This document shows, one piece after another, positions 1 through 56,168 of a DNA stretch of 56,168 nucleotides. The stretch's first letter is position 1; the number at the start of each line of letters is the position of its first letter. Made by a program: the position numbers and the translations under genes. The notes under the pieces are model-generated. The model saw only the letters and a list, made by a program, of their open reading frames with translations. It did no database searches and was not told the DNA's origin. Location of the stretch: assembly GCF_023243045.1 (NCBI RefSeq), contig NZ_JALKFX010000038.1, forward strand, positions 1 through 56,168. The letters run 5' to 3'. Origin of the DNA: Frankia sp. AgB32. Its GTDB lineage: Bacteria; Actinomycetota; Actinomycetes; Frankiales; Frankiaceae.

Positions 1-293
1 GCGCAGGAGTTGATGCCGATAGCGGTCCAGCCGCGGCGGCGGTCGAAGGCGGCGAGCAGGCCGAGCCAGCCGCAGGTGGCGGCGGCAAAGCGGCCGGCCC
101 ACCGGCAGATGGACTCTCCGACCTCGGCGAGTGGCGCGTTGTCCGGATCGATTCCCATGTCCACCGCGGGTGGAGCGGGAGGGCCGGGGCGTGGGTGGTC
201 GACGGGCGGTGTGGCGTGCGGTGCAGGAGCGGCGGGGGTGTCGTCGGGGTCGAGGTGGTGGGTGGGGTCGGTGAGCAGCGTTGCGGACATCAT
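1..293 (-). CDS. DUF222/HNH-endonuclease-type protein, N-terminal part (truncated by window edge)
   Basis: The gene starts at the ATG at 293 (a second ATG follows at 290) and is still open at base 1, leaving 97 complete codons. A proline-rich, probably disordered stretch of about 45 residues is followed by a helical segment containing WAGRFAAATC, WLGLLAAFDRR and GWTAIGINSC. The pattern Leu-Ala-x-Phe-Asp-Arg-Arg-x-Gly-Trp is typical of the start of the actinobacterial DUF222 domain, found in the 13E12-repeat family and usually followed by a C-terminal HNH nuclease domain. The nuclease half would lie outside the window, so any catalytic role is inferred from the family only. These genes are often multicopy and associated with mobile DNA. 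Confidence 0.6.
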   Translation of the reverse strand, partial: MMSATLLTDPTHHLDPDDTPAAPAPHATPPVDHPRPGPPAPPAVDMGIDPDNAPLAEVGESICRWAGRFAAATCGWLGLLAAFDRRRGWTAIGINSC

Positions 294-471
294 CACCGGG
301 CCAGGGGTGAGAAGATCAACAGGACGGATCGATCCTCTCAGCCACCACCGACAATTTTCGGCCACGCATGAACCACTGAAGACGCACTGGACCATCAATC
401 ATCGTGATCATGGTGTTCCGCGGCGCACTCCGGCCTGGCGAATGCCCTGGGCGGCGGCCAGGTCGGCTGGG

Positions 472-1866
472 TCAGGACGCTTCGCCGACGGTGCGGCTGG
501 AGCGGAAGACCCAGGCGCGCATCAGCAGGAAGCGGATGACAGTGGAGAGCAGGTTCGCCAGGACCAGCACCGTCACCTCCGGGCCGCGGCTGGGGTGGGA
601 GCGGCCCGCGTGCAGCGCGGAGAGCGAACCGCTGGTCAGCGCCAGCCCGATCGCGAAGACCACGAGGCCCTGCAGGTGGTGCCGGCCGGCCTGCTCGGGG
701 CCGGTGAGGCCGAAGGTCAGCCGCCGGTTCGCCGCGGTGTTCGCCACCGCGGTGATCAGCAGTGCCAGCAGGTTCGCCACCTGCGCGCCGGTGAACGACC
801 GCAGCAGCACGAACAGCAGCAGGTAGGCGAGCGTGCTGGCCACGCCGATCGCGCCGAAGCGCAGGAGCTGCCTCGGCAGCCCACGCGGCACTCCCGGCAC
901 CTGCACGCCGCCCCCCGATCCCGCTGAATCCGTGGACCCAATTTGCCCGTTGCCGGCGAGCGCGGAGCCGGCGGCTGCGGTCAGCGGTCCCCGGCCGAAC
1001 TCCCGGCGCAGGTCGGCCAGCGGCAACGCACCCGAGCCCAGCGCCTTGAGCAGCCGGGCGACGCCCCTGAGGTCGGCGATCGCCGTCGCGACCACGTCGA
1101 CGCGGCTGTCCGGGTCATCGACCCAGTCGACGGGAACCTCGTGGATGCGCATCCCGGCCCGTTCCGCGAGGACGAGCAGCTCCGTGTCGAAGAACCAGCC
1201 GGTGTCCTCGACCAGCGGCAGCAGCGCCGCAGCCGCCTCCGCGCGGATCGCCTTGAACCCGCACTGCGCGTCGGAGAACCGGGCGGACAGCGTCCCCCGC
1301 AGGATCATGTTGTAGCAGCGGGAGATGACCTCCCGGCGCGGCCCGCGGACCACCCGCGACGCCCGGGAGAGCCGGGTCCCGATCGCCAGGTCCGAATGCC
1401 CGGTGATCAGTGGCGCGACCAGCGGCAGCAGCGCGGCGAGATCGGTCGACAGGTCGACGTCCATGTACGCCAGCACCGGCGCCGACGACATGCTCCACGC
1501 GGCCCGCAGCGCGCGGCCGCGGCCCTTGGCGTCCAGGTGCACCACCCGCACGCCCGCCAGCTCCTCCTCCAGCGCCAGGGCGATGCCGAGGGTGTTGTCG
1601 GTGCTGGCGTTGTCGGCGACCGTGACCTGGAACGGGTAGGGAAAGGTGTCCCGCAGGTGCGCGTGCAGTCGCCGCACACACGGACCGAGGTCGTTCTCCT
1701 CGTTGTAGACCGGGACGACGACGTCCAGGACGGGGCTGGGATGGCCGCCGTCCGCCAGCGTCGCCGTGCCTGTGCTGACCAGCGCCCGCTGCCCGGCAAC
1801 GCGCTGCGCGGGGGCGGGAGCCGGCGCGGGGGTACCGGTCGCCTGGGATGGCATCCACGTCGTCAT
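472..1866 (-). CDS. Glycosyltransferase family 2 fused to GtrA-like membrane domain
   Basis: Predicted 464-residue polyprenyl-phosphate sugar transferase. Residues ~47-280 are a GT2 domain with DVVVPVYNEEN near the start and the metal-binding acidic motif DVDLST at ~136-141. Residues ~331-464 form a four-helix GtrA-like membrane domain. Such enzymes load a sugar onto a polyprenyl-phosphate carrier at the cytoplasmic face, and GtrA parts are thought to help flip it. The large GT39-type enzyme next door is a natural user of that donor. I chose ATG 1866 because an array of 11-bp repeats ends 22 bases before it, the same layout as at the two neighbouring starts. An in-frame GTG at 2007 has a good Shine-Dalgarno (AAAGGACGG) and would add 47 proline-rich residues, so it remains a serious alternative. 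Confidence 0.85.
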   Translation of the reverse strand: MTTWMPSQATGTPAPAPAPAQRVAGQRALVSTGTATLADGGHPSPVLDVVVPVYNEENDLGPCVRRLHAHLRDTFPYPFQVTVADNASTDNTLGIALALEEELAGVRVVHLDAKGRGRALRAAWSMSSAPVLAYMDVDLSTDLAALLPLVAPLITGHSDLAIGTRLSRASRVVRGPRREVISRCYNMILRGTLSARFSDAQCGFKAIRAEAAAALLPLVEDTGWFFDTELLVLAERAGMRIHEVPVDWVDDPDSRVDVVATAIADLRGVARLLKALGSGALPLADLRREFGRGPLTAAAGSALAGNGQIGSTDSAGSGGGVQVPGVPRGLPRQLLRFGAIGVASTLAYLLLFVLLRSFTGAQVANLLALLITAVANTAANRRLTFGLTGPEQAGRHHLQGLVVFAIGLALTSGSLSALHAGRSHPSRGPEVTVLVLANLLSTVIRFLLMRAWVFRSSRTVGEAS

Positions 1867-1888
1867 GCCACTCACTCTCGGTTCGCGA

Positions 1889-1932
1889 CCTGTGCCACCC
1901 GTGTGCCGATCCTGTGGGCCGCCTGTGAGGTG
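1889..1932 (-). promoter_or_regulatory. Four tandem 11-bp repeats upstream of the GT2/GtrA gene (response-regulator box)
   Basis: On the plus strand the units are CCTGTGCCACC, CGTGTGCCGAT, CCTGTGGGCCG and CCTGTGAGGTG, without gaps. All four have TGTG at positions 3-6. The two units farthest from the gene are the best, as at the other two arrays in this cluster. Head-to-tail 11-bp spacing is the usual site layout for OmpR/PhoP-family dimers. The array ends 22 bases before ATG 1866. Confidence 0.6.
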
Positions 1933-2077
1933 CGGGGTGTCATCACCCGCAGGTGGGCCCTCGGTGGACGGGTCGTTCTCGGCGGGATCATCGTCCGGAT
2001 CGGGCACGTCAGACCGTCCTTTCTCGCCGTTGCGCGGTTGCCTGCCGGGTCTGCCTTCGCGTCGGGGACGCGCCGAT

Positions 2078-2125
2078 GGCCGTGCGCTCCAGCCCGAGGG
2101 GGGAAGCGGGCTGGAGCGCACGGCC
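2078..2125 (-). terminator. Strong hairpin after the GT39 gene
   Basis: A perfect 19-bp inverted repeat (arms 2078-2096 and 2107-2125) with a 10-base loop lies 20 bases past the stop of the GT39 gene and before the GT2/GtrA gene. There is no U-tract, as is common in actinobacteria. It should end or attenuate GT39 transcription, leaving the GT2/GtrA gene to its own promoter. Confidence 0.75.
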
Positions 2126-2145
2126 GGTTCGGGCCGACCGAGGGG

Positions 2146-4515
2146 TCAGGTGGTCTGGGCGGTCGCGTCGGTGGAGGTGGTGGACGCGGCTGCCTTCGGG
2201 GCGGTCAGGTCGTAGAGGGTGACGCCGCCGACGGTCTTCGCGGTGAAGTTCGCCTCGATCCAGCTCGCGATGCTGCCGGAGTCGTTGCTGCCGCCGTTGG
2301 CCTGGCCGAAGCCGCCGCTGGCGATGAAGTAGTGGATCTTCTTCTCGCTGACGTACGTCTTGAACTGGTCGAGGCTCGGCGACGGGTCACTGCCGTTGAA
2401 GCCGCCGATCGGCATCACGGCCTTGCCGGTGGCGAGCTGGTAGCCGGCGGCGCTGTTGGAACCGACGGCCGCGGCGACCCAGGTGTAGCCGCTGGCGCCC
2501 GCCTTGAACAGGTCGACGATCTCCTTGCCGGGGGTGGCGGCGTTGAGCAGGCCGCCCCCGCCCATGCCGCCAGGACGAGCGGCCGTACCCGTACCGCCGG
2601 CGGCCGTGCCACCCTGGCCGGGAACCGTGCCCTGGCCACCCGCGGTGCCGCCCGGGAGGGTGCCGCCGCCGGGCAGTGCGCCGGCGCCGCCCTGGGCACC
2701 GGTTCCGCCCGGGCCGCCGAAGCCCGGGAATCCGCCGGCCTGGCGCTGGCCGAAGCCGCGGTTGGCGCCGTTTCCGCGCCGCCCGAAACCACCCGGGCCA
2801 CCGCCGAAGCCGCCGAAGCCGGCGCCGGCGGGACCCGCCGACGGGATCGAGCCGGTGTGCGGGGTCTGGGCGGTGGCGATCGTGTAGGCGCCCGGGCCGA
2901 ACAGGCCGGCGACGAGGGCCACGAGGGCGACGCCGAGCGCGGCGCGGCGCGGTAGCCGGATGGAGGCGAGGAAGCCGAGCGCCGCGATGATCCCGGCGAC
3001 GAGCACCACGTACCGGATCCACGGATGCCAGTCAGGCGTGCGGTTGAGCAGCTTGTACGACCACCAGGTCGTCATGCCGATGGCGGCCGCGCCGGCGACC
3101 GCGGCCACCGGGTTGCGCCGGTCGCGCCACAGCAGCACCGCGCCGATACCCACCACGGCGCCGATCGCCGGTGCGAGGGCCACCGTGTAGTACGGGTGGA
3201 AGATGCCCTTCATCTCGCTGAAGATCAGACCGGTGACGAGCAGCCAGCCGCCCCAGAGCACGAGCGCGGCCCGCAGCCGGTCCGTGCGCGGTGCCCGTCG
3301 AGTGAACCAGAGCCCGGCGACCAGAAGAATCAGCGCGGCCGGCAGCAGCCAGGAGATCTGGCCGCCGACCTCGGAGCCGAACATCCGGGTCAGTCCCGAC
3401 TGCCCCCACATGCCGCCGCCGCGTCCACCCGGTCCGCCGCCCGGTCCGCCGGGGCCCATGAAGGTGCCCGCGCCGCCGGCGGCGGCTCCGCCCGTCCCCG
3501 TTCCGCCCTGCAGTGCCTGGCCGGCCGCACCGGCCGCGGCGCGGCGCGCGGCGCCGCCACCTCCGGTGACGCTGCCGGTCTCGTTACCGGTGAGCCGGCC
3601 GAGGCCGTTGTAGCCGATGGTCAGCTCGAGCAGGCTGTTGTGCTGCGAACCGCCGATGTACGGGCGGGAGGACGCCGGCACGAGCTCCACGATCGCGATG
3701 AACAGGCCGGCGGGAACCAGCAGCCCGAGGCCGCCGAGGAGGGTGTCGCGCACCCGCTTCCGGAACGTCGCCGGCGCGAACGCCAGGTACACCAGCGCGA
3801 AGACCGGAACGACGACCAGCGCCTGGAGCAGCTTCGTCAGGAACGCGAAGCTGACGAACACCCCGGCGAGCACCATCCAGCGGGCGCTGGCGTTCTCGAC
3901 GGCGCGCAGCGTCGCGTAGGCGCCGCCGATGAGCAGCAGGACGAGCATCGCGTCCGGGTTGTTGAACTTGAACATCACCGCGGCGATCGGGGTGAGCGCG
4001 AGCACGGCCCCGGCGAGCAGGCCCGCCGCGGCGCCCGCGTACCGGCGCACCGTCTTGTACAGCAGCCCGACGGAGGCGACGCCCATCAGCGCCTCGGGGA
4101 CGAGGATGCTCCACGAGTTCAGCCCGAAGATCCGCGCCGAGAGGGCCATGACCCACAGCGACGCGGGCGGCTTGTCGACCGTGATCGAGTTACCGGCGTC
4201 CGAGGAGCCGTAGAAGAACGCCTTCCAGCTCACCGTGCCGGCCTGGACCGCCGCCGAGTAGAAGGAGTTCGACCAGCCGGAGGCGCTGAGGTCCCACAGG
4301 TAGAGCACCGCGGTGCCGATCAGCAGGACCGCCAGCGCGGGCAGCACCCAGCGGGGATCGCCGGCCTCACCGGCCTCGCCGGAATCGGTTTCGGTCGGCG
4401 CGTCCGGGTCGGCCGGTCGGGTCGGATCCGCCTTGGTCCACGGCATTCTGGGACGCGGCCCGCGGGCGGGCCGACCCCCGGCGTCGGGGATCGGGTCGGT
4501 GAGAGTCGACGACAT
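2146..4515 (-). CDS. GT39/ArnT-type membrane glycosyltransferase with Gly-rich extracellular insertions
   Basis: A 789-residue polytopic membrane protein of the PMT/ArnT superfamily (GT-C fold), expected to move a sugar from a polyprenyl-phosphate donor to an extracytoplasmic acceptor. After a disordered N-terminus and a first membrane helix, the first loop carries GNSITVDKPPAS, the conserved loop that contributes the catalytic acidic residue. About ten further hydrophobic segments follow. Two very Gly-rich low-complexity stretches (about 3400-3550 and 2560-2830) interrupt the membrane and C-terminal parts. The C-terminal ~120 residues look like a soluble extracytoplasmic domain. ATG 4515 fits a GGGAG Shine-Dalgarno and the repeat array that ends 21 bases upstream. 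It sits between its presumed partner (GT2/GtrA) and the two-component system. The acceptor is unknown. Confidence 0.9.
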   Translation of the reverse strand: MSSTLTDPIPDAGGRPARGPRPRMPWTKADPTRPADPDAPTETDSGEAGEAGDPRWVLPALAVLLIGTAVLYLWDLSASGWSNSFYSAAVQAGTVSWKAFFYGSSDAGNSITVDKPPASLWVMALSARIFGLNSWSILVPEALMGVASVGLLYKTVRRYAGAAAGLLAGAVLALTPIAAVMFKFNNPDAMLVLLLIGGAYATLRAVENASARWMVLAGVFVSFAFLTKLLQALVVVPVFALVYLAFAPATFRKRVRDTLLGGLGLLVPAGLFIAIVELVPASSRPYIGGSQHNSLLELTIGYNGLGRLTGNETGSVTGGGGAARRAAAGAAGQALQGGTGTGGAAAGGAGTFMGPGGPGGGPGGRGGGMWGQSGLTRMFGSEVGGQISWLLPAALILLVAGLWFTRRAPRTDRLRAALVLWGGWLLVTGLIFSEMKGIFHPYYTVALAPAIGAVVGIGAVLLWRDRRNPVAAVAGAAAIGMTTWWSYKLLNRTPDWHPWIRYVVLVAGIIAALGFLASIRLPRRAALGVALVALVAGLFGPGAYTIATAQTPHTGSIPSAGPAGAGFGGFGGGPGGFGRRGNGANRGFGQRQAGGFPGFGGPGGTGAQGGAGALPGGGTLPGGTAGGQGTVPGQGGTAAGGTGTAARPGGMGGGGLLNAATPGKEIVDLFKAGASGYTWVAAAVGSNSAAGYQLATGKAVMPIGGFNGSDPSPSLDQFKTYVSEKKIHYFIASGGFGQANGGSNDSGSIASWIEANFTAKTVGGVTLYDLTAPKAAASTTSTDATAQTT

Positions 4516-4536
4516 GGGATCACCGTGACTCCCAGA

Positions 4537-4580
4537 CCTTTTGTCTCCTTGTGCCTCACCTGTGAGGAACCTGTGAAGCG
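4537..4580 (-). promoter_or_regulatory. 11-bp direct repeats upstream of the GT39 gene
   Basis: On the plus strand the units are CCTTTTGTCTC (degenerate), CTTGTGCCTCA, CCTGTGAGGAA and CCTGTGAAGCG. The array stops 21 bases before ATG 4515. The two strongest units are gene-distal, exactly as at 1911-1932 and 7340-7361. This is the likely binding array for the OmpR-type regulator encoded at 6540-7295. Confidence 0.65.
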
Positions 4581-4623
4581 CGTCGGTGGGCCCCCGAACC
4601 ATCGACGGTCACGGGTGGAACGA

Positions 4624-4641
4624 CGCGGGGACGGCCCCGCG
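4624..4641 (-). terminator. Short GC hairpin after the histidine kinase gene
   Basis: CGCGGGG, an ACGG loop and CCCCGCG form a perfect 7-bp stem 36 bases past the stop of the histidine kinase gene (4678). It lies before the GT39 promoter region, so it may insulate the two transcripts. Confidence 0.45.
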
Positions 4642-4677
4642 GAACACCATGATCGTCTTCTTTGGGCCCGCCGCCAG

Positions 4678-6534
4678 TCAGATGTGGCGGCTGGACGCGG
4701 CGGGTGGGGGCGCCAGCGGAGGAAGGATCGGGCGGGTCGGGCGATCGACCGTGAGCGGTGGTGCCCCGGCCCGCAGCGCTGGCGGGAAGCCCGCCGTCGG
4801 CGCGACCCGCGGCGTAGGGTTCGCCGCCAGGTCCAGCGGTCCGCCCTCGGATCCCACGGCCGTGGCGGGCCGCGTCTGGGGGAGACGCACGATGAAGGCC
4901 GTGCGGCCCGGCCGGCTCTGCGCCTCGACCCGGCCATGGTGCGCTTCGACGACGGCGGAGACGATCGCGAGGCCGAGGCCGGTACTGCCGGCGGCGCGGG
5001 AACGCGAACTGTCGCCGCGGGCGAACCGCTCGAACACCTGGGGCAGCAGCTCCGGGGAGATGCCGGGACCTTCGTCGACGATGGCGATGACGACCTCGCC
5101 GTCGGCCAGGCTCAGGCTCGCCGTCACCCTCGTCTCCGGTGGGGTGTGGGTGCGGGCGTTGGCCAGCAGGTTCGCGACGACCTGGTGCAGCCGGGCGGAG
5201 TCGCCGGTCACCGTGACCGGTTCCTCGGGCAGGTCCAGGGCGAAGCGGTGCTCGGGCGCGGCGACGTGCGCGTCGCTGACGGCGTCGACGACCAGCCGGG
5301 AGATGTCCACCGGCTCGTGTTCCAACGGTCGGCCGGAGTCGATCCGGGCGAGCAGCAGCAGGTCCGAGACCAGCGCCGTCATCCGCGCGCTCTCCGACTC
5401 GACGCGGCTCATCGCGTACGTGACGTCCGCCGGCACCGGCTCGTGGGTGCGCCGGGTCAGTTCCGCGTAGCCGCTGATCGCGGCGAGCGGGGTGCGCAGT
5501 TCGTGGCTGACGTCGGCGAGGAACTGCCGCATCCGCATCTCGCTGGCATGCCGGGCTTCCAGCGCCCCGCCGATGTGCCCGAGCATCCGGTTGAGCGCCG
5601 CGCCGACCTGCCCGACCTCGGTCCGCGGGTCGGTGTCGACCTCCGGCACCCGGACGGACAGCGCCACCTCGCCGCGGTCCAGCGGCAGCTCGACGACCCG
5701 CGACGCGGTCGCCGCGACCCGGCGCAACGGCCGCAGCGTCACTCTGAGGATCACCGTGCCCGCGACCGCGGCGAACGCCACTCCCGCGAGCGCGACCACG
5801 CCGCTGACCACCGCCATCCTGGTCAGCGTCGCGTTGATCTGCTTCATCGGCAGCGCGGTGACCAGCGTCAGGCCGTTCGGCTCGGTGATGGCGACCAGCC
5901 GGTACTCATCGGAGCCGAGCGTGTCGGTGTGGAATCTCCCGTCCCGCGGCACCGCGGCCACGGTGGTGCTCTGGCTGGTGGTGAGCTGCTGGGCCGATTC
6001 CTCGGAGTCGAGGTACGCGGCGTAGGTCCCGGTGGCGTCGATGACGGCGGCCACCGTGCCCGGCTCGACCGGCCCGCGGAAGAACGCGGTGAGCAGGGTG
6101 GCGGCCGTCGCGCTGTACAGCGTGTTCTGCAGGGCCGTCGTGGTCTGCAGCGAGGTGCGGACGCCGTAGCCGGCGCCGTAGCCGTAACCCGTGCCGTTGC
6201 CGGAATCCTGCCCGGACGAACCGCCAGATCCCGAACTGCCGCTGGGCGGCAGGCCGCCGTCCGGCGTCGGATCGAACGGCCCGGCCAGAATCCGGCCCCA
6301 CCTGCCGCTGGCCTCACCCAGCCGGCGGTCGAGCTGGTCAAGCAGCACGCCGCGCAGCGCCACCGCCGTGATGAACACGATCGCCATCGACACGGTCGCG
6401 AGCAGCACCATGAGCAGGGCGATCAGCCTCGTGCGCAGAGACCACCGCGACGGCGCCATCGTCCGCCCGCGCCGGGATCGACGGCGTCCGCCCGGACGGG
6501 CTGGAACCACATCGGGATGCTGCGCGGTGGCCAT
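4678..6534 (-). CDS. Sensor histidine kinase (OmpR-system partner)
   Basis: A 618-residue transmembrane histidine kinase. It has a membrane helix at ~36-60, a large extracytoplasmic sensor region (~61-235) with a Gly/Ser/Tyr-rich patch, and a second helix at ~240-265. A HAMP linker follows, then HisKA with SHELRTPL (His344 is the phospho-acceptor), and an HATPase_c domain with the N box (VVANLLANARTH), G1 (DEGPGIS) and G2 (GSTGLGLAIV). The C-terminal ~75 residues are Pro/Ala-rich tail. The gene begins 5 bases after the response regulator stop, so the pair is co-transcribed. The neighbourhood suggests that it senses envelope or sugar-polymer status and controls the two glycosyltransferases. 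The signal itself cannot be read from the sequence. Confidence 0.95.
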   Translation of the reverse strand: MATAQHPDVVPARPGGRRRSRRGRTMAPSRWSLRTRLIALLMVLLATVSMAIVFITAVALRGVLLDQLDRRLGEASGRWGRILAGPFDPTPDGGLPPSGSSGSGGSSGQDSGNGTGYGYGAGYGVRTSLQTTTALQNTLYSATAATLLTAFFRGPVEPGTVAAVIDATGTYAAYLDSEESAQQLTTSQSTTVAAVPRDGRFHTDTLGSDEYRLVAITEPNGLTLVTALPMKQINATLTRMAVVSGVVALAGVAFAAVAGTVILRVTLRPLRRVAATASRVVELPLDRGEVALSVRVPEVDTDPRTEVGQVGAALNRMLGHIGGALEARHASEMRMRQFLADVSHELRTPLAAISGYAELTRRTHEPVPADVTYAMSRVESESARMTALVSDLLLLARIDSGRPLEHEPVDISRLVVDAVSDAHVAAPEHRFALDLPEEPVTVTGDSARLHQVVANLLANARTHTPPETRVTASLSLADGEVVIAIVDEGPGISPELLPQVFERFARGDSSRSRAAGSTGLGLAIVSAVVEAHHGRVEAQSRPGRTAFIVRLPQTRPATAVGSEGGPLDLAANPTPRVAPTAGFPPALRAGAPPLTVDRPTRPILPPLAPPPAASSRHI

Positions 6535-6539
6535 CCGAT

Positions 6540-7295
6540 TCAGATCCGGCGGGCCGCGGACGAGGTGGAGACCGAACCGGCGGACAGCGCGGAGTCGGCC
6601 GCCGCCTCCGCGGGCCGCAGCACGTAGCCGGCGCCACGCATCGTGTGGATCATCGGGGATCGACCAGCGTCAATCTTCTTGCGCAAGTACGAGACGTACA
6701 GCTCGACGACGTTCGCCTGGCCGCCGAAGTCGTAGTTCCAGACCCGGTCGAGGATCTGGGCCTTGGAGAGCACCCGGCGCGGGTTGCGCATGAAGAAGCG
6801 GAGCAGCTCGAACTCGGTGGCCGTCAGGTGCACCGGGACGCCGGCGCGCTCTACCTCGCGGCTCTCCTCATCCATCGTCAGATCGCCAACCATCAGCCGC
6901 GCACCCTGCAACGCCTCCGCGCTGCGCGCCGCCCGCCGCATCAGCCCGCGCAGCCGTGCGACCAGCTCCTCCAGGCTGAACGGCTTCGTCACGTAGTCGT
7001 CGCCGCCAGCCGTCAGCCCGGCGACGCGGTCCTCGACGGCGTCCCGGGCGGTCAGGAACAGCACCGGGACGTCCGGGCTCTCCGCCCGCAGCCGCCGCAG
7101 CACCTCCAGCCCATCCATGTCCGGCAGCATGATGTCGAGCACCACCGCGTCGGGCCGGAACTCCCGCGCCAGCCGGAGCGCGGTGCGTCCATCCCCCGCA
7201 CTGCGCACCTCCCACCCCTCGTAGCGCAGCGCCATCGACAGCAGCTCCGCCAGTGTCGTCTCGTCGTCCACCACGAGTACCCGCACCGGTTGCAT
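6540..7295 (-). CDS. OmpR-family response regulator
   Basis: A 251-residue regulator. The receiver domain (1-~120) has acidic residues Asp10/Asp11, phospho-acceptor Asp54 in VVLDIMLPD, Thr82 and Lys104. The winged-helix DNA-binding domain (~133-228) has the usual LTATEFELLRF and GAGYVL signatures. It resembles the mycobacterial TrcR/MprA branch, but I do not assign a symbol. It is the first gene of the regulator-kinase operon. Its own promoter carries the same type of 11-bp repeats as the two glycosyltransferase genes, which predicts autoregulation. ATG 7295 is preceded by GAGGGA as a possible ribosome binding site. Confidence 0.95.
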   Translation of the reverse strand: MQPVRVLVVDDETTLAELLSMALRYEGWEVRSAGDGRTALRLAREFRPDAVVLDIMLPDMDGLEVLRRLRAESPDVPVLFLTARDAVEDRVAGLTAGGDDYVTKPFSLEELVARLRGLMRRAARSAEALQGARLMVGDLTMDEESREVERAGVPVHLTATEFELLRFFMRNPRRVLSKAQILDRVWNYDFGGQANVVELYVSYLRKKIDAGRSPMIHTMRGAGYVLRPAEAAADSALSAGSVSTSSAARRI

Positions 7296-7317
7296 ACGGG
7301 ACAGCGTCCCTCAGGTG

Positions 7318-7361
7318 CCTAGCCGTTGCCTAAGCCTTGGCTGTGAACTTCCTGTGAGCGT
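7318..7361 (-). promoter_or_regulatory. 11-bp direct repeats upstream of the response regulator gene
   Basis: The plus-strand units are CCTAGCCGTTG and CCTAAGCCTTG (degenerate), then GCTGTGAACTT and CCTGTGAGCGT. The array ends 22 bases before ATG 7295. Read on the gene strand, the two good units give TCACAGG and TTCACAG spaced by 11 bp. The proximal units contain CTAGGC, which could serve as a -10 element. Confidence 0.6.
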
Positions 7362-7381
7362 GCGTCCTTGCGCAAGGACGC
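7362..7381. promoter_or_regulatory. Perfect 20-bp palindrome between divergent genes
   Basis: GCGTCCTTGC followed directly by its complement forms a gap-free 20-bp palindrome. It touches the 11-bp repeat array of the response regulator and lies ~60 bases before the restriction-endonuclease-like gene. As the two genes are divergent it is more likely an operator than a terminator. The binding protein is unknown. Confidence 0.5.
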
Positions 7382-7440
7382 CAGCGGCCGTTGGTCGGTC
7401 TGGTGTGATTCGGTCGGAGGAGTGATCGTATTGTTGCCTA

Positions 7441-8786
7441 GTGCAACTAGATGAAGCTTTGGACGCATTGGGTCAGATGCGGAGAGCATCCGCCCAGGGT
7501 CGACCGCTACCGCATCAACCTCTGACGCTGCTCTGGGCAGTGGCACGCCTGAGCGAGAAGATCCGACTGATCAGGTGGTCGGACGTGCGAGATGATCTGG
7601 CAGCTGAACTCGCCGCACGCGGTGGTGCGCCCGGCGAACGGCCGGCGCCGGAGTTCCCGGTCGTGGCCCTGCGGAACTCGCCGCTGTGGGAGATCCGGGC
7701 CAGTTCCGAGGTGCCACCTGCGCACGGCTCGCGGACTCGCAGATGGTTGGATGACGAGGATCCTGAGTTCGGGCTCTCGACGGCGGCCTACGAGCTCCTC
7801 CAAGATATCTCTAGTCGCGAACGATTCGTGGCTGCACTCAATTCACTGATCGATTCCTCGGTTGTCCCTGGTCCTCGGCATGATGGCGAGTGGGATATTG
7901 CTCTCGGTGAAACGTTGCGCCGAGTTTCTGTGCATTCAAAGTATGGCGGAAATCGTCAATCTGGTATATCTCCATCGGCGCAAAGTAGAAATATCCTCCT
8001 CTTTTCGATCTCATCAAGGGGCGCCAGCACGGATATTTTGATGGCTGGGGAGACGATGGCGCCTTTCATTACACTGGAACCGGTCAAAATGGCGATCAAA
8101 GAATGGACGGGGATAATCTCGCCATTCTGCAACATCGAGGTTCGGGGCGCGCGCTCAGATTGTTTCAGGCCGTCAAAAGGGGCTTGGTGCAGTACTCTGG
8201 AAAGTTCGTGCTGGACTCCGACTTCCCTTCCTACACCAGCCGGGCACCATCCACAGGGGGTGGGCGGTGGCGATCGGTCATCGTCTTTCGTCTCCGCCCG
8301 GAGGGTGAAATATATGAGGGCGTGACAGCGATTCCGGCTGGCGGCGACGCGCCCAGCCAAGTGGTATCCATACCGCTTGAACTTTCGCACACTCCTAGCT
8401 ATGAGGTAACTAGGCCGACGGAAAGTGGAATGGTGGTCCGTCGGGAGGGTAAGCTCGTCCACGAGTATGCTGGTTATTTGCGGTCACTTGGTCACGTGGT
8501 TTACCGAAACAGCATCCGCCCAGCCGGCGAGTTGGGTCCTTTATTGACTGATCTTTACGACGAGACGACCGGCGATTTGGTGGAAGCGAAAAGTGTTGTT
8601 ACGCGCGACGTTGTGCGAATGGGGGTTGGGCAACTGCTTGACTATCGGCGGTTTATAGAGCCAACTCCCAGGCTTAACCTCCTGGTTTCGGCGAAACCTC
8701 GGCCGGACCTGCTAGATTTTTGTGCCAGCGTCAATGTCACCGTTATTTGGCGGACTGATTCTTCGTCGGGGTGGGATCACAGCTAA
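7441..8786 (+). pseudogene. ScoMcrA-like restriction endonuclease (PD-(D/E)xK), interrupted by one frameshift
   Basis: The N-terminal half is read from GTG 7441 in one frame: PLTLLWAVARL, then FPVVALRNSPLWEI, then SKYGGNRQSGISPSAQ. The rest continues one base back from about 8002-8006: HGYFDGWGDDG, YTGTGQNGDQ, then GKFVLDSDFP, RWRSVIVFRLRPEG. The C-terminal nuclease core has TDLYDE (Asp at 8550) and VEAKSVVTRD (Glu/Lys near 8583-8591), then MGVGQLLDYRRF. Joined, this gives ~448 residues with the layout of HNH/McrA-type modification-dependent endonucleases that have an EVE/SRA-like middle domain and a PD-(D/E)xK-like C-terminus. Restoring one T in the TTTT run at 8002-8005 rejoins the frames. 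It may be a pseudogene, a phase-variable gene or a sequencing error. Base and codon use is clearly less GC-rich than the neighbours, suggesting transfer. Confidence 0.7.
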
Positions 8787-9377
8787 TCGGCGGTGAGGGT
8801 TACCACGCTTCCCCGGCCGCTGGATCCTATGGATACGGACATCGAGCCGCCAGAAGGGCCGTCGCGCCCTTCTGGCCGGCACCAACCCGCGCACCGTGAG
8901 CGCGACCGTCGGCGGCCTGACCGTCCCGGCTGCGGCGGGTACCGCGCGTCTCGACGGGGACCGGTTCGGCTCGCTGCTCGTCCGGGCCGGGGCCGAACAG
9001 CCCCTGTCGGCGCGGGTCGAGGCGGACACGGTGAACGTGATCGCCGGCACCGGGCGGGCCGCACCCGTTAGCCGCCATCGCGCTGACCCCGGCGGCGGTG
9101 TCGGGCTCGACCGGGGATCGTCCGCGCTGGCTGCTCCGACATTGACACGCCTCACGGTGACGACTGGCCCGGACGTGGGTCCCGACCGGGCCACTGGCAG
9201 CGGACCCGTTCGCGACGGTGTTGATCTCGTCGCTCGGGGGTGAGGAGGCGGCGGGCCAGCCGGTACCCGGCTGACAGTCCGAACTTCCTGGGGGCACGGT
9301 GTGATCTGTCGCGAGGGTGACCACCAAACTGCCCCCTAAGAGAGGGTTCATCAGGCCAAACTGGGTACGTGCACCGC
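8787..9377. other. Intergenic stretch with no confident gene
   Basis: Apart from the hairpin at 8849-8876, I see only a short plus-strand reading frame of about 115 codons from a GTG at 8896. Its translation includes VSATVGGLTVPAAAG and LSARVEADTVNVIAG, and it drifts into unlikely sequence after ~9060. It could be the eroded end of an older gene, but I recognise no family and do not call it. Confidence 0.4.
8849..8876 (+). terminator. Hairpin after the endonuclease gene
   Basis: GCCAGAAGGG, an 8-base loop and CCCTTCTGGC form a perfect 10-bp stem 62 bases past the stop codon at 8786. It is a likely terminator for the endonuclease gene. Confidence 0.5.
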
Positions 9378-9941
9378 ATGGCTCGACACCGTCGTCCTCA
9401 GTCCGCCGGTCATGGCGCGCGCTCCCGCGTTGCGCGCCGGGTGGTACTGCCTGCCGCCACCCTTCTCACCGCGGGAGTTGTCACCGTGGGTACTGCGTTC
9501 GCCTGTCCCGGATCCTCCGCCGCGACCACGCGGTCCACCGCCGCCGCTGCTGGCAACGGCGCTGTCATCGCGACTCCAGTGCGGGCCGCCGATACCCGCT
9601 CACCGTCCACGACCGATGCCGACGCCATCGCCGAAGCGGTTCGCGGCAGTCAGTACACCGCCGCCGTCCCGGCGACGAACTACCAGGTCACCGGCACGGT
9701 GCTGGCGGCCAGCGACCCGAGCTGGGCCCTCACCGAGCTGGAACCGACGGTCGAGGACCTCGACCGGGCGGAAGGCCTGGTGCACCGCACCCCCGCCGGG
9801 TGGGAGCTCGTCCAGGTCGGCACCTACGAGGTCGGCTGCGGCGTTGCCCCCAGCGCGGTGCTCGACGACTTCGGCCTGCAGTGCCCGCCCCCGGAGGGGA
9901 CGACCACCGCTCCCGCCGCGGACGACGCCCAGCCCGCCTGA
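9378..9941 (+). CDS. Secreted protein of unknown function
   Basis: A 187-residue protein with an Arg-rich start, a hydrophobic segment (VVLPAATLLTAGVVTVGTAF) and a probable signal-peptide cleavage region after it. Next is an Ala/Thr-rich linker, then a compact domain of ~100 residues (DAIAEAVRGS, DPSWALTELEP, GWELVQVGTYEVGC, VLDDFGLQCP). The two Cys of that domain could form a disulfide outside the cell. Short exported proteins with a conserved xDPSWA and a Gly-Cys-Gly near the end are common in actinomycetes, but I know no function for them. ATG 9378 is chosen; an in-frame GTG at 9369 is possible. Reading in another frame across 9412-10167 gives no protein-like sequence. Confidence 0.65.
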   Translation: MARHRRPQSAGHGARSRVARRVVLPAATLLTAGVVTVGTAFACPGSSAATTRSTAAAAGNGAVIATPVRAADTRSPSTTDADAIAEAVRGSQYTAAVPATNYQVTGTVLAASDPSWALTELEPTVEDLDRAEGLVHRTPAGWELVQVGTYEVGCGVAPSAVLDDFGLQCPPPEGTTTAPAADDAQPA

Positions 9942-9978
9942 GGTCCCTCGGATCTTCCGCGAGCCTCGGCACGGCCTT

Positions 9979-10043
9979 CAACGCTCCCGTCCACCGGGGG
10001 CGTTGCCCGTTTCAGGGCCCCCACTCCGCTCGTTCGGGGGCCC
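9979..10043 (+). terminator. Two consecutive hairpins after the secreted-protein gene
   Basis: Stem 1 has arms 9979-9989 and 9995-10005 (11 bp with one G-U pair, 5-base loop). Stem 2 has GGGCCCCC (10015-10022) and GGGGGCCC (10036-10043). The first begins 37 bases after the stop codon at 9941. Together they look like a tandem terminator. Confidence 0.55.
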
Positions 10044-10124
10044 GACGGAGGATGCTTGTTCCGTCAACGGTCGTCCTCGGACGAGGGACGAGGACCCGGG
10101 AGCAGCGAGCGGGAGGCGTACCGC

Positions 10125-10877
10125 ATGCCAGTCACCGAACTCGACATCCACACCTCCGACGGAGTGATGGATGTCCATCTCCACACCCCGGACGCCGGTC
10201 GTGCGGACGCCGCCGGGCCGCTGCCCGTGGCGATCCTCTACCCGGACGCCGCCGGGGTCCGCCCGGTCGCCCACGAGATGGCCCAGCGCCTCGCGGCCGA
10301 AGGCTACGCCGTGGCGCTCACGAACTACTACTACCGTTACGGCCCGTTCACCTTCGACCTCACGACGGCCTTCCGGGACCCGGACGAACGCGCCAAGGTC
10401 ATGACCAGGCTGGCGCAGGCCGACCCGCAGTCGGTCGTGCGGGACACCGCGGCGCTGCTCGACGTCCTCGCCCCCCGCGACGACCTGCGCACGGACCGGG
10501 TCGGCGCGTACGGCTACTGCCGCGGCGGCCTCATGGCGTTCACCCTGGCGGGGGCGCTGCCGGAGCGTGTCGCTGCCGCCGCGTCGTTCCACGGCGGCGG
10601 CATCGCCACCGAGGAGCCGACCAGCCCGCACCACCGCGCCGGCGACATCCAGGCCGCGCTCTACTTCGGCATCGCCGCCGACGACCGCACCTGCACCCCG
10701 GAGCAGCAGAAACTGCTGATCGCCGCCCTCGACGCGGCCGGCGTCCGCTACGAACTCGAGCAGTACGACGCCCCCCACGGCTTCGCCGTCCCCGACCACG
10801 TCGGCGCCTACGACGAGGCCGCCGCCGCCCGGCACTGGGAGAAGCTCACCGAGCTGTTCGCCCGCGAACTCCGCTGA
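10125..10877 (+). CDS. Dienelactone hydrolase family protein
   Basis: A 250-residue cytoplasmic alpha/beta hydrolase of the dienelactone hydrolase family. The nucleophile elbow is GAYGYCRGG, so Cys132 replaces Ser, as in true dienelactone hydrolases. The acid is expected in the YFGIAADDRTCTP segment and the His in DAPHGFAVP near the C-terminus. Family members hydrolyse lactones or activated esters, but no aromatic-degradation genes lie nearby, so the substrate is open. ATG 10125 is supported by a GGGAGG Shine-Dalgarno 8 bases upstream; an earlier in-frame start would add 23 unlikely residues. The gene converges on tcmP with a 31-base gap. Confidence 0.9.
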   Translation: MPVTELDIHTSDGVMDVHLHTPDAGRADAAGPLPVAILYPDAAGVRPVAHEMAQRLAAEGYAVALTNYYYRYGPFTFDLTTAFRDPDERAKVMTRLAQADPQSVVRDTAALLDVLAPRDDLRTDRVGAYGYCRGGLMAFTLAGALPERVAAAASFHGGGIATEEPTSPHHRAGDIQAALYFGIAADDRTCTPEQQKLLIAALDAAGVRYELEQYDAPHGFAVPDHVGAYDEAAAARHWEKLTELFARELR

Positions 10878-10908
10878 GATGGTTCTGAATTCAGGCACTG
10901 ACTTGAGA

Positions 10909-12141
10909 TCATCGGGATTGATGCGGAACGAGAGTGTCCTGGTGGACGCGCACGCCACTGGCACGGGGGCGCACAATGCCGTCCTTCGCAAGGGTGTCCC
11001 ATGCTCTGCGTATGTGTTTGTCTCGCGCCTGACCCAGGGTTCGCCCGTATATCTCTGAAATGCGATTGACCAACGGTACCGAGCGGCCGTCGGCAGCCAG
11101 CGCTCGAAGGTTGTTCGAGATTTCTGCCAGCCACTCCCGCTCCAGACGGCCCTCCTCGACGGCGGCCTGCTCGTCCGGAAGGGTCGCCAGGTCCAGGAGG
11201 GAGAGTTGGCCAGGGAGAGGTGGCCCCTCCTGGGCGAGCGCCTCGCTACGGCACGCTGCCCTCCAGTCGGCGTTGGCAAGTGATGCGGCCTCGTTGAACT
11301 TCCAGGGGGCTACAGGATGGCGGTGGAACAGCACTAGGATGAAGAGCGGCAGATGGTGTGGCTTTCGGCGGATGGGAACGCAGAAGGCCCCGTGCCCTGT
11401 CCGGGCGCGGATCCTTTCGTGGAATGTGTCGACGACGGCGAGGGCGGCCTGGCTGGCCGCCAGCGCGGAGTCTCCGCCGCGGGTGTCAAGATAGACGTCT
11501 CGCCACCAGCTGTCTCCGAAGAAGCGGTCGAGGCGGGCGAGGATGGTTTCTTGGCCGATGTTGCGGGTTTCGAGGTCGAGGAGTCCGCCCCATCGCCGCA
11601 CTAGATCGATATTGAGGTTGAGCAGCACCTCGGTCGGTGCGGTCTCGTGACGGTTGAGTATGCGCTCTACGAGTGCGTCGAAAGGCAGGGCCGTGCCGAA
11701 CGGATCGAGAAACGCCAGCAGGGGAAGGCCGCGGGCCAGCTCGAGGGTCTCGTCGAGATGCTCAACGACATCGCCGTGGCGCACCCTCCACTGTGCGCCG
11801 CCCGTTGCTGCCTCCTGTAGACGTTTCGTGAGCTCCAGGTAGCTTGCGCGGTCAGCCTCGACAAAGACACTCTCGACATGCCGATCCCAGCCGGCGACGG
11901 CCCGGGCGGTCTCCAGAGCAAGTAGCGGGGAGCCAGGCGTGCCGTCCTCGTACCCGCCGCGGCCTGCGTATCCGTCGAGGTAGACAACACGTCGGCCTGA
12001 GCTGTGGGTGCTGGTCATCGTTGTGAAAATGGTGCTGTACCGCCGGACAACACCATGCTTGAGGACGGCGGCTGCCTGGCGCCGCTGGAAGAACTCGTCG
12101 TTGGCGACCGTCGCCCCCACCCCCTTGGATCCCACAACCAT
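10909..12141 (-). CDS. tcmP: Three-Cys-motif partner protein TcmP
   Basis: A 410-residue protein matching the TcmP family: VVYLDGYAGRGGYEDG near the N-terminus, FVEADRASYLELTKRL, and LLAFLDPFGTALPF in the middle, a layout reminiscent of Rossmann-type methyltransferases. The C-terminal ~90 residues (LPDEQAAVEEGR onward) are helical and may bind DNA or protein. Members are almost always encoded beside a Gp37/Gp68 three-Cys protein, as here: the partner gene ends 86 bases upstream on the same strand. The biochemical role of the pair is not established in the literature I know. It is often found in phages and variable genome islands, which would suit a defence or modification role. Start ATG 12141 has only a weak ribosome binding site. 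Confidence 0.85.
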   Translation of the reverse strand: MVVGSKGVGATVANDEFFQRRQAAAVLKHGVVRRYSTIFTTMTSTHSSGRRVVYLDGYAGRGGYEDGTPGSPLLALETARAVAGWDRHVESVFVEADRASYLELTKRLQEAATGGAQWRVRHGDVVEHLDETLELARGLPLLAFLDPFGTALPFDALVERILNRHETAPTEVLLNLNIDLVRRWGGLLDLETRNIGQETILARLDRFFGDSWWRDVYLDTRGGDSALAASQAALAVVDTFHERIRARTGHGAFCVPIRRKPHHLPLFILVLFHRHPVAPWKFNEAASLANADWRAACRSEALAQEGPPLPGQLSLLDLATLPDEQAAVEEGRLEREWLAEISNNLRALAADGRSVPLVNRISEIYGRTLGQARDKHIRRAWDTLAKDGIVRPRASGVRVHQDTLVPHQSR

Positions 12142-12227
12142 GATCCGTCATGAGGTGACGAGGTTCTGGAGATTCCAAAACCTTGACAGGGGTCCAGCAG
12201 TGGGCGCGGATACCTATTGACTGGTCG

Positions 12228-12977
12228 TCAGGCCGCGGGGCTGGACAGCGGCATCTCGTCCCAGACTCGTCCGTCGAGGAGGCGGCCCTTCGCCTTGGGA
12301 GTTCGCCCGCCCCACTGCTTGAAGAAAAAGGGAACGTCCGCGTGGTTGCACACGTCGCGGAGTTCAGCGACCCAGCTTGTCTCGATGGGACGGTGGTGGC
12401 GACCCGACTCCCCGCCTGCGATGACCCAGTCGATGCCATCTACATCGATGCCGGTCAGCGGGCCCAGGAGCGGCTCGCAGGACAGGAATTTCACAGCGGC
12501 GGGGACGTGACGGAGGTCGTCGATCCGGGACAACGCTGCGGCGTTCTCCACCGAGACGCCCATCCAGAGATTGTCTGGCCACGACAGCGTGTCCGCGAGG
12601 CGGGCGAGCCGCAGGGAGCGCTTGGTAAGGACCTGGAAGGTGTGTTGGGGGGCGGCGGCGATGGTGTCGAAGACCTCCCGGACGAACGTCGCGGAGACCT
12701 GGGCGTGAAAAAGGTCGCTCATGGAGTTGACGAAGATCTGGCGGGGCGCTTTCCAGTGAAGCGGGATGGCCAGGGCATCGGGGTGCATCGTGACGCCGAA
12801 ACCGGGCCCGGACGTCCGGGGATCGCCGTCTCGCTGGTACTTCGGGCTCCCCATCGTCTTCAGTCGACCAGCCAGGTTCAGCGCATAGCAGTTGTCGCAG
12901 CCTGTGGATATCTTGTCGCATCCGGTAGTTGGATTCCAGGTGGCCTGTGTCCACTCGATCGCGCTACGGTCCGCCAT
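12228..12977 (-). CDS. Phage Gp37/Gp68-type three-Cys-motif protein (DUF5131)
   Basis: A 249-residue protein of the Gp37/Gp68 family. The N-terminus reads IEWTQATWNPTTGC then GCDNCYAL: Cys20, Cys27 and Cys30 form a C-x6-C-x2-C cluster like the iron-sulfur motif of radical-SAM enzymes. Further family signatures are FVNSMSDLFH, TFQVLTKR, LWMGVSVEN, FLSCEPLLGP, WVIAGGESG and FFFKQWGG. The gene has an almost perfect Shine-Dalgarno (AAGGAGGTG, 4 bases before ATG 12977), the best in the window. It leads the operon with tcmP. A promoter with an embedded palindrome lies just upstream. Iron-sulfur or radical chemistry is inferred from the motif only. Confidence 0.9.
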   Translation of the reverse strand: MADRSAIEWTQATWNPTTGCDKISTGCDNCYALNLAGRLKTMGSPKYQRDGDPRTSGPGFGVTMHPDALAIPLHWKAPRQIFVNSMSDLFHAQVSATFVREVFDTIAAAPQHTFQVLTKRSLRLARLADTLSWPDNLWMGVSVENAAALSRIDDLRHVPAAVKFLSCEPLLGPLTGIDVDGIDWVIAGGESGRHHRPIETSWVAELRDVCNHADVPFFFKQWGGRTPKAKGRLLDGRVWDEMPLSSPAA

Positions 12978-13003
12978 GGAACACCTCCTTCGGAGTGGAT
13001 CTT

Positions 13004-13031
13004 TTCATAGTGAGCCGCACATATGTGCGAA
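13004..13031 (-). promoter_or_regulatory. Promoter with overlapping 14-bp palindromic operator for the three-Cys/tcmP operon
   Basis: On the minus strand, TTCGCA (13026-13031) and TATGAA (13004-13009) are spaced by 16 bases and fit -35 and -10 elements. The perfect palindrome CGCACATATGTGCG (13016-13029) overlaps the -35 element and the spacer. The start codon is 27 bases downstream of the -10. A repressor bound here would block RNA polymerase. Confidence 0.55.
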
Positions 13032-13110
13032 ACGGAGGCGGCGGCGTGTCGGACGGCCGTGGTCCGGTTGCCACCTCGCGCGAGTGCCGTGACTGTGCTG
13101 CGGACGTCCG

Positions 13111-15450
13111 TCAGGGGGTGTAGATGATGTCCCAGAGGCGGGCGGTCATGTCGGTGCCGGTGGTGGCGAGCAGCAGGCCGAAGGGGGCGAACGCGCAGCT
13201 CATCACGGTGCTTTCGTGACCGGTGAGGGTGGCGATGGCGGTGCCGGTGGCGACGTCCCAGAGCAGGGCGGTGTCGTCGGTGCTCGCGGTCGCGAGGAGT
13301 TGGCCGTCGGGGGAGAAGGCGCAGCTCTGCGCGGAACCGGGCAGGGTGGCGACGGTGGTGCCGCTGGCCGTGTCGGTCAGCCGGGTGCCCTCGTTGCCGG
13401 CGGTGGCGAGCACGGCGCCGTCGGGGGAGAACGCGCAGCCGCCGGTGAAGTTCGTGTGGCCGGGCAGGCTCATGATGATCTCGCCGACGGAGACGTCCCA
13501 CAGCAGGGTGGACTCGGCGCCGGCGGTGACCAGCAGCCGGCCGTCGGGGGAGAACGCGCAGCCGTAGACCGTGCCGCGGTGGCCGGCGAGGGTGGCGATG
13601 CTCTTCCCGGTCAGCGCGCCCCACAGGCGCACCGTGCGGTCGGTTCCGGTGGTCGCGACGAGGCTGCCGTCGGGGGAGAACGCGCAGCCGTAGACGGGGC
13701 CGCGGTGCCCGGTGAGGGTGAGGGAATGGCGGCCGGTGGCGACGTCCCAGATCCTGGCGGTCCTGTCGCTGCCGGTGGTGGCGAGGAGCTTGCCGTCGGG
13801 GGAGAACGCGCAGGCGTGGACGATCAGGCTCTTGCGGTTGGTCAGCGTCAGCGACGTGCGCCCGGTGGCGACGTCCCACAGGCGGGTGCCGTCCTTGCTG
13901 GTGGTGGCGAGCAGCGTCCCGTCGGGGGAGAACGCGGCGGAGGTGACGTCGCGCTCGTGGCCCTTCAGGGTGGCGCGGGCGGTGACCTCGACATGGTGTG
14001 ACGGGCGGCTGCTGCGGTCGAAGCCGCGCAGGTCCGCGCCGCCCACCGAGGAGCCGCCGACCAGCGGCGCGGGGCCGGACGGCAGCGTCGTCGCCAGCCA
14101 GTCGGCATCGCGCACGGGCGTGCCGGGGTCGGCGTGGATGTGGATGAGGCTGCCGGGCACGTCCATGGCCAGGTCGAACAGCGAGCCGTCGGTGAGGCGG
14201 ACGCGGGCGAGCACGGCGCCGGCGTCGAAGCGCTCGCCGGGCTCGACGAGCCAGCGGACCATCGTCGCCCGACCGCCGGGGATGTCCCAGCGGGCGGGTT
14301 GGAGCACCGGGTTCGGGCGGGCCGCGGTGGTGCGCCGGGTCGAGACCGACGATGCCCAGGCCGCCGCGCCGAGCACCACGGCGAGTTCCGGGTCGACGGC
14401 GGTGTAGATCTGCTGCGTCGGCCAGTCGGTGCCGACGCCGAGGCGGCCGGTGAGGATGTCGGTGACCACCGGGATGTGCGCGCAGCCGCCGACGGACAGC
14501 ACCCCGCTGAGCTTGTCCGGGGTGTAGCCGCCCGCCTCCAGCAGGTGCTGGCAGCACGCCATGGTGCGGGCCAGGGTGGGGGAGGCGAGCTGGGTGAACC
14601 GCTCGCGCCGCATGCTGACCAGCAGGCCCGCCGGGCTGAACACGTCCTCGACGGAGGCGATGTCGCTGAGCTGGTGCTTGACCGCGCGGGCGAAGTCGAG
14701 CAGCTCGTGGCGGGTGCGGCTGGCCGTCGTCTGGTACATCTCGCCGATGCCCGGCGGGTTCAGCAGCGGTTCGAGGCCCGGGCCGTAGAGGCCGAGGATC
14801 TCGTCGAACAGGATCTGGTCGAGGTCGCGGCCGCCGCAGTCGTGCAGCGCCGCGTGGGAGAGCATCTCGTGCCGCCCGTCGGCGCCGACGGCGACCAGCG
14901 CGCCCTCGAACGTTCCGCCGCCGAGGTCGTGGACGAGCATGAGCGAGCCGGGCTCCGGCTGGGCGCCGTCGAGCGGCGACCAGGCGGCGGCGACCGGCTC
15001 GGCGAGCAGGTCGACGTCGACGAAGCCGGCGGCCTCCGCGGCCGCGATCATCATCCGGCGCAGCGGGCCCGCCGGGTCGTAGCTGGCCGGGACGGTGACC
15101 ACCGCGCGGGTCAGGGTCTGGCCGCCGATCTGCTGCTCGGCCTCCGTCTTCAGCGCGGCGAGCACGGCGGTGACCAGGTCCCGCGCCGGGTAGCCGCGGC
15201 CGTCGAGGGGGACGACGAAGTCCCGGGTCAGGTCGCGCTTGATCTCGCCGCGGTAGGCGGCGGGCCAGATCCGCTTGCGCCGTTCGGCGAGCGTGCCGAC
15301 GATCAGGTTGTCGCCGTCGGCGAACACCGAGGCGGGCCAGCTCGCCGAGCCGCTGGCCGGCTCCCGGACCAGCTCGATGCGGCCATCGACCGCGAGGGCT
15401 GCCCTGGCACTGCAGGTGCCGTAGTCGATCGCGAGGATCGGCTCGCCCAC
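13111..15450 (-). CDS. Hsp70/DnaK-like ATPase fused to a seven-bladed WD40 propeller
   Basis: A 779-residue fusion. Residues 1-~385 are an Hsp70-type actin-fold ATPase: ILAIDYGTCSARAAL (phosphate 1), AVVTVPASYDP, VHDLGGGTFEGALV (phosphate 2) and LSGVLSVGGCAHIP (adenosine region). No Hsp70 substrate-binding domain follows. Instead residues ~400-470 (MVRWLVEPGERFDAG, VRLTDGSLFDLAMD) look like a biotinyl/lipoyl-type beta domain, without a clear modified Lys. From ~495 seven WD40 blades run to the end, each with a CAFSPDG-type core and most ending LWDVATG. GTG 15450 has a GGGGGT Shine-Dalgarno. It probably works as an ATP-driven scaffold or sensor; the partner is unknown. It precedes the three-Cys/tcmP operon on the same strand but is separated from it by that operon's promoter. 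Confidence 0.9.
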   Translation of the reverse strand: MGEPILAIDYGTCSARAALAVDGRIELVREPASGSASWPASVFADGDNLIVGTLAERRKRIWPAAYRGEIKRDLTRDFVVPLDGRGYPARDLVTAVLAALKTEAEQQIGGQTLTRAVVTVPASYDPAGPLRRMMIAAAEAAGFVDVDLLAEPVAAAWSPLDGAQPEPGSLMLVHDLGGGTFEGALVAVGADGRHEMLSHAALHDCGGRDLDQILFDEILGLYGPGLEPLLNPPGIGEMYQTTASRTRHELLDFARAVKHQLSDIASVEDVFSPAGLLVSMRRERFTQLASPTLARTMACCQHLLEAGGYTPDKLSGVLSVGGCAHIPVVTDILTGRLGVGTDWPTQQIYTAVDPELAVVLGAAAWASSVSTRRTTAARPNPVLQPARWDIPGGRATMVRWLVEPGERFDAGAVLARVRLTDGSLFDLAMDVPGSLIHIHADPGTPVRDADWLATTLPSGPAPLVGGSSVGGADLRGFDRSSRPSHHVEVTARATLKGHERDVTSAAFSPDGTLLATTSKDGTRLWDVATGRTSLTLTNRKSLIVHACAFSPDGKLLATTGSDRTARIWDVATGRHSLTLTGHRGPVYGCAFSPDGSLVATTGTDRTVRLWGALTGKSIATLAGHRGTVYGCAFSPDGRLLVTAGAESTLLWDVSVGEIIMSLPGHTNFTGGCAFSPDGAVLATAGNEGTRLTDTASGTTVATLPGSAQSCAFSPDGQLLATASTDDTALLWDVATGTAIATLTGHESTVMSCAFAPFGLLLATTGTDMTARLWDIIYTP

Positions 15451-15811
15451 AGCACCCCCTGTCCACGTTTCCGGTGGGCAGATCGTAGCGGCGTCTGCCG
15501 GGGCGGCGTCGACACCCTCGCCAAACCAGCGAACAACGGGACGGATCGTCCGTGTCCAGTCGCCCCTTGTGGCGGGTCAGATCCGGGCGTGGGCGGGCTG
15601 CCGGCCTCCCCCGAGGGCCGGCAGCCCAAGAACCACACCAGCACGCCCCCGTACGACATGGGCGGCTGCTCCCCCGAGGTCAGCCCGCCCGTGCCGTCGC
15701 ACGGCGTGATTCCCAGGCTCATCCTGTGGGATCACCAGGAGGCGCACCATCCCCTGATCTTCGGGGGAAACCGCCGGACGGAAGCCGTCGGAGGATGGTT
15801 TCCGAGCGTGG
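15451..15811. other. Intergenic stretch without a gene
   Basis: Besides the hairpin at 15595-15627 I see no convincing coding signal. An open minus-strand frame between 15722 and 15303 overlaps the Hsp70/WD40 start and has no protein-like features. The promoter and GGGGGT ribosome binding site of the Hsp70/WD40 gene should lie at 15451-15520. Confidence 0.5.
15595..15627. terminator. 12-bp perfect hairpin
   Basis: GGGCTGCCGGCC (15595-15606), a 9-base loop and its complement (15616-15627). It lies between two minus-strand genes, 185 bases beyond the stop of the gene at 15812. Minus-strand transcription from 15812 would reach it after ~180 untranslated bases. Confidence 0.45.
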
Positions 15812-16345
15812 TCATCGGCGCCAGCGCCCCGCGGGCCACCGGGGACGGCGTGGCCGGGCGGCGACCTCGGCGAGTCGGGCGACCTCGGAGCGGGTCAGCC
15901 GGGCGAGGCCCGCGGGGAGATCGTCGGGAAGCGCCGCGTCCTCACCCGGGGTGATGCGCAGCCGGGCCACGACCGGCCCGAGCCAGCTCACCTGGAGGAC
16001 GCCCGCGGTCGGGTCGCCCCGCTCGACGCACGCCGCCGTTCCCGCCGCCGCCCTGGTCGCCGGTGCCGGTCCGAGCAGGTCACGGGCCAGCGCGTCGGCC
16101 CGGCGGACGCTGGCCAGCAGCCAGCGTTCGTCGTCGAGCCGGTACAGCGGGGCGTCCGGCTGCCCCAGCCAGATTGCGTGGCCGTGGCGCACCGCCGCCG
16201 CGTCCTGCGGGGAACCGGGCGTGTCCGGGGCTCTGATCAGGGTGAGATCGGCCGGCAGCGCCACCGCGGTGAGGAAGGAGGCGTCGAAGGCCGCCTGTAA
16301 CCGGCCGGACCGGGACCGGCTCCCGGCTCCCCCGTCGGTACCCAT
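15812..16345 (-). CDS. Conserved-looking hypothetical protein next to a two-component system
   Basis: A predicted 177-residue soluble protein. The sequence has good protein character (LQAAFDASFLTAVALPADL, HAIWLGQPDAPLYRLDDERW, VLQVSWLGPVVARLRI) and alternating beta/alpha-like segments, but no motif I recognise. The tail is Arg-rich. ATG 16345 is chosen because the open frame upstream of it becomes Pro/Arg-rich and overlaps the response regulator gene. It lies 71 bases downstream of the regulator gene stop on the same strand, so it may be the third gene of that operon. Confidence 0.55.
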   Translation of the reverse strand: MGTDGGAGSRSRSGRLQAAFDASFLTAVALPADLTLIRAPDTPGSPQDAAAVRHGHAIWLGQPDAPLYRLDDERWLLASVRRADALARDLLGPAPATRAAAGTAACVERGDPTAGVLQVSWLGPVVARLRITPGEDAALPDDLPAGLARLTRSEVARLAEVAARPRRPRWPAGRWRR

Positions 16346-16416
16346 TCCGACGAGCGTCCCGGTGCCGGGCCCGCGCGGGCAATCCCACGAAATCCGGGGG
16401 TCCGCGTGCCCGGTGG

Positions 16417-17247
16417 TCAGCCGAAGCCGAGCTCCCGGGCCCAGAGCGTCGCCGCGGTGCTCGGCGGGATCGTCACCGGTGCGTCGGGATGGCTGGCGAG
16501 GTACTTGACCCGCACCGCGCGCAGATAGTCGGCGACCACGCTCACCTTGACGTTCATCGCCCGGGCCGCCTCCTTGTGGGACAGCCCGCGGCAGCCGACG
16601 AGCACCATCACCTCGGCCTCGCGCGGTGAGGGCCGGTGCAGGCGGCGCCGGCGGCGGGCGGCATCGAAGATCCGGAGCAGGTGGCGGTGGGCCGCCGCGG
16701 ACGTGAGTCCCCACTCGGCGCACAGCTCGTCGAGGGTGTCGCCCTGGGCGAGGCCGCGCAGCAGGTTCCGCTCGTCGTCGTCGATCTCGTCGCGGGCCAG
16801 CCGCCGCCGGGACGCGTCCTCCAGCAGAAAGCCGGCCAGTCGGGCGGAGACATGGTGACCGCCGGCGGCGACGGCCGTCGCCGCCGCGATGAACTGCTGC
16901 GCGAGCACGGTCTTGTCGACGAACCCCGCGGCCCCCGCGGCGATCGCGTCGAGTACCTCGTCCGACGTCGCCACCCCGGACGTCGCGAGCACCCGCAGGC
17001 CCCGGCCGCGCAGCTCGGCCACGGCGGCGGCACCGGACAGCCCGGGCAGGTGCAGGTCGCAGACGACCACGTCGGGGGTGGCGGCCGGGTCGAGGGCCTC
17101 CAGGCTCGGTGCGGGCGCCAGCACCGAGAACCCGGCGCCCGCGAACCGACCGGCCAGGGACTCCGTCGCGATCGGATGGTCATCGATGATCGCCACCGAG
17201 AGCGGGCGGCGGTCCCCGGCCACCTGGTCCGGGAGCTCGGCGTTCAC
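16417..17247 (-). CDS. Response regulator with LuxR/NarL-like C-terminal domain
   Basis: A 276-residue regulator. Its receiver domain has SVAIIDDHP at the start, phospho-acceptor Asp64 in VVVCDLHLPGL, and Lys112 in FVDKT. After the receiver is an unusually long helical linker (~125-215) with EIDDDERNLLRGLAQGDTLDELCAEWGLTSAAAHRHLLRIFDAAR, which itself resembles a helix-turn-helix. The second HTH follows (PSPREAEVMVLV, GLSHKEAARAMNV, VVADYLRAVRVKYL). This duplicated layout differs from a standard NarL protein. Its GTG start overlaps the histidine kinase stop by 3 bases (GTGA), so translation is coupled. Confidence 0.85.
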   Translation of the reverse strand: MNAELPDQVAGDRRPLSVAIIDDHPIATESLAGRFAGAGFSVLAPAPSLEALDPAATPDVVVCDLHLPGLSGAAAVAELRGRGLRVLATSGVATSDEVLDAIAAGAAGFVDKTVLAQQFIAAATAVAAGGHHVSARLAGFLLEDASRRRLARDEIDDDERNLLRGLAQGDTLDELCAEWGLTSAAAHRHLLRIFDAARRRRRLHRPSPREAEVMVLVGCRGLSHKEAARAMNVKVSVVADYLRAVRVKYLASHPDAPVTIPPSTAATLWARELGFG

Positions 17248-18575
17248 GGGGCGCCGCCGGGTACCCCGGCCGGCGGTGCCGGCCAGCGCAGGGTCACCTT
17301 GACCCCGCCGCCGGGCCGGGCGGTGACCTCCACCCGGCCGCCGTGGCGGGAGATCGCCGGGTAGCTGCCCGCGAGCCCACCGCCGCGGCGGACCGTCGCC
17401 GGGTCGAAACCGACGCCCCGATCCCGGACCACGACCAGCACCTCCTCCGCGTCGCCCTCGACGAACAGGCTGACCTCGTCCACGGGACCGGCGTGCCGCA
17501 TCACGTTGCGCAGCGCCTCGCGGGTCGCGGCGACCAGCGCCTCGCGCACGGCCTCGGGCGGCTCGCCGCGCACGGCCACGAACGGCACCAGCGGGAGACC
17601 CTCGTCGGCGAACATGTCGACGACGGCGGACATCATCGCCTCGAGGCCGGTCTCGCCGTCCTCCCGGGACGCCTGGCTCTCGCCGGGCCCGGCCCCCCGG
17701 TCGGCGCCGGCCGGAACCACGTCGGAGCCGCTGCTGGCGGGGGGCTCGCCCGGGCCGGAACCGGAGGTGTCGTCGGTGAGGACCCGGGGGTCCATGCCCC
17801 GCGGGTCCATGATGATCCGGCGGGCCCGTTGCGCTCCCCGCCGGGCCTCCCGGACCAGGGCCGCGCTGGGCGTCCCACCGGCCGCGACATGGTCGACGAT
17901 CGGCAGCAGGTAGTCGTGGATCTCGCGATGGGTGATCTCGCGGTGCCGCAGGCTCTCCGCCTCCCGCTCCTGCTCGACGAAGAGTCGCCAGGCGGCGGCC
18001 GCGTCCTCCTGGGCGGCCGCCGTCGCGTCCGACAACGCGCGCAGTTCGCGCGCGATGAGCAGCGCGACCGCGTACCAGAGCGCGAAGCCCAGCAGGTCCG
18101 AGCCGAGCTTCAGAGTGACGTCCGGCAGCACGGCCAGGCTCCACGCCGCCATCAGCGCGGCCACCATGACGACCCCGGCGACGCCGATGCCCAGCGCGAA
18201 GCCCACTCCGGCCGGAGCCACCAGGCTGAACGGCACCAGCTCGGTCATGATCCTGTTGCGTTCGCCCGGCTCGGCCGCGCGCGAGCCGACCAGCATCAGC
18301 GCGACGCAGAACGCCACGTCGGCGAGGACCAGCCGGTCGGCGAGGCGGGAGGTGCTGTGCCAGGCGGACCAGGAGAACCAGCCGGCCTCGGCGGCGGCGG
18401 CCACCACGACCACCACGGCGATCCAGGGATGCCGCAACTGGTCCCAACCGAACAGCGGGACCAGCACGAACGTCGCGCAGGCCGCCCGTGCATAGCCGAC
18501 CATCCGGGCCATCCGCTGCTCGGTGCGCACGACGACGTCCTGGGGCGGTCCCATGATTCCGACCATCCCGGTCAT
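17244..18575 (-). CDS. Sensor histidine kinase (NarL-type partner)
   Basis: A 443-residue membrane histidine kinase with about five hydrophobic segments in residues 30-175 and almost no extracytoplasmic domain, so it probably senses something in or near the membrane. The dimerisation helix has HREITHREIHDYLLPIVDHV, with His220 the likely phospho-acceptor in place of the usual HisKA_3 motif. A variable Ser/Gly/Pro stretch (~275-315) separates it from the HATPase_c domain, which has REALRNVMRHAG (N box) and VVRDRGVGFDPATV (G1). ATG 18575 was chosen; in-frame ATGs at 18566 and 18554 are alternatives. The palindrome GGTTGCAACC at 18577-18586 abuts the start codon and may be an operator. The regulator follows with overlapping codons. 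Confidence 0.85.
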   Translation of the reverse strand: MTGMVGIMGPPQDVVVRTEQRMARMVGYARAACATFVLVPLFGWDQLRHPWIAVVVVVAAAAEAGWFSWSAWHSTSRLADRLVLADVAFCVALMLVGSRAAEPGERNRIMTELVPFSLVAPAGVGFALGIGVAGVVMVAALMAAWSLAVLPDVTLKLGSDLLGFALWYAVALLIARELRALSDATAAAQEDAAAAWRLFVEQEREAESLRHREITHREIHDYLLPIVDHVAAGGTPSAALVREARRGAQRARRIIMDPRGMDPRVLTDDTSGSGPGEPPASSGSDVVPAGADRGAGPGESQASREDGETGLEAMMSAVVDMFADEGLPLVPFVAVRGEPPEAVREALVAATREALRNVMRHAGPVDEVSLFVEGDAEEVLVVVRDRGVGFDPATVRRGGGLAGSYPAISRHGGRVEVTARPGGGVKVTLRWPAPPAGVPGGAP

Positions 18576-18674
18576 AGGTTGCAACCGTAGTGATCGGGCG
18601 CCGGCTCGACCACCCCCCGCGACGGATCTGGTCGCCGCGGTGTGCGACGCGCGCCGACCGGGCACCGCCACCCC

Positions 18675-18959
18675 ATGAGAACCCTCAGCCCCATGAGAAC
18701 CCTCAGTCGCAGGAGAACCCTCCCTCGTTCGGCCAGCCGGGGTGGGGCCAGTGTCGCGGTGCTGCCGCCGCCCGGACCGGGTCCGGTTCCCTCCGATCCG
18801 GTGCCGCCGTCGCCCGTTCCCGACCCGGTGCCGCCCGGTCCCGGCCCTGATCCGGTGCCGCCGGGACCAGGCCCCGATCCGGTGCCGCCGGGACCGGGCC
18901 CCGATCCGGTGCCGCCGGGGCCAGGGCCCGATCCGGTGCCGCCGGCGCCGCCGCTGTGA
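18675..18959 (+). CDS. Possible short proline-repeat protein
   Basis: A 94-codon open frame. The start is basic (MRTLSPMRTLSRRRTL) and itself built on an 18-bp near-repeat. The second half is six tandem copies of a nine-residue DPVPPGPGP-type unit ending in PPAPPL. Its stop overlaps an in-frame GTG of the next open frame (GTGA at 18956-18959). Proline repeats of this type form extended cell-wall spacers in other proteins, but no signal peptide or anchor is visible. The opposite strand would read Gly/Thr/Ser repeats, so strand choice is uncertain. It could also be non-coding repeat DNA. Confidence 0.3.
   Translation: MRTLSPMRTLSRRRTLPRSASRGGASVAVLPPPGPGPVPSDPVPPSPVPDPVPPGPGPDPVPPGPGPDPVPPGPGPDPVPPGPGPDPVPPAPPL
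18795..18956 (+). repeat. 27-bp tandem repeat, six units
   Basis: Units begin at 18795, 18822, 18849, 18876, 18903 and 18930, each starting GATCCGGTGCCGCC or GACCCGGTGCCGCC. The three central units differ at only a few positions. The period is a multiple of three, so unit gain or loss keeps the reading frame. Confidence 0.9.
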
Positions 18960-19033
18960 GCGTCGGAAGCGGACCGCCGCGCGAAATGGTCATGACGCGG
19001 GAGTTCCGACGCCGCAGCGGGTACACCCCCGAC

Positions 19034-19282
19034 ATGACGCATCGACCCGCGGGAATCCCCGCCCCGGACCTGGCCGATCTTGATCTTGCCAGGGAGCTGC
19101 AGCACCTGCACCGCACCCGACACGACGCCTTCATCGCGGGAAGCGAGGACGCGTTCGAGACCCACACCGCCAGAATGCTGGAACTCGAACGCGAGTACCT
19201 TCGCCGCTTCCCGCAGGCCGCCAGTCCCGACCCACTGCGCACGAGGGCCGGCAGCCGCCGCGCGGCTGGCGTGGCCGGCTGA
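19034..19282 (+). CDS. DUF6158 family protein
   Basis: A predicted 82-residue, highly charged helical protein. The core GIPAPDLADLDLARELQHLH, then RHDAFIAGSEDAF and ARMLELEREYLRRFP matches the small actinobacterial DUF6158 family, whose function is unknown. It is a short cytoplasmic protein without membrane segments. ATG 19034 places the start just before the family core. Longer in-frame starts exist at ATG 18992 and at GTG 18956, the latter overlapping the stop of the proline-repeat frame. No clear ribosome binding site supports any one of them. Confidence 0.75.
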   Translation: MTHRPAGIPAPDLADLDLARELQHLHRTRHDAFIAGSEDAFETHTARMLELEREYLRRFPQAASPDPLRTRAGSRRAAGVAG

Positions 19283-19331
19283 TCGCCGACGCCGGCGCGG
19301 AGGCGGTCACACCGCCCCCGCGGGCCGGCGG

Positions 19332-21254
19332 TCAGCCGTTGGCGTGGGTCAGCGCGTCGGCGTAGACGTCGAACAGGCCGTTGACGTCCGGGTCGAGGTA
19401 GGCATGACCACCGGTGGCCGCCGCGAGTCGGGTCAGCCCGGCCATGTCGGCCGACGGGTCACAGGCGACGATGATCATCTGGACCGGGCGCTTCGGGTCG
19501 GCCTCGGACCGCAACGCCGCGACGGCCTGGTCGAGCGTCGGCCCGTTGGCCGCAGCCGACCGTGTGCTGCTGGAACCGCCGGTGCTGCCGGTGTCGTCGA
19601 CGCTGCCGTCGGTGAACATGATGACGGCGTTCAACCGGCCCGCGGTGTAATGGTCGATGCGGTCGCGGACCGCGGCGACCGCCGTCGCGTACAGGTTGGT
19701 GACGCCGCCGGCGGGCGGTGTGCCGGCGGCGAACAGGTCGTCGCGGTGCGTCCCGTGGACACCGGGTGAGTTCAGCGGCGCCATCGCGGCCAGCTCGCGG
19801 TGACCGTCGGGCAGATCGCCGGAGAACTGCCAGAGCTGCACATCGCTGTCCGGCGGGAACAGCCCGACGCCGGCCTGGGCGGTGTCGGCGGCGGCCGCGA
19901 TCCGGGTTCGGCCGGGGTCGTCCGTGCGCGGCAGTCTCATCGAACCGGACGTGTCGACCAGGGCGAGCACGGCAATGCGCTGGCGGGCATGGCGGAAGAA
20001 CCGGCGCGCGGTGCCCAGCACGGTGTCCGAGGCGTCGGTGCTGGCCAGTTTCGGCGGTGTCGTGCGCACCCCGTCGGTGATCGTGAGGGTGCCCGCCAGG
20101 CCGGCCGGGTCACTGCCGCCGGCGAGTTCCGCCGGAGAGCGCAGGCCCGCGGCGCTCAGCGCCCGGCGACCCGCGTCGCCCTGCACATAGCGGAGGAACG
20201 CGTCGGCCGCGGCCTGCTTCGACGCTGTGCCGGACGCCCGGTTGAGGACGATGTACGGCACCGACGCGGTGAACGATCCGTCCGCGGGATAGGACGCCAC
20301 CAGCGAGGTGGGCGCCGGCGACGAGGCGCGGGCCGCCGCCCGGTTGTAGGCGATGACGTCGGACTCCAGGGCGGGGAACGCCGACGGCACGCCGTCCGGG
20401 ACCGCGTCGACGAGCTCGCTGTCGTACTGCGGCAGCCACGCCACCGAACTGTCGAGGCGCACCACCGTGGCCTGGGCGGCGCGGTCCTGGTCGAAGGTGC
20501 CCGCGGTGAGTTCGGCGGGAGCGATGCCGCGCGCCGCGCTGACCGTGCCGATCACCGCGCGCAGGGCGGCGGCGGAGTTCTCCGGGTTTGCCATGGCGAA
20601 GCGGAACTCGCCCCACTCGGGCTTGCCCCGACTGGCCCAGAACCTGGGCGTCGCCGCGTCGGTGGCGAGTTCAGCCCAGGTCAGATGGTGTTCCGGCCAG
20701 CCGAGCTCCTCCGCCATCGGCCGGGGCATCGCGATGACGATCGGCGAGCCCGCGATCGTCGTCGCCCGGGCGGGCAGTTGCCGGGCGGCGGTATCGGACT
20801 CCTGGCCGAGTTCCAGCCAGTCCGCCGCCTCGGGGATCCACACGTCCGGCGTGCCCGACCCGGACGCGTCGGAGCGGGCCAGGGTGTCCAGCGCGCGGTC
20901 CGACGGCGTCGACGCCACCGTGATCGACGTGCAGGGCTGGCCCGCCTCGCGATGCGCCTGCCCGTAGGCGGTGGCGAGCTGTCGGATCGGCGTCGCCAGG
21001 GTCGGGGCGGCGGTGATGGTCAGCGCGGCGCGGGGCGTGCCGTCGGCGCACTCCTCGGACGAGCTGCCATGCCAGACGGCCGCCGCCACGAACCCGAGAC
21101 CTGTGATCGTGAGCCCGCCGAGCAGGAGAACCGCCATCCCGCTGACCGCCCCGGGCCAGCGGCGTCGACCACGTTCGGCGTCGCGCGGGCCGGCCGGCGG
21201 CGGCTGTTCCCCCCGAGGTGCGGCACCTCGGGACCGATGACGGGCGGCCGACAC
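19332..21254 (-). CDS. Extracellular solute-binding domain plus von Willebrand A domain protein
   Basis: A 640-residue exported or anchored protein. The N-terminus is basic, followed by one hydrophobic helix (MAVLLLGGLTITGLGFVAAAVW). Residues ~70-400 resemble a periplasmic binding protein fold (GTPDVWIPEAADWLELG, SPIVIAMPRPMAEELGW, WGEFRFAMANPENSAAALRA). The C-terminal third is a VWA domain with the MIDAS motif DTSGSM and a later MFTDGSVDD. Such fusions recur in actinobacteria. VWA domains bind metal and protein ligands, so the protein may couple ligand capture to an envelope partner. GTG 21254 is chosen because AAAGGA lies 7 bases upstream; GTG 21260 is too close to that site. Confidence 0.85.
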   Translation of the reverse strand: MSAARHRSRGAAPRGEQPPPAGPRDAERGRRRWPGAVSGMAVLLLGGLTITGLGFVAAAVWHGSSSEECADGTPRAALTITAAPTLATPIRQLATAYGQAHREAGQPCTSITVASTPSDRALDTLARSDASGSGTPDVWIPEAADWLELGQESDTAARQLPARATTIAGSPIVIAMPRPMAEELGWPEHHLTWAELATDAATPRFWASRGKPEWGEFRFAMANPENSAAALRAVIGTVSAARGIAPAELTAGTFDQDRAAQATVVRLDSSVAWLPQYDSELVDAVPDGVPSAFPALESDVIAYNRAAARASSPAPTSLVASYPADGSFTASVPYIVLNRASGTASKQAAADAFLRYVQGDAGRRALSAAGLRSPAELAGGSDPAGLAGTLTITDGVRTTPPKLASTDASDTVLGTARRFFRHARQRIAVLALVDTSGSMRLPRTDDPGRTRIAAAADTAQAGVGLFPPDSDVQLWQFSGDLPDGHRELAAMAPLNSPGVHGTHRDDLFAAGTPPAGGVTNLYATAVAAVRDRIDHYTAGRLNAVIMFTDGSVDDTGSTGGSSSTRSAAANGPTLDQAVAALRSEADPKRPVQMIIVACDPSADMAGLTRLAAATGGHAYLDPDVNGLFDVYADALTHANG

Positions 21255-21413
21255 GCACACGTCCTTTCCCGGGCGCCGAGCCCGCCGTGGACCCGCCGCC
21301 ACCACGATGATGTGACCACCGGGATGGGGTGCTGTGTGTCCGTCTCCCACATCGTCGACCACGTGGCACCCGCCAGGACGGTCGTTTTCGCCGAGTTGGG
21401 CGTCCGCTGAGGG

Positions 21414-22427
21414 TCAGCCGGAACGGGATTCGCCGACGTCCGCCACCAGGTCCGCATAGTCCGGATGGCGGTCGATGTACCCGCGAATATAGGGGCATTC
21501 CGGAATAACCGCCAGGCCCTGTTGGCGGGCTGCGTCGAGAGCGGCGGCGGCCAGCGCCGAACCCACGCCTCTGCCCTCGTACTCCGGCAGGACCTCGGTG
21601 TGCACGAACACGATCCGATCCGGCCGCCGCTGGTACTGCACGAGGCCGGCGAGTTCCCCTTCGGGAGTGCGCGCCTCGTGGCGGTGCCGGTCGGGGTTGT
21701 CGATGACGGACAGCTCCATGTCCGCATCCTCCCGCAGGTCACGAGGTCCGCGCCGACCGTGGTCCGGACCGGCGCGGGACGCCGCCAGGTCCGCCGGGGT
21801 GTCGACGTCCCGGGGGGAGCCCAGCCCGTCGCAGGGGACGAGACCGACCTCGGCGGGGTGCGCGCGCAGCCACGCCCGGGCGCCGACGTCTCCCACGGCC
21901 GACGCGGCGACCCGCTCCCAGACCGCCCGTCGCAGCAGGACGGGATGCCCCGCCCGCCCCTGGTAGCTCGCCGTCAACGCCGGGTGCGGGTAGCCGCCGC
22001 CCGGCGCGGCGGCCCCGATCAGCCGGCGGACCGCGGCGGCGACCAGGTCGGGCTGGTCGACGAGGGCCACGACCACGGCGTCCACGTCCAGGTCGGCGGC
22101 GGCGGCGAGCCCGGCACGCAGTGACGCGCCGAGGCCTTCCGCCCAGCGCTGCGCGCGGACCAGGCGCACCGGTGTCACCGTGGTCAGCGCGGCGGCGACC
22201 GCCTCGACCTGCGGGGCGGCAGCGCCAGCGATGACCACGACCGGCCGGGCGCCGCCGTCGGCGAGCAACCGGATCCCGCGGGCGACGAGCGGCTCGCCGT
22301 CGATCTCCACCAACGCCTTGGGACGGCCCATCCGCCGCCCGGCGCCGGCGGCGAGCAACAGGCCGGCCGCGCCGGGCCGCCGCCCGACGCGGGGTCCGGC
22401 GTCCGTCGGCGTCGAGGTCAGGCGCAC
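21414..22427 (-). CDS. MobA-like nucleotidyltransferase fused to GNAT acetyltransferase
   Basis: A continuous 337-residue frame. Residues ~20-215 are a MobA/MocA-like nucleotidyltransferase, with LLLAAGAGRRMGRPKAL for NTP binding, then AVVVALVDQPDL and a GHPVLL motif; in this family the enzyme adds CMP or GMP to molybdopterin. Residues 237-337 equal a whole stand-alone small GNAT protein (MELSVIDNP, EGRGVGSALAAAALDAAR, CPYIRGYIDRHP). ATG 21719, the first codon of the GNAT part, has its own GGGAGGA Shine-Dalgarno, so a separate 101-residue acetyltransferase may also be made. GTG 22427 overlaps the end of the hydrolase gene by 10 bases, implying coupling. Confidence 0.85.
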   Translation of the reverse strand: MRLTSTPTDAGPRVGRRPGAAGLLLAAGAGRRMGRPKALVEIDGEPLVARGIRLLADGGARPVVVIAGAAAPQVEAVAAALTTVTPVRLVRAQRWAEGLGASLRAGLAAAADLDVDAVVVALVDQPDLVAAAVRRLIGAAAPGGGYPHPALTASYQGRAGHPVLLRRAVWERVAASAVGDVGARAWLRAHPAEVGLVPCDGLGSPRDVDTPADLAASRAGPDHGRRGPRDLREDADMELSVIDNPDRHRHEARTPEGELAGLVQYQRRPDRIVFVHTEVLPEYEGRGVGSALAAAALDAARQQGLAVIPECPYIRGYIDRHPDYADLVADVGESRSG

Positions 22428-23401
22428 ACCTCGTCCCCAGCAGCCTCGTCCCCGGCCATGGGGTCGCCGCTGAGCGAGGCGTCGAGGATCAGCCGGGGGC
22501 GGATCCGGCGATCGAGAAAGTCCAGGATGCGCTCGTCGAACGATGCGTTGTCGTCGCCGGCCACCATGTGGTGCGCGCCGGCCACGTCGCTGTAGTCGGC
22601 GTGCGGGACGAGGGTGAGGAACCGGTGGGCGTCACCTTCGCTGACGACGTCCGACCGGCTGCCGCGGACCAGCATCGTCGGGAGCCGCAGGCCTGCCGCG
22701 GCGGCGGCGAGGTCGGTCGCCATCCTGTTCACCCGCGCCGGGTCGGGCTCCCCGGGCGGGAAGAGGAACACGGGATCCCAGTGCCAGAACCAGCGTCCGT
22801 TCACCAGGCGCAGGTTCCTGCGCAGCCCGCTGGTGTCGCGCGGACGCTCCCGGTGCGGCAGGTAGGCGGCGACCGCGTCGGCGGCCTCCGCGGGGGAGGC
22901 GAAGCCTTCCGGCGCCGACCGCATGAACCCGGTGATCCGCGCGGTGCCCTCGTTCTGCAGGAACGGGGACACGTCGACGAGGACGAGGCCCCGGGCCACT
23001 TCCGGTTCGCGGCCGAGGGCGATGAGCGCGGCGAGCCCGCCGAGGGAGGCTCCGACGAGCACCGGTGGCTGGCTCAGAGCTCCGCACAGCACGAGGATGT
23101 CCGCAGCGAAGCGCTCGAAGGCGTAGTCGCCGTCGGGTGCCCAGCCGGAGTCGCCGTGGCCGCGCAGGTCGACCGTCAGCGCGTACCAGCCGTGGTCGCC
23201 GAACCGGCGAGCCGTGCGGCGCCACGAGTGGCGCGTCTGGCCGCCTCCGGGCAGCAGCACGACGGGGGGATCGGCCGGATCGCCGTAGGCGTCCGCGGCG
23301 ACTTCCAGGCCGTCGCCCGGCAGGTGCAGCGCGGGCGCCGGGGTCGGTCGGTCCTGCTGTCCACCATCGATGTCGGTAACCACGAATGCCAGTATCAGCA
23401 C
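22418..23401 (-). CDS. Alpha/beta hydrolase
   Basis: A 327-residue hydrolase with the fold core from ~residue 28: LLPGGGQTRHSW (oxyanion loop), VDLRGHGDSGW, the nucleophile elbow LVGASLGGLAAL, the acid region LVRGSRSDVVSEG, and the catalytic His in VAGAHHMVAGDDN. All triad elements are present, so it should be active, but substrates cannot be told for this broad family. GTG 23401 and GTG 23383 are both possible starts and neither has a clear ribosome binding site. It overlaps the downstream nucleotidyltransferase gene, so the two are likely co-translated. The Gly/Asp-rich tail ends in VCA. Confidence 0.85.
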   Translation of the reverse strand: MLILAFVVTDIDGGQQDRPTPAPALHLPGDGLEVAADAYGDPADPPVVLLPGGGQTRHSWRRTARRFGDHGWYALTVDLRGHGDSGWAPDGDYAFERFAADILVLCGALSQPPVLVGASLGGLAALIALGREPEVARGLVLVDVSPFLQNEGTARITGFMRSAPEGFASPAEAADAVAAYLPHRERPRDTSGLRRNLRLVNGRWFWHWDPVFLFPPGEPDPARVNRMATDLAAAAAGLRLPTMLVRGSRSDVVSEGDAHRFLTLVPHADYSDVAGAHHMVAGDDNASFDERILDFLDRRIRPRLILDASLSGDPMAGDEAAGDEVCA

Positions 23402-23488
23402 AATGATTGTCGAGATGCACGTTGTGCCGGGCCGGAATCAGTGCTGCGTCCGGCCCGGCCGGCGGGAATCAGTCCGGCGGCGGTGCGG

Positions 23489-24010
23489 TCAGGCGCTCGT
23501 CGACCCGGCGGCCCTGCGCTCCGGGCGCCACGCGGTCGCCAGCAGCAGGGCGGCGCCGCCGACGCCGAGCACGAGCGCGATGATGCCGCCGACCCAGCCG
23601 TCGAGCTCGATGCCGATCGCGTGGTCCAGCGAGGCCTTGCCCGGGCCGAGGATGCCGATGGCCGCGCAGACGACCGAGATCATCAGGACGTACTCATAGC
23701 CCTGACCGGGCTTGAAGATGAAGAACCCGTTGGTGCGGTGCGCGGTGATGCCGGCGACGACCATCGTGCCGATGATCGCACCCGCGGCGAACGGGGTGAG
23801 GAAGCCGACGATCAGCCCGGCCCCGGCGGCGAGTTCGACCAGCCCGGACATCCAGGCGTGCACGAGCGGTGGCCGCAGCCCCATGCTGCCGAACCAGCCA
23901 GCCGTCCCCTTGATCCCGCCGGGCCCGAACACGTGGTTGTAGCCGTGCGCGATCAGGGTGAGACCCACAATGACCCGGAGCACCAGGGCCGCGGTGTCAG
24001 GCGATGTCAC
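23489..24010 (-). CDS. DoxX family membrane protein
   Basis: A 173-residue integral membrane protein with four hydrophobic segments. LVLRVIVGLTLIAHGYNHVFGPGG at the start and LVELAAGAGLIVGFLTPFAA match the DoxX family, which in actinobacteria is linked to redox homeostasis and thiol-stress responses. GTG 24010 is supported by GAGGAGGACAC immediately upstream. The promoter region contains a perfect palindrome (24105-24118) of the MarR type, and a MarR gene lies upstream on the same strand. Regulation of doxX by that MarR is therefore likely, perhaps in response to an electrophile or oxidant. Confidence 0.9.
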   Translation of the reverse strand: MTSPDTAALVLRVIVGLTLIAHGYNHVFGPGGIKGTAGWFGSMGLRPPLVHAWMSGLVELAAGAGLIVGFLTPFAAGAIIGTMVVAGITAHRTNGFFIFKPGQGYEYVLMISVVCAAIGILGPGKASLDHAIGIELDGWVGGIIALVLGVGGAALLLATAWRPERRAAGSTSA

Positions 24011-24374
24011 GTGTCCTCCTCGAACCGGGCTACTTCGCGGGGCGACGGCGGCCGGCGCGCCGATGTCGCAGCGCCGACAGTAGCGGGTTGTCAGAGTTGA
24101 CACGCTAATTGCAATTAGTTTGATCTTTTTTCGATCTTCGTGGGCGGCGAAAGATGCTGCCAGGACAGGGCTGATCGAATCTGGGGATGTCCCGCCGTCG
24201 GGCTCACCGCAGCCGGGGCGGCCCCGCCCGCCGGCGTGCGGGCGGCGGACCGGGCGGCCTCGCGTCCGTGGAGCGGGGACGAGGCGGTGACGCCGACCGT
24301 GCCGACCGCGAGAACGGCAAGCCCGACGACTGGGGTCGCCGGCCTGAGGGCAGGCCCGCAGGCGGTAGGCCCGG
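24011..24374. other. Intergenic region between MarR and DoxX genes
   Basis: It contains the palindrome at 24105-24118 and an AT-rich patch with a run of six T (24125-24130). The minus-strand frame after the MarR stop could encode a membrane-like segment (VVGLAVLAVGTVGVTA) but has no ATG or GTG start. No gene is called. Confidence 0.5.
24105..24118 (-). promoter_or_regulatory. Probable MarR operator upstream of doxX-like gene
   Basis: CTAATTGCAATTAG is a perfect 14-bp AT-rich palindrome in a very GC-rich context, 95 bases before the DoxX start. MarR dimers prefer such symmetrical sites, and a MarR gene lies 257 bases away. Confidence 0.6.
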
Positions 24375-24791
24375 CTAGCGCTGGCTGTCCTGGTCGACGA
24401 TCCGCGTCAGCATGGACAGCAGGGTGCCCTGTTCCTCCTTGGACAGCGGCGCCAGCAGTTTGTCGTTCATCTGCTCGATGCGATCCGCCACCTGAGCGTG
24501 GGTGGACTCGCCGCGCCTGGTCAGCCGCAGGACGTTGCGCCGGCCATCGCGCGGATCCCGGACCCGACGGATGAGACCCCGCTGGACGAGTCTCGCGACC
24601 ACATCGGCGACGGTGGACCGGTCGAGCGACGCCCGTTCGCCGAGCGTGCGCTGGTCGATGTCGGGATCCGCCAGAAGGCTGTTGAGAACGACGAACTGCG
24701 GGGGTGTCGTCTCGGTGGAGACCGTGGTCGTCCACAGCTGGTAGGTCACCTGCTGCAGCCGCCGGGCGAGCTGGCCCGGGTGGCTGGACAT
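24375..24791 (-). CDS. MarR family transcriptional regulator
   Basis: A 138-residue winged-helix regulator. The dimer helix (MSSHPGQLARRLQQVTYQLW) is followed by the HTH (DQRTLGERASLDRSTVADVVARLVQRGLI) and the wing (RRVRDPRDGRRNVLRLTRRG), then C-terminal dimer helices. Members usually repress a nearby gene and release DNA on binding small aromatic or oxidising compounds. The AT-rich palindrome before the downstream DoxX gene is the likely target. ATG 24791 fits the family length. The open frame extends to 25004, adding 71 low-complexity residues that are probably not translated. Confidence 0.9.
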   Translation of the reverse strand: MSSHPGQLARRLQQVTYQLWTTTVSTETTPPQFVVLNSLLADPDIDQRTLGERASLDRSTVADVVARLVQRGLIRRVRDPRDGRRNVLRLTRRGESTHAQVADRIEQMNDKLLAPLSKEEQGTLLSMLTRIVDQDSQR

Positions 24792-25263
24792 GTCCACGAC
24801 GCCGCTGGTGGCGGGCGGTTCGGCCGGCGGCGAAGGCAGGGCTGCCGGCTCGGTTGCGCGTTGCCCGGGTAGGCGCTCGCCGGAATGTTCCAGCGCGCTG
24901 GTGTCATCACCGACACCCCGGGGCAACTGGTCGGATCGTGTGCGCGCGTTCAGGGTTCGCTTCCAATCCGGTGTCGAAGTAGGCGGCCGACGAGTTCGCC
25001 GCAAAGGTCATCATCGCTCATGTCGACGCTCGTTGTCGCCAGGCTGTCAGAATCACGTGGTGCCTCGGCGTCTGCGCCGTTACTGGGGTGGCATGTAGTG
25101 AAATTATAACTAGGGATTACCGGACATCCTGGTACGTGCGTAGTAGGCTCATCACCGCTTCGGGGTAGCCATTCGGGGATGTCATGCTCGTGACAGGGAG
25201 GCCCCGGGCACAACCTCCTGGTGGTGGGTGCATGACGGGCACTGTGCGGGTAGTGGCTCCCGT
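24792..25263. other. Intergenic region between divergent MarR and nucleotidyltransferase genes
   Basis: No convincing gene. It has an AT-rich island near 25098-25115 (GAAATTATAACTAGGG) that could hold a promoter -10 (TATAAC) for the rightward nucleotidyltransferase gene, leaving a leader of ~150 bases. Low-quality open frames on both strands show no family match. Confidence 0.4.
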
Positions 25264-26397
25264 ATGGAGGATGCGCCCAGAGGTCTGCGGGAGAGTCTGA
25301 AACGTGTCGCGGTGACCCTGAAGGAGGCGGACATCCCGTTCGCCCTCGGGGGAAGCTACGCATGTTGGGCCCGGGGCGGCCCCGAGCCTGTTCACGACGT
25401 GGATTTCATGCTGCGGGAGGAAGATGTCGCCCGCGCTGTCTCCGTGCTGGCCGCCGCCGGCCTGCGCTCGGTGGATCCGCCGGAGGACTGGCTCACCAAG
25501 GTGTTCGACGGCGAGGTGCTCGTCGATCTGATCCATCATCCGGTCGGTCGTGCCGTCACCGGCGAGATGCTGGAACGCTCCAGCGAGATGTCGGTCGACT
25601 CGGTGCGGATGCCCGTCCTGGACGCGACGGACTGGTTCGAGATGACCCTGCTGGCCCTGGAGGAACGGTACTGCGATCTGGCCCGCGTACTGCCGATGAT
25701 CCGGGCGATGCGGGAACAGGTCGACTGGGATCAGGTCCGCCGCGCCACGGCCGCCTCACCCTTTGCCGAAGCCGCCCTGCTGGTCGCCACAAGGCTCAGC
25801 CTGATACCCCCCGGAGACGGTCTCGCGTCGACGCCACCTGGCCGCAATGGCGCGAATCGCAAGGCCGGGCGAATCGCGGCGACGGGCACCGGAGTTTCTC
25901 CCCATTCCCCGGCGCCGACCAGCCCGCCGGGTACGGCCGAGCCGGCGATCGTGGCCGGCAGGGCGGACACGGCCGCTGACGGGGGTGTGCCGGGTGCTGA
26001 TTCCCGGCCCGAGGAGCGGGTCGCCACCGCTGGCCGGTCCGTGGCGGGTCAGCCGTCCGCCGGCGCCCCGGGATCGGGATCGGGATCGGCCGGGTCGGGT
26101 GCCGGTGCGTCGCAGGCCGCTCGCCGGGCGGTGGACCCGGCCGAAGCCGACGAGTACCTGGCCGGTGACCTGCACGAACTGCTTGCCGAGGATCCGCGGG
26201 TGGCGGAGTTGGGGTTGGAAGTGGCCGTCCGGGAGGGATACGTCCTCGTCGAGGGCGAGGTCGCGACGGACGCCCGTCGCCGGGCGGTCGCGCAGGTGAT
26301 CGCCGAGGCGGCTCCGGGGCATCCGGTGCGCAACGACGTCACCATCACCGGCCGGACCACGGCCGACGGACCGGCGAACGTGGAGACGATCCAATGA
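25264..26397 (+). CDS. Nucleotidyltransferase-fold protein with C-terminal BON domain
   Basis: A 377-residue two-domain protein. The N-terminal ~190 residues have a minimal nucleotidyltransferase fold: FALGGSYACWARGG, then VHDVDFMLREED with the metal-binding Asp-x-Asp, and LVDLIHHP with a third acidic residue. After a ~110-residue Gly/Ser/Pro linker, residues ~300-377 form a BON domain (DLHELLAEDPRV, VREGYVLVEGEV, HPVRNDVTITG), a fold that binds lipid or membranes. The stop overlaps the start of the metallophosphoesterase gene (ATGA), so the two are made together. A nucleotidyl transfer reaction reversed by the phosphoesterase is an attractive but unproven idea. ATG 25264 starts directly before the conserved helix. 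Confidence 0.8.
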   Translation: MEDAPRGLRESLKRVAVTLKEADIPFALGGSYACWARGGPEPVHDVDFMLREEDVARAVSVLAAAGLRSVDPPEDWLTKVFDGEVLVDLIHHPVGRAVTGEMLERSSEMSVDSVRMPVLDATDWFEMTLLALEERYCDLARVLPMIRAMREQVDWDQVRRATAASPFAEAALLVATRLSLIPPGDGLASTPPGRNGANRKAGRIAATGTGVSPHSPAPTSPPGTAEPAIVAGRADTAADGGVPGADSRPEERVATAGRSVAGQPSAGAPGSGSGSAGSGAGASQAARRAVDPAEADEYLAGDLHELLAEDPRVAELGLEVAVREGYVLVEGEVATDARRRAVAQVIAEAAPGHPVRNDVTITGRTTADGPANVETIQ

Positions 26398-27185
26398 TCC
26401 GAATCGCCGCGGTCGGCGACATCCATCTCGGTACGGACAGCGCCGGGACCTTCGCGCCCGTGCTGCGTGACCTGGTCGGGCGCGCGGACGTGTTGCTGCT
26501 CGCCGGCGACCTCACCCAGCACGGCCGGCCCGAGGAGGCCGAGGTGGTGGCGGCCGAGATCGCGCGGGCGGAGATCCCGGTTGTCGCCGTTCTGGGCAAC
26601 CACGATTACCACGGCGACGCGGAGGAGGAGATCACCGCGATACTCACCGCGGCGGGAGCCACGGTTCTGGAAGGCGCGGGAACGGTCCACGACATCGGCG
26701 GTGTGCGGCTCGGAGTGGCCGGGGTCAAGGGGTTTGGCGGGGGCTTTGCCGGAGCGAGTGGCTCCGACTTCGGCGAGCCGCTGATGAAGGCATTCGTCAG
26801 ACATGCCCGTGATGTTGCGAATAACCTGCTATTCGCGCTGGAAGAGCTGGACTGTGATATTCGCGTGGCGTTGACCCATTACGCGCCGGTGCCGGACACG
26901 CTCATCGGGGAGCGGGCCGAGATATATCCCTTCCTCGGCAGCTACCACCTCGCCGAGGCGGTGGATGCCGGCGGTGCCGAACTCGCGCTGCACGGTCATG
27001 CGCACGCAGGTTCGGAGCGTGGATCGACGGCAGGCGGAGTACCCGTTCGCAATGTCGCCCGGCCGGTGATCGGAAAGGCCTGTGCGCTGTATGAGATCGG
27101 CGTACGGACGGCCATTGATGCCGAACGCGCCGAGGTCCGGACATCACCGCACTCGGCGGATCTCGTCACGCCGGTGACGCCGTGA
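26394..27185 (+). CDS. Calcineurin-like metallophosphoesterase
   Basis: A 263-residue phosphoesterase with all metal-binding motifs: AVGDIHLG (motif I), LLAGDLTQHG (II), VLGNHDYHG (III), LTHYAP (IV) and LHGHAHAG (V). The segment after motif III (GGVRLGVAGVKGFGGGF) is typical of the actinobacterial subgroup acting on small phosphoesters or nucleotides. There is no signal peptide, so it acts in the cytoplasm. It is translationally coupled to the nucleotidyltransferase-BON gene by a 4-base overlap. The last ~20 residues are unstructured. The exact substrate cannot be inferred. Confidence 0.92.
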   Translation: MIRIAAVGDIHLGTDSAGTFAPVLRDLVGRADVLLLAGDLTQHGRPEEAEVVAAEIARAEIPVVAVLGNHDYHGDAEEEITAILTAAGATVLEGAGTVHDIGGVRLGVAGVKGFGGGFAGASGSDFGEPLMKAFVRHARDVANNLLFALEELDCDIRVALTHYAPVPDTLIGERAEIYPFLGSYHLAEAVDAGGAELALHGHAHAGSERGSTAGGVPVRNVARPVIGKACALYEIGVRTAIDAERAEVRTSPHSADLVTPVTP

Positions 27186-27843
27186 CCCGGGCGGGGGCGG
27201 TGTCGGGCCGCGGGCCGACCTGGTTCCTACGGGCTAATCCCACCGGCCCGGACAGGGGAGGCGTGCCGGTCCGGGCTACGGAGTTTCATGACCCGAGTGG
27301 GGGATGCGCGGTAGCCGCGCCGCGCGCCCGACGCGTGCCGGAGCCCGAACGGGCCAGTCCTCCGGGCCCTGGATGACCCGCGTGGACCACCCACGTGACG
27401 GTGGCCCGCTCGGGCCGCGCAACCGCGCCGCCCATGGTCCGTTTGGGGCATCCGTCCGCGCCCGGGTCGAACGGCCCGCCGAATGCTGATGATCCCGGCC
27501 AACACCGGATCAGGTTTGTTTCGTACCGAGCGTGCACATTCCCCGGACGAGGTGTCCGGTCACCTGCACGAGAATGCGGGCGAGGCGGAGGCGAGAACGG
27601 TCGGTCAGCGCCCCCGGCGCGGCGGGCCGGGGCGCCCTCGGCTGCGGTCACGGATCGTGGTAGATCATTTTGACGTGCCCGCGAGGGTGGCGGGGGCGCC
27701 CCGTGGCTGGGCATCAGGCCCGGCCGCCATGCCACCATCGGTGAAACCGCTACGGGACAAAGAGATTCGCGGCTGCGGAGAAATGTATTTCGCCGGATGA
27801 AGACGGCGGCATGACCTCCGCGTGGTTAGGGCACAGAACAGGC
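27186..27843. other. Gene-free stretch of about 650 bases
   Basis: Several open frames cross this stretch on both strands, but their translations are Arg/Pro/Gly-rich with no domain or hydrophobic pattern. I see no strong hairpin, tRNA or repeat. It may hold a decayed gene or long untranslated DNA. Confidence 0.45.
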
Positions 27844-28692
27844 ATGGGACGCACCGTGCTGGATCGACGGCCTCGTATCGCTACCAGGCGTGACGTCGTC
27901 TCCCGAGATGACGCCGCAGCGGACACCGCTCGCCCAGGCCGGCGGGAAGCCCGAGCGGTCGCTGCCGACGCCCGATCGGGCGAGGCCACCTCGTCCCGCC
28001 ACACCAGCCCGTCCCGTCGCACGGCCCAGCCGGGTCGTGCCGCCCAGCCGGGTCGGGACCTGGCGACGGAACCAGCCGCCCGGCCGGGGGCGGCTGGGCG
28101 GAGTGCCGCCGGCTCCACCTCTGCGGTCGCTGTTACGACGACTCCGGTCCGGCCCGCCTCGACTCCTGGCCGTGCCGCGCCGGCGCCGGCCAGCACGGTC
28201 GATGACCGGGCCGCCGCCAGAAGGACCGCCGCTGGTCAAGGCGCTGGAAATCGGGGCACTGCGGCCCGAGGTGCTGCGGCCCGGGGAACTGCCGGTCGGG
28301 GTGGCGCTGTCCGGGGTGGCGCTGTCCGGGGTGGCGCTGTTCCGGCCACGCGGAGTCGGCTCGCCGGGTCGACCGCGGCGACGGCGGGCGCGGGAGCGGC
28401 GCAGGCGGAGCCGGCCAGCGTTCGCCGGCTGGTCATCTGGGGACTGGTCGCGAGCGTCGCGTTCCTGCTGTTCTTCGCCGCGCTCGGGGCGTTCGGAGTC
28501 CTCGCGCTCGGCGCACTGGCGGGGCTGTGGTCACTTGGCGTGGCATGGATCATCATCTTCGGGCCGCCGGCCGTCGACGGTCTGCTGCTGCGGGAGCAGT
28601 ACGCGGCCCTGCGGACCCAGAGCGGGAAAGCGCGAGCGCGGCTGCGTGGGCGCGAGCAGGCCACCAGGGAGCCGCCGGAGCCGGTGGACTGA
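27844..28692 (+). CDS. Membrane protein with long disordered N-terminus
   Basis: A predicted 282-residue protein. The first ~185 residues are low-complexity Arg/Ala/Gly/Ser/Thr sequence with short repeats such as GGAVRGGAV. Two adjacent hydrophobic helices follow at about 195-245 (LVIWGLVASVAFLLFFAALG, LGALAGLWSLGVAWIIIFG). The charged C-terminus (YAALRTQSGKARARLRGRE) should face the cytoplasm. No family is recognised. The membrane part is clearly protein-like; the N-terminal part may be partly over-extended. ATG 27844 is chosen over ATG 27811; neither has a strong ribosome binding site. Confidence 0.55.
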   Translation: MGRTVLDRRPRIATRRDVVSRDDAAADTARPGRREARAVAADARSGEATSSRHTSPSRRTAQPGRAAQPGRDLATEPAARPGAAGRSAAGSTSAVAVTTTPVRPASTPGRAAPAPASTVDDRAAARRTAAGQGAGNRGTAARGAAARGTAGRGGAVRGGAVRGGAVPATRSRLAGSTAATAGAGAAQAEPASVRRLVIWGLVASVAFLLFFAALGAFGVLALGALAGLWSLGVAWIIIFGPPAVDGLLLREQYAALRTQSGKARARLRGREQATREPPEPVD

Positions 28693-28761
28693 TCGTCCGG
28701 GCGCAACGCACCGAGCGTGACCGGCGGCATACCGAGGGTCCACCGGGGGTAGGACGGTGCT

Positions 28762-28995
28762 ATGGGCATGCGTGGGCGCGGCGGGGACGAACGGTGGCCG
28801 GGCGCTGGTGGCCTGCTGCGAACTCTGGTCTCCGGCCTGAGCCAGGCCGAACGTGAGGAGACGCTGCGCCTGCTCCGCCGACGACTTGCCGAGGACCGCG
28901 CGGCTGCTTTCGACGGCCAGCGGGAACGTCAGGTCGACGTCGGGCCGCGCAGCCGGGCGGCCCGTGCGCCGACGGCGAAGCACGGCGGGGGCTGA
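28762..28995 (+). CDS. Small charged protein of unknown function
   Basis: A 77-residue basic protein. The central part (LLRTLVSGLSQAEREETLRLLRRRLAEDRAA) should form amphipathic helices, while both ends are disordered. AGGACGG 6 bases before ATG 28762 is a fair Shine-Dalgarno. It lies 69 bases after the membrane protein gene on the same strand and could share its transcript. No family recognised. Confidence 0.55.
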   Translation: MGMRGRGGDERWPGAGGLLRTLVSGLSQAEREETLRLLRRRLAEDRAAAFDGQRERQVDVGPRSRAARAPTAKHGGG

Positions 28996-29040
28996 GCCCG
29001 GGACTGCGCCGGGGTCACCCCCGCCGCGGGACGGGTGCGG

Positions 29041-29265
29041 TCAGCCGCAGCAGCCACCTCCGCAGCACGCCCCGCCACCGCCGCTGGGCGCGGCCATCGC
29101 CGGGGCGGCGGCGCCGCGGCTGACCGCGACCGCGGAGAAGACCCGCGAGGTCTCGGCATGCCCGGCGGGGCAGGCCACCCCGCCGGCCGGGACGGGCTCG
29201 CTGATGCTCCGGCGGATCTCGAACGACGCGTCGCAGATCCGGCATCGGTAGTCGTAGGCAGGCAT
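29041..29265 (-). CDS. FmdB family zinc-ribbon protein
   Basis: A 74-residue protein starting MPAYDYRCRICDASFE, the signature of the FmdB/CxxC_CxxC_SSSS family. Cys8 and Cys11 plus a later Cys-x-x-x-His (VACPAGH) form a zinc ribbon. The tail is Gly/Cys-rich (ACCGGGCCG), which may bind another metal. The family was first linked to the regulation of formamidase and amidase genes. It is divergent from an L-asparaginase gene, also an amide hydrolase, with 168 bases between them. Whether this is a functional link is inference. ATG 29265 fits the family start exactly. Confidence 0.9.
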   Translation of the reverse strand: MPAYDYRCRICDASFEIRRSISEPVPAGGVACPAGHAETSRVFSAVAVSRGAAAPAMAAPSGGGGACCGGGCCG

Positions 29266-29433
29266 GTCGTCCAGGGTAAGCCGAGCGGCCCGCAGCGGTG
29301 ACCGCTCCGCGCAACCAGCCGCGGGTCTCGCCATCCGCCGGCGCACATGGGTCGTTACGGGAGTTTCGGCGGCATCTGCGCAGGATCGGCACAACGTCCG
29401 CCCTGACGAGCCGCCCGTCGTACGCTGACCTGC

Positions 29434-30465
29434 ATGGTGGTACCGGAGGGTCCCCAGGTGGTCGCCGAGGTCGTCCGCGGGTTGCGCGGTGGTGAGCCGT
29501 TCGTGGAGAGCCTCCATCACGGCACGGTCGTGGGGTTGGCCCGAGATGGCTCGGTCGCGCTCCGGGTCGGCGCGCCGGACCTGCCGATGTTCCCGCGTTC
29601 GTCGGTCAAGCCGATGCAGGCCGTGGCGATTCTGCGGGCCGGTCTCGACCGGGTGTTCCTGAGCCGGCACGTCCCGACCGACCTGTTGGCGATCGTCGCC
29701 AGCTCACACAGCGGCGCGGGACCGCACCTGGTCCGGGTGCTGGAGATCCTCTCGGTGGCGGGCGTCTCGACCGACGCCCTGCAGTGCCCGGCGGACCTGC
29801 CGCTGGACGCGGCGGCGGCGCAGGCGCACCTTCGGGCGGGCGGCAGCGCAGAGCCGATCCTGATGAACTGCTCCGGCAAGCACGCCGGAATGATCGCCTG
29901 CTGCGTGGCCGCCGGCTGGCCCATCGAAAACTACCTCGCGCCGGACCATCCGCTGCAGCTCGCCGTGCGCGCCACGATCGAGGACCTGTGCGGTGTGGAG
30001 ATCGCCGGTACGACGGTGGACGGCTGCGGAGCACCGCTGTTCGCCCTGTCGCTGACCGGCCTCGCGCGTGGCCTGCAGGCGATGGTCCAGGCCGAGCGGG
30101 GCAGCGAGCGGCGGCGGGTGGTGGATGCCATGCGGGCGCACCCTGAGCTGATCGGCGGGTTGGGGCTGCCCGACACCGAACTGATGCGGGCCGTGCCCGG
30201 CATCGTCGCCAAGAACGGCGCCGAAGGGGTCACGGTGGTCGCGACCGCCGACGGTCACGCGGTCGCGGTCAAGATCGCCGATGGCAACGGGCGGGCGGGC
30301 ATCCCGGTCGCGATCGCCGCGCTCAACCGCCTGGGCGCCCTACCCGCCCGTGACATCCCCGGGCGGACGGAGACCGATATGGCCCAGATCGCCTTCCTGG
30401 CGGCGCCGGTCGTGCTCGGCGGCGGGCAGCCCGTCGGCTCGGTGCGCGCGCGGCTGCCTGGCTGA
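29434..30465 (+). CDS. L-asparaginase II family protein
   Basis: A 343-residue protein of the asparaginase II family (PF06089), which hydrolyses L-asparagine to aspartate and ammonia and is unrelated to the E. coli AnsA/AnsB fold. Family motifs are present: FPRSSVKPMQA, ASSHSGAGPH, LQCPADLP, LMNCSGKHAGM, and VDGCGAPLFA. Later come PGIVAKNGAEGV and KIADGNGRAG. There is no signal peptide, so it is cytoplasmic. ATG 29434 starts ten residues before the conserved N-terminus. The stop lies 39 bases from the end of the convergent DnaJ-domain gene. It probably supplies nitrogen from asparagine. Confidence 0.93.
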   Translation: MVVPEGPQVVAEVVRGLRGGEPFVESLHHGTVVGLARDGSVALRVGAPDLPMFPRSSVKPMQAVAILRAGLDRVFLSRHVPTDLLAIVASSHSGAGPHLVRVLEILSVAGVSTDALQCPADLPLDAAAAQAHLRAGGSAEPILMNCSGKHAGMIACCVAAGWPIENYLAPDHPLQLAVRATIEDLCGVEIAGTTVDGCGAPLFALSLTGLARGLQAMVQAERGSERRRVVDAMRAHPELIGGLGLPDTELMRAVPGIVAKNGAEGVTVVATADGHAVAVKIADGNGRAGIPVAIAALNRLGALPARDIPGRTETDMAQIAFLAAPVVLGGGQPVGSVRARLPG

Positions 30466-30504
30466 GCCCCGCCCGGGCCACGGCGGCGCGTCTCCTGCCC
30501 GGCC

Positions 30505-31008
30505 TCAGCCCGCTGGTCCGTTCGGGGGGTGCCGGCTGTCCGTGCCCGGCGGTTGGCGAGGGCGGCCCGCGACGGCGACGGCGATGGGCGGGATCACCGC
30601 CGCGACCGCGCACATGACCATGGCAGCCGGCAGGGAGTACAGGCGGACGACCGCACCTCCGGAGATGAACAGGGCCAGCGCGATCCCCATGAGGACCAGA
30701 TAGCGCCGGCGCACCACCGGATCGGCCCCCGGCTGCGGCGCACCGGCCCCGCCCCTCCGACCGGGCGGGGGTGGTGGCCCGGCGGCGCCGGGTCGGGCGG
30801 GAGCGGCCAGGCGCTGGTCGTACTGCCGTCGCAGGGTGGCGTCGGCCAGGACGCGATAGGCGACGTTCACCTGGGCGAAGGCCGGCGCGCGGCCGCCGGT
30901 GTCCGGGTGGGTCCGCCGCGCGGCGGCCCGGTAGGCGTGCCGGATCTGCTCGGCGGTCGCGTCCGGCGCCACCCCGAGCACGTCGTACAGCGATGGTTCG
31001 GCACCCAT
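30505..31008 (-). CDS. DnaJ-domain membrane protein
   Basis: A 167-residue protein with an N-terminal J domain (SLYDVLGVAPDATAEQIRHAYR, then RRTHPDTGG with the HPD motif and YRVLADATLRRQYD). A Pro/Gly linker leads to two membrane helices (VLMGIALALFISGGAVV and AAMVMCAVAAVIPPIAVAVA). The HPD motif stimulates Hsp70 ATPases, so this is a membrane-tethered co-chaperone recruiting DnaK, or possibly the Hsp70-WD40 protein in this window, to the membrane. There is no Gly/Phe or zinc-finger region, so it is not a true DnaJ. ATG 31008 is preceded by GGGAAGG. Confidence 0.88.
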   Translation of the reverse strand: MGAEPSLYDVLGVAPDATAEQIRHAYRAAARRTHPDTGGRAPAFAQVNVAYRVLADATLRRQYDQRLAAPARPGAAGPPPPPGRRGGAGAPQPGADPVVRRRYLVLMGIALALFISGGAVVRLYSLPAAMVMCAVAAVIPPIAVAVAGRPRQPPGTDSRHPPNGPAG

Positions 31009-31140
31009 GCGGCGCCTTCCCGGCCGCCGGCGGGCCACCCCGGTGGGTGGTGCGGCGACACCATGTCACGGCAGTGCGGGACGAGTCGTTACGGTGACAG
31101 GCCAGCCGGTGGCGTGGCCAGTATGGGAACTGTGCCCAGC

Positions 31141-32652
31141 ATGAGCGTCGAACCACCCGCGGGCGAGCCGCCCGACACCGCCGCGGACCGCCCGAGCCCG
31201 CACTGCTCGCCGCCGCACCGCCCGCCGCCGGGTCCGGCGGTCGGTGACCAGCTCGCATCGGTCGTCGGGGAGCCGGACGTCGCCGGCCGGCTGACCGTGA
31301 CCGGCCCGCCGGACGTGCTGCCCAGCCTGTACCGGGTCACGACGATCGCCGCCACGGCCGTCGCGGCGGCCGCGGTCGGGGCCGGGCGCCTGCTGGCCAC
31401 CCGCCTCGGCGGCGGTGACGTGGCGGTGGCGGTGGACACCCGGCATGCCGCCGCAGCCTTCCGCAGCGAGCGTTATCTGCGGACCGACGGGCAGCCGCCG
31501 CCAACACCGTGGGATCCGGTCTCCGGCTACTACGCCACCGCCGACGACCGGTGGATCCAGCTGCACTGCAACTTCGCGCACCATCGCGACGGAGTACTGG
31601 GACTGCTCGGCGCGTCGAACGACCCGGCCGCCGTAGCCCGGGCCATCCGCCGCCGTGACGCGTCGTCGCTGGAGGCGGACCTTCAGGCTGCGGGGATGTG
31701 CGCGACCATGGCCCGATCGGAGCAGGCATGGTCGGCGCACGAGCAGGCCCGTGCGCTGGACGGGCTGCCGCTGGTGGAGACCACCCGGCTGGGGGAGACC
31801 GCGGCGGAGCCACTGCCGCCCGTCCGGGCCATACCCGCCTGGATGCCCGCCGGAATGGCGGCCGGGATGGACGCACTGCCTGCCGCCGGGCTGCGGGTGC
31901 TGGACCTGAGCCGCGTCATCGCCGGTCCGGTCGCGGGGCGCACGCTCGCCGCCTATGGCGCGGACGTGCTGCGGATCGACGCCCCGCACCTGCCGGAGAT
32001 GGGCAGTCTGCTGGCCGACACCGGCTTCGGCAAACGCAACGCGTATCTCGATCTGCGGGTGGCGGCCGACGCGCGCCGGCTGCGCAAACTGATCGCCACC
32101 GCGGACGTCGTCCTACAGGCCTACCGCCCGGGCGCCCTGGACCGGATCGGCCTCGGGCCCGACGCGGTGGCGCGGCTGCGGCCCGGCATCGTCTACGCGT
32201 CCATCAGCGCCTACGGGCGGCGGGGGCCCTGGCGCGGGCTGCGTGGGTTCGACAGTCTGGTGCAGACCGCGTCCGGGCTCGCTCTCGGCGCGGCGGCGGC
32301 CAGCGGATCGGCGCGCCCGGTGCCGCTGCCCGCCCAGGCGCTCGATCACGCCACCGGCTACCTCGCCGCCTACGGCGTGCTGGACGCGCTGGCCCGCCGG
32401 GTCCGCGAGGGCGGTGGCTGGCACGTCCAGGTCTCGCTGGCCCGAACCGGACGCTGGCTTCAGTCGTTGGGTAGGCACGACACTCTCGCGTCAGTCAATC
32501 AGACCGTGGATGACGTCGCGGCGTACCGGGATGTGTTACCGAGCGATTTCGGTGAGTTGTCCTACATTCGTCCGGCGGGGACGGTCGCCGGCGTCGCCCC
32601 GCATTGGCAGCGACCGCCCGCGAGGCCGGGTACCAGCCAACCTGCCTGGTAG
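31141..32652 (+). CDS. Family III CoA-transferase (CaiB/BaiF) with permuted domain order
   Basis: A 503-residue CoA-transferase. The usual N-terminal signature GLRVLDLSRVIAGPVAGRT appears only at about residue 250, with YGADVLRID after it and the catalytic Asp expected in GFDSLVQTASG. The sequence that normally forms the second half (FRSERYLRTDGQPPP, YYATADDRWIQLHCNF, EQAWSAHEQARAL) comes first. This permuted order exists in a known subgroup of ~460-residue proteobacterial and actinobacterial CoA-transferases. They move CoA between carboxylic acids; the substrate is unknown. ATG 31141 or ATG 31123 may be used. The first ~60 residues are disordered. Confidence 0.88.
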   Translation: MSVEPPAGEPPDTAADRPSPHCSPPHRPPPGPAVGDQLASVVGEPDVAGRLTVTGPPDVLPSLYRVTTIAATAVAAAAVGAGRLLATRLGGGDVAVAVDTRHAAAAFRSERYLRTDGQPPPTPWDPVSGYYATADDRWIQLHCNFAHHRDGVLGLLGASNDPAAVARAIRRRDASSLEADLQAAGMCATMARSEQAWSAHEQARALDGLPLVETTRLGETAAEPLPPVRAIPAWMPAGMAAGMDALPAAGLRVLDLSRVIAGPVAGRTLAAYGADVLRIDAPHLPEMGSLLADTGFGKRNAYLDLRVAADARRLRKLIATADVVLQAYRPGALDRIGLGPDAVARLRPGIVYASISAYGRRGPWRGLRGFDSLVQTASGLALGAAAASGSARPVPLPAQALDHATGYLAAYGVLDALARRVREGGGWHVQVSLARTGRWLQSLGRHDTLASVNQTVDDVAAYRDVLPSDFGELSYIRPAGTVAGVAPHWQRPPARPGTSQPAW

Positions 32653-32939
32653 AGGTACATATCCGCACTCTTTCACCGTAATTGGTCTGTAGTGGGAACT
32701 CGGTCTCGGGAAGCCCACGCAGATGAACGGCGGCGCGCCTAACGTCCACGAATGTGTCACTGGTGTAACAACCTGTTGTGGCCGCTTTCGGGCGATCTGC
32801 TCGAAGGACTAGGTTGCCGCCATCTCAAGCGCGGCGAACGCGGCCGGCGGCGAGACGTCGGGCGTGCGGGGGCAGCGACACAGCGTGGTCGGGCGACGGC
32901 AGTGTGGTCGCGTCCGGCCGAACCGGAGGAGGAACATCG

Positions 32940-34112
32940 ATGGGTAGGCGCCCGCTCCTGGGAGCGATAGCCTTGGCCGCGACGGTGACACTGTCGGCAG
33001 CGGCCTGTGGGAGCAGCGGTGGTGACAGCTCGTCCAGTGGGAAGAAAACGATCACCATCGGCTATCAGGGGGTGCTCTCGGGCGACAACCAGCAGCTCGG
33101 ACTGAACGCGCTGTACGGCATCCGGACCGCGGTCGCGGAGGTCAACGCGGACGCGAGCTCGCCGTTCGAGCTGAAGGTGGTCGAGTCCGACGACGCCGGC
33201 TCCGCCGACCAGGGTCCGACCGCAGCCCAGAAGCTGATCGACAACTCCAAGGTCGTCGCCGTGGTCGGGCCGATGTTCTCCGGCGCCACGAAGGCCAGCG
33301 AGCCGAACTACACCGAGGCCGGCCTGCTCTCGGTGAGCCCGTCGGCGACGAACCCCGCGCTGACGACGCTGGGCTTCAAGACCTTCTACCGGGTCATCGC
33401 GCCGGACACGGTGCAGGGCAAGGCCGCGGCCGACTACGTCGCGACCGTGCTCAAGGCCAAGACGGTCTACTCGCTCGACGACAAGAGCGAGTACGGCACC
33501 GGCCTGTCCGGCGCTCTGGAGCCGGAGCTCAAGGCCAAGGGCGTCACCGTGATCCACGACGGCATCAACCCGACCAAGGACTACACGTCCGAGGCGACGA
33601 AGATCATCGCTGCGAAGCCGGACGTCCTGTACTACTCGGGCTACTACGCCGAGACGGCGCTGCTGTCGAAGGCGCTCAAGGACAAGGGCTTCGCCGGCAA
33701 GGTCGTCAGCGGTGACGGCTCGCTCGACCCGCAGTACGTCGCGCAGGCCGGTGCCGCCGCCGCCGAGGGCACCTACCTGACCTGCCCCTGCGGTGACGTG
33801 AACTCCGACCCGAAGGCCGCCGCGTTCGTCGCGTCGTTCAAGAAGGTCAACAACGGCGCCAAGCCCGGCACCTACTCCGGTGAGGCGTACGACGCCACCC
33901 TCGCGCTGGCGGACGTGTTCAAGCAGCTGGGCAGCGACGTGAGCCGCGAGTCGGTCCTCAAGGCGTTCCCCAGCGTCAACCACGCGGGCATCACCAAGAC
34001 CGTCGCCTTCGAGTCCAACGGCGAGGTCAAGGGCTCGAACGTGTTCATCTACCAGGTCAAGAACGGTCAGATCGCCGTGCTCGGCAACACCGCGGACCTG
34101 CTCAAGTCCTGA
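32940..34112 (+). CDS. livJ: Branched-chain amino-acid-type ABC transporter substrate-binding lipoprotein
   Basis: A 390-residue extracytoplasmic binding lipoprotein. The signal peptide ends in LSAAACGSS, with Cys23 as the lipid-modified residue. The mature protein has the Peripla_BP_6 fold (ITIGYQGVLSGDNQQLGLNA, VVAVVGPMFSGAT, YFRV-like FYRVIAPD, DVLYYSGYYAETA, TYSGEAYDATLALADV) typical of HAAT-family receptors. Ligands of this family include Leu/Ile/Val, amides, urea and aromatic acids, so the symbol reflects the family, not a proven ligand. GGAGGAGGAACATCG before ATG 32940 gives a very strong ribosome binding site. It is first in the livJHMGF order, followed by a hairpin. Upstream, ACAAC-CT-GTTGT at 32768-32779 is a weak operator candidate. 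Confidence 0.92.
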   Translation: MGRRPLLGAIALAATVTLSAAACGSSGGDSSSSGKKTITIGYQGVLSGDNQQLGLNALYGIRTAVAEVNADASSPFELKVVESDDAGSADQGPTAAQKLIDNSKVVAVVGPMFSGATKASEPNYTEAGLLSVSPSATNPALTTLGFKTFYRVIAPDTVQGKAAADYVATVLKAKTVYSLDDKSEYGTGLSGALEPELKAKGVTVIHDGINPTKDYTSEATKIIAAKPDVLYYSGYYAETALLSKALKDKGFAGKVVSGDGSLDPQYVAQAGAAAAEGTYLTCPCGDVNSDPKAAAFVASFKKVNNGAKPGTYSGEAYDATLALADVFKQLGSDVSRESVLKAFPSVNHAGITKTVAFESNGEVKGSNVFIYQVKNGQIAVLGNTADLLKS

Positions 34113-34121
34113 CATCGGCGC

Positions 34122-34160
34122 GGCGGTGGCCGGACACCCGGGTGGTGTCCGGCCACCGCC
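34122..34160 (+). terminator. 17-bp hairpin between binding protein and permease genes
   Basis: A perfect 17-bp stem (34122-34138 and 34144-34160) with a 5-base loop starts 10 bases after the livJ-type stop. It should act as a partial terminator or 3' stabiliser, giving more binding protein than permease, as in other binding-protein operons. Confidence 0.8.
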
Positions 34161-34198
34161 CTGCCAGCCCGCTGGCAAACCGCTCCGTCCGGCGGAAT

Positions 34199-34232
34199 GC
34201 TCTGTCCCACGAACCGCTCTGTCCCACGAACC
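34199..34232 (+). repeat. Perfect 17-bp tandem duplication in the permease leader
   Basis: GCTCTGTCCCACGAACC occurs twice head to tail (34199-34215 and 34216-34232), ending 25 bases before the livH-type start codon. It could be a recent duplication or a paired binding site. Confidence 0.9.
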
Positions 34233-34257
34233 TTGCCAACTGACGAACGGCCTACGC

Positions 34258-35190
34258 ATGGGTTTCCTCGACCAGTTCTGGCAGCTCACCATCGACGGTC
34301 TGATGGTCGGGTCGCTGTACGCGGTCATCGCGCTCGGGTACACGCTGGTGTACGGAGTGCTCCAGCTGATCAACTTCGCCCACAGCGAGGTGTTCATGCT
34401 GGGATCCTTCGGCGGGCTGTTCGTGGCCCGCGCGCTGCTGCCCGGGGACGGGTCGGTGCCCGGCGGGCTGGAGTCCGTCGGGCTGGTCGCGATCGGCCTG
34501 GGCGCCGGCGCGATCTGCGGCGGGCTCGCCGCCCTCACCCTCGAACGGGTCGCCTACCGGCCGCTGCGCCGCCGCTCGGCGCCCCGGCTGGCCTATCTGA
34601 TCAGCGCGATCGGCGCGTCGCTGTTCGCCGTGAACCTCGCCGGCAAGGAGTTCGGCCGGCAGAACGTCGACCTGCCCGACCTGTTCCACAACGGCACGGT
34701 GTTCAAGCTCTTCGGCGCCGACGTGTCGACCCAGTCGCTGGTCATCTTCGCCGTCGCCATCGCGATGCTCGTCGGCCTCGACCGCCTCGTCGCCGGCACC
34801 CGCCTCGGCCAGGGCATCCGGGCGGTTGCCCAGGACGCCGACACCGCCGTGCTGATGGGCGTCGACGTCGAGCGGATCATCATTGTCACGTTCATCGTCG
34901 GCGGCCTGCTCGCCGGCGCGGGCGGCTTCCTCTACGCGATGACGTTCAACGCGTCGTACAGCATGGGCTTCGTCCCCGGGGTGAAGGCGTTCACCGCCGC
35001 CGTCCTCGGCGGCATCGGGAACGTCCGCGGGGCCATGCTCGGTGGCCTGCTGCTCGGCCTCGTCGAGAGTTATGGTGGCTACCTGTTCCAGGCGTCCTAC
35101 AAGGACGTCATCGCCTTCCTCGTGCTGGTGGCGATCCTGATGATTCGACCGTCCGGCCTGCTCGGTGAGCGCCTGGGGCGGGCCGCGTGA
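34258..35190 (+). CDS. livH: HAAT-family ABC transporter permease (LivH type)
   Basis: A 310-residue permease with about eight membrane helices. The N-terminus (DGLMVGSLYAVIALGYTLVYG, LINFAHSEVFMLG) and the C-terminal region (PGVKAFTAAVLGGIGNVRGAMLGGL, then RPSGLLGERLG) are diagnostic for LivH. The EAA-like cytoplasmic loop (RLGQGIRAVAQDADTAVLMGVDV) contacts the ATPases. Its TGA overlaps the GTG of the next gene (GTGA), so expression is coupled. ATG 34258 has only a weak ribosome binding site. It pairs with LivM to form the channel. Confidence 0.95.
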   Translation: MGFLDQFWQLTIDGLMVGSLYAVIALGYTLVYGVLQLINFAHSEVFMLGSFGGLFVARALLPGDGSVPGGLESVGLVAIGLGAGAICGGLAALTLERVAYRPLRRRSAPRLAYLISAIGASLFAVNLAGKEFGRQNVDLPDLFHNGTVFKLFGADVSTQSLVIFAVAIAMLVGLDRLVAGTRLGQGIRAVAQDADTAVLMGVDVERIIIVTFIVGGLLAGAGGFLYAMTFNASYSMGFVPGVKAFTAAVLGGIGNVRGAMLGGLLLGLVESYGGYLFQASYKDVIAFLVLVAILMIRPSGLLGERLGRAA

Positions 35191-36764
35191 GCGCCCCGAA
35201 CGTCCCGGGCCAGCCCTCGCCCGCGAACCCGGGCGACCAGCCGGACCCGGTCCGCGGCGTCCCCGCCGGCGCGGCTCCCGACGCCGACACCATGGCGCTG
35301 CGACGCCCCCCGGCCCAGTCCGGGGCAGCGCGCCCCGCCGGTGCCAACCCCACCGACGGCCCGGCGCCCCCGCCCCGCAGTCCTGCCGGCGACTCGGCGG
35401 CTGTCGGCCGCGGCGCGCCCGCGGGTGGGGTGGCGCCGGGTGGGCGGTCGCCGTGGCATCCGGCGATGTTGTTCACGCCGGCCCGGCTGCGCCAGCTCGG
35501 TGCGCTGGTGCTGGTCGGGCTGCTCGCCGCGGTCGTCACCGGGCCGACGGGCAACTCCGACGAACCCCTGCAGGCCGCCTGGGACTCGATCGCCGATCCG
35601 CGGATCGTGCTGTTCCTCATCCTCGCCGTCGCGCTGTGGGTGGTGCTGGTGCTCTGGGCGGAGCTGCGGGGGGTGCTCACCCGGCTCACCGCGCCGGTGC
35701 GCGCGCCGGTCGGCGCCGCCTACGGCCGCCGCGGCGCCCCGATCGTCCTGAACGTCGTGCTCCTCGCCATCGCGATCATCGCGCCGCAGGTGGTCTCCAC
35801 CGCGGCCCAGCAGTCGATGGTCACCGACATCGGCATCTACGCGCTGCTCGCGCTCGGGCTGAACGTCGTCGTCGGCTACGCCGGCCTGCTGGACCTCGGC
35901 TACATCGCGTTCTTCGCCATCGGCGCCTACACCACGGCCTACTTCACCTCGCAGTCGGCGATGCCGTGGCACGCGCCGTTCACGCTCAACCCGTTCTTCG
36001 TGTTCCCGATCGCGCTGGTCCTCGCCGCGCTCGCCGGTGTCATCCTGGGCGCGCCGACCCTGCGGCTGCGCGGTGACTACCTGGCGATCGTCACCCTCGG
36101 GTTCGGGGAGATCATCCATCTGGTCGCCAACAACGCCGACGGCATCACCAACGGGGCCCGGGGCGCGTTCGGCGTGCCGCACCTGTCGGTCCACCTGCTC
36201 GGCCTCGACTACACGTGGGGGATCGATCCCAAGCCCTACTACTACCTGCTGCTGGCCATCGTCGTCCTGGTGATGATCGCTTTCGGGCGGCTCGAACGGT
36301 CCAGGATCGGCCGGGCCTGGGCGGCGATCCGGGAGGACGAGGTCGCCGCCGAGGCCACCGGGGTGGCGACGCTGCGGCTGAAGCTGCTGGCCTTCGCGAT
36401 CGGCGCGTCGGTGTCCGGCTTCGCCGGCGTGATGTTCGCGTCGAAGCAGTTCTTCAACCCGCAGTCCTTCAGTCTGCAGGCGTCGTTCTTCGTCGTCGCG
36501 GTGGTCATCTTCGGTGGGATGGGCTCGCGGCTCGGCGTCGTCGTCGGCGCGGTGGTGCTCCAGGGCCTCGCCTTCTACCTGCGGGACAAGGTCGAGCCCG
36601 CGGACCGTTACATCTACTTCGGGGCCGTCATCGTGATCATGATGATCTTCCGTCCGCAGGGGCTCGTGCCGTCCCGGCGCCGACGGCGCGAGATCGAGCT
36701 GTCCGAGGCCGGGATCGGCTCCGCCGACTCCCTCGGCTCCGCGCCCGCCGGCGGCCGGCCGTGA
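35187..36764 (+). CDS. livM: HAAT-family ABC transporter permease (LivM type)
   Basis: A 525-residue permease, longer than the usual ~330-450. The first ~85 residues are Pro/Ala-rich and disordered, then extra helices precede the LivM core from ~residue 200 (GIYALLALGLNVVVGYAGLLDLGY, PTLRLRGDYLAIVTLGFGEI, REDEVAAEATGVATLRLKL, VVIFGGMGSRLGVVVGA, FRPQGLVPSRRRR). The cytoplasmic loop around REDEVAAEATG contacts the ATPases. GTG 35187 overlaps the LivH stop and its own TGA overlaps the LivG GTG. The long N-terminal extension is an actinobacterial feature of unknown use. Confidence 0.95.
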   Translation: MSAPNVPGQPSPANPGDQPDPVRGVPAGAAPDADTMALRRPPAQSGAARPAGANPTDGPAPPPRSPAGDSAAVGRGAPAGGVAPGGRSPWHPAMLFTPARLRQLGALVLVGLLAAVVTGPTGNSDEPLQAAWDSIADPRIVLFLILAVALWVVLVLWAELRGVLTRLTAPVRAPVGAAYGRRGAPIVLNVVLLAIAIIAPQVVSTAAQQSMVTDIGIYALLALGLNVVVGYAGLLDLGYIAFFAIGAYTTAYFTSQSAMPWHAPFTLNPFFVFPIALVLAALAGVILGAPTLRLRGDYLAIVTLGFGEIIHLVANNADGITNGARGAFGVPHLSVHLLGLDYTWGIDPKPYYYLLLAIVVLVMIAFGRLERSRIGRAWAAIREDEVAAEATGVATLRLKLLAFAIGASVSGFAGVMFASKQFFNPQSFSLQASFFVVAVVIFGGMGSRLGVVVGAVVLQGLAFYLRDKVEPADRYIYFGAVIVIMMIFRPQGLVPSRRRRREIELSEAGIGSADSLGSAPAGGRP

Positions 36765-37627
36765 GCCCCGGCGCCGGTGACGACACCGGTGACCTGGTCG
36801 TCGAGGCGCGTGACCTGCAACTGCGCTTCGGCGGCGTGACGAGCCTCGACGGCGTCTCGCTCCGCCAGCGCCGCGGGGAGATCCTCGCCGTGATCGGCCC
36901 GAACGGCGCGGGCAAGACCTCGCTGTTCAACTGCCTCACCGGGGCGTACCGGCCGCAGCACGGGTCGGTCACCTTCTGGCCGTCCTCCGGCCGCCCGGCC
37001 GAACTCGTCGGCCGCCGTCCGCACGCGATCACCCGGCTCGGGGTGGCCCGGACCTTCCAGAACATCCGGCTGTTCCCCGCGCTGTCCGCGCTGGAGAACG
37101 TGCAGATCGGCACCGAGGTCCGGCAGCGTTACGGCGCGGTGAGCGCGATCCTCGGGCTGCCACACGCGCGGCGCGCCGAGCGGGACGGCGTGCGTCGCGC
37201 GGGCGAGCTGCTGGACCTGGTGGGCCTCGGGCACCGCACGCACGAACTCGCCGCCTCCCTGCCGTACGGCGAGCAGCGCCGGCTGGAGATCGCCCGCGCG
37301 CTGGGCACCGGCCCAGGCCTGCTGCTGCTCGACGAACCGGCCGCCGGCACCAACCCGGCGGAGAAGCGCGACCTCGCCGCGCTGATCACCCGAATTTCCG
37401 GCACGGGTGTGTCGGTGCTGCTCATCGAGCACGACATGACCCTGGTGATGTCGCTGGCGACGTCGGTCACCGTGCTGAACTTCGGCCGGGTGATCGCCCA
37501 CGGCACGCCCGGCGAGGTGCAGCGCAACCCCGCGGTCATCGAGGCGTACCTCGGCGTCGCCGACACCACCGGCGACGCCGCACCCGCTGGCGGCGTCGAC
37601 GCCGGGACGCGCAAGGAGCTGCGCTGA
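36761..37627 (+). CDS. livG: HAAT-family ABC transporter ATPase (LivG type)
   Basis: A 288-residue cytoplasmic ATPase. Walker A is GPNGAGKTS, the Q-loop region is RTFQNIRLFPALSALENV, the signature is LPYGEQRRLEIARAL (Gly-Glu-Gln form, with Tyr-Gly in place of Ser-Gly-Gly), Walker B is LLLLDEPAAGTNP and the switch His is in LIEHDM. The TFQ-x-x-x-LF and long insert after it distinguish LivG from LivF. GTG 36761 overlaps the LivM stop and TGA 37625 overlaps the LivF ATG by one base. It energises import together with LivF. Confidence 0.95.
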   Translation: MSPGAGDDTGDLVVEARDLQLRFGGVTSLDGVSLRQRRGEILAVIGPNGAGKTSLFNCLTGAYRPQHGSVTFWPSSGRPAELVGRRPHAITRLGVARTFQNIRLFPALSALENVQIGTEVRQRYGAVSAILGLPHARRAERDGVRRAGELLDLVGLGHRTHELAASLPYGEQRRLEIARALGTGPGLLLLDEPAAGTNPAEKRDLAALITRISGTGVSVLLIEHDMTLVMSLATSVTVLNFGRVIAHGTPGEVQRNPAVIEAYLGVADTTGDAAPAGGVDAGTRKELR

Positions 37628-38358
37628 TGCTGCTGACGTTGACGGACGTCGAGGTCGCCTACGGGGCGGTGATCGCCCTGCGCGGAATCAGCCTGGAGGT
37701 CGGCGAAGGAGAGATCGTCACCCTGCTGGGCGCGAACGGCGCCGGCAAGACGACCACCCTGCGCACGGTCTCCGGGCTGCTGCGGCCCCGGTCGGGCGAG
37801 ATCCTGCTGGACGGCCGGCCGCTGTCCGAGATCCCCGCGCACGACCTGGTCGCCCGCGGGGTCAGTCACGTGCCCGAGGGCCGCCGGGTGTTCCCGAGTA
37901 TGAGCGTCCGGGAGAACCTGCTGATGGGCGCCTACCGCGACCGCCGCCACACGCGCGAGGATCTGGAGCGGGTGTACGGCCTGTTCCCGCGGCTGCAGGA
38001 ACGGATCGGCCAGGCCGGCGGGACGCTCTCCGGCGGAGAGCAGCAGATGCTCGCCATCGGGCGGGCGCTGATGAGCCGGCCCCGGTTGGTCCTGCTCGAC
38101 GAGCCGTCGATGGGCCTCGCGCCGATGGTCGTCCAGACCATCTTCGAGGTGATCGCCGAGATCAACCGGGACGGGGTCGCGGTGCTGCTGGTCGAGCAGA
38201 ACGCGGCCAGCGCCCTGCGGATCGCCGGCCGAGGCTACGTGCTGGAGAACGGCCGGGTCGTACTCGCGGACAGCGCCGCCGGCCTGCTCGCCGACGACCG
38301 GGTCCGCCAGGCCTATCTCGGCGAGGACGTCGCCGCCGTCGGCGACCCCGCGCGCTAG
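37627..38358 (+). CDS. livF: HAAT-family ABC transporter ATPase (LivF type)
   Basis: A 243-residue ATPase: Walker A GANGAGKTT, then GVSHVPEGRRVFPSMSVRENLLMGAY (the LivF hallmark), signature LSGGEQQMLAIGRALM, Walker B LVLLDEPSMGLAP, and the switch region LLVEQNAASAL. It completes the livJHMGF set. ATG 37627 overlaps the LivG stop. The gene ends convergently, overlapping by 4 bases the end of a small membrane-protein gene on the other strand. Confidence 0.96.
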   Translation: MLLTLTDVEVAYGAVIALRGISLEVGEGEIVTLLGANGAGKTTTLRTVSGLLRPRSGEILLDGRPLSEIPAHDLVARGVSHVPEGRRVFPSMSVRENLLMGAYRDRRHTREDLERVYGLFPRLQERIGQAGGTLSGGEQQMLAIGRALMSRPRLVLLDEPSMGLAPMVVQTIFEVIAEINRDGVAVLLVEQNAASALRIAGRGYVLENGRVVLADSAAGLLADDRVRQAYLGEDVAAVGDPAR

Positions 38359-38753
38359 GCCCGTCCTCGTCCCCCGTCGATCTTGACGATTCGTGGGGTG
38401 TGGTGTCGGCGCGATCGCGGCTGGGATCGTCGTGCTGTGGATCTTCGTGTGGGTGGTCGAAGATCCACGGAAGGCGCTGATCCCCGCCGGCTGCGGGCGG
38501 CGTTCGCCCAGCCCGCCCACGGTCCGCCGCCACCCGGTCCCCCGCCACCCGGGCCGCGGCCGGTTCCGCCGCGTTCGTCGAAGTCGCCGGGAAGGCCGAA
38601 CTCGTCCCGGCCGGGGAGCCTGCTGTCGGGGCCGAAGCCAAGGCCGGAGCCGGTGCCGCGGCGGGCCCAGTCCCTGCCGTCGCGGGTGTCCGGCCCCCAC
38701 AGCCAGGCAGCGAGGCCGATGATCGTCGCCGCGGTCAGAATCACGTAGCTCAT
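38355..38753 (-). CDS. Possible small membrane protein
   Basis: A 132-residue frame with a good N-terminal membrane helix (MSYVILTAATIIGLAAWLWGPD) followed by a charged, Gly/Pro/Arg-rich tail of ~105 residues. AAGGG 3 bases before ATG 38753 is a possible ribosome binding site. The tail has no domain, and the last ~50 residues are strongly basic. It is divergent from the LysR gene (73 bases apart). The start region looks real; the 3' half is less certain. Confidence 0.45.
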   Translation of the reverse strand: MSYVILTAATIIGLAAWLWGPDTRDGRDWARRGTGSGLGFGPDSRLPGRDEFGLPGDFDERGGTGRGPGGGGPGGGGPWAGWANAARSRRGSAPSVDLRPPTRRSTARRSQPRSRRHHTPRIVKIDGGRGRA

Positions 38754-38826
38754 GGCCCTTACCATTCCGATCGCGGGATGTGCAGTCCAGCTAATTTCTG
38801 TGGACCTGACTATTAAGATTCCCTGC

Positions 38827-39747
38827 ATGATCGATGTGCGCCGGCTGCGGCTGCTGCGGGAACTGGACACTCGGGGGACGGTCGTCGCGACCGCGGCCGC
38901 CCTGCACCTGACGCCGTCGGCGGTCAGTCAGCAACTCGCCGCGCTCGCGAAGGAGACCGGTGTCCGGCTGCTCGACCCCGCCGGCCGTCGGGTGCGGCTC
39001 ACCCCGGCCGCCCGGGTGCTCCTGGAGCACGCCGACATCCTGTTCGCCCAGCTCGAACGGGCGGAAGCTGATCTCGCGGCGTTCGACGAGGGCCGGGTCG
39101 GGACGGTCGCGGTGGCCGCGTTCGCCACGGCGATCTCCGCGATCGTCGCCCCGGCGCTCACCGCGCTGCGGGAGAGCCGGCCGCGGTTGCAGCTGCACGT
39201 GACGGACGTCCCCGAGCCCGAGTGCTTCGACCTGCTGCTCGCGGGCGACCTCGACCTCGCGCTGAGCATCACCCACGCGGCGGCGCGTCCCGCCGATCCG
39301 CGGCTGCTGCAGATCCCACTGCTCGACGACCCGCTCGACGTCGCGCTGCCCGCCGACCATCCGTGCGCCTCGGCGCCGGCGGTCTCGCTGGAGTCGCTCG
39401 CGGCGGAGGACTTCATCGTCAGCCGGCCGGGCACCGCCTGCCGCGAGGTCGCCCACTCCGCCTGCGCGGCGGCCGGCTTCGTCCCGCGGGTCTGCCACAA
39501 CGCCGACGACTTCGCCGCGGTCCTCGGCCTGATCGCCGCGGGCTGCGGCGTCAGCCTGATCCCCCGGTTGGCGCGGCTGTCCTCGACACCAGAGGTGGTC
39601 ATCCGCCCGATCGCGGGCCGGGCGCCGGTCCGGCCGATCTTCGCCGCCGTCCGCCGCGGCTCCCAGCAGGCCCCCCACCTGTCCGCCGCCCTCGCCGCCC
39701 TCGTCGCCGCCGCCCGCGCCCCCGAACCGTGCGCCGCCACCGGCTAG
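38827..39747 (+). CDS. LysR-family transcriptional regulator
   Basis: A 306-residue LysR protein. The HTH lies at residues 4-62 (RRLRLLRELDTRGTVVATAAALHLTPSAVSQQLAALAKETG), followed by a linker helix and the inducer-binding domain (VGTVAVAAFATAISAIVAPAL, LDLALSITHA, AAGCGVSLIPRLA). Its AT-rich upstream region (AGCTAATTTCTG, CTATTAAGATT) could hold an autoregulatory site. It lies 470 bases after the ABC operon and divergent from the small membrane-protein gene. Control of either is possible but unproven. ATG 38827 matches the family start. Confidence 0.92.
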   Translation: MIDVRRLRLLRELDTRGTVVATAAALHLTPSAVSQQLAALAKETGVRLLDPAGRRVRLTPAARVLLEHADILFAQLERAEADLAAFDEGRVGTVAVAAFATAISAIVAPALTALRESRPRLQLHVTDVPEPECFDLLLAGDLDLALSITHAAARPADPRLLQIPLLDDPLDVALPADHPCASAPAVSLESLAAEDFIVSRPGTACREVAHSACAAAGFVPRVCHNADDFAAVLGLIAAGCGVSLIPRLARLSSTPEVVIRPIAGRAPVRPIFAAVRRGSQQAPHLSAALAALVAAARAPEPCAATG

Positions 39748-39912
39748 GTCGCGTCCGGGCGATCTTGCTGGTGGGCGAGTCGTCTCTGGGTGTGCTGTGG
39801 CCCGGCCGGTCGGCCGGTCGGTCGGCTTCGGTGGAGGCGCCGGCTGTGCTGCCGGTCAAAGGTCACGGTGAGCGACGGCAGTCAGGGGTCGCTGCGATTC
39901 AGAGGGACCACC

Positions 39913-39933
39913 CCCCGCAGCCCCGCTGCGGGG
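39913..39933. terminator. 9-bp hairpin between convergent genes
   Basis: CCCCGCAGC, a CCC loop and GCTGCGGGG. It lies between the LysR gene end (39747) and the stop of the minus-strand glycosidase-like gene (40000), 67 bases past the latter. It may serve as a bidirectional terminator. Confidence 0.6.
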
Positions 39934-39999
39934 AGTAGCGGTCAAGGGTCCGGCTGCCCCTAGCATGATCGGCCGGACACGACCCAGGTGCGCCGCTGG

Positions 40000-41100
40000 T
40001 CAGCGGGGGGCGTGCACGCCGTGGCTCTGGATGGCGCCGCGGGCCTGGGCCAGGGCCGCGGGGGAGGCGTTGATGTTGTCCTGGTCCATGAAACTGAAGG
40101 CGAACAGGCCGTTCTGGCTGAGCTGGCGGGGGGCGTCGCCGGACAGCAGCGTGTACATGTCCGCCGTCCACGTCGACGGGGAGCCGGACTTGAAATGGGC
40201 GAGCATGACCGGGCCGTACTGGCCGAGCTGCCCTGTCATCGCCACGACGTCCGGAGCATTCGGGTCGTCGCCCATCGCCTGGAAGCTCTCGAAGTCCGAG
40301 GCTCGCATCACGTCCGCGAAATGGGGGAACATCGACCGGCCGGCGCCGGTCGCGGGGTCGTCCCAGCGGTCCTGCCAGCCGCCCCAGCCGAGGGAGACCC
40401 GCGCGTTCGGCGCGCCGTCGTGGAAGATGCGCAACGCGGCGAGGTACTGGTCCTGCAGGGTGAGGTAGTAGTTCGTGGTCTCGGGGCTCGCGGCCCACGC
40501 GTTCGGCTGGCACGGGTATGTCTGGAACTCGGTGAAGAGGGTGACGTAGAGGGCCGGGCCGTCGGCGGGGCCGGTGAAGATCGAGGCGAGCTCGCGGGCG
40601 TCGTCGAGGAACGAGCTCGACAGCGGGTACTCACGGCCGCAGGCCGGGCCGTGCGGGGTCTGAAAGGAGCTGGTCGCGCCGGTGCCGTCGAGCCAGACGA
40701 TGAGGTGGATGCCGTGGCCCGACCGGTAGACCTGGGGGATCAGGTCGGCCTTCCACTGGCGCAGGAAGCTCAGGTCGCTGTGGCCGTTGAACCAGGTGCT
40801 GTAGAAGTCGAGGTCCTGGGCCAGGGGGGAGTTCTGGGCGCTGTCGAGCCCGGGGCCGAGCCCGAAGCGCAGCTTGCCCGGCGGCGTCGCCGGCACGGGG
40901 CGGACGCCCGCCGCGAGCGCCCGGCGCGCAGCCGCGCCCGCCTGCTCGTCGTCGGCGCCGGTCCCGGCCGGGGCGGAGGACGTCGCGTCGCCGCCGGTGG
41001 AGTCGGCCAGCACGTGGGCGACCAGCACGAAGGCGACCGCAGCCACGGCCAGCATCGCGATAATCGGCACAAGCTGTTGTCGGACTCTCCGGCTACGCAT
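40000..41100 (-). CDS. Secreted glycoside-hydrolase-like protein
   Basis: A 366-residue exported or membrane-anchored protein. One hydrophobic helix at ~10-33 (LVPIIAMLAVAAVAFVLVAHVLA) acts as signal or anchor, followed by an Ala/Gly linker. The rest reads like a TIM-barrel hydrolase: LRFGLGPGLDSAQ, FLRQWKADLIPQVY, GIHLIVWLDGTG, PALYVTLFTEFQTYP (a candidate catalytic Glu), ARVSLGWGGWQDRW, and LFAFSFMDQDNIN. The layout resembles GH26/endo-mannanase-like proteins, but I cannot fix the family. Acting outside the cell it could trim a surface polysaccharide. ATG 41100 has an AAGGACAG Shine-Dalgarno 7 bases upstream. Confidence 0.7.
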   Translation of the reverse strand: MRSRRVRQQLVPIIAMLAVAAVAFVLVAHVLADSTGGDATSSAPAGTGADDEQAGAAARRALAAGVRPVPATPPGKLRFGLGPGLDSAQNSPLAQDLDFYSTWFNGHSDLSFLRQWKADLIPQVYRSGHGIHLIVWLDGTGATSSFQTPHGPACGREYPLSSSFLDDARELASIFTGPADGPALYVTLFTEFQTYPCQPNAWAASPETTNYYLTLQDQYLAALRIFHDGAPNARVSLGWGGWQDRWDDPATGAGRSMFPHFADVMRASDFESFQAMGDDPNAPDVVAMTGQLGQYGPVMLAHFKSGSPSTWTADMYTLLSGDAPRQLSQNGLFAFSFMDQDNINASPAALAQARGAIQSHGVHAPR

Positions 41101-41321
41101 CAATACTGTCCTTCCGCGACGAGCCGACCGGTAGTCGCACGACTGTAACCGATCAGATACTTTCCGAAGTCGCGGCTGGCTGGCGAGTTGCGCCGGCGGG
41201 GCCGGAACTGCCCGCCCCGGTTTTGACCCGGTCGGGCGAGGGGCTTGGTCGGGCGAGGATTGTCACCTTCGTGTTCGCCGGAGGGTGCTGTTCAGCGGGG
41301 ACGGGGTACGCCGTGGGGACC

Positions 41322-43142
41322 ATGAAACGTCGTGATCGAATCGCAAGACTGCTGTCCGGCTGGCTGCGTGGCGCGCCGGCGGTCCCGCCGGACGACAAAC
41401 CGGCCCCGTCCTCGGGCACCGAACCGTCTCCCGGGGCGGCTGCGGCCGTCGCGGAGGAGGAACACGACGAGCTCGGTGATCTGCTGGAGCTGGTCGCCGC
41501 GGAGGGCTTCGGGTTCGCCGAGCTGCGCGACGGTCAGCTCGACGCCATGCGGGCGATCCTCGAAGGACGGGACACGCTGTGCGTGCTGCCCACCGGTGGC
41601 GGCAAGTCGGCGGTCTACCAGATCCCGGCGCTGCTGCGGGACGGTCCGACTGTCGTGGTCTCGCCGCTGATCGCCCTGCAGCGGGATCAGGTGCGCAGCC
41701 TGTCCGAACGCCTGTCCGGCCTGCTCGGCGAGCCTGCGGTCGCGGCGAACTCGGACGCCGGCGCGGCGGCGCGGCAGGCCGCGTTCGACGCGGTCCGCCA
41801 GGGCCGCACCGAGTTTCTCTTCCTGGCCCCGGAGCAGTTGGCCCGCGCGGACGTGCGGGCGGCGCTGCGGGAGGCGCGGCCGTCCCTGTTCGTCGTCGAC
41901 GAGGCGCACTGCATCGCCTCCTGGGGGCACGGTTTCCGGCCCGACTACCTGCTCCTCGGCCAGGTCATCGAGGATCTCGGCCGGCCGACGGTGGTGGCGC
42001 TGACCGCCACGGCGGCACCACCGGTGCGCCGCGAGATCCGCGAGCGGCTGCGGATGCGGAACGAGGTCGAGGTCGTCCGCGGCTTCGACCGGCCGGAGAT
42101 CTTCCTGTCGGTGGTGTCGTTCACCGACGAGGACGAGAAGCGGGCCCGTCTCGTCGAGCGCATCGCGGCGGAGACCAAGCCGGCGCTGGTGTACGCGGCG
42201 ACCCGGCGGGCCACCGAGGAACTGGCCGAGGAACTCGCGGGCTTCGGCCTGTCCGTCCACCCGTACCACGCCGGCCTACGGGCCGCCGTGCGCCGGGAGG
42301 TCGAGGCCGACTTCGCCGCGGACCGGTGCGACGTGGTGGTCGCCACCACCGCGTTCGGGATGGGTATCGACAAGCCGAACGTCCGGGCCGTCATCCACGC
42401 CGACGTCGCCGACTCGATCGACTCGTACTACCAGGAGATCGGCCGGGCCGGGCGGGACGGCGAGGCCGCGGTGGCCTGCCTGTTCTACCGGCCGGAGGAC
42501 CTCGGGCTGCGGCGCTTCTTCGCTTCCGGGCGGGTCGACGAGACCGCGCTGCAGCGCGTCGCCACGCTGCTCGGGCACGCCGAGGGACCGGTGACCCCGA
42601 AGGAACTGGCCGCCGCGGCCGACCTGCGCGACTCGGCGTTGACCCGGCTCGTCGACCTGCTGGCCTGCGCGGACGTGGTGACGATGCACGAGGACGGCCG
42701 GGTGGCCGCGCGGGCGGACGCCCCAGAGCCGCCGGAGGCCGCCCGCCGGGCGGCCGCGGTCGCCGAGTCGCGGGTGGAGATCGAGCGCTCCCGCGTCGAG
42801 ATGATGCGCGCCTACGCCGAGACCCGGGACTGCCGGCGGGTCTTCCTGCTCACCTACTTCGGTGAGCCGACGTCCGGGCCGTGCGGGAACTGCGACACCT
42901 GCCTGACGGGCCTGCCCGAGCAGCGCCAGGCCGAGCAGCTGCGGGCCGACCAGCGCCGCGTCGAGTCCGGCGAGGGCGAGGCGCCGTTCCCGGCGGGCTG
43001 CGCCGTGCGGCATGTGTCCTGGGGCGCGGGCCAGGTGGTGCGCGCCGAGGACGACCGGATCACCGTGCTCTTCGACGACGTCGGTTACCGAACGCTGTCG
43101 GTGGCCGCTGTGCGCGAACGGCACCTGCTCGACCAGGTGTAG
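41322..43142 (+). CDS. recQ: RecQ-family ATP-dependent DNA helicase
   Basis: A 606-residue superfamily 2 helicase, 3'-5' polarity by family. Motif 0/I: ELRDGQLDAMRAIL and LPTGGGKS (Lys95); motif II: VVDEAHCIASWGHGFRPDY (193-196 DEAH, then the RecQ aromatic loop); motif III: ALTATAAPP; motifs V/VI: ATTAFGMGIDKPNVR and YYQEIGRAGRDG. The zinc-binding region has Cys spacing C-x17-C-x2-C-x2-C (DCRRVFLLTYFGEP, CGNCDTC). No HRDC domain is seen; a DUF3553-like domain (AVRHVSWGAGQVVRAED) ends the protein instead. It acts in recombination and fork repair. ATG 41322 has GGGGAC as ribosome binding site; an upstream in-frame start would add 33 residues. Confidence 0.92.
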   Translation: MKRRDRIARLLSGWLRGAPAVPPDDKPAPSSGTEPSPGAAAAVAEEEHDELGDLLELVAAEGFGFAELRDGQLDAMRAILEGRDTLCVLPTGGGKSAVYQIPALLRDGPTVVVSPLIALQRDQVRSLSERLSGLLGEPAVAANSDAGAAARQAAFDAVRQGRTEFLFLAPEQLARADVRAALREARPSLFVVDEAHCIASWGHGFRPDYLLLGQVIEDLGRPTVVALTATAAPPVRREIRERLRMRNEVEVVRGFDRPEIFLSVVSFTDEDEKRARLVERIAAETKPALVYAATRRATEELAEELAGFGLSVHPYHAGLRAAVRREVEADFAADRCDVVVATTAFGMGIDKPNVRAVIHADVADSIDSYYQEIGRAGRDGEAAVACLFYRPEDLGLRRFFASGRVDETALQRVATLLGHAEGPVTPKELAAAADLRDSALTRLVDLLACADVVTMHEDGRVAARADAPEPPEAARRAAAVAESRVEIERSRVEMMRAYAETRDCRRVFLLTYFGEPTSGPCGNCDTCLTGLPEQRQAEQLRADQRRVESGEGEAPFPAGCAVRHVSWGAGQVVRAEDDRITVLFDDVGYRTLSVAAVRERHLLDQV

Positions 43143-43226
43143 CCCGGTCGGGCCACGCGCCGTCGTCCGCCACCAACGGGCCCGTACCTATCGGTGTCCC
43201 GCCCTGCGGTCGGATATTAGGTCTGG

Positions 43227-43250
43227 AGCGACATATTCAATGATGTCGCT
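43227..43250 (+). promoter_or_regulatory. Inverted repeat upstream of the SDR gene (TetR-type operator candidate)
   Basis: AGCGACAT and ATGTCGCT form perfect 8-bp arms separated by 8 AT-rich bases, 70 bases before the SDR start. The length and symmetry fit a TetR-family operator. No TetR gene is present in the window. Confidence 0.5.
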
Positions 43251-43320
43251 ATCCGGAAACCGTTCTGGGTCGCGCGGGTGACCCGAACACGGTCACGCGC
43301 GCGGCCGAGCAGGGAGGACC

Positions 43321-44175
43321 ATGGCCGCGGAAGCGGATTTGAAGTTGAGCACCGCGCTGGTCACCGGGGCGTCGTCGGGCATCGGCGCGGCGTTCGCCGA
43401 GGCGTACGCGGCGCGGGGCGCCCGGCTGGTGCTGGTCGCGCCGGCCGAGCCGCGGCTGCGCCAGGTCGCCGATGGGCTGCGCGAGCGTCACGGCGTCGAC
43501 GTGTACACCGTCGCCGTCGACCTGGCCGAGGAAAGCGGCCCCGACCAGCTCGCCAAGGCCGTCGCGGAGATCGGCCTGGAGATCGACATCGTGGTCAACA
43601 ACGCCGGGTTCGGCACTCGCGGCGCCTACCACGAGCTGTCCGCGGACCAGGACCACCGCGAGGTCATGCTGAACGCCGTGGCAGTCGAGCGAGTGGCCCA
43701 CCTGTTCCTGCCCGCGATGGTGGCGCGGGGCAGCGGCACGCTGATCAACACGTCGTCGACGTCGGCCTTCCAGGGCGTCCCGTACATGGCCGTGTACGGC
43801 GCCACGAAGGCGTTCGTGCTGTCCCTGTCGATCGCCCTGTGGGCCGAGTGCCGTCCGCGCGGGGTCCAGGTGCTGGCGCTGTGCCCGGGGCCGACCGACA
43901 CCGACTTCTTCCGGGTGCTCGGGTCGCGGATGTCCGCCGGCGGGCGGCTGCGCACGACCGACGAGGTGGTGGCGGCGGCCTTCCGGGCGCTCGACCGGGG
44001 CCAGGCGTATGTCATCGACGGCCGGCTGAACTACCTGACGTCCAACGCCTCGCGGTTCCTGCCGCGCGGCCTCGTCGCGAAGATCACCGAGCGGACCCTG
44101 CGCTCCGGTTCCCTGACCGGCCCGCGTCACGGCCACGCCGCCGGCCGCCGGTTCGGACTACGCCGCGCCGCCTGA
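43321..44175 (+). CDS. Short-chain dehydrogenase/reductase
   Basis: A 284-residue classical SDR. The NAD(P) site is LVTGASSGIGAAFAEAYAARG, with a DIVVNNAGFG strand motif. The catalytic Ser is in INTSSTSAF and the Tyr/Lys pair in YGATKAF. The residue after the second strand (VAPAEPRLRQV) does not clearly show NAD or NADP preference. A Leu/Arg-rich C-terminal extension resembles the SDR group acting on long-chain or sterol-like ketones. AGGGAGGACC directly before ATG 43321 is a strong ribosome binding site. The upstream inverted repeat suggests inducible control. Confidence 0.92.
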   Translation: MAAEADLKLSTALVTGASSGIGAAFAEAYAARGARLVLVAPAEPRLRQVADGLRERHGVDVYTVAVDLAEESGPDQLAKAVAEIGLEIDIVVNNAGFGTRGAYHELSADQDHREVMLNAVAVERVAHLFLPAMVARGSGTLINTSSTSAFQGVPYMAVYGATKAFVLSLSIALWAECRPRGVQVLALCPGPTDTDFFRVLGSRMSAGGRLRTTDEVVAAAFRALDRGQAYVIDGRLNYLTSNASRFLPRGLVAKITERTLRSGSLTGPRHGHAAGRRFGLRRAA

Positions 44176-44193
44176 CCGGTCTACTCCCGACCT

Positions 44194-44224
44194 GGCACGG
44201 CCGGCCTACCCTCCCGGCCGTGCC
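44194..44224. terminator. Bidirectional terminator between convergent genes
   Basis: GGCACGGCCGG (44194-44204), a 9-base loop, and its perfect complement (44214-44224). It lies 18 bases after the SDR stop and 31 bases after the stop of the convergent LLM oxidoreductase gene. Confidence 0.7.
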
Positions 44225-44255
44225 CGGACGCCCGGACGCGGTTCAGGCCGATCCG

Positions 44256-45305
44256 TCAGCCCACGCCCACGCCGGCCGGGTCCGCCGGGGCGAGGTCGCC
44301 GATCTCGGCGACCAGTTCGAGGGAACGGACGCGGTCGGCCGGCTGCTGGGTATTGGTGACGATCATGATCTCGTCCGCGTCGGTCGCGTCGAGCAGCGCG
44401 TCGAGGCCCGCGCGCACCGTCATCGGCGAGCCGACGATGTGCGAGGACGTGATGTTCTCCGCCGCCGCCCGTTCCTGCGGAGTCCAGGGATGGTCGGCGG
44501 CCTCCTGCGGCGACGGGAACATGCCGGGACGGCCACCCCGCAGCCGCAGCATCGCCAGCCGCACGGGCGCCTGCAGCCACTGCGCCTGATCGTCGTCGTC
44601 GGCGCAGATCACCGCGGTGGCGACGATCGCGTACGGCCGCTCCCGCCCGGGCGACCCCCGGAACGACCGGCGATAGAGATCGAGCGCCGGGATCGTGTTC
44701 GCCGCGCTGAAATGGTGGGCGAACGCGAACGGCAGGCCGAGCATCCCGGCGACCTGGGCGCTGTAGCCGCTGGACCCGAGCAGCCACAGCGGCGGCGTCG
44801 GAGCCTGTGGAAACGCGGCCACGCCGTGCATTGGATGGTCCGCCGCGAACGCGCCACCGGCCAGGAAGGTCGTGAGCTCGGCCAGCCGGTCGGCGAAGTC
44901 GTTGACCGCGAGCGACCCCGCGGCGCGCCGCAGCGCCCGCGCGGTCGCCGGGTCGGTGCCCGGGGCCCGGCCGATGCCCAGATCGATCCGACCCGGGAAC
45001 AGCACGCCGAGCGTCCCGAACTGCTCGGCGACGGCGAGCGGCGCGTGGTTGGGCAGCATCACCCCGCCGGAACCCACCCGGATCGTGCTCGTCGCGGCGG
45101 CGACCTGCCCGATGAGCAGCGTCGTCGCCGAACTCGCGATGCCCGGCATCCCGTGGTGCTCCGCCAGCCAGTACCGGGTGTAGCCGAGCTGCTCGGCGCG
45201 CCGGGCCAGCTCCAGCGACCCGCGGATCGCCTCCGCCGGGGTCACACCGGTGCCGACGGGCACGAGGTCGAGCACGGACAGCGGGACGCAACGGGTCGGG
45301 CTCAC
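44256..45305 (-). CDS. LLM-class flavin-dependent oxidoreductase
   Basis: A 349-residue bacterial-luciferase-like monooxygenase. Family motifs: [92 protein letters not shown]. This is the MsnO8/alkanal-monooxygenase-like branch, which binds FMN or F420 in a TIM barrel. The substrate is unknown. GTG 45305 is the preferred start, 16 residues before the barrel; GTG 45365 would add a non-conserved 20. It follows the helical-repeat gene by 70 bases on the same strand. Confidence 0.9.
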
Positions 45306-45375
45306 GACAGGCCGCAACACGAGGTCGGCGGCGTCTCTTCCCGGTAGCGATCCGCTCGCTCCCACCAGGTCGGAG

Positions 45376-45948
45376 TCAGCTTCCCACCGTCTCGATGTAG
45401 TCCTCGGCTACCTCGTCCAGCGGGTCGGCCGGGTGGCCGAGCGCACGGCGCACCCGCCGGCGGCCGACGAGCAGGAGATCGAGCAGGAAGTCCGGCACCG
45501 GGGACCCCTCACAGCGGTGGTAACCCATCGTGAACCAGGTGTGGGCGTCCTGCAGCAGGTCGACGGCCTCGAGGCTCTCCGCGACGGCCTCGTAGACCCC
45601 CGGGTCGGTCGAACGGGACGCCTTCAGCTCCGCCCGCAGCTCCGCCGCCTCAGCACTCTGCCCGCCGCGCAGCAGCCCGTCGTGCAGCCAGACCCGCGGA
45701 TCCACCGGGCACGCACCACCGTCGTCGACGGCCACCCGGTAGCAACGGACCGCCTCGGCCCAGTCCTGCACGAGCCCGAACTGGCTGCCCGCATCCACCA
45801 TCAGCGAGGCCCGGGACACCGACTCGCCATGGTTCTCCGTCCGCTCGGCGAGCTCCTCCAACGTGGCCGCAGCCCCTCGATGATCGCCGCTGCCGGCCGC
45901 CCGGAACACGATGTCGTCCACGTCGTCGTCGGTAAGCATGCGCCACAT
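45376..45948 (-). CDS. Helical-repeat (TPR-like) protein of unknown function
   Basis: A 190-residue soluble protein built of paired helices ([79 protein letters not shown]), resembling tetratricopeptide repeats. The C-terminal part ([28 protein letters not shown]) also occurs in short actinobacterial TPR-like proteins. It is likely a protein-binding adaptor. ATG 45948 is chosen; ATG 45939 is close behind. The frame remains open upstream but there reads through the decayed NB-ARC relic, so no longer start is proposed. Confidence 0.7.
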
Positions 45949-46079
45949 TCTCACCGCTCGGCCCCCGTTGTCCGCACCCAGCCCGCGCGCCTCGCGGCCC
46001 ACCCAGGCATCACCGGCCGCCGACCCGGCCGGCGGCAGCTCGGCCCAGCTCATAGACCTCGCCACCAGCCAGCGCCCTG

Positions 46080-46415
46080 CCCGGCGGCGATGTGTCGCCG
46101 GGTCGGGTGTGGGCCAGGGGAATGAGTTCGGGGGCGAGGAACGCGAGTTGGTCGAGCAGGGCGGCGGACCGGCACGGTCGGCTTCGAGGCGGGTACGGGC
46201 GGCGGTGACGGTCGCGGTGAGCCCGGGATGGTGCGGGGTGTCGTCGGCGAGGATCAGGTGCGGCTGGGCGGCCCCGACCCCGACCCGGGCCACAGCGGAG
46301 TCGCGGCTGGTGACCAGACCGCGACCCGGCTCACCCCGCCGTTGCACTGGTCGTGCATGTGGTCGAGAAGTTCATCCCGGTCGGTGAACAGCAGATTCCG
46401 TGCCGGGACATTCCA
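46080..46415 (-). pseudogene. Relic of an NB-ARC/TPR-type STAND protein
   Basis: Pieces of one family in different minus-strand frames. At 46338-46415: GWNVPARNLLFTDRDELLDHMHDQ, split here as GWNVPARNLLF and FTDRDELLDHMHD, which matches the conserved entry to NB-ARC domains of actinobacterial tetratricopeptide proteins. At ~46080-46210: TRLEADRAALLDQLAFLAPELIPLAH, readable as RLEADRA then LLDQLAFLAPELIPL only after a one-base shift, typical of the region after the nucleotide-binding domain. The Walker A region and most of the domain are missing. It is a degraded fragment, not a working gene. Confidence 0.5.
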
Positions 46416-46726
46416 CCCCTCAGGCAACCGACCGGGGAACACGGTGCTCGTCGGCGCCGCGGCAGCGGTTCCCGGGAAACCATCCGAGCGGTACACCCAA
46501 CCCGACGATCAACCGCGCGCGGCGTGCCAGGCCCGGTACGCCCGCCAACTGCTTCCATCGAACCCGAGAAGTATTCGTCGGACGTAGGAGATTCGATTCC
46601 CAGCGGCATTTTCCACCCGACCAGGACGTCCTGCCATGACTACCGACCGAACCCTGATCGGGATCGATGGGGGCCAGGTCGACATACCCGGTGGCTGGCG
46701 GGGCGGCGCCTTCCTCCGCGAACCGA

Positions 46727-46895
46727 GTGGACTTCTTCGTCTCCTGCACCGGGGCGGATGAGGCGTGGACGCCGCCGACTGACCCCGCTGCGGACCGCCG
46801 ACTGCCGAATTCCAGCCGTCCTGAGCACGGTCTCCTACCGGGACCTTTTCGAAATTGCGGAGGCCACCGCCCGGCGGCGGCTGATCGAAGCAAGT
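46727..46895 (+). pseudogene. Relic of a TIR-domain gene
   Basis: VDFFVSCTGADEAW at 46727-46768 matches the first strand and loop of bacterial TIR domains from TIR-NB-ARC proteins. LSTVSYRDLFEIAEATARRRLIEA, read from 46821 in another frame as VSYRDLFEIAEA then TARRRLIEA, matches the end of such domains. The ~90 residues in between, including the catalytic Glu, are gone. It lies on the opposite strand to the NB-ARC relic ~310 bases away, so the locus was rearranged as well as eroded. Confidence 0.5.
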
Positions 46896-47029
46896 CGGCC
46901 TGGCACGCCCGGTCCGGCTCGGTGGGGCGAACGCGGGGGGCCGGGACGGGTCACCGGAGGAGGATCGGGTAGGGAGCGGATCGGTGCCCGGTGCCTGGTC
47001 GGCCCCGGCGGTGGGCAACGGAGGTACGG

Positions 47030-48028
47030 ATGACGGCGGCCGAGGACGCGGACGACGGCGATGCGCCGGCGGCGGACGGCGACGCTGTGCCCGCGCCCTC
47101 GGGTGACGGGGTCCCGGCGGCGCGTGCGGCGATCAACGCCAGCAAGGGCGCGGGAACCGGGGGAACCGACGGAACCGGGGGAGTCGGCCCGGTGGCCTTC
47201 GTGCTCGGGGGTGGGGGCATTCTCGGGGCCAGTGAGGTCGGGATGCTGGCCGCGCTGTTCGACGCGGGGATTCTGCCGGATCTGGTGGTCGGGACGTCGG
47301 TGGGCGCGATCAACGGGGCCGCGGTGGCGGCCGAGCCGTCGCAGGCCACGATCGAGCGGCTGACCGACCTGTGGTCGAAGCTCAGCGTCACCGACGTGTT
47401 CGCGGGCGGCCCGGCGCAGCGGCTGGCCACCGTGGTCCGCCATGGTCACCTGCATTCCAACGGGCCGCTGCGGATGCTGCTGAACACGCATCTGCCGCCG
47501 GTGCGGATCGAGGAGCTGGCCGTCCGGTTCCAGTGCGTCGCGGCCAGCATCGAGCGGGCGGCGGCGCACTGGTTCGACGCCGGGCCGCTGGTCGACGCGG
47601 TGCTGGCGTCCTGCGCGGTGCCGGCGCTGCTGCCGCCGGTGCGCATCGGCGACGAGCATTTCATCGACGGCGGGATCGTCGACAGCAATCCGGTCGGGCG
47701 GGCCGTGGAGCTCGGCGCCCACACCGTCTACGTGCTGCACGTCGGGCGGATCGAGCGGCCGTTGCGGCCGCCGCGCTGGCCGTGGGAGGCGGGTCTGGTC
47801 GCCTTCGAGATCGCCCGGCGCCGCGGGTTCACCGAGGCGATGGCGCGGCTGCCCGCGGGGGTCGCCGTGCATGTGCTGCCGGTCGGTGATCGGGGCGCAC
47901 CGCTGGTTCCGCTGCGCTACCGGTCGACCGGCGGGTTGCTGCGGCGTATCGAGGCGGCCCGGAAGGCCACTGCGGCCTACCTCGACACGGCGGCGGACGG
48001 TTCGGTGCACCGGGTCGACGTCGGCTGA
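47030..48028 (+). CDS. Patatin-like phospholipase
   Basis: A 332-residue patatin-family acyl hydrolase. The oxyanion loop is FVLGGGGILGASEVG, the nucleophile Ser90 lies in VVGTSVGAING (G-x-S-x-G), and the catalytic Asp in EHFIDGGIVDSNPV (D-G-G). The catalytic dyad is complete. The first ~50 residues are a disordered acidic and Gly-rich leader. GGAGGTACGG before ATG 47030 is a good ribosome binding site. The acyltransferase gene begins 15 bases after the stop, so the pair may remove and re-add acyl chains on membrane lipids. Confidence 0.92.
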   Translation: MTAAEDADDGDAPAADGDAVPAPSGDGVPAARAAINASKGAGTGGTDGTGGVGPVAFVLGGGGILGASEVGMLAALFDAGILPDLVVGTSVGAINGAAVAAEPSQATIERLTDLWSKLSVTDVFAGGPAQRLATVVRHGHLHSNGPLRMLLNTHLPPVRIEELAVRFQCVAASIERAAAHWFDAGPLVDAVLASCAVPALLPPVRIGDEHFIDGGIVDSNPVGRAVELGAHTVYVLHVGRIERPLRPPRWPWEAGLVAFEIARRRGFTEAMARLPAGVAVHVLPVGDRGAPLVPLRYRSTGGLLRRIEAARKATAAYLDTAADGSVHRVDVG

Positions 48029-48043
48029 GAAGGGCGGGGATGC

Positions 48044-49129
48044 ATGCGCGTTCCACCGAAGGCGGTGCGACGGCTTCTGATCGATCCGCTGTTCGTGCCG
48101 GTGGCGGGGGTGCTGGTGGTGGTGGCGCTCGCCGTGGCCGTGCTCGGCCTGCTGGCCGCGCCGCTGGACCGCCGGCTGCGGCTCGCCAGGGCGGCGATGC
48201 TCGCGGCGAACTACCTGAGCGCCGAGGTGGTGGTGCTGGTCGCCGCCTTCGGTCTCTGGCTGGCGCGGCCGCTGCTCGGGCGCCGGCGCTTCGAGGCCGC
48301 GCATGTCTGGCTGCTGCGTCGCGTCCTGACGTTCCTGCTCGCCGCCGCCGGCGTGTGGCTCCGGTTCCGGCTGGAGATCCTCGAACCACCCCCGGAGCCC
48401 GCCGAGGCCGATGCGGGGACGGACGCTGACCCGTCACGGGTCCTGGTGCTCAGCCGCCATGCCGGCCCGGGGGACTCGTTCGTCCTGATCCACCTGTTGC
48501 TCAGCCGCTACGGGCTGGTGCCGCGGGTGGTGCTCATCGATCGCCTTCAGCTTGATCCGGCGATCGACGTCCTGCTCGGCCGGCTCGGCGCCTGCTTCCT
48601 GCGCAATGACGGCTCGGATGACACCGCGGCCCGGCGGATTGGCGCGCTGGCCCGCGGGCTGGGTGATGCGGAGGCGCTGGTGATCTTCCCGGAGGGGGCG
48701 AACTTCACGCCGTCGCGGCGGCGCCGGCTGATCGCCCGGCTGCGGGCGCGCGGTCAGTGGGACCGGGCCGCGGTCGCCGAGGACTTCGACGCCGTCCTTC
48801 CGCCGCGGCCGGCCGGGGTGCTCGCCGCGCTCGCCGGCGGCACGATCACCGCCACGATGGTCGTCGCGCACGCCGGCCTGGACGAACTCAGCGCCCCCGG
48901 TGAGGTCTGGCGGGCGATGCCGCTGACCGCCCCCCTGCTGCTGCGCTGGTGGCGGGTGCCGATGGCGCAGATTCCCGCCTCCGACGTCGGCCGCCGGCAG
49001 TGGCTGACCATGCACTGGGCCGTCGTCAACGCCTGGATCGGCCTGCGCCACGACGACGATGCTCCGCCCGCGCCGGTGGAGGCGCGGGCGGAGGCGAGGC
49101 CGGTGGTCAGGAGCGACGGGCCATCTTGA
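48044..49129 (+). CDS. 1-acylglycerol-3-phosphate acyltransferase-like protein (PlsC family)
   Basis: A 361-residue membrane acyltransferase. Two or three N-terminal hydrophobic segments (VPVAGVLVVVALAVAVLGLLA, LSAEVVVLVAAFGLWLA, LTFLLAAAGVWL) anchor it. Motif I is SRHAGPGDS (H-x4-D) and motif III is LVIFPEGANF (FPEG). Motif II may be GACFLRNDG. The family transfers acyl groups to lysophosphatidic acid or similar acceptors. AGGGCGGGG precedes ATG 48044. It is co-transcribed with the patatin gene and converges, overlapping by 23 bases, with the membrane protein gene at 49107. Confidence 0.88.
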   Translation: MRVPPKAVRRLLIDPLFVPVAGVLVVVALAVAVLGLLAAPLDRRLRLARAAMLAANYLSAEVVVLVAAFGLWLARPLLGRRRFEAAHVWLLRRVLTFLLAAAGVWLRFRLEILEPPPEPAEADAGTDADPSRVLVLSRHAGPGDSFVLIHLLLSRYGLVPRVVLIDRLQLDPAIDVLLGRLGACFLRNDGSDDTAARRIGALARGLGDAEALVIFPEGANFTPSRRRRLIARLRARGQWDRAAVAEDFDAVLPPRPAGVLAALAGGTITATMVVAHAGLDELSAPGEVWRAMPLTAPLLLRWWRVPMAQIPASDVGRRQWLTMHWAVVNAWIGLRHDDDAPPAPVEARAEARPVVRSDGPS

Positions 49130-50183
49130 TGGTCTTCTCGAGCTGGTCGCGGTCCACCTCGGCGACCCGCCCGTTCGTCGGGACCGTCGGGATGTGGCCG
49201 CCGCCGAGCACCAGGTCGGTGGTGTGGCGCAGGCCCATGTCCTTCTGTTCGACGTCGAGGATGGCCTCCTCGACCCGGTAGAGCTTCTCGATCTTGGAGA
49301 CCTTCGCCTCCACCTGGGCGGCGACGATGCGCAGCCGACGCTCCGCCTTGGCGAGGCGTCGCTCGAGGCGACGGTCGACGAGGTTCGGCAGCGGCTCGTC
49401 GCGTTCCGTCGGGTCGTGCAGGTACAGCTCGACGGCGACGGCGACCAGCGGGATCAGCGCCTGGAACAGGATCACCGCCCCGCCGGTGGTCGTGCCGGCG
49501 GTGCCCTGGCTGCGCACGAGCACCCCAGCGATCGACAGCAGCAGGAAGATCGCCGTCGTCAGGCCCAGGGCCAGCGGCGACGAGCGCGACTCGACGAGCT
49601 GTTCCCGGATGTCCTCGTCGATCCGCAGCCGGCCGTTGTCGGCGTCCATGAGCATCTGCTTCTGGGCACGGGCCAGGATGGACGCCTTGATGCCGTGCGC
49701 GAGCGCCACGCCGGCGATGAACACCGCGACCCCGAGCAGGCCACCCAGCCACCATTCGGGGCCGTAGCCGCCGACGTCGGCGAGCACCGCGTACGACTGG
49801 GCGAACACGTAGAAGTCCAGGGCCGCGAGCACGGACAGGACCGCGGTGCGGGCCGGTCCGGCGAGGTCCATCTGCGGGATGCGTTCCTGCACGCCGACGG
49901 TGCGCCACAGCCGGCCCTGCTCGACCTTGTTCTTCACCAGCTCCGTGCGCCGTTCCCGGCGTTCCGCCCGGGAGTCGATTTCCATGCGGAGTTCGGCGAT
50001 CAGTTCTTCGAGTGTCCGCCCGTCGGCGCGGACGGAAGCCCGGACCTCCTGGACCTCCGCCTCCTCCAGGCTTTTGAGTACCTTCGGGCGGGTCTCCGCC
50101 CCCGCGAGCGCGACGTCGGCGTCTCCCACCCGGCGGATGAGCTGCTTGGCCAGACGTCCCGGCTGGTTTCCCCTGCGCAGCAC
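49107..50183 (-). CDS. Membrane protein with flanking coiled coils (last gene of OmpA-lipoprotein operon)
   Basis: A 358-residue protein. Residues ~35-95 are charged and helical (KSLEEAEVQEVRASV, LIAELRMEIDSRAERRERR). Four hydrophobic segments follow (LSVLAALDFYVFAQSYAVL, WWLGGLLGVAVFIAGVALA, LALGLTTAIFLLLSIAGVL, AVILFQALIPLVAVAVELY). Then comes a second long coiled coil (VDRRLERRLAKAERRLRIVAAQVEAK, cut here: LERRLAKAERRLRI, VAAQVEAKVSKIEKL). No enzymatic motif. It looks like a structural subunit, perhaps linking a membrane complex to cytoplasmic partners. GTG 50183 has AGGAG 9 bases upstream. It follows the second membrane protein gene by 33 bases. Confidence 0.75.
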   Translation of the reverse strand: MLRRGNQPGRLAKQLIRRVGDADVALAGAETRPKVLKSLEEAEVQEVRASVRADGRTLEELIAELRMEIDSRAERRERRTELVKNKVEQGRLWRTVGVQERIPQMDLAGPARTAVLSVLAALDFYVFAQSYAVLADVGGYGPEWWLGGLLGVAVFIAGVALAHGIKASILARAQKQMLMDADNGRLRIDEDIREQLVESRSSPLALGLTTAIFLLLSIAGVLVRSQGTAGTTTGGAVILFQALIPLVAVAVELYLHDPTERDEPLPNLVDRRLERRLAKAERRLRIVAAQVEAKVSKIEKLYRVEEAILDVEQKDMGLRHTTDLVLGGGHIPTVPTNGRVAEVDRDQLEKTIKMARRS

Positions 50184-50216
50184 CGTTTCAGGCTCCTACT
50201 TTCCGGTGTCGGGCGG

Positions 50217-50924
50217 TCAGTCGATGGGGCGGGCGAAGGTGCCGCCGACGAAGCAGAGCATCGCGCAGACGATGCCGAGCACCGACGCGACCATCGCCTC
50301 GCGGGCGCCCTGCGCCTCGTCGCCGGAGAACACCATGGTCAGCACCAGGGTGCCGACACCGACGATGGCGCCGACGACGCCGAGCATGAACCGGCGCTGG
50401 ATCGTCTCCCGCGGCGGGAGTTGCGACAGGGCGTCGATCGGGGCGATCCGGCCGGCGCGGGCCTGGTTGCCGACGCGGCGGCGGATGTCACGCAGGCGGA
50501 AGGTGTTGCCCGCGATGAAGAAACTGACCGCCGTGACGATCATTGAGCCGGTCACCGAGACCCGGGCGAAGGAGGTCGACAAGGTCAGCCAGACCCAGGT
50601 CTCCAACACCGCCAGCAGGACGAGGCAGGTGAGGATGACAACGGTCGAGCGCATCAGTGCGGGACTGAAATGCTGCTCTTCGGGTTCGTGCAGGACGCCC
50701 ATGAGTCGACTCCTCGGCTTGGGTTCCACCAGGACCGTCGCGGTCGGCGACGGTTCGGCGGGATCGGCGTGGCGCGGGCCGCGACGGGTGCGGACGTCGT
50801 GCTCCGGGATGTCGGGCGCTGCGGGGTGGGGCGTGGGCGGGCGGGGGGCCGAGACTGCCTGGGCGGACGGGCTGGTGGGTGTGGCCGGTAAGGATGGGTC
50901 GGCCAGGGAACTAACTACAGTCAC
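50217..50924 (-). CDS. Membrane protein of unknown function (third gene of OmpA-lipoprotein operon)
   Basis: A ~235-residue protein. A Pro-rich disordered N-terminus (~75 residues) leads to two pairs of membrane helices (STVVILTCLVLLAVLETWVW, SMIVTAVSFFIAGNTF; then FMLGVVGAIVGVGTLVLTMVF, MVASVLGIVCAMLCFVGGTFA) with a charged loop between (RRRVGNQARAGRIAPIDAL). GTG 50924 overlaps the end of the upstream lipoprotein gene by 14 bases. ATG 50702 (MGVLHEPEEQ) is an alternative that would omit the Pro-rich part. No family recognised. It is expected to lie in the inner membrane with the product at 49107. Confidence 0.7.
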   Translation of the reverse strand: MTVVSSLADPSLPATPTSPSAQAVSAPRPPTPHPAAPDIPEHDVRTRRGPRHADPAEPSPTATVLVEPKPRSRLMGVLHEPEEQHFSPALMRSTVVILTCLVLLAVLETWVWLTLSTSFARVSVTGSMIVTAVSFFIAGNTFRLRDIRRRVGNQARAGRIAPIDALSQLPPRETIQRRFMLGVVGAIVGVGTLVLTMVFSGDEAQGAREAMVASVLGIVCAMLCFVGGTFARPID

Positions 50925-51744
50925 TGCTGATCCGACGGCACAGCTCACCCTTGAGGAAGCGGGCGAGGTCCTGCTGCGGCCGGTCCGCGCCGCCCTCGTT
51001 CACGCCGAGGAACCGGACCCTGTCGTTGCCGACCGAGGCGATCTGCCCGGTGGAGAAGCAACGTTTGACCAGTGCTTCGGCGATCGTGACGGAGGCCTTC
51101 TTCCCGTTGACGTCGAGGCAGTCGGAATCCTGGCCGGTGCCCAGCAGGTCGGTCCAGACGAGCACGGTCACGTCGGTGACCTTCGCGCCGGGCGTCGACC
51201 GCACGGCGGCCACCTCGTCGTTGATCCCGCCCAGCAGACCGGTGACACTGCCGGTCGTGGTGACCCGCTCGGCCTGCACGACATGGTTGATCTCGGTGCC
51301 CAGGGCCTTCGACGCGGCGGCCCGGTCCTTCTCCGCCCGGCGGCTGTTGTTCCGCTTGATCTGGAACATCCGGTCGCCGTGGAAGCAGTCCGAGTACGTC
51401 GTGGGCCCGCCGCCGCTGGCGACCAGCTTGACGTAGGCGCCGTCCTTCAACGCCGTGTCCAGGTAGGGCTGCACGCGGGTGGCCACCCGCTGCGCGGTGG
51501 CCGCCGAGTTGTCGGACACGTCGAGCAGCATCAGCAGCAGCGGCGCGCCCGAGCTGGGCGTGTCCTCCTGGTACTGGGTGCAGTCGAGTGGCCCGGAGGC
51601 CTGGGCCCTGCCGCCCAGCAGTCCGCCGGTGTCGCAGGCCGCCAGCAGCGGCGTCGCGAGCATCGAGGCCGCGACCAGCACGGCGAGTCGGCGTCGACGG
51701 GGTAGGCGGGCCCGCACCCGGGGGATCAGCACCTGGTACCTCAT
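50911..51744 (-). CDS. Lipoprotein of unknown function (VWA-like topology)
   Basis: A 277-residue lipoprotein. The basic start and hydrophobic stretch end in LLAACDTGG, a lipobox with Cys37 as lipidated residue. The mature part contains PLLLMLLDVSDNSAAT, a strand followed by Asp-x-Ser-x-Ser as in a degenerate VWA MIDAS motif, then VTVLVWTDLLGTG and VRFLGVNEGG. Several Cys (DCTQYQ, SDCFHG, SDCLDV, KRCFS, LCRRISSDC) may form disulfides. The ATG overlaps the stop of the OmpA gene (ATGA), so both are made together. The two probably sit on the outer face of the membrane as one complex. Confidence 0.75.
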   Translation of the reverse strand: MRYQVLIPRVRARLPRRRRLAVLVAASMLATPLLAACDTGGLLGGRAQASGPLDCTQYQEDTPSSGAPLLLMLLDVSDNSAATAQRVATRVQPYLDTALKDGAYVKLVASGGGPTTYSDCFHGDRMFQIKRNNSRRAEKDRAAASKALGTEINHVVQAERVTTTGSVTGLLGGINDEVAAVRSTPGAKVTDVTVLVWTDLLGTGQDSDCLDVNGKKASVTIAEALVKRCFSTGQIASVGNDRVRFLGVNEGGADRPQQDLARFLKGELCRRISSDCS

Positions 51745-52298
51745 CGCAGCACGATCTCCACTCGGCGTCGGCTCGCGTCGGCGACGTCGTTCTGGGCGCC
51801 CTGCTCGCCCCTGCCCTCGACGTCCAGCACGGAGCTGGGAATGTCCTGCGTTGCCAGCCAGGCCTCGACTGCCTTCGCCCGGTCCAGCGACAGCTTCTGG
51901 TTGTCCTCGGCGCGCCCGATGCCGTCGCTGTACCCGATCACCGAGATCGGTCCGGGGTGCTCCCGGATCGCCGGCAGGATCTGCGCGAGGGCGGTGACCG
52001 CCGCCGGCAGCAGGGTGCTGCTGCTCGACTCGAACAGGTAGTCGGCGCTGACGGTCGACACCTGGCTGCCGTCCGGCTGGGTGACGAACTTGCTCAGCGG
52101 CGGCAGCGGGTCGGCGGCGACGTCAGGAGCCGTCCGGGCCGCGTGCGGTGCCGGGGTGAACGGGCTGGCGCCGGCCGAGGCCGAACATCCGGCCGTCAGG
52201 CCGAGCGCCAACGCGAGCGCCACGGCCGTGCACGCACGAACCCCCGAATTGCCGCGCCTGAACGTGGCATCTCCGAGTGTGGAGTGAGTGTGTTCCAC
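51741..52298 (-). CDS. OmpA-domain lipoprotein (first gene of four-gene operon)
   Basis: A 185-residue lipoprotein. The signal peptide ends in LGLTAGCSAS, with Cys38 as the lipidated residue. After a linker, an OmpA/MotB-like domain runs from ~100 to the end: SADYLFESSSSTLLPAAVTALAQ, then ISVIGYSDGIGRAEDNQKLSLDRAKAV with the peptidoglycan-binding Asp and Arg pattern, and GRGEQGAQNDVADASRRRVEIVL. The domain would hold diaminopimelate peptidoglycan. GTG 52298 has GGGGG 8 bases upstream. The following lipoprotein gene overlaps by 4 bases and two membrane-protein genes complete the operon. Confidence 0.85.
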   Translation of the reverse strand: MEHTHSTLGDATFRRGNSGVRACTAVALALALGLTAGCSASAGASPFTPAPHAARTAPDVAADPLPPLSKFVTQPDGSQVSTVSADYLFESSSSTLLPAAVTALAQILPAIREHPGPISVIGYSDGIGRAEDNQKLSLDRAKAVEAWLATQDIPSSVLDVEGRGEQGAQNDVADASRRRVEIVLR

Positions 52299-52491
52299 GG
52301 TGTGCCCCCAACGGCGAATGCGGGGCCAACCATAACGGGGGTGATAAGGGCACCTCCGCGCACCCTTGGGTGTTGTGTGCATAGTGGGGCGCACTGGTGC
52401 GCCGTTGAGCGACCGGTTCACTATCGTTCGCCGGCAGTGCGGGTCGCCTTACCCACGGCCGAGCGGAAACCCGCAGGTCAACGACGGATCC

Positions 52492-53397
52492 TCAGCCTGC
52501 CGGCGGCCGGCTCGCCACGAAGATCGACGTGGACGGCACGTACTCGCCGCGCCGTGGACCCCACTGACCCCAGGTCTGCTCGAGTCCCTCCGGCCACTCC
52601 GGCTCGATGATGTCGTGCAGGATCAGCCCCGCCGCGACGATCTCGCGGACCCGGTCGCCGATCGTCCGGTGGGTCTCGGTGTAGATCGCCTGGCCCTGCT
52701 CGTCGTGCTCGGTGTAGGCGCGCCGGTCGAAGTAGCTGTGGTAGACCCGCAGCCCGTTCTCGTCCGGGTCGTCCGGCAGGCACCAGACGAACGGATGCGT
52801 GGTCGAGAACACCCAGCGCCCGCCGGGCCGCAGCACCCGGGCGACCTCCCGCATGAGCGCACCGCTGTCGGCGACGAACGGGACCGCGCCGAACGCCGAA
52901 CAGGCGATGTCCACGCTCCCGTCGGCGAACGGCAGGGCCACGGCGTCGGCCTGCACGAGGGGGACGTCGATGCCGGTCCGGGCGGCGTAGGTGCGGGCCT
53001 GCGCGAGCTGTCCGCTGGACAGGTCGAACCCGACCACCCGGGCGCCCTGCCCGTGCAGCCACCGGGAGCACTGGGCGCCGCCGCAGCCGACCTCAAGGAC
53101 GGTCCGTCCGGCCACGTCACCGAGCAGGTGCAGGTCCGACTCGCGCAGCCCCTCCGGACTCCAGCAGAAGTCGCTGTCGCCGAGGAACTCCCCGTGCTCG
53201 GCCTGGTATTCGGCGGCCGCGCCGTCCCAGTAGACGCGGCTGGCGCGGCGCGCCGTGTCGGCGTCGACGTCGAGGTAGCCGAAGGCGGGCGAGGGGCCGT
53301 CGTCCGGGCCCTGGGCGGAGTCGGTGGCGGGCGCGGCGTCGATCATGCCGGCGTGGCCGGCGTCGTCTGGACTCTCCACGAGGTTGCATGCTGGCAT
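52492..53397 (-). CDS. Class I SAM-dependent methyltransferase
   Basis: A 301-residue methyltransferase (Methyltransf_11 type). The SAM-binding loop is VLEVGCGGAQCSRW, the acidic end of strand 2 is VVGFDLSSGQ, then LVQADAVALPFADGSVD and the post-motif VARVLRPGGRWVFSTTHPF. The helical N-terminus (RVYWDGAAAEYQAEHGEFLGD) covers the active site, as in the actinobacterial subgroup active on small molecules or lipids. ATG 53397 is used; ATG 53346 would drop a poorly conserved leader. It is on the same strand as the kinase gene, 84 bases after its stop, so the kinase transcript may read into it. Confidence 0.9.
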   Translation of the reverse strand: MPACNLVESPDDAGHAGMIDAAPATDSAQGPDDGPSPAFGYLDVDADTARRASRVYWDGAAAEYQAEHGEFLGDSDFCWSPEGLRESDLHLLGDVAGRTVLEVGCGGAQCSRWLHGQGARVVGFDLSSGQLAQARTYAARTGIDVPLVQADAVALPFADGSVDIACSAFGAVPFVADSGALMREVARVLRPGGRWVFSTTHPFVWCLPDDPDENGLRVYHSYFDRRAYTEHDEQGQAIYTETHRTIGDRVREIVAAGLILHDIIEPEWPEGLEQTWGQWGPRRGEYVPSTSIFVASRPPAG

Positions 53398-53437
53398 CTC
53401 CCGCCGGGTCGGCCGGCGGTGCCCCCGCGAGGACGGG

Positions 53438-53473
53438 TCGGCTGGGCCGGATGTCTCGGCTGGGCCGGATGTC
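53438..53473. repeat. 18-bp perfect tandem duplication
   Basis: TCGGCTGGGCCGGATGTC occurs twice in succession and a further TCGG follows. It lies between the kinase stop (53482) and the methyltransferase start (53397). Confidence 0.85.
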
Positions 53474-53481
53474 TCGGCGGA

Positions 53482-55467
53482 TCAGGTCTCGGTGTGGCTG
53501 ACCGCGCTGCCGATCACCGCGCGGTTCTCCGCCACGGTGATCGGGGTGTAGACGACCGTGCCGGCCGCATGGGGGTCGACGAGCCGCCCGCGCCGGCTCT
53601 CCCCGACGAGGCGGGCCCGGCCCTCCAGCGACCCGACCCCGACCTCGTGGTCCGCCGGGCCGAACGGGCCCGTCCCGAGCAGGCCGGACTGCGCGGGGCT
53701 GTCCGTCGCGTAGATGCGCACGACCGTGCCCGGCACTGTCGTCCACCGCAGGACGGCTCCCCCGAGCGTCGACCGTGCCTCGAGGTCGAGGACCGGTCGG
53801 GGCCGGGCCACGACCCGGACGACGACCTCCGCCGTGTCCCCCGGGGACAGCGCGTCCGACCCGTCCGGGCCGGCGACCCACACCCGGTAGCGGTACACCG
53901 CGCCCGCCGCCGTGTCGGTGTCGACGAAATGACCGCCCTCGCCGCGGAAGCGGCGCTTGGCGCCCGACAGCGGCGACGCCTCGGCGAACCGCCGCTCGAT
54001 CAGGACCTCGTCGTAACCGGGCATCGGCCGCCAGGACAGCTCCACCGCGTCCCCGACGTCGGTGTCCGCCGACATCGACGCCCGCAACGCGGTCACCACC
54101 GGGGTCAGGATCCGTGACGCGGTGCGGGCCGGCTCCGAGCGCAGCCGGCCGGAGCGCCCGGCGAGAACGGCCACGACCTCGTGCCAGTGCGGGACGCCGC
54201 GGGGCACGCCGGCGTCGAACAGCTCGGTGCCGCTGGTGATGCCCAGGCTTCGCTCCCGGCGGCCGTTCGGCGCGGCCGGGTCCGCCAGCACCCGACAGAC
54301 CCGGTAGGACACCCCCGGGGTCGCCGACGGCTCCCACCGCAGCAGCACCGCGCCGTCCTGCTCGCTCGCGCTGACCTCGCCCGGTGCCGCCGGGCCGACC
54401 TCAGCCTCCCCGGCCACGCCCGGCGCGCCGGCGGTCGCGGACGCCGGGACCGGTGGCGCCGGGACGGACACGGCCGGGACGGGCTCGGGCAGCTCCGGGA
54501 AGTCGACCGGAGGGCGCCCGGGCGGCGGCCGGCGCGTGGTGCGGGGAGCGAACTGGGTGACGTCACCGCTCCCGTCGCCCAGGCCGTCATCGCTGTCGCT
54601 GCCGCGGCCGGTCGGACCAGGTGCCGCCGGGGCGGCCGCAGCCACGCGGGCGAGCAGTTCGCGGGCCCGCCGCGGGGTGATCCGCAGGGCCGGGTCCTTC
54701 TCCAGCAGGCCGTCGAGCACCTCGCCGAGCTGCCCGGCCCGGTGCGCCGGCGCCGGCGGGTACAGGACGATCGCGGCGAGCATCGCGCCGAAGCTGTCCC
54801 GCTCGAACGGCGGATGCCCCTCGACGGCGAAGTAGAGCGTGCCGCCGAGGCTGAACAGGTCCGCCTCGAACGTCGCCGGCTCGTTGTTGAGCCGTTCCGG
54901 CGCCATGTACAGCGGTGTTCCGAGCACGCCCGTGACGGTGAGGGTGGGATCGCCGTCGCCGGTGGCGATGCCGAAGTCGGTGAGGACCACCCGGCCGTCC
55001 GTCGCGATCAGCACGTTCGAGGGCTTGACGTCCCGATGGACGATGCCGTGCTCCCGCGCGGCGACGAGCGCGTCGAGGATCGCGAGCCCGGCCCGGGCAA
55101 CCTCCGGGACGGGCATCGGACCGTCATCCCGGACGAGCTCGTACAGGGACCGGGACGGCACGAGCTCCATCACGATCCACGGCAGGCCGTTCTCCAGGAC
55201 GACGTCGAGGATCGTGACAACGTGCGGATGGCTGCGCAGCTTCGCGGCGTGCCGGGCCTCCCGCATCGCCCGCTCGACCCGGTCGGCCCGCTCGGCCCGC
55301 TCGGGACCGGCGACCCCGCCGGCGAACTCGATCTCCTTCAGGGCGGCCTCGGTCTCGAGGACGGTGTCGAACGCCCGCCACACGGTGCCCATCGCACCCG
55401 CACCCAGCCGCCCGACAAGCCGATATCGGCCCGCCACCATGCGGTTGCCCACCGGACCGGCAGCCAC
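53482..55467 (-). CDS. Serine/threonine protein kinase with C-terminal fibronectin-III-like repeats
   Basis: A 661-residue eukaryotic-type kinase. Gly-loop GRLGAGAMGTVW (20-31), ATP Lys44 in AALKEIEF, catalytic loop IVHRDVKPSN (Asp146), DFG at 164-166, activation loop then MAPERL. The kinase ends near residue 285. A Pro-rich linker leads to two or three ~90-residue beta domains (VSASEQDGAVLLRWEPSA, VGDAVELSWRPMPGYDEVLI, STLGGAVLRWTTVPGT), which look like fibronectin type III modules. No membrane helix is seen, so unlike PknB it appears cytoplasmic. GTG 55467 has a GAGGGGGT ribosome binding site, the same context as the Hsp70-WD40 start. Targets are unknown. Confidence 0.92.
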   Translation of the reverse strand: MAAGPVGNRMVAGRYRLVGRLGAGAMGTVWRAFDTVLETEAALKEIEFAGGVAGPERAERADRVERAMREARHAAKLRSHPHVVTILDVVLENGLPWIVMELVPSRSLYELVRDDGPMPVPEVARAGLAILDALVAAREHGIVHRDVKPSNVLIATDGRVVLTDFGIATGDGDPTLTVTGVLGTPLYMAPERLNNEPATFEADLFSLGGTLYFAVEGHPPFERDSFGAMLAAIVLYPPAPAHRAGQLGEVLDGLLEKDPALRITPRRARELLARVAAAAPAAPGPTGRGSDSDDGLGDGSGDVTQFAPRTTRRPPPGRPPVDFPELPEPVPAVSVPAPPVPASATAGAPGVAGEAEVGPAAPGEVSASEQDGAVLLRWEPSATPGVSYRVCRVLADPAAPNGRRERSLGITSGTELFDAGVPRGVPHWHEVVAVLAGRSGRLRSEPARTASRILTPVVTALRASMSADTDVGDAVELSWRPMPGYDEVLIERRFAEASPLSGAKRRFRGEGGHFVDTDTAAGAVYRYRVWVAGPDGSDALSPGDTAEVVVRVVARPRPVLDLEARSTLGGAVLRWTTVPGTVVRIYATDSPAQSGLLGTGPFGPADHEVGVGSLEGRARLVGESRRGRLVDPHAAGTVVYTPITVAENRAVIGSAVSHTET

Positions 55468-55754
55468 GACACCCCCTCGGCTAGGTATTGCCGCAGGCCA
55501 GCTTTCCAGGCGAACCGGGTTGTCACGACCCGCGTGGGCGCGATCCGACACGGCGTTCACCGGCGCCGCGTCTGAGCAGCCCGTTCGCCGTGCCCCGTCC
55601 CGCCCCGCGCTATCCACCTTGCACCTTTTCTCGGCGCTGCCCACCCGCATCGTGCACCCTTGTCGGCCAGCTCGCACCGCCCGCCCCGGTTGTCGCGCCT
55701 CACGCCGCTCGTCCCGGTGCGCGCCAGCGGCCCGCGTCGGGACGGACGGCATGG

Positions 55755-56088
55755 TCAGGGCACCGGGTGCGTCGCGGGCTGCGGGGTGTCGAGGTCGGTG
55801 AGCGGCGGGTTGGCCGACCGGGCCGTCGTCGCCGGGCCGGTGGACGTGGCCGACCGCTCGCCGCGCATCGCGAAGGCGAACGTGGTGGCGGCAAGCAGGG
55901 ATCCGGCGACGGACGACAGTGTCCGGCCGGGACCGCCGATGTCTGCCGCCCGGGCCAGCGCCGTGCCGCTGCCGGCCCCGGCGAAGGCGGCCAGGATGGT
56001 GACGACGACGCCGGTCGCGCGGTCGCTGGGGAACAGCAGTTGGGCGCAGAGCGTGCCGAGGACGACGGCCGCCCCGGCCGGCCGCCCC
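55755..56088 (-). CDS. Membrane protein, C-terminal part (truncated by window edge)
   Basis: An open minus-strand frame ending at TGA 55755-55757. The readable part has two or three hydrophobic segments (AAVVLGTLCAQLLF, GVVVTILAAFAGAGSG, SVAGSLLAATTFAFAM) and then a Thr/Pro-rich tail ending in THPVP. The start is not reached: beyond ~56080 the sequence becomes G/C homopolymer that cannot be trusted. Family cannot be named; hypothetical integral membrane protein. Confidence 0.5.
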
Positions 56089-56168
56089 CGGGGGGGGGGG
56101 CCCGGCCCCCCGGCCCCCCCCCCCCCCGCCCCCCCCGGCCCGGCGGGCGGGGCGCGCGCGCCGGGCGC
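56086..56168. other. G/C homopolymer-rich end, probable sequencing or assembly artefact
   Basis: From about 56086 the sequence consists almost only of G and C in runs of up to 14, with no coding logic in any frame and an abrupt change from normal coding DNA just before. This resembles low-quality bases at a contig end. Confidence 0.75.

Follow-up and report, generated by a model that had tools for sequence, protein, structure and literature searches.

Four-unit 11-bp arrays as putative operators of a PhoP-like regulator before its own gene and two envelope glycosyltransferase genes in Frankia sp. AgB32

In a 56,168-nt stretch of DNA from Frankia sp. AgB32 (contig NZ_JALKFX010000038.1; hereafter the window), a response regulator gene and two glycosyltransferase genes are each preceded by an array of four 11-bp units (Table 1), which raises the question of which protein binds these arrays and to what effect. 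The arrays had been described in a first-pass annotation, whose coordinates, unit count and distances to the start codons proved exact throughout: 22 nt for GT2/GtrA (ATG 1866), 21 nt for GT39 (ATG 4515) and 22 nt for the regulator (ATG 7295). Read on the gene strand from distal to proximal, the 7-mers are TCACAGG, CCACAGG, GCACACG and GCACAGG before GT2/GtrA; TCACAGG, TCACAGG, GCACAAG and CAAAAGG before GT39; and TCACAGG, TCACAGC, GCTTAGG and GGCTAGG before the regulator. The same annotation had taken the two gene-distal units as the strongest of each array, which holds for GT39 and the regulator; before GT2/GtrA, the most proximal unit (6/7 matches) is as strong as the second unit. When the window was scanned for two TCACAGG units at an 11-bp period, scores of 13 or 14 out of 14 were obtained at the three arrays only, and TCACAGSNNNNNCACAGS occurred six times in the 6.68-Mb genome, three of these in the window.

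Table 1. Arrays, -10-like hexamers and genes of the locus (positions in the window)
Feature	Position	Strand	Remark
Four-unit 11-bp array before GT2/GtrA gene	1889-1932	-	present in 12/12 GT2 upstream regions examined in genus
Four-unit 11-bp array before GT39 gene	4537-4580	-	kept in 13/13 genus genomes
Four-unit 11-bp array before regulator gene	7318-7361	-	kept in 13/13 genus genomes
-10-like hexamer GAGAGT, GT2/GtrA gene	1874-1879	-	9 bp after unit 4, 7 bp before ATG
-10-like hexamer CACGGT, GT39 gene	4522-4527	-	9 bp after unit 4, 6 bp before ATG
-10-like hexamer GACGCT, regulator gene	7303-7308	-	9 bp after unit 4, 7 bp before ATG
GT2 glycosyltransferase fused to GtrA domain	472-1866	-	Pfam; start 1866 conserved
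YkcB-like GT39 (GT-C) membrane glycosyltransferase	2146-4515	-	PMT_2 + YkcB_C (Pfam)
Histidine kinase	4678-6534	-	starts 5 bp past regulator; without own array
PhoP-like OmpR/PhoB-family response regulator, predicted array binder	6540-7295	-	Pfam; best solved-structure matches M. tuberculosis PhoP

Conservation was assessed with a two-core test (a pair of TCACAG at an 11-bp period, at least 11/12 matches). On the sense strand, such pairs were found in the genus before the regulator (13/13 upstream regions), GT39 (13/13) and GT2 (12/12), and in 0/38 cases on the antisense strand or inside genes. Enrichment upstream of orthologues, the lack of which had been named beforehand as a refutation of the proposed regulon, was thus present for all three genes. 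Units 3-4 are conserved among congeners as well, with a mean pairwise identity of 0.82-0.96, whereas the 44 bp that precede the array reach 0.34-0.38.

A fixed layout joins array and gene: 9 bp separate the four units from a -10-like hexamer NANNNT, and an in-frame start codon comes 6-7 bp further on. With thresholds that were chosen after the pattern had been seen, NANNNT was located 9 bp past unit 4 in 106 of the 135 distinct arrays from the genus and other Actinobacteria, and an in-frame start followed 6-7 nt later in 101/104 rows having the hexamer. In the arrays checked for promoter elements, no -35-like hexamer was present at the position expected for one, and the -10 was poor, NANNNT being without the first T of the consensus. 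A class II promoter is marked by an activator site that substitutes for the -35 at a short fixed distance from the -10, and the 9-bp spacing of the 106 arrays has this form. Arrays, hexamer and start codon taken together suggest leaderless class II promoters; given the fixed distance from array to start, a PhoP-type activator most likely replaces the -35 element, as in E. coli PhoB. The layout also bears on gene starts: the start of GT2/GtrA, previously placed at 1866, is backed by 12/12 genus GT2 rows with an in-frame start 7 nt past the hexamer, and that of GT39 was placed at 4515, a conserved position, although the frame has its first ATG at 4602.

The regulator encoded in the window carries a receiver and a winged-helix DNA-binding domain (Response_reg and Trans_reg_C, Pfam). 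In a search of solved structures, M. tuberculosis PhoP came clearly first (E about 2e-86), followed by PrrA (3e-61), RegX3 (8e-49) and MtrA (1e-48); the protein stayed below the NCBIfam equivalog cut-off for MtrA (205.3 versus 300 bits) and below that of TIGR02154 for the phosphate regulator PhoB (218.2 versus 296.2 bits). Asn212, Val213, Glu215, Ser216, Tyr217 and Tyr220 are reported as the base-contacting residues of M. tuberculosis PhoP, and five of the six are kept in the alignment of the structure match, Ser216 being replaced by Leu. These matches point to a member of the M. tuberculosis PhoP-like family, strict orthology aside. The published PhoP site is a direct repeat, TCACAGC-N4-TCACAGC (PMC4832192, PMC3413638), and the arrays consist of TCACAGC-like 7-mers in direct repeat with a strict 4-bp spacer. 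Because array sequence and 11-bp period equal this site and the contact residues are largely kept, the regulator is the predicted array binder. The histidine kinase, which lies 5 bp behind it and has no array of its own, is probably part of the same operon. Pfam matches further place a GT-A enzyme, a GtrA-type flippase and a GT-C transferase together, the set that characterizes multi-component transmembrane glycosylation.

We consider it probable that this regulator uses the arrays as its operators, for leaderless class II activation of its own operon, GT2/GtrA and GT39. The phosphorylated protein would bind head to tail with one subunit per 11-bp unit, a first dimer occupying units 1-2, the strong distal pair, and a second the weaker units 3-4. 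Since the latter occupy the usual -35 position, the regulator bound there could recruit RNA polymerase to the poor -10 located 9 bp downstream. Transcription would begin at the start codon or about one base from it, which would yield leaderless mRNAs and explain the fixed distance between array and ATG. The system would thereby control the regulator and kinase as well as both parts of an envelope glycosylation system, in which GT2/GtrA may charge and flip a lipid-linked sugar and the YkcB-like GT39 may transfer it outside. A self-regulated OmpR-type regulon including both glycosyltransferases, as proposed in the first-pass annotation, is thus favored by the conservation of the arrays and the PhoP-like nature of the regulator.

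Degenerate 11-mers that resemble one another by chance, or a dispersed repeat devoid of function, would agree with the single pairs found elsewhere, 16 of the 58 exact genus matches being unlinked to regulator, GT39 or GT2 genes. The reversed control pattern gave 9 matches versus these 58, however, and the sense-strand conservation in the genus and the fixed spacing, together with units conserved between diverged flanks, rule this explanation out for practical purposes. The arrays might instead be bound by another OmpR-family regulator, above all MtrA, with the neighboring regulator being just one of the targets. MtrA is regarded as near universal in Actinobacteria; its site contains GTCACA and resembles the units, and the genome encodes three further regulators at E 1e-74 to 1e-70. 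This is nevertheless quite unlikely, as the layout before the regulator fades with falling identity to the window regulator (35/49 at 70% or more, 5/19 at 60-70%, 5/38 below) and arrays were absent at nine distinct GT2/GT39 places (identities 43-66%) in three same-family genomes lacking the regulator, these genomes being 81-88% complete and the homologues possibly paralogues; for MtrA in particular, the score of the window regulator falls short of the family cut-off.

If the window regulator does bind the arrays, it could also repress, the bound protein covering the promoter and blocking polymerase. As would suit a repressor, the array extends over the -35 region and ends 9 bp from the hexamer, whereas the missing -35-like hexamer and the poor -10 fit an activator, and the spacing matches that reported for promoters activated by PhoB, where the box lies 10 bp ahead of the -10 (PMC1906773). 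Repression is therefore regarded as unlikely, and activation by the PhoP-like regulator as the preferred reading.

The proposed switch shares with M. tuberculosis PhoP the regulator family, recognition helix, motif and 4-bp spacer, as well as the class II position, which has been proposed for PhoP at lipF and pks2 (PMC4832192, PMC3413638); tandem tri- and tetra-repeats are reported to be bound by PhoP more tightly than a pair. It differs in its predicted targets (the regulator itself, GT39 and GT2/GtrA), in its four-unit arrays, set at a constant distance from a start that is probably leaderless, and in the array lying before the regulator gene, while autoregulatory sites of M. tuberculosis phoP are reported downstream of +1 (cited in PMC3413638). 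As in the E. coli pho box, tandem direct repeats of 11-bp period end shortly upstream of the -10 (10 bp there, 9 bp here; PMC1906773), but the motif and the leaderless geometry differ and no phosphate genes were seen in this regulon. GT-A enzyme, GtrA-type flippase and GT-C transferase also make up the B. subtilis systems YkcB/YkcC and CsbB/GtcA/YfhO, and the GT39 of the window carries the YkcB_C domain; unlike there, GT2 and GtrA are fused here and the set adjoins a PhoP-like two-component system (PMC8035078). The substrate of YkcBC is given as unknown in that review.

The kind of switch is known; the regulon and its rigid layout were found undescribed in the open-access literature searched, the papers behind PDB 9ji3 and its relatives lying outside the reach of this search. 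A widespread PhoP-like two-component system thereby gains a concrete predicted regulon, namely itself and a YkcB/GtrA-type envelope glycosylation pair, and the promoter grammar appears precise enough to predict from sequence which genes are targets, where transcription starts and which start codons are the true ones. The locus would offer a non-pathogen system for studying tandem PhoP-family oligomers that activate actinobacterial RNA polymerase, and for the question of how leaderless genes are regulated. Many other actinobacteria have this layout ahead of the corresponding genes, which makes the switch and its predicted target genes directly testable.

Outside the genus, 92 full-layout sites were counted in 108 regulator-centered loci, and at 82 of these sites the gene directly downstream encodes a regulator, GT2 or GT39; the full layout was found at only 45/106 regulators and 6/34 GT39 regions, and with the simple two-core test 11/106 antisense regulator regions also score. 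The chances are about even that a promoter format common to PhoP-family regulators across Actinobacteria underlies these sites (four 11-bp units, 9 bp, NANNNT, 6-7 bp, leaderless start), in which one activator tetramer would set both transcription and translation start and several paralogous two-component modules would each serve their own operon plus a small cargo private to the module, which is envelope sugar transfer here and ferric-reductase-like or other membrane genes elsewhere.

For further members in the AgB32 genome, 27 loci out of 72 candidate places were scored (two units at least 10/12, units 3-4 at least 5/12, plus hexamer), and C242 alone passed, which is a relic. Two sites that failed these layout thresholds were not added to the regulon, one between two glutamine-synthetase genes and one between genes that, judged from their translations, are probably kdpA and kdpD. 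At a second locus with GT2/GT39 paralogues, away from the regulator, the same layout was present. In several genomes outside the genus, GT39 sits behind GT2.

Three arrays that a first-pass annotation had placed ahead of the GT2/GtrA, GT39 and response regulator genes were recovered by sequence scan at the positions claimed, each composed of four 11-bp units with a TCACAGG-like 7-mer and running in gene direction, and the proposed array-to-ATG gaps were likewise found to be correct (see table). A match of at least 13/14 to two TCACAGG units with an 11-bp period was detected nowhere else in the window, and TCACAGSNNNNNCACAGS occurred in 6 copies in the 6.68-Mb genome, 3 of them in these arrays.

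Arrays and neighbouring features in the window
Feature	Position	Strand	Basis	Gap to ATG
GT2 domain fused to GtrA	472–1866	−	domain search	
GT2 array	1889–1932	−	sequence scan	22 nt (ATG at 1866)
YkcB-like GT39 membrane transferase	2146–4515	−	domain search	
GT39 array	4537–4580	−	sequence scan	21 nt (ATG at 4515)
Histidine kinase	4678–6534		domain search	
OmpR/PhoB-type regulator	6540–7295	−	domain search	
Regulator array	7318–7361	−	sequence scan	22 nt (ATG at 7295)
Overlapping frames upstream of regulator	7441–8325 and 8103–8786			

In 13 genomes of the genus, the window's included, TCACAGSNNNNNCACAGS was matched exactly 58 times versus 9 times for a reversed control pattern; the 42 matches that were placed lay upstream of the regulator (13), GT39 (13) and GT2 (11) or at a second locus (5), leaving 16 unassigned. 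Two TCACAG cores matching at least 11/12 were present on the sense strand of every upstream region (regulator 13/13, GT39 13/13, GT2 12/12) and absent from the antisense strand (0/38) and from inside the genes (0/38). Mean pairwise identity was 0.94–1.00 for the gene-distal units 1–2, 0.82–0.96 for units 3–4, 0.63–0.84 for the spacers and 0.34–0.38 for the 44 bp upstream of the array.

Spacing was assessed on arrays with core matches of at least 10/12 (11 for genus glycosyltransferase arrays), lower-scoring rows being excluded. Aligned on unit 1, 106 of 135 distinct arrays, some of them from related and hence not independent genomes, carried a NANNNT hexamer starting 9 bp past unit 4 (36/37 in the genus, 70/98 elsewhere); at none of the other offsets between 0 and 25 did it occur in more than 11 arrays. 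An in-frame open start codon followed 6 or 7 nt past the hexamer in 101 of 104 hexamer-bearing rows, and among 15 further regulator rows lacking the hexamer at 9 bp, 9 had such an in-frame start at 6–8 nt and 6 did not. This array-proximal start lengthens the regulator N-terminus in many relatives, by up to ~90 residues. The window hexamers GAGAGT (GT2), CACGGT (GT39) and GACGCT (regulator) fit a −10 element minus its first T, and the expected −35 position is occupied by the end of unit 3. Array-preceded genes thus look like they have leaderless promoters, the array-to-ATG distance being constant because the ATG sits where transcription should start.

The closest solved structures to the regulator were M. 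tuberculosis PhoP chains (E ~2e-86), with PrrA next (3e-61), and in a family profile search its score stayed below the MtrA and PhoB equivalog cut-offs. In the structure-match alignment, the recognition helix reads NVVELYVSY in the regulator and NVVESYVSY in PhoP; set against the side chains listed in PMC4832192 as reading TCACAGC (Asn212, Val213, Glu215, Ser216, Tyr217, Tyr220), five of the six base-reading residues are kept. That source also describes a strict 4-bp spacer in the PhoP site and a higher affinity for three or four tandem motifs than for two. The arrays are predicted sites of the kind that a PhoP-type protein should bind.

Outside the genus, the two-core test (at least 11/12) was positive on the sense strand in 28/106 regulator, 4/34 GT39 and 24/32 GT2 regions, on the antisense strand in 11/106, 0/34 and 0/32, respectively, and never inside genes. 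A full-layout test, with thresholds chosen after the pattern had been seen (units 1–2 at least 9/12, four units at least 15/24, hexamer and start codon, within 350 bp), gave sense-strand hits for the regulator in 12/13 genus and 45/106 other regions, for GT2 in 12/12 and 29/32, and for GT39 in 13/13 and 6/34; antisense hits were confined to 2/106 non-genus regulator regions, with 0 in the remaining sets, and none fell inside genes. Full layouts were found at 35/49 non-genus regulators with at least 70% identity to that of the window, 5/19 at 60–70% and 5/38 below. Genera with array, hexamer and in-frame start upstream of the regulator included Streptomyces, Actinomycetospora, Kineococcus, Microlunatus, Amycolatopsis, Sanguibacter, Microbacterium, Nocardia, Pseudarthrobacter, Gordonia, Actinoplanes, Rhodococcus, Micromonospora and Kribbella. 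Seven genomes from another genus, g6 (loci L057–L062, L064), have GT39 behind GT2 and arrays only at the GT2 and regulator promoters; since this GT39 has no array of its own, the array belongs to the promoter, not to the gene.

Both strands of 108 non-genus loci, each picked for containing a regulator homologue, held 92 full sites. The protein starting at the site matched the regulator in 45 cases, GT2 in 30 and GT39 in 7, and in the other 10 it matched none of the window's four proteins. These 10 (e.g. loci L180, L192, L210, L071, L076) lead to unrelated products, for several of which a membrane segment at the N-terminus was seen by eye; they may be additional cargo of related modules or chance occurrences. 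In loci L050–L053 (genus g2, ~9170–10330), a second unit pair faces away from the regulator, toward a divergent frame.

Genomes G003 and G009 carry an array of the same kind starting 61 nt upstream of a second GT2 gene; the G003 copy shares 71% identity with that of the window across 262 residues and is followed by a second GT39. In G006 the array starts 62 nt upstream of a second GT39, and in G007 it is present with no GT2 or GT39 found within a 3-kb stretch. On contig C242 of the window's genome (L005, 5011–5073 and 5172–5315), array, hexamer GACCGT and ATG are kept and only a 48-residue piece of the GT39 C-terminus is left, making this array a relic promoter of the second locus. The occurrence of this layout ahead of paralogues at a distance from the regulator is independent support for the regulon.

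Three genomes of genus g3 (G023, G026, G029; 81–88% complete) had no regulator match better than ~1e-76, G023 none at 1e-60, but have GT39 and GT2 homologues (43–66% identity in best segments). Both strands of the 11 overlapping loci involved, which make up 9 distinct places, contained no array, whereas arrays are present in two regulator-bearing g3 genomes (L056, L063). In G027, a fourth genome without the regulator, GT39 is truncated by the contig end. The g3 distribution supports the window-type regulator as putative binder of the arrays, short of proof because the assemblies are incomplete and some homologues could be paralogues.

The regulator-controlled glycosyltransferase regulon predicted in the first-pass annotation is supported and sharpened. 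YkcBC function is given as unknown in PMC8035078, and we infer a two-component system tuning envelope sugar modification. The kind of switch, PhoP/PhoB-type direct repeats, is already known; the rigid array-to-start layout is probably leaderless. E. coli PhoB boxes stop 10 bp ahead of the −10 element (PMC1906773), class II activation with PhoP over −35 is proposed for lipF and pks2, and the autoregulatory sites of M. tuberculosis phoP are cited as lying downstream of +1 (both PMC3413638), from which the window layout differs. No description of the regulon and rigid layout was found in the open-access papers searched.

Elsewhere in the window's genome, a perfect two-unit site that lacks the full layout lies between two glutamine-synthetase genes on contig C254 (L001, 6065–6082). 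On contig C11 of that genome (L006, ~4850–4910, minus strand), TCTGAGG, TCACAGG and TCCCAGG were seen by eye at an 11-bp period, then 9 bp, CATCGT, 7 bp and ATG, preceding a ferric-reductase-like gene close to a paralogous regulator–kinase pair (52% identity); the site scored below the second-locus screen (two units at least 10/12, units 3–4 at least 5/12, plus hexamer) and may mark a sister module that shares this promoter format. In the window, the overlapping frames upstream of the regulator (7441–8786) have a G+C content of 57.7% versus 72.3% for the window and are possibly an acquired, perhaps frame-shifted gene.
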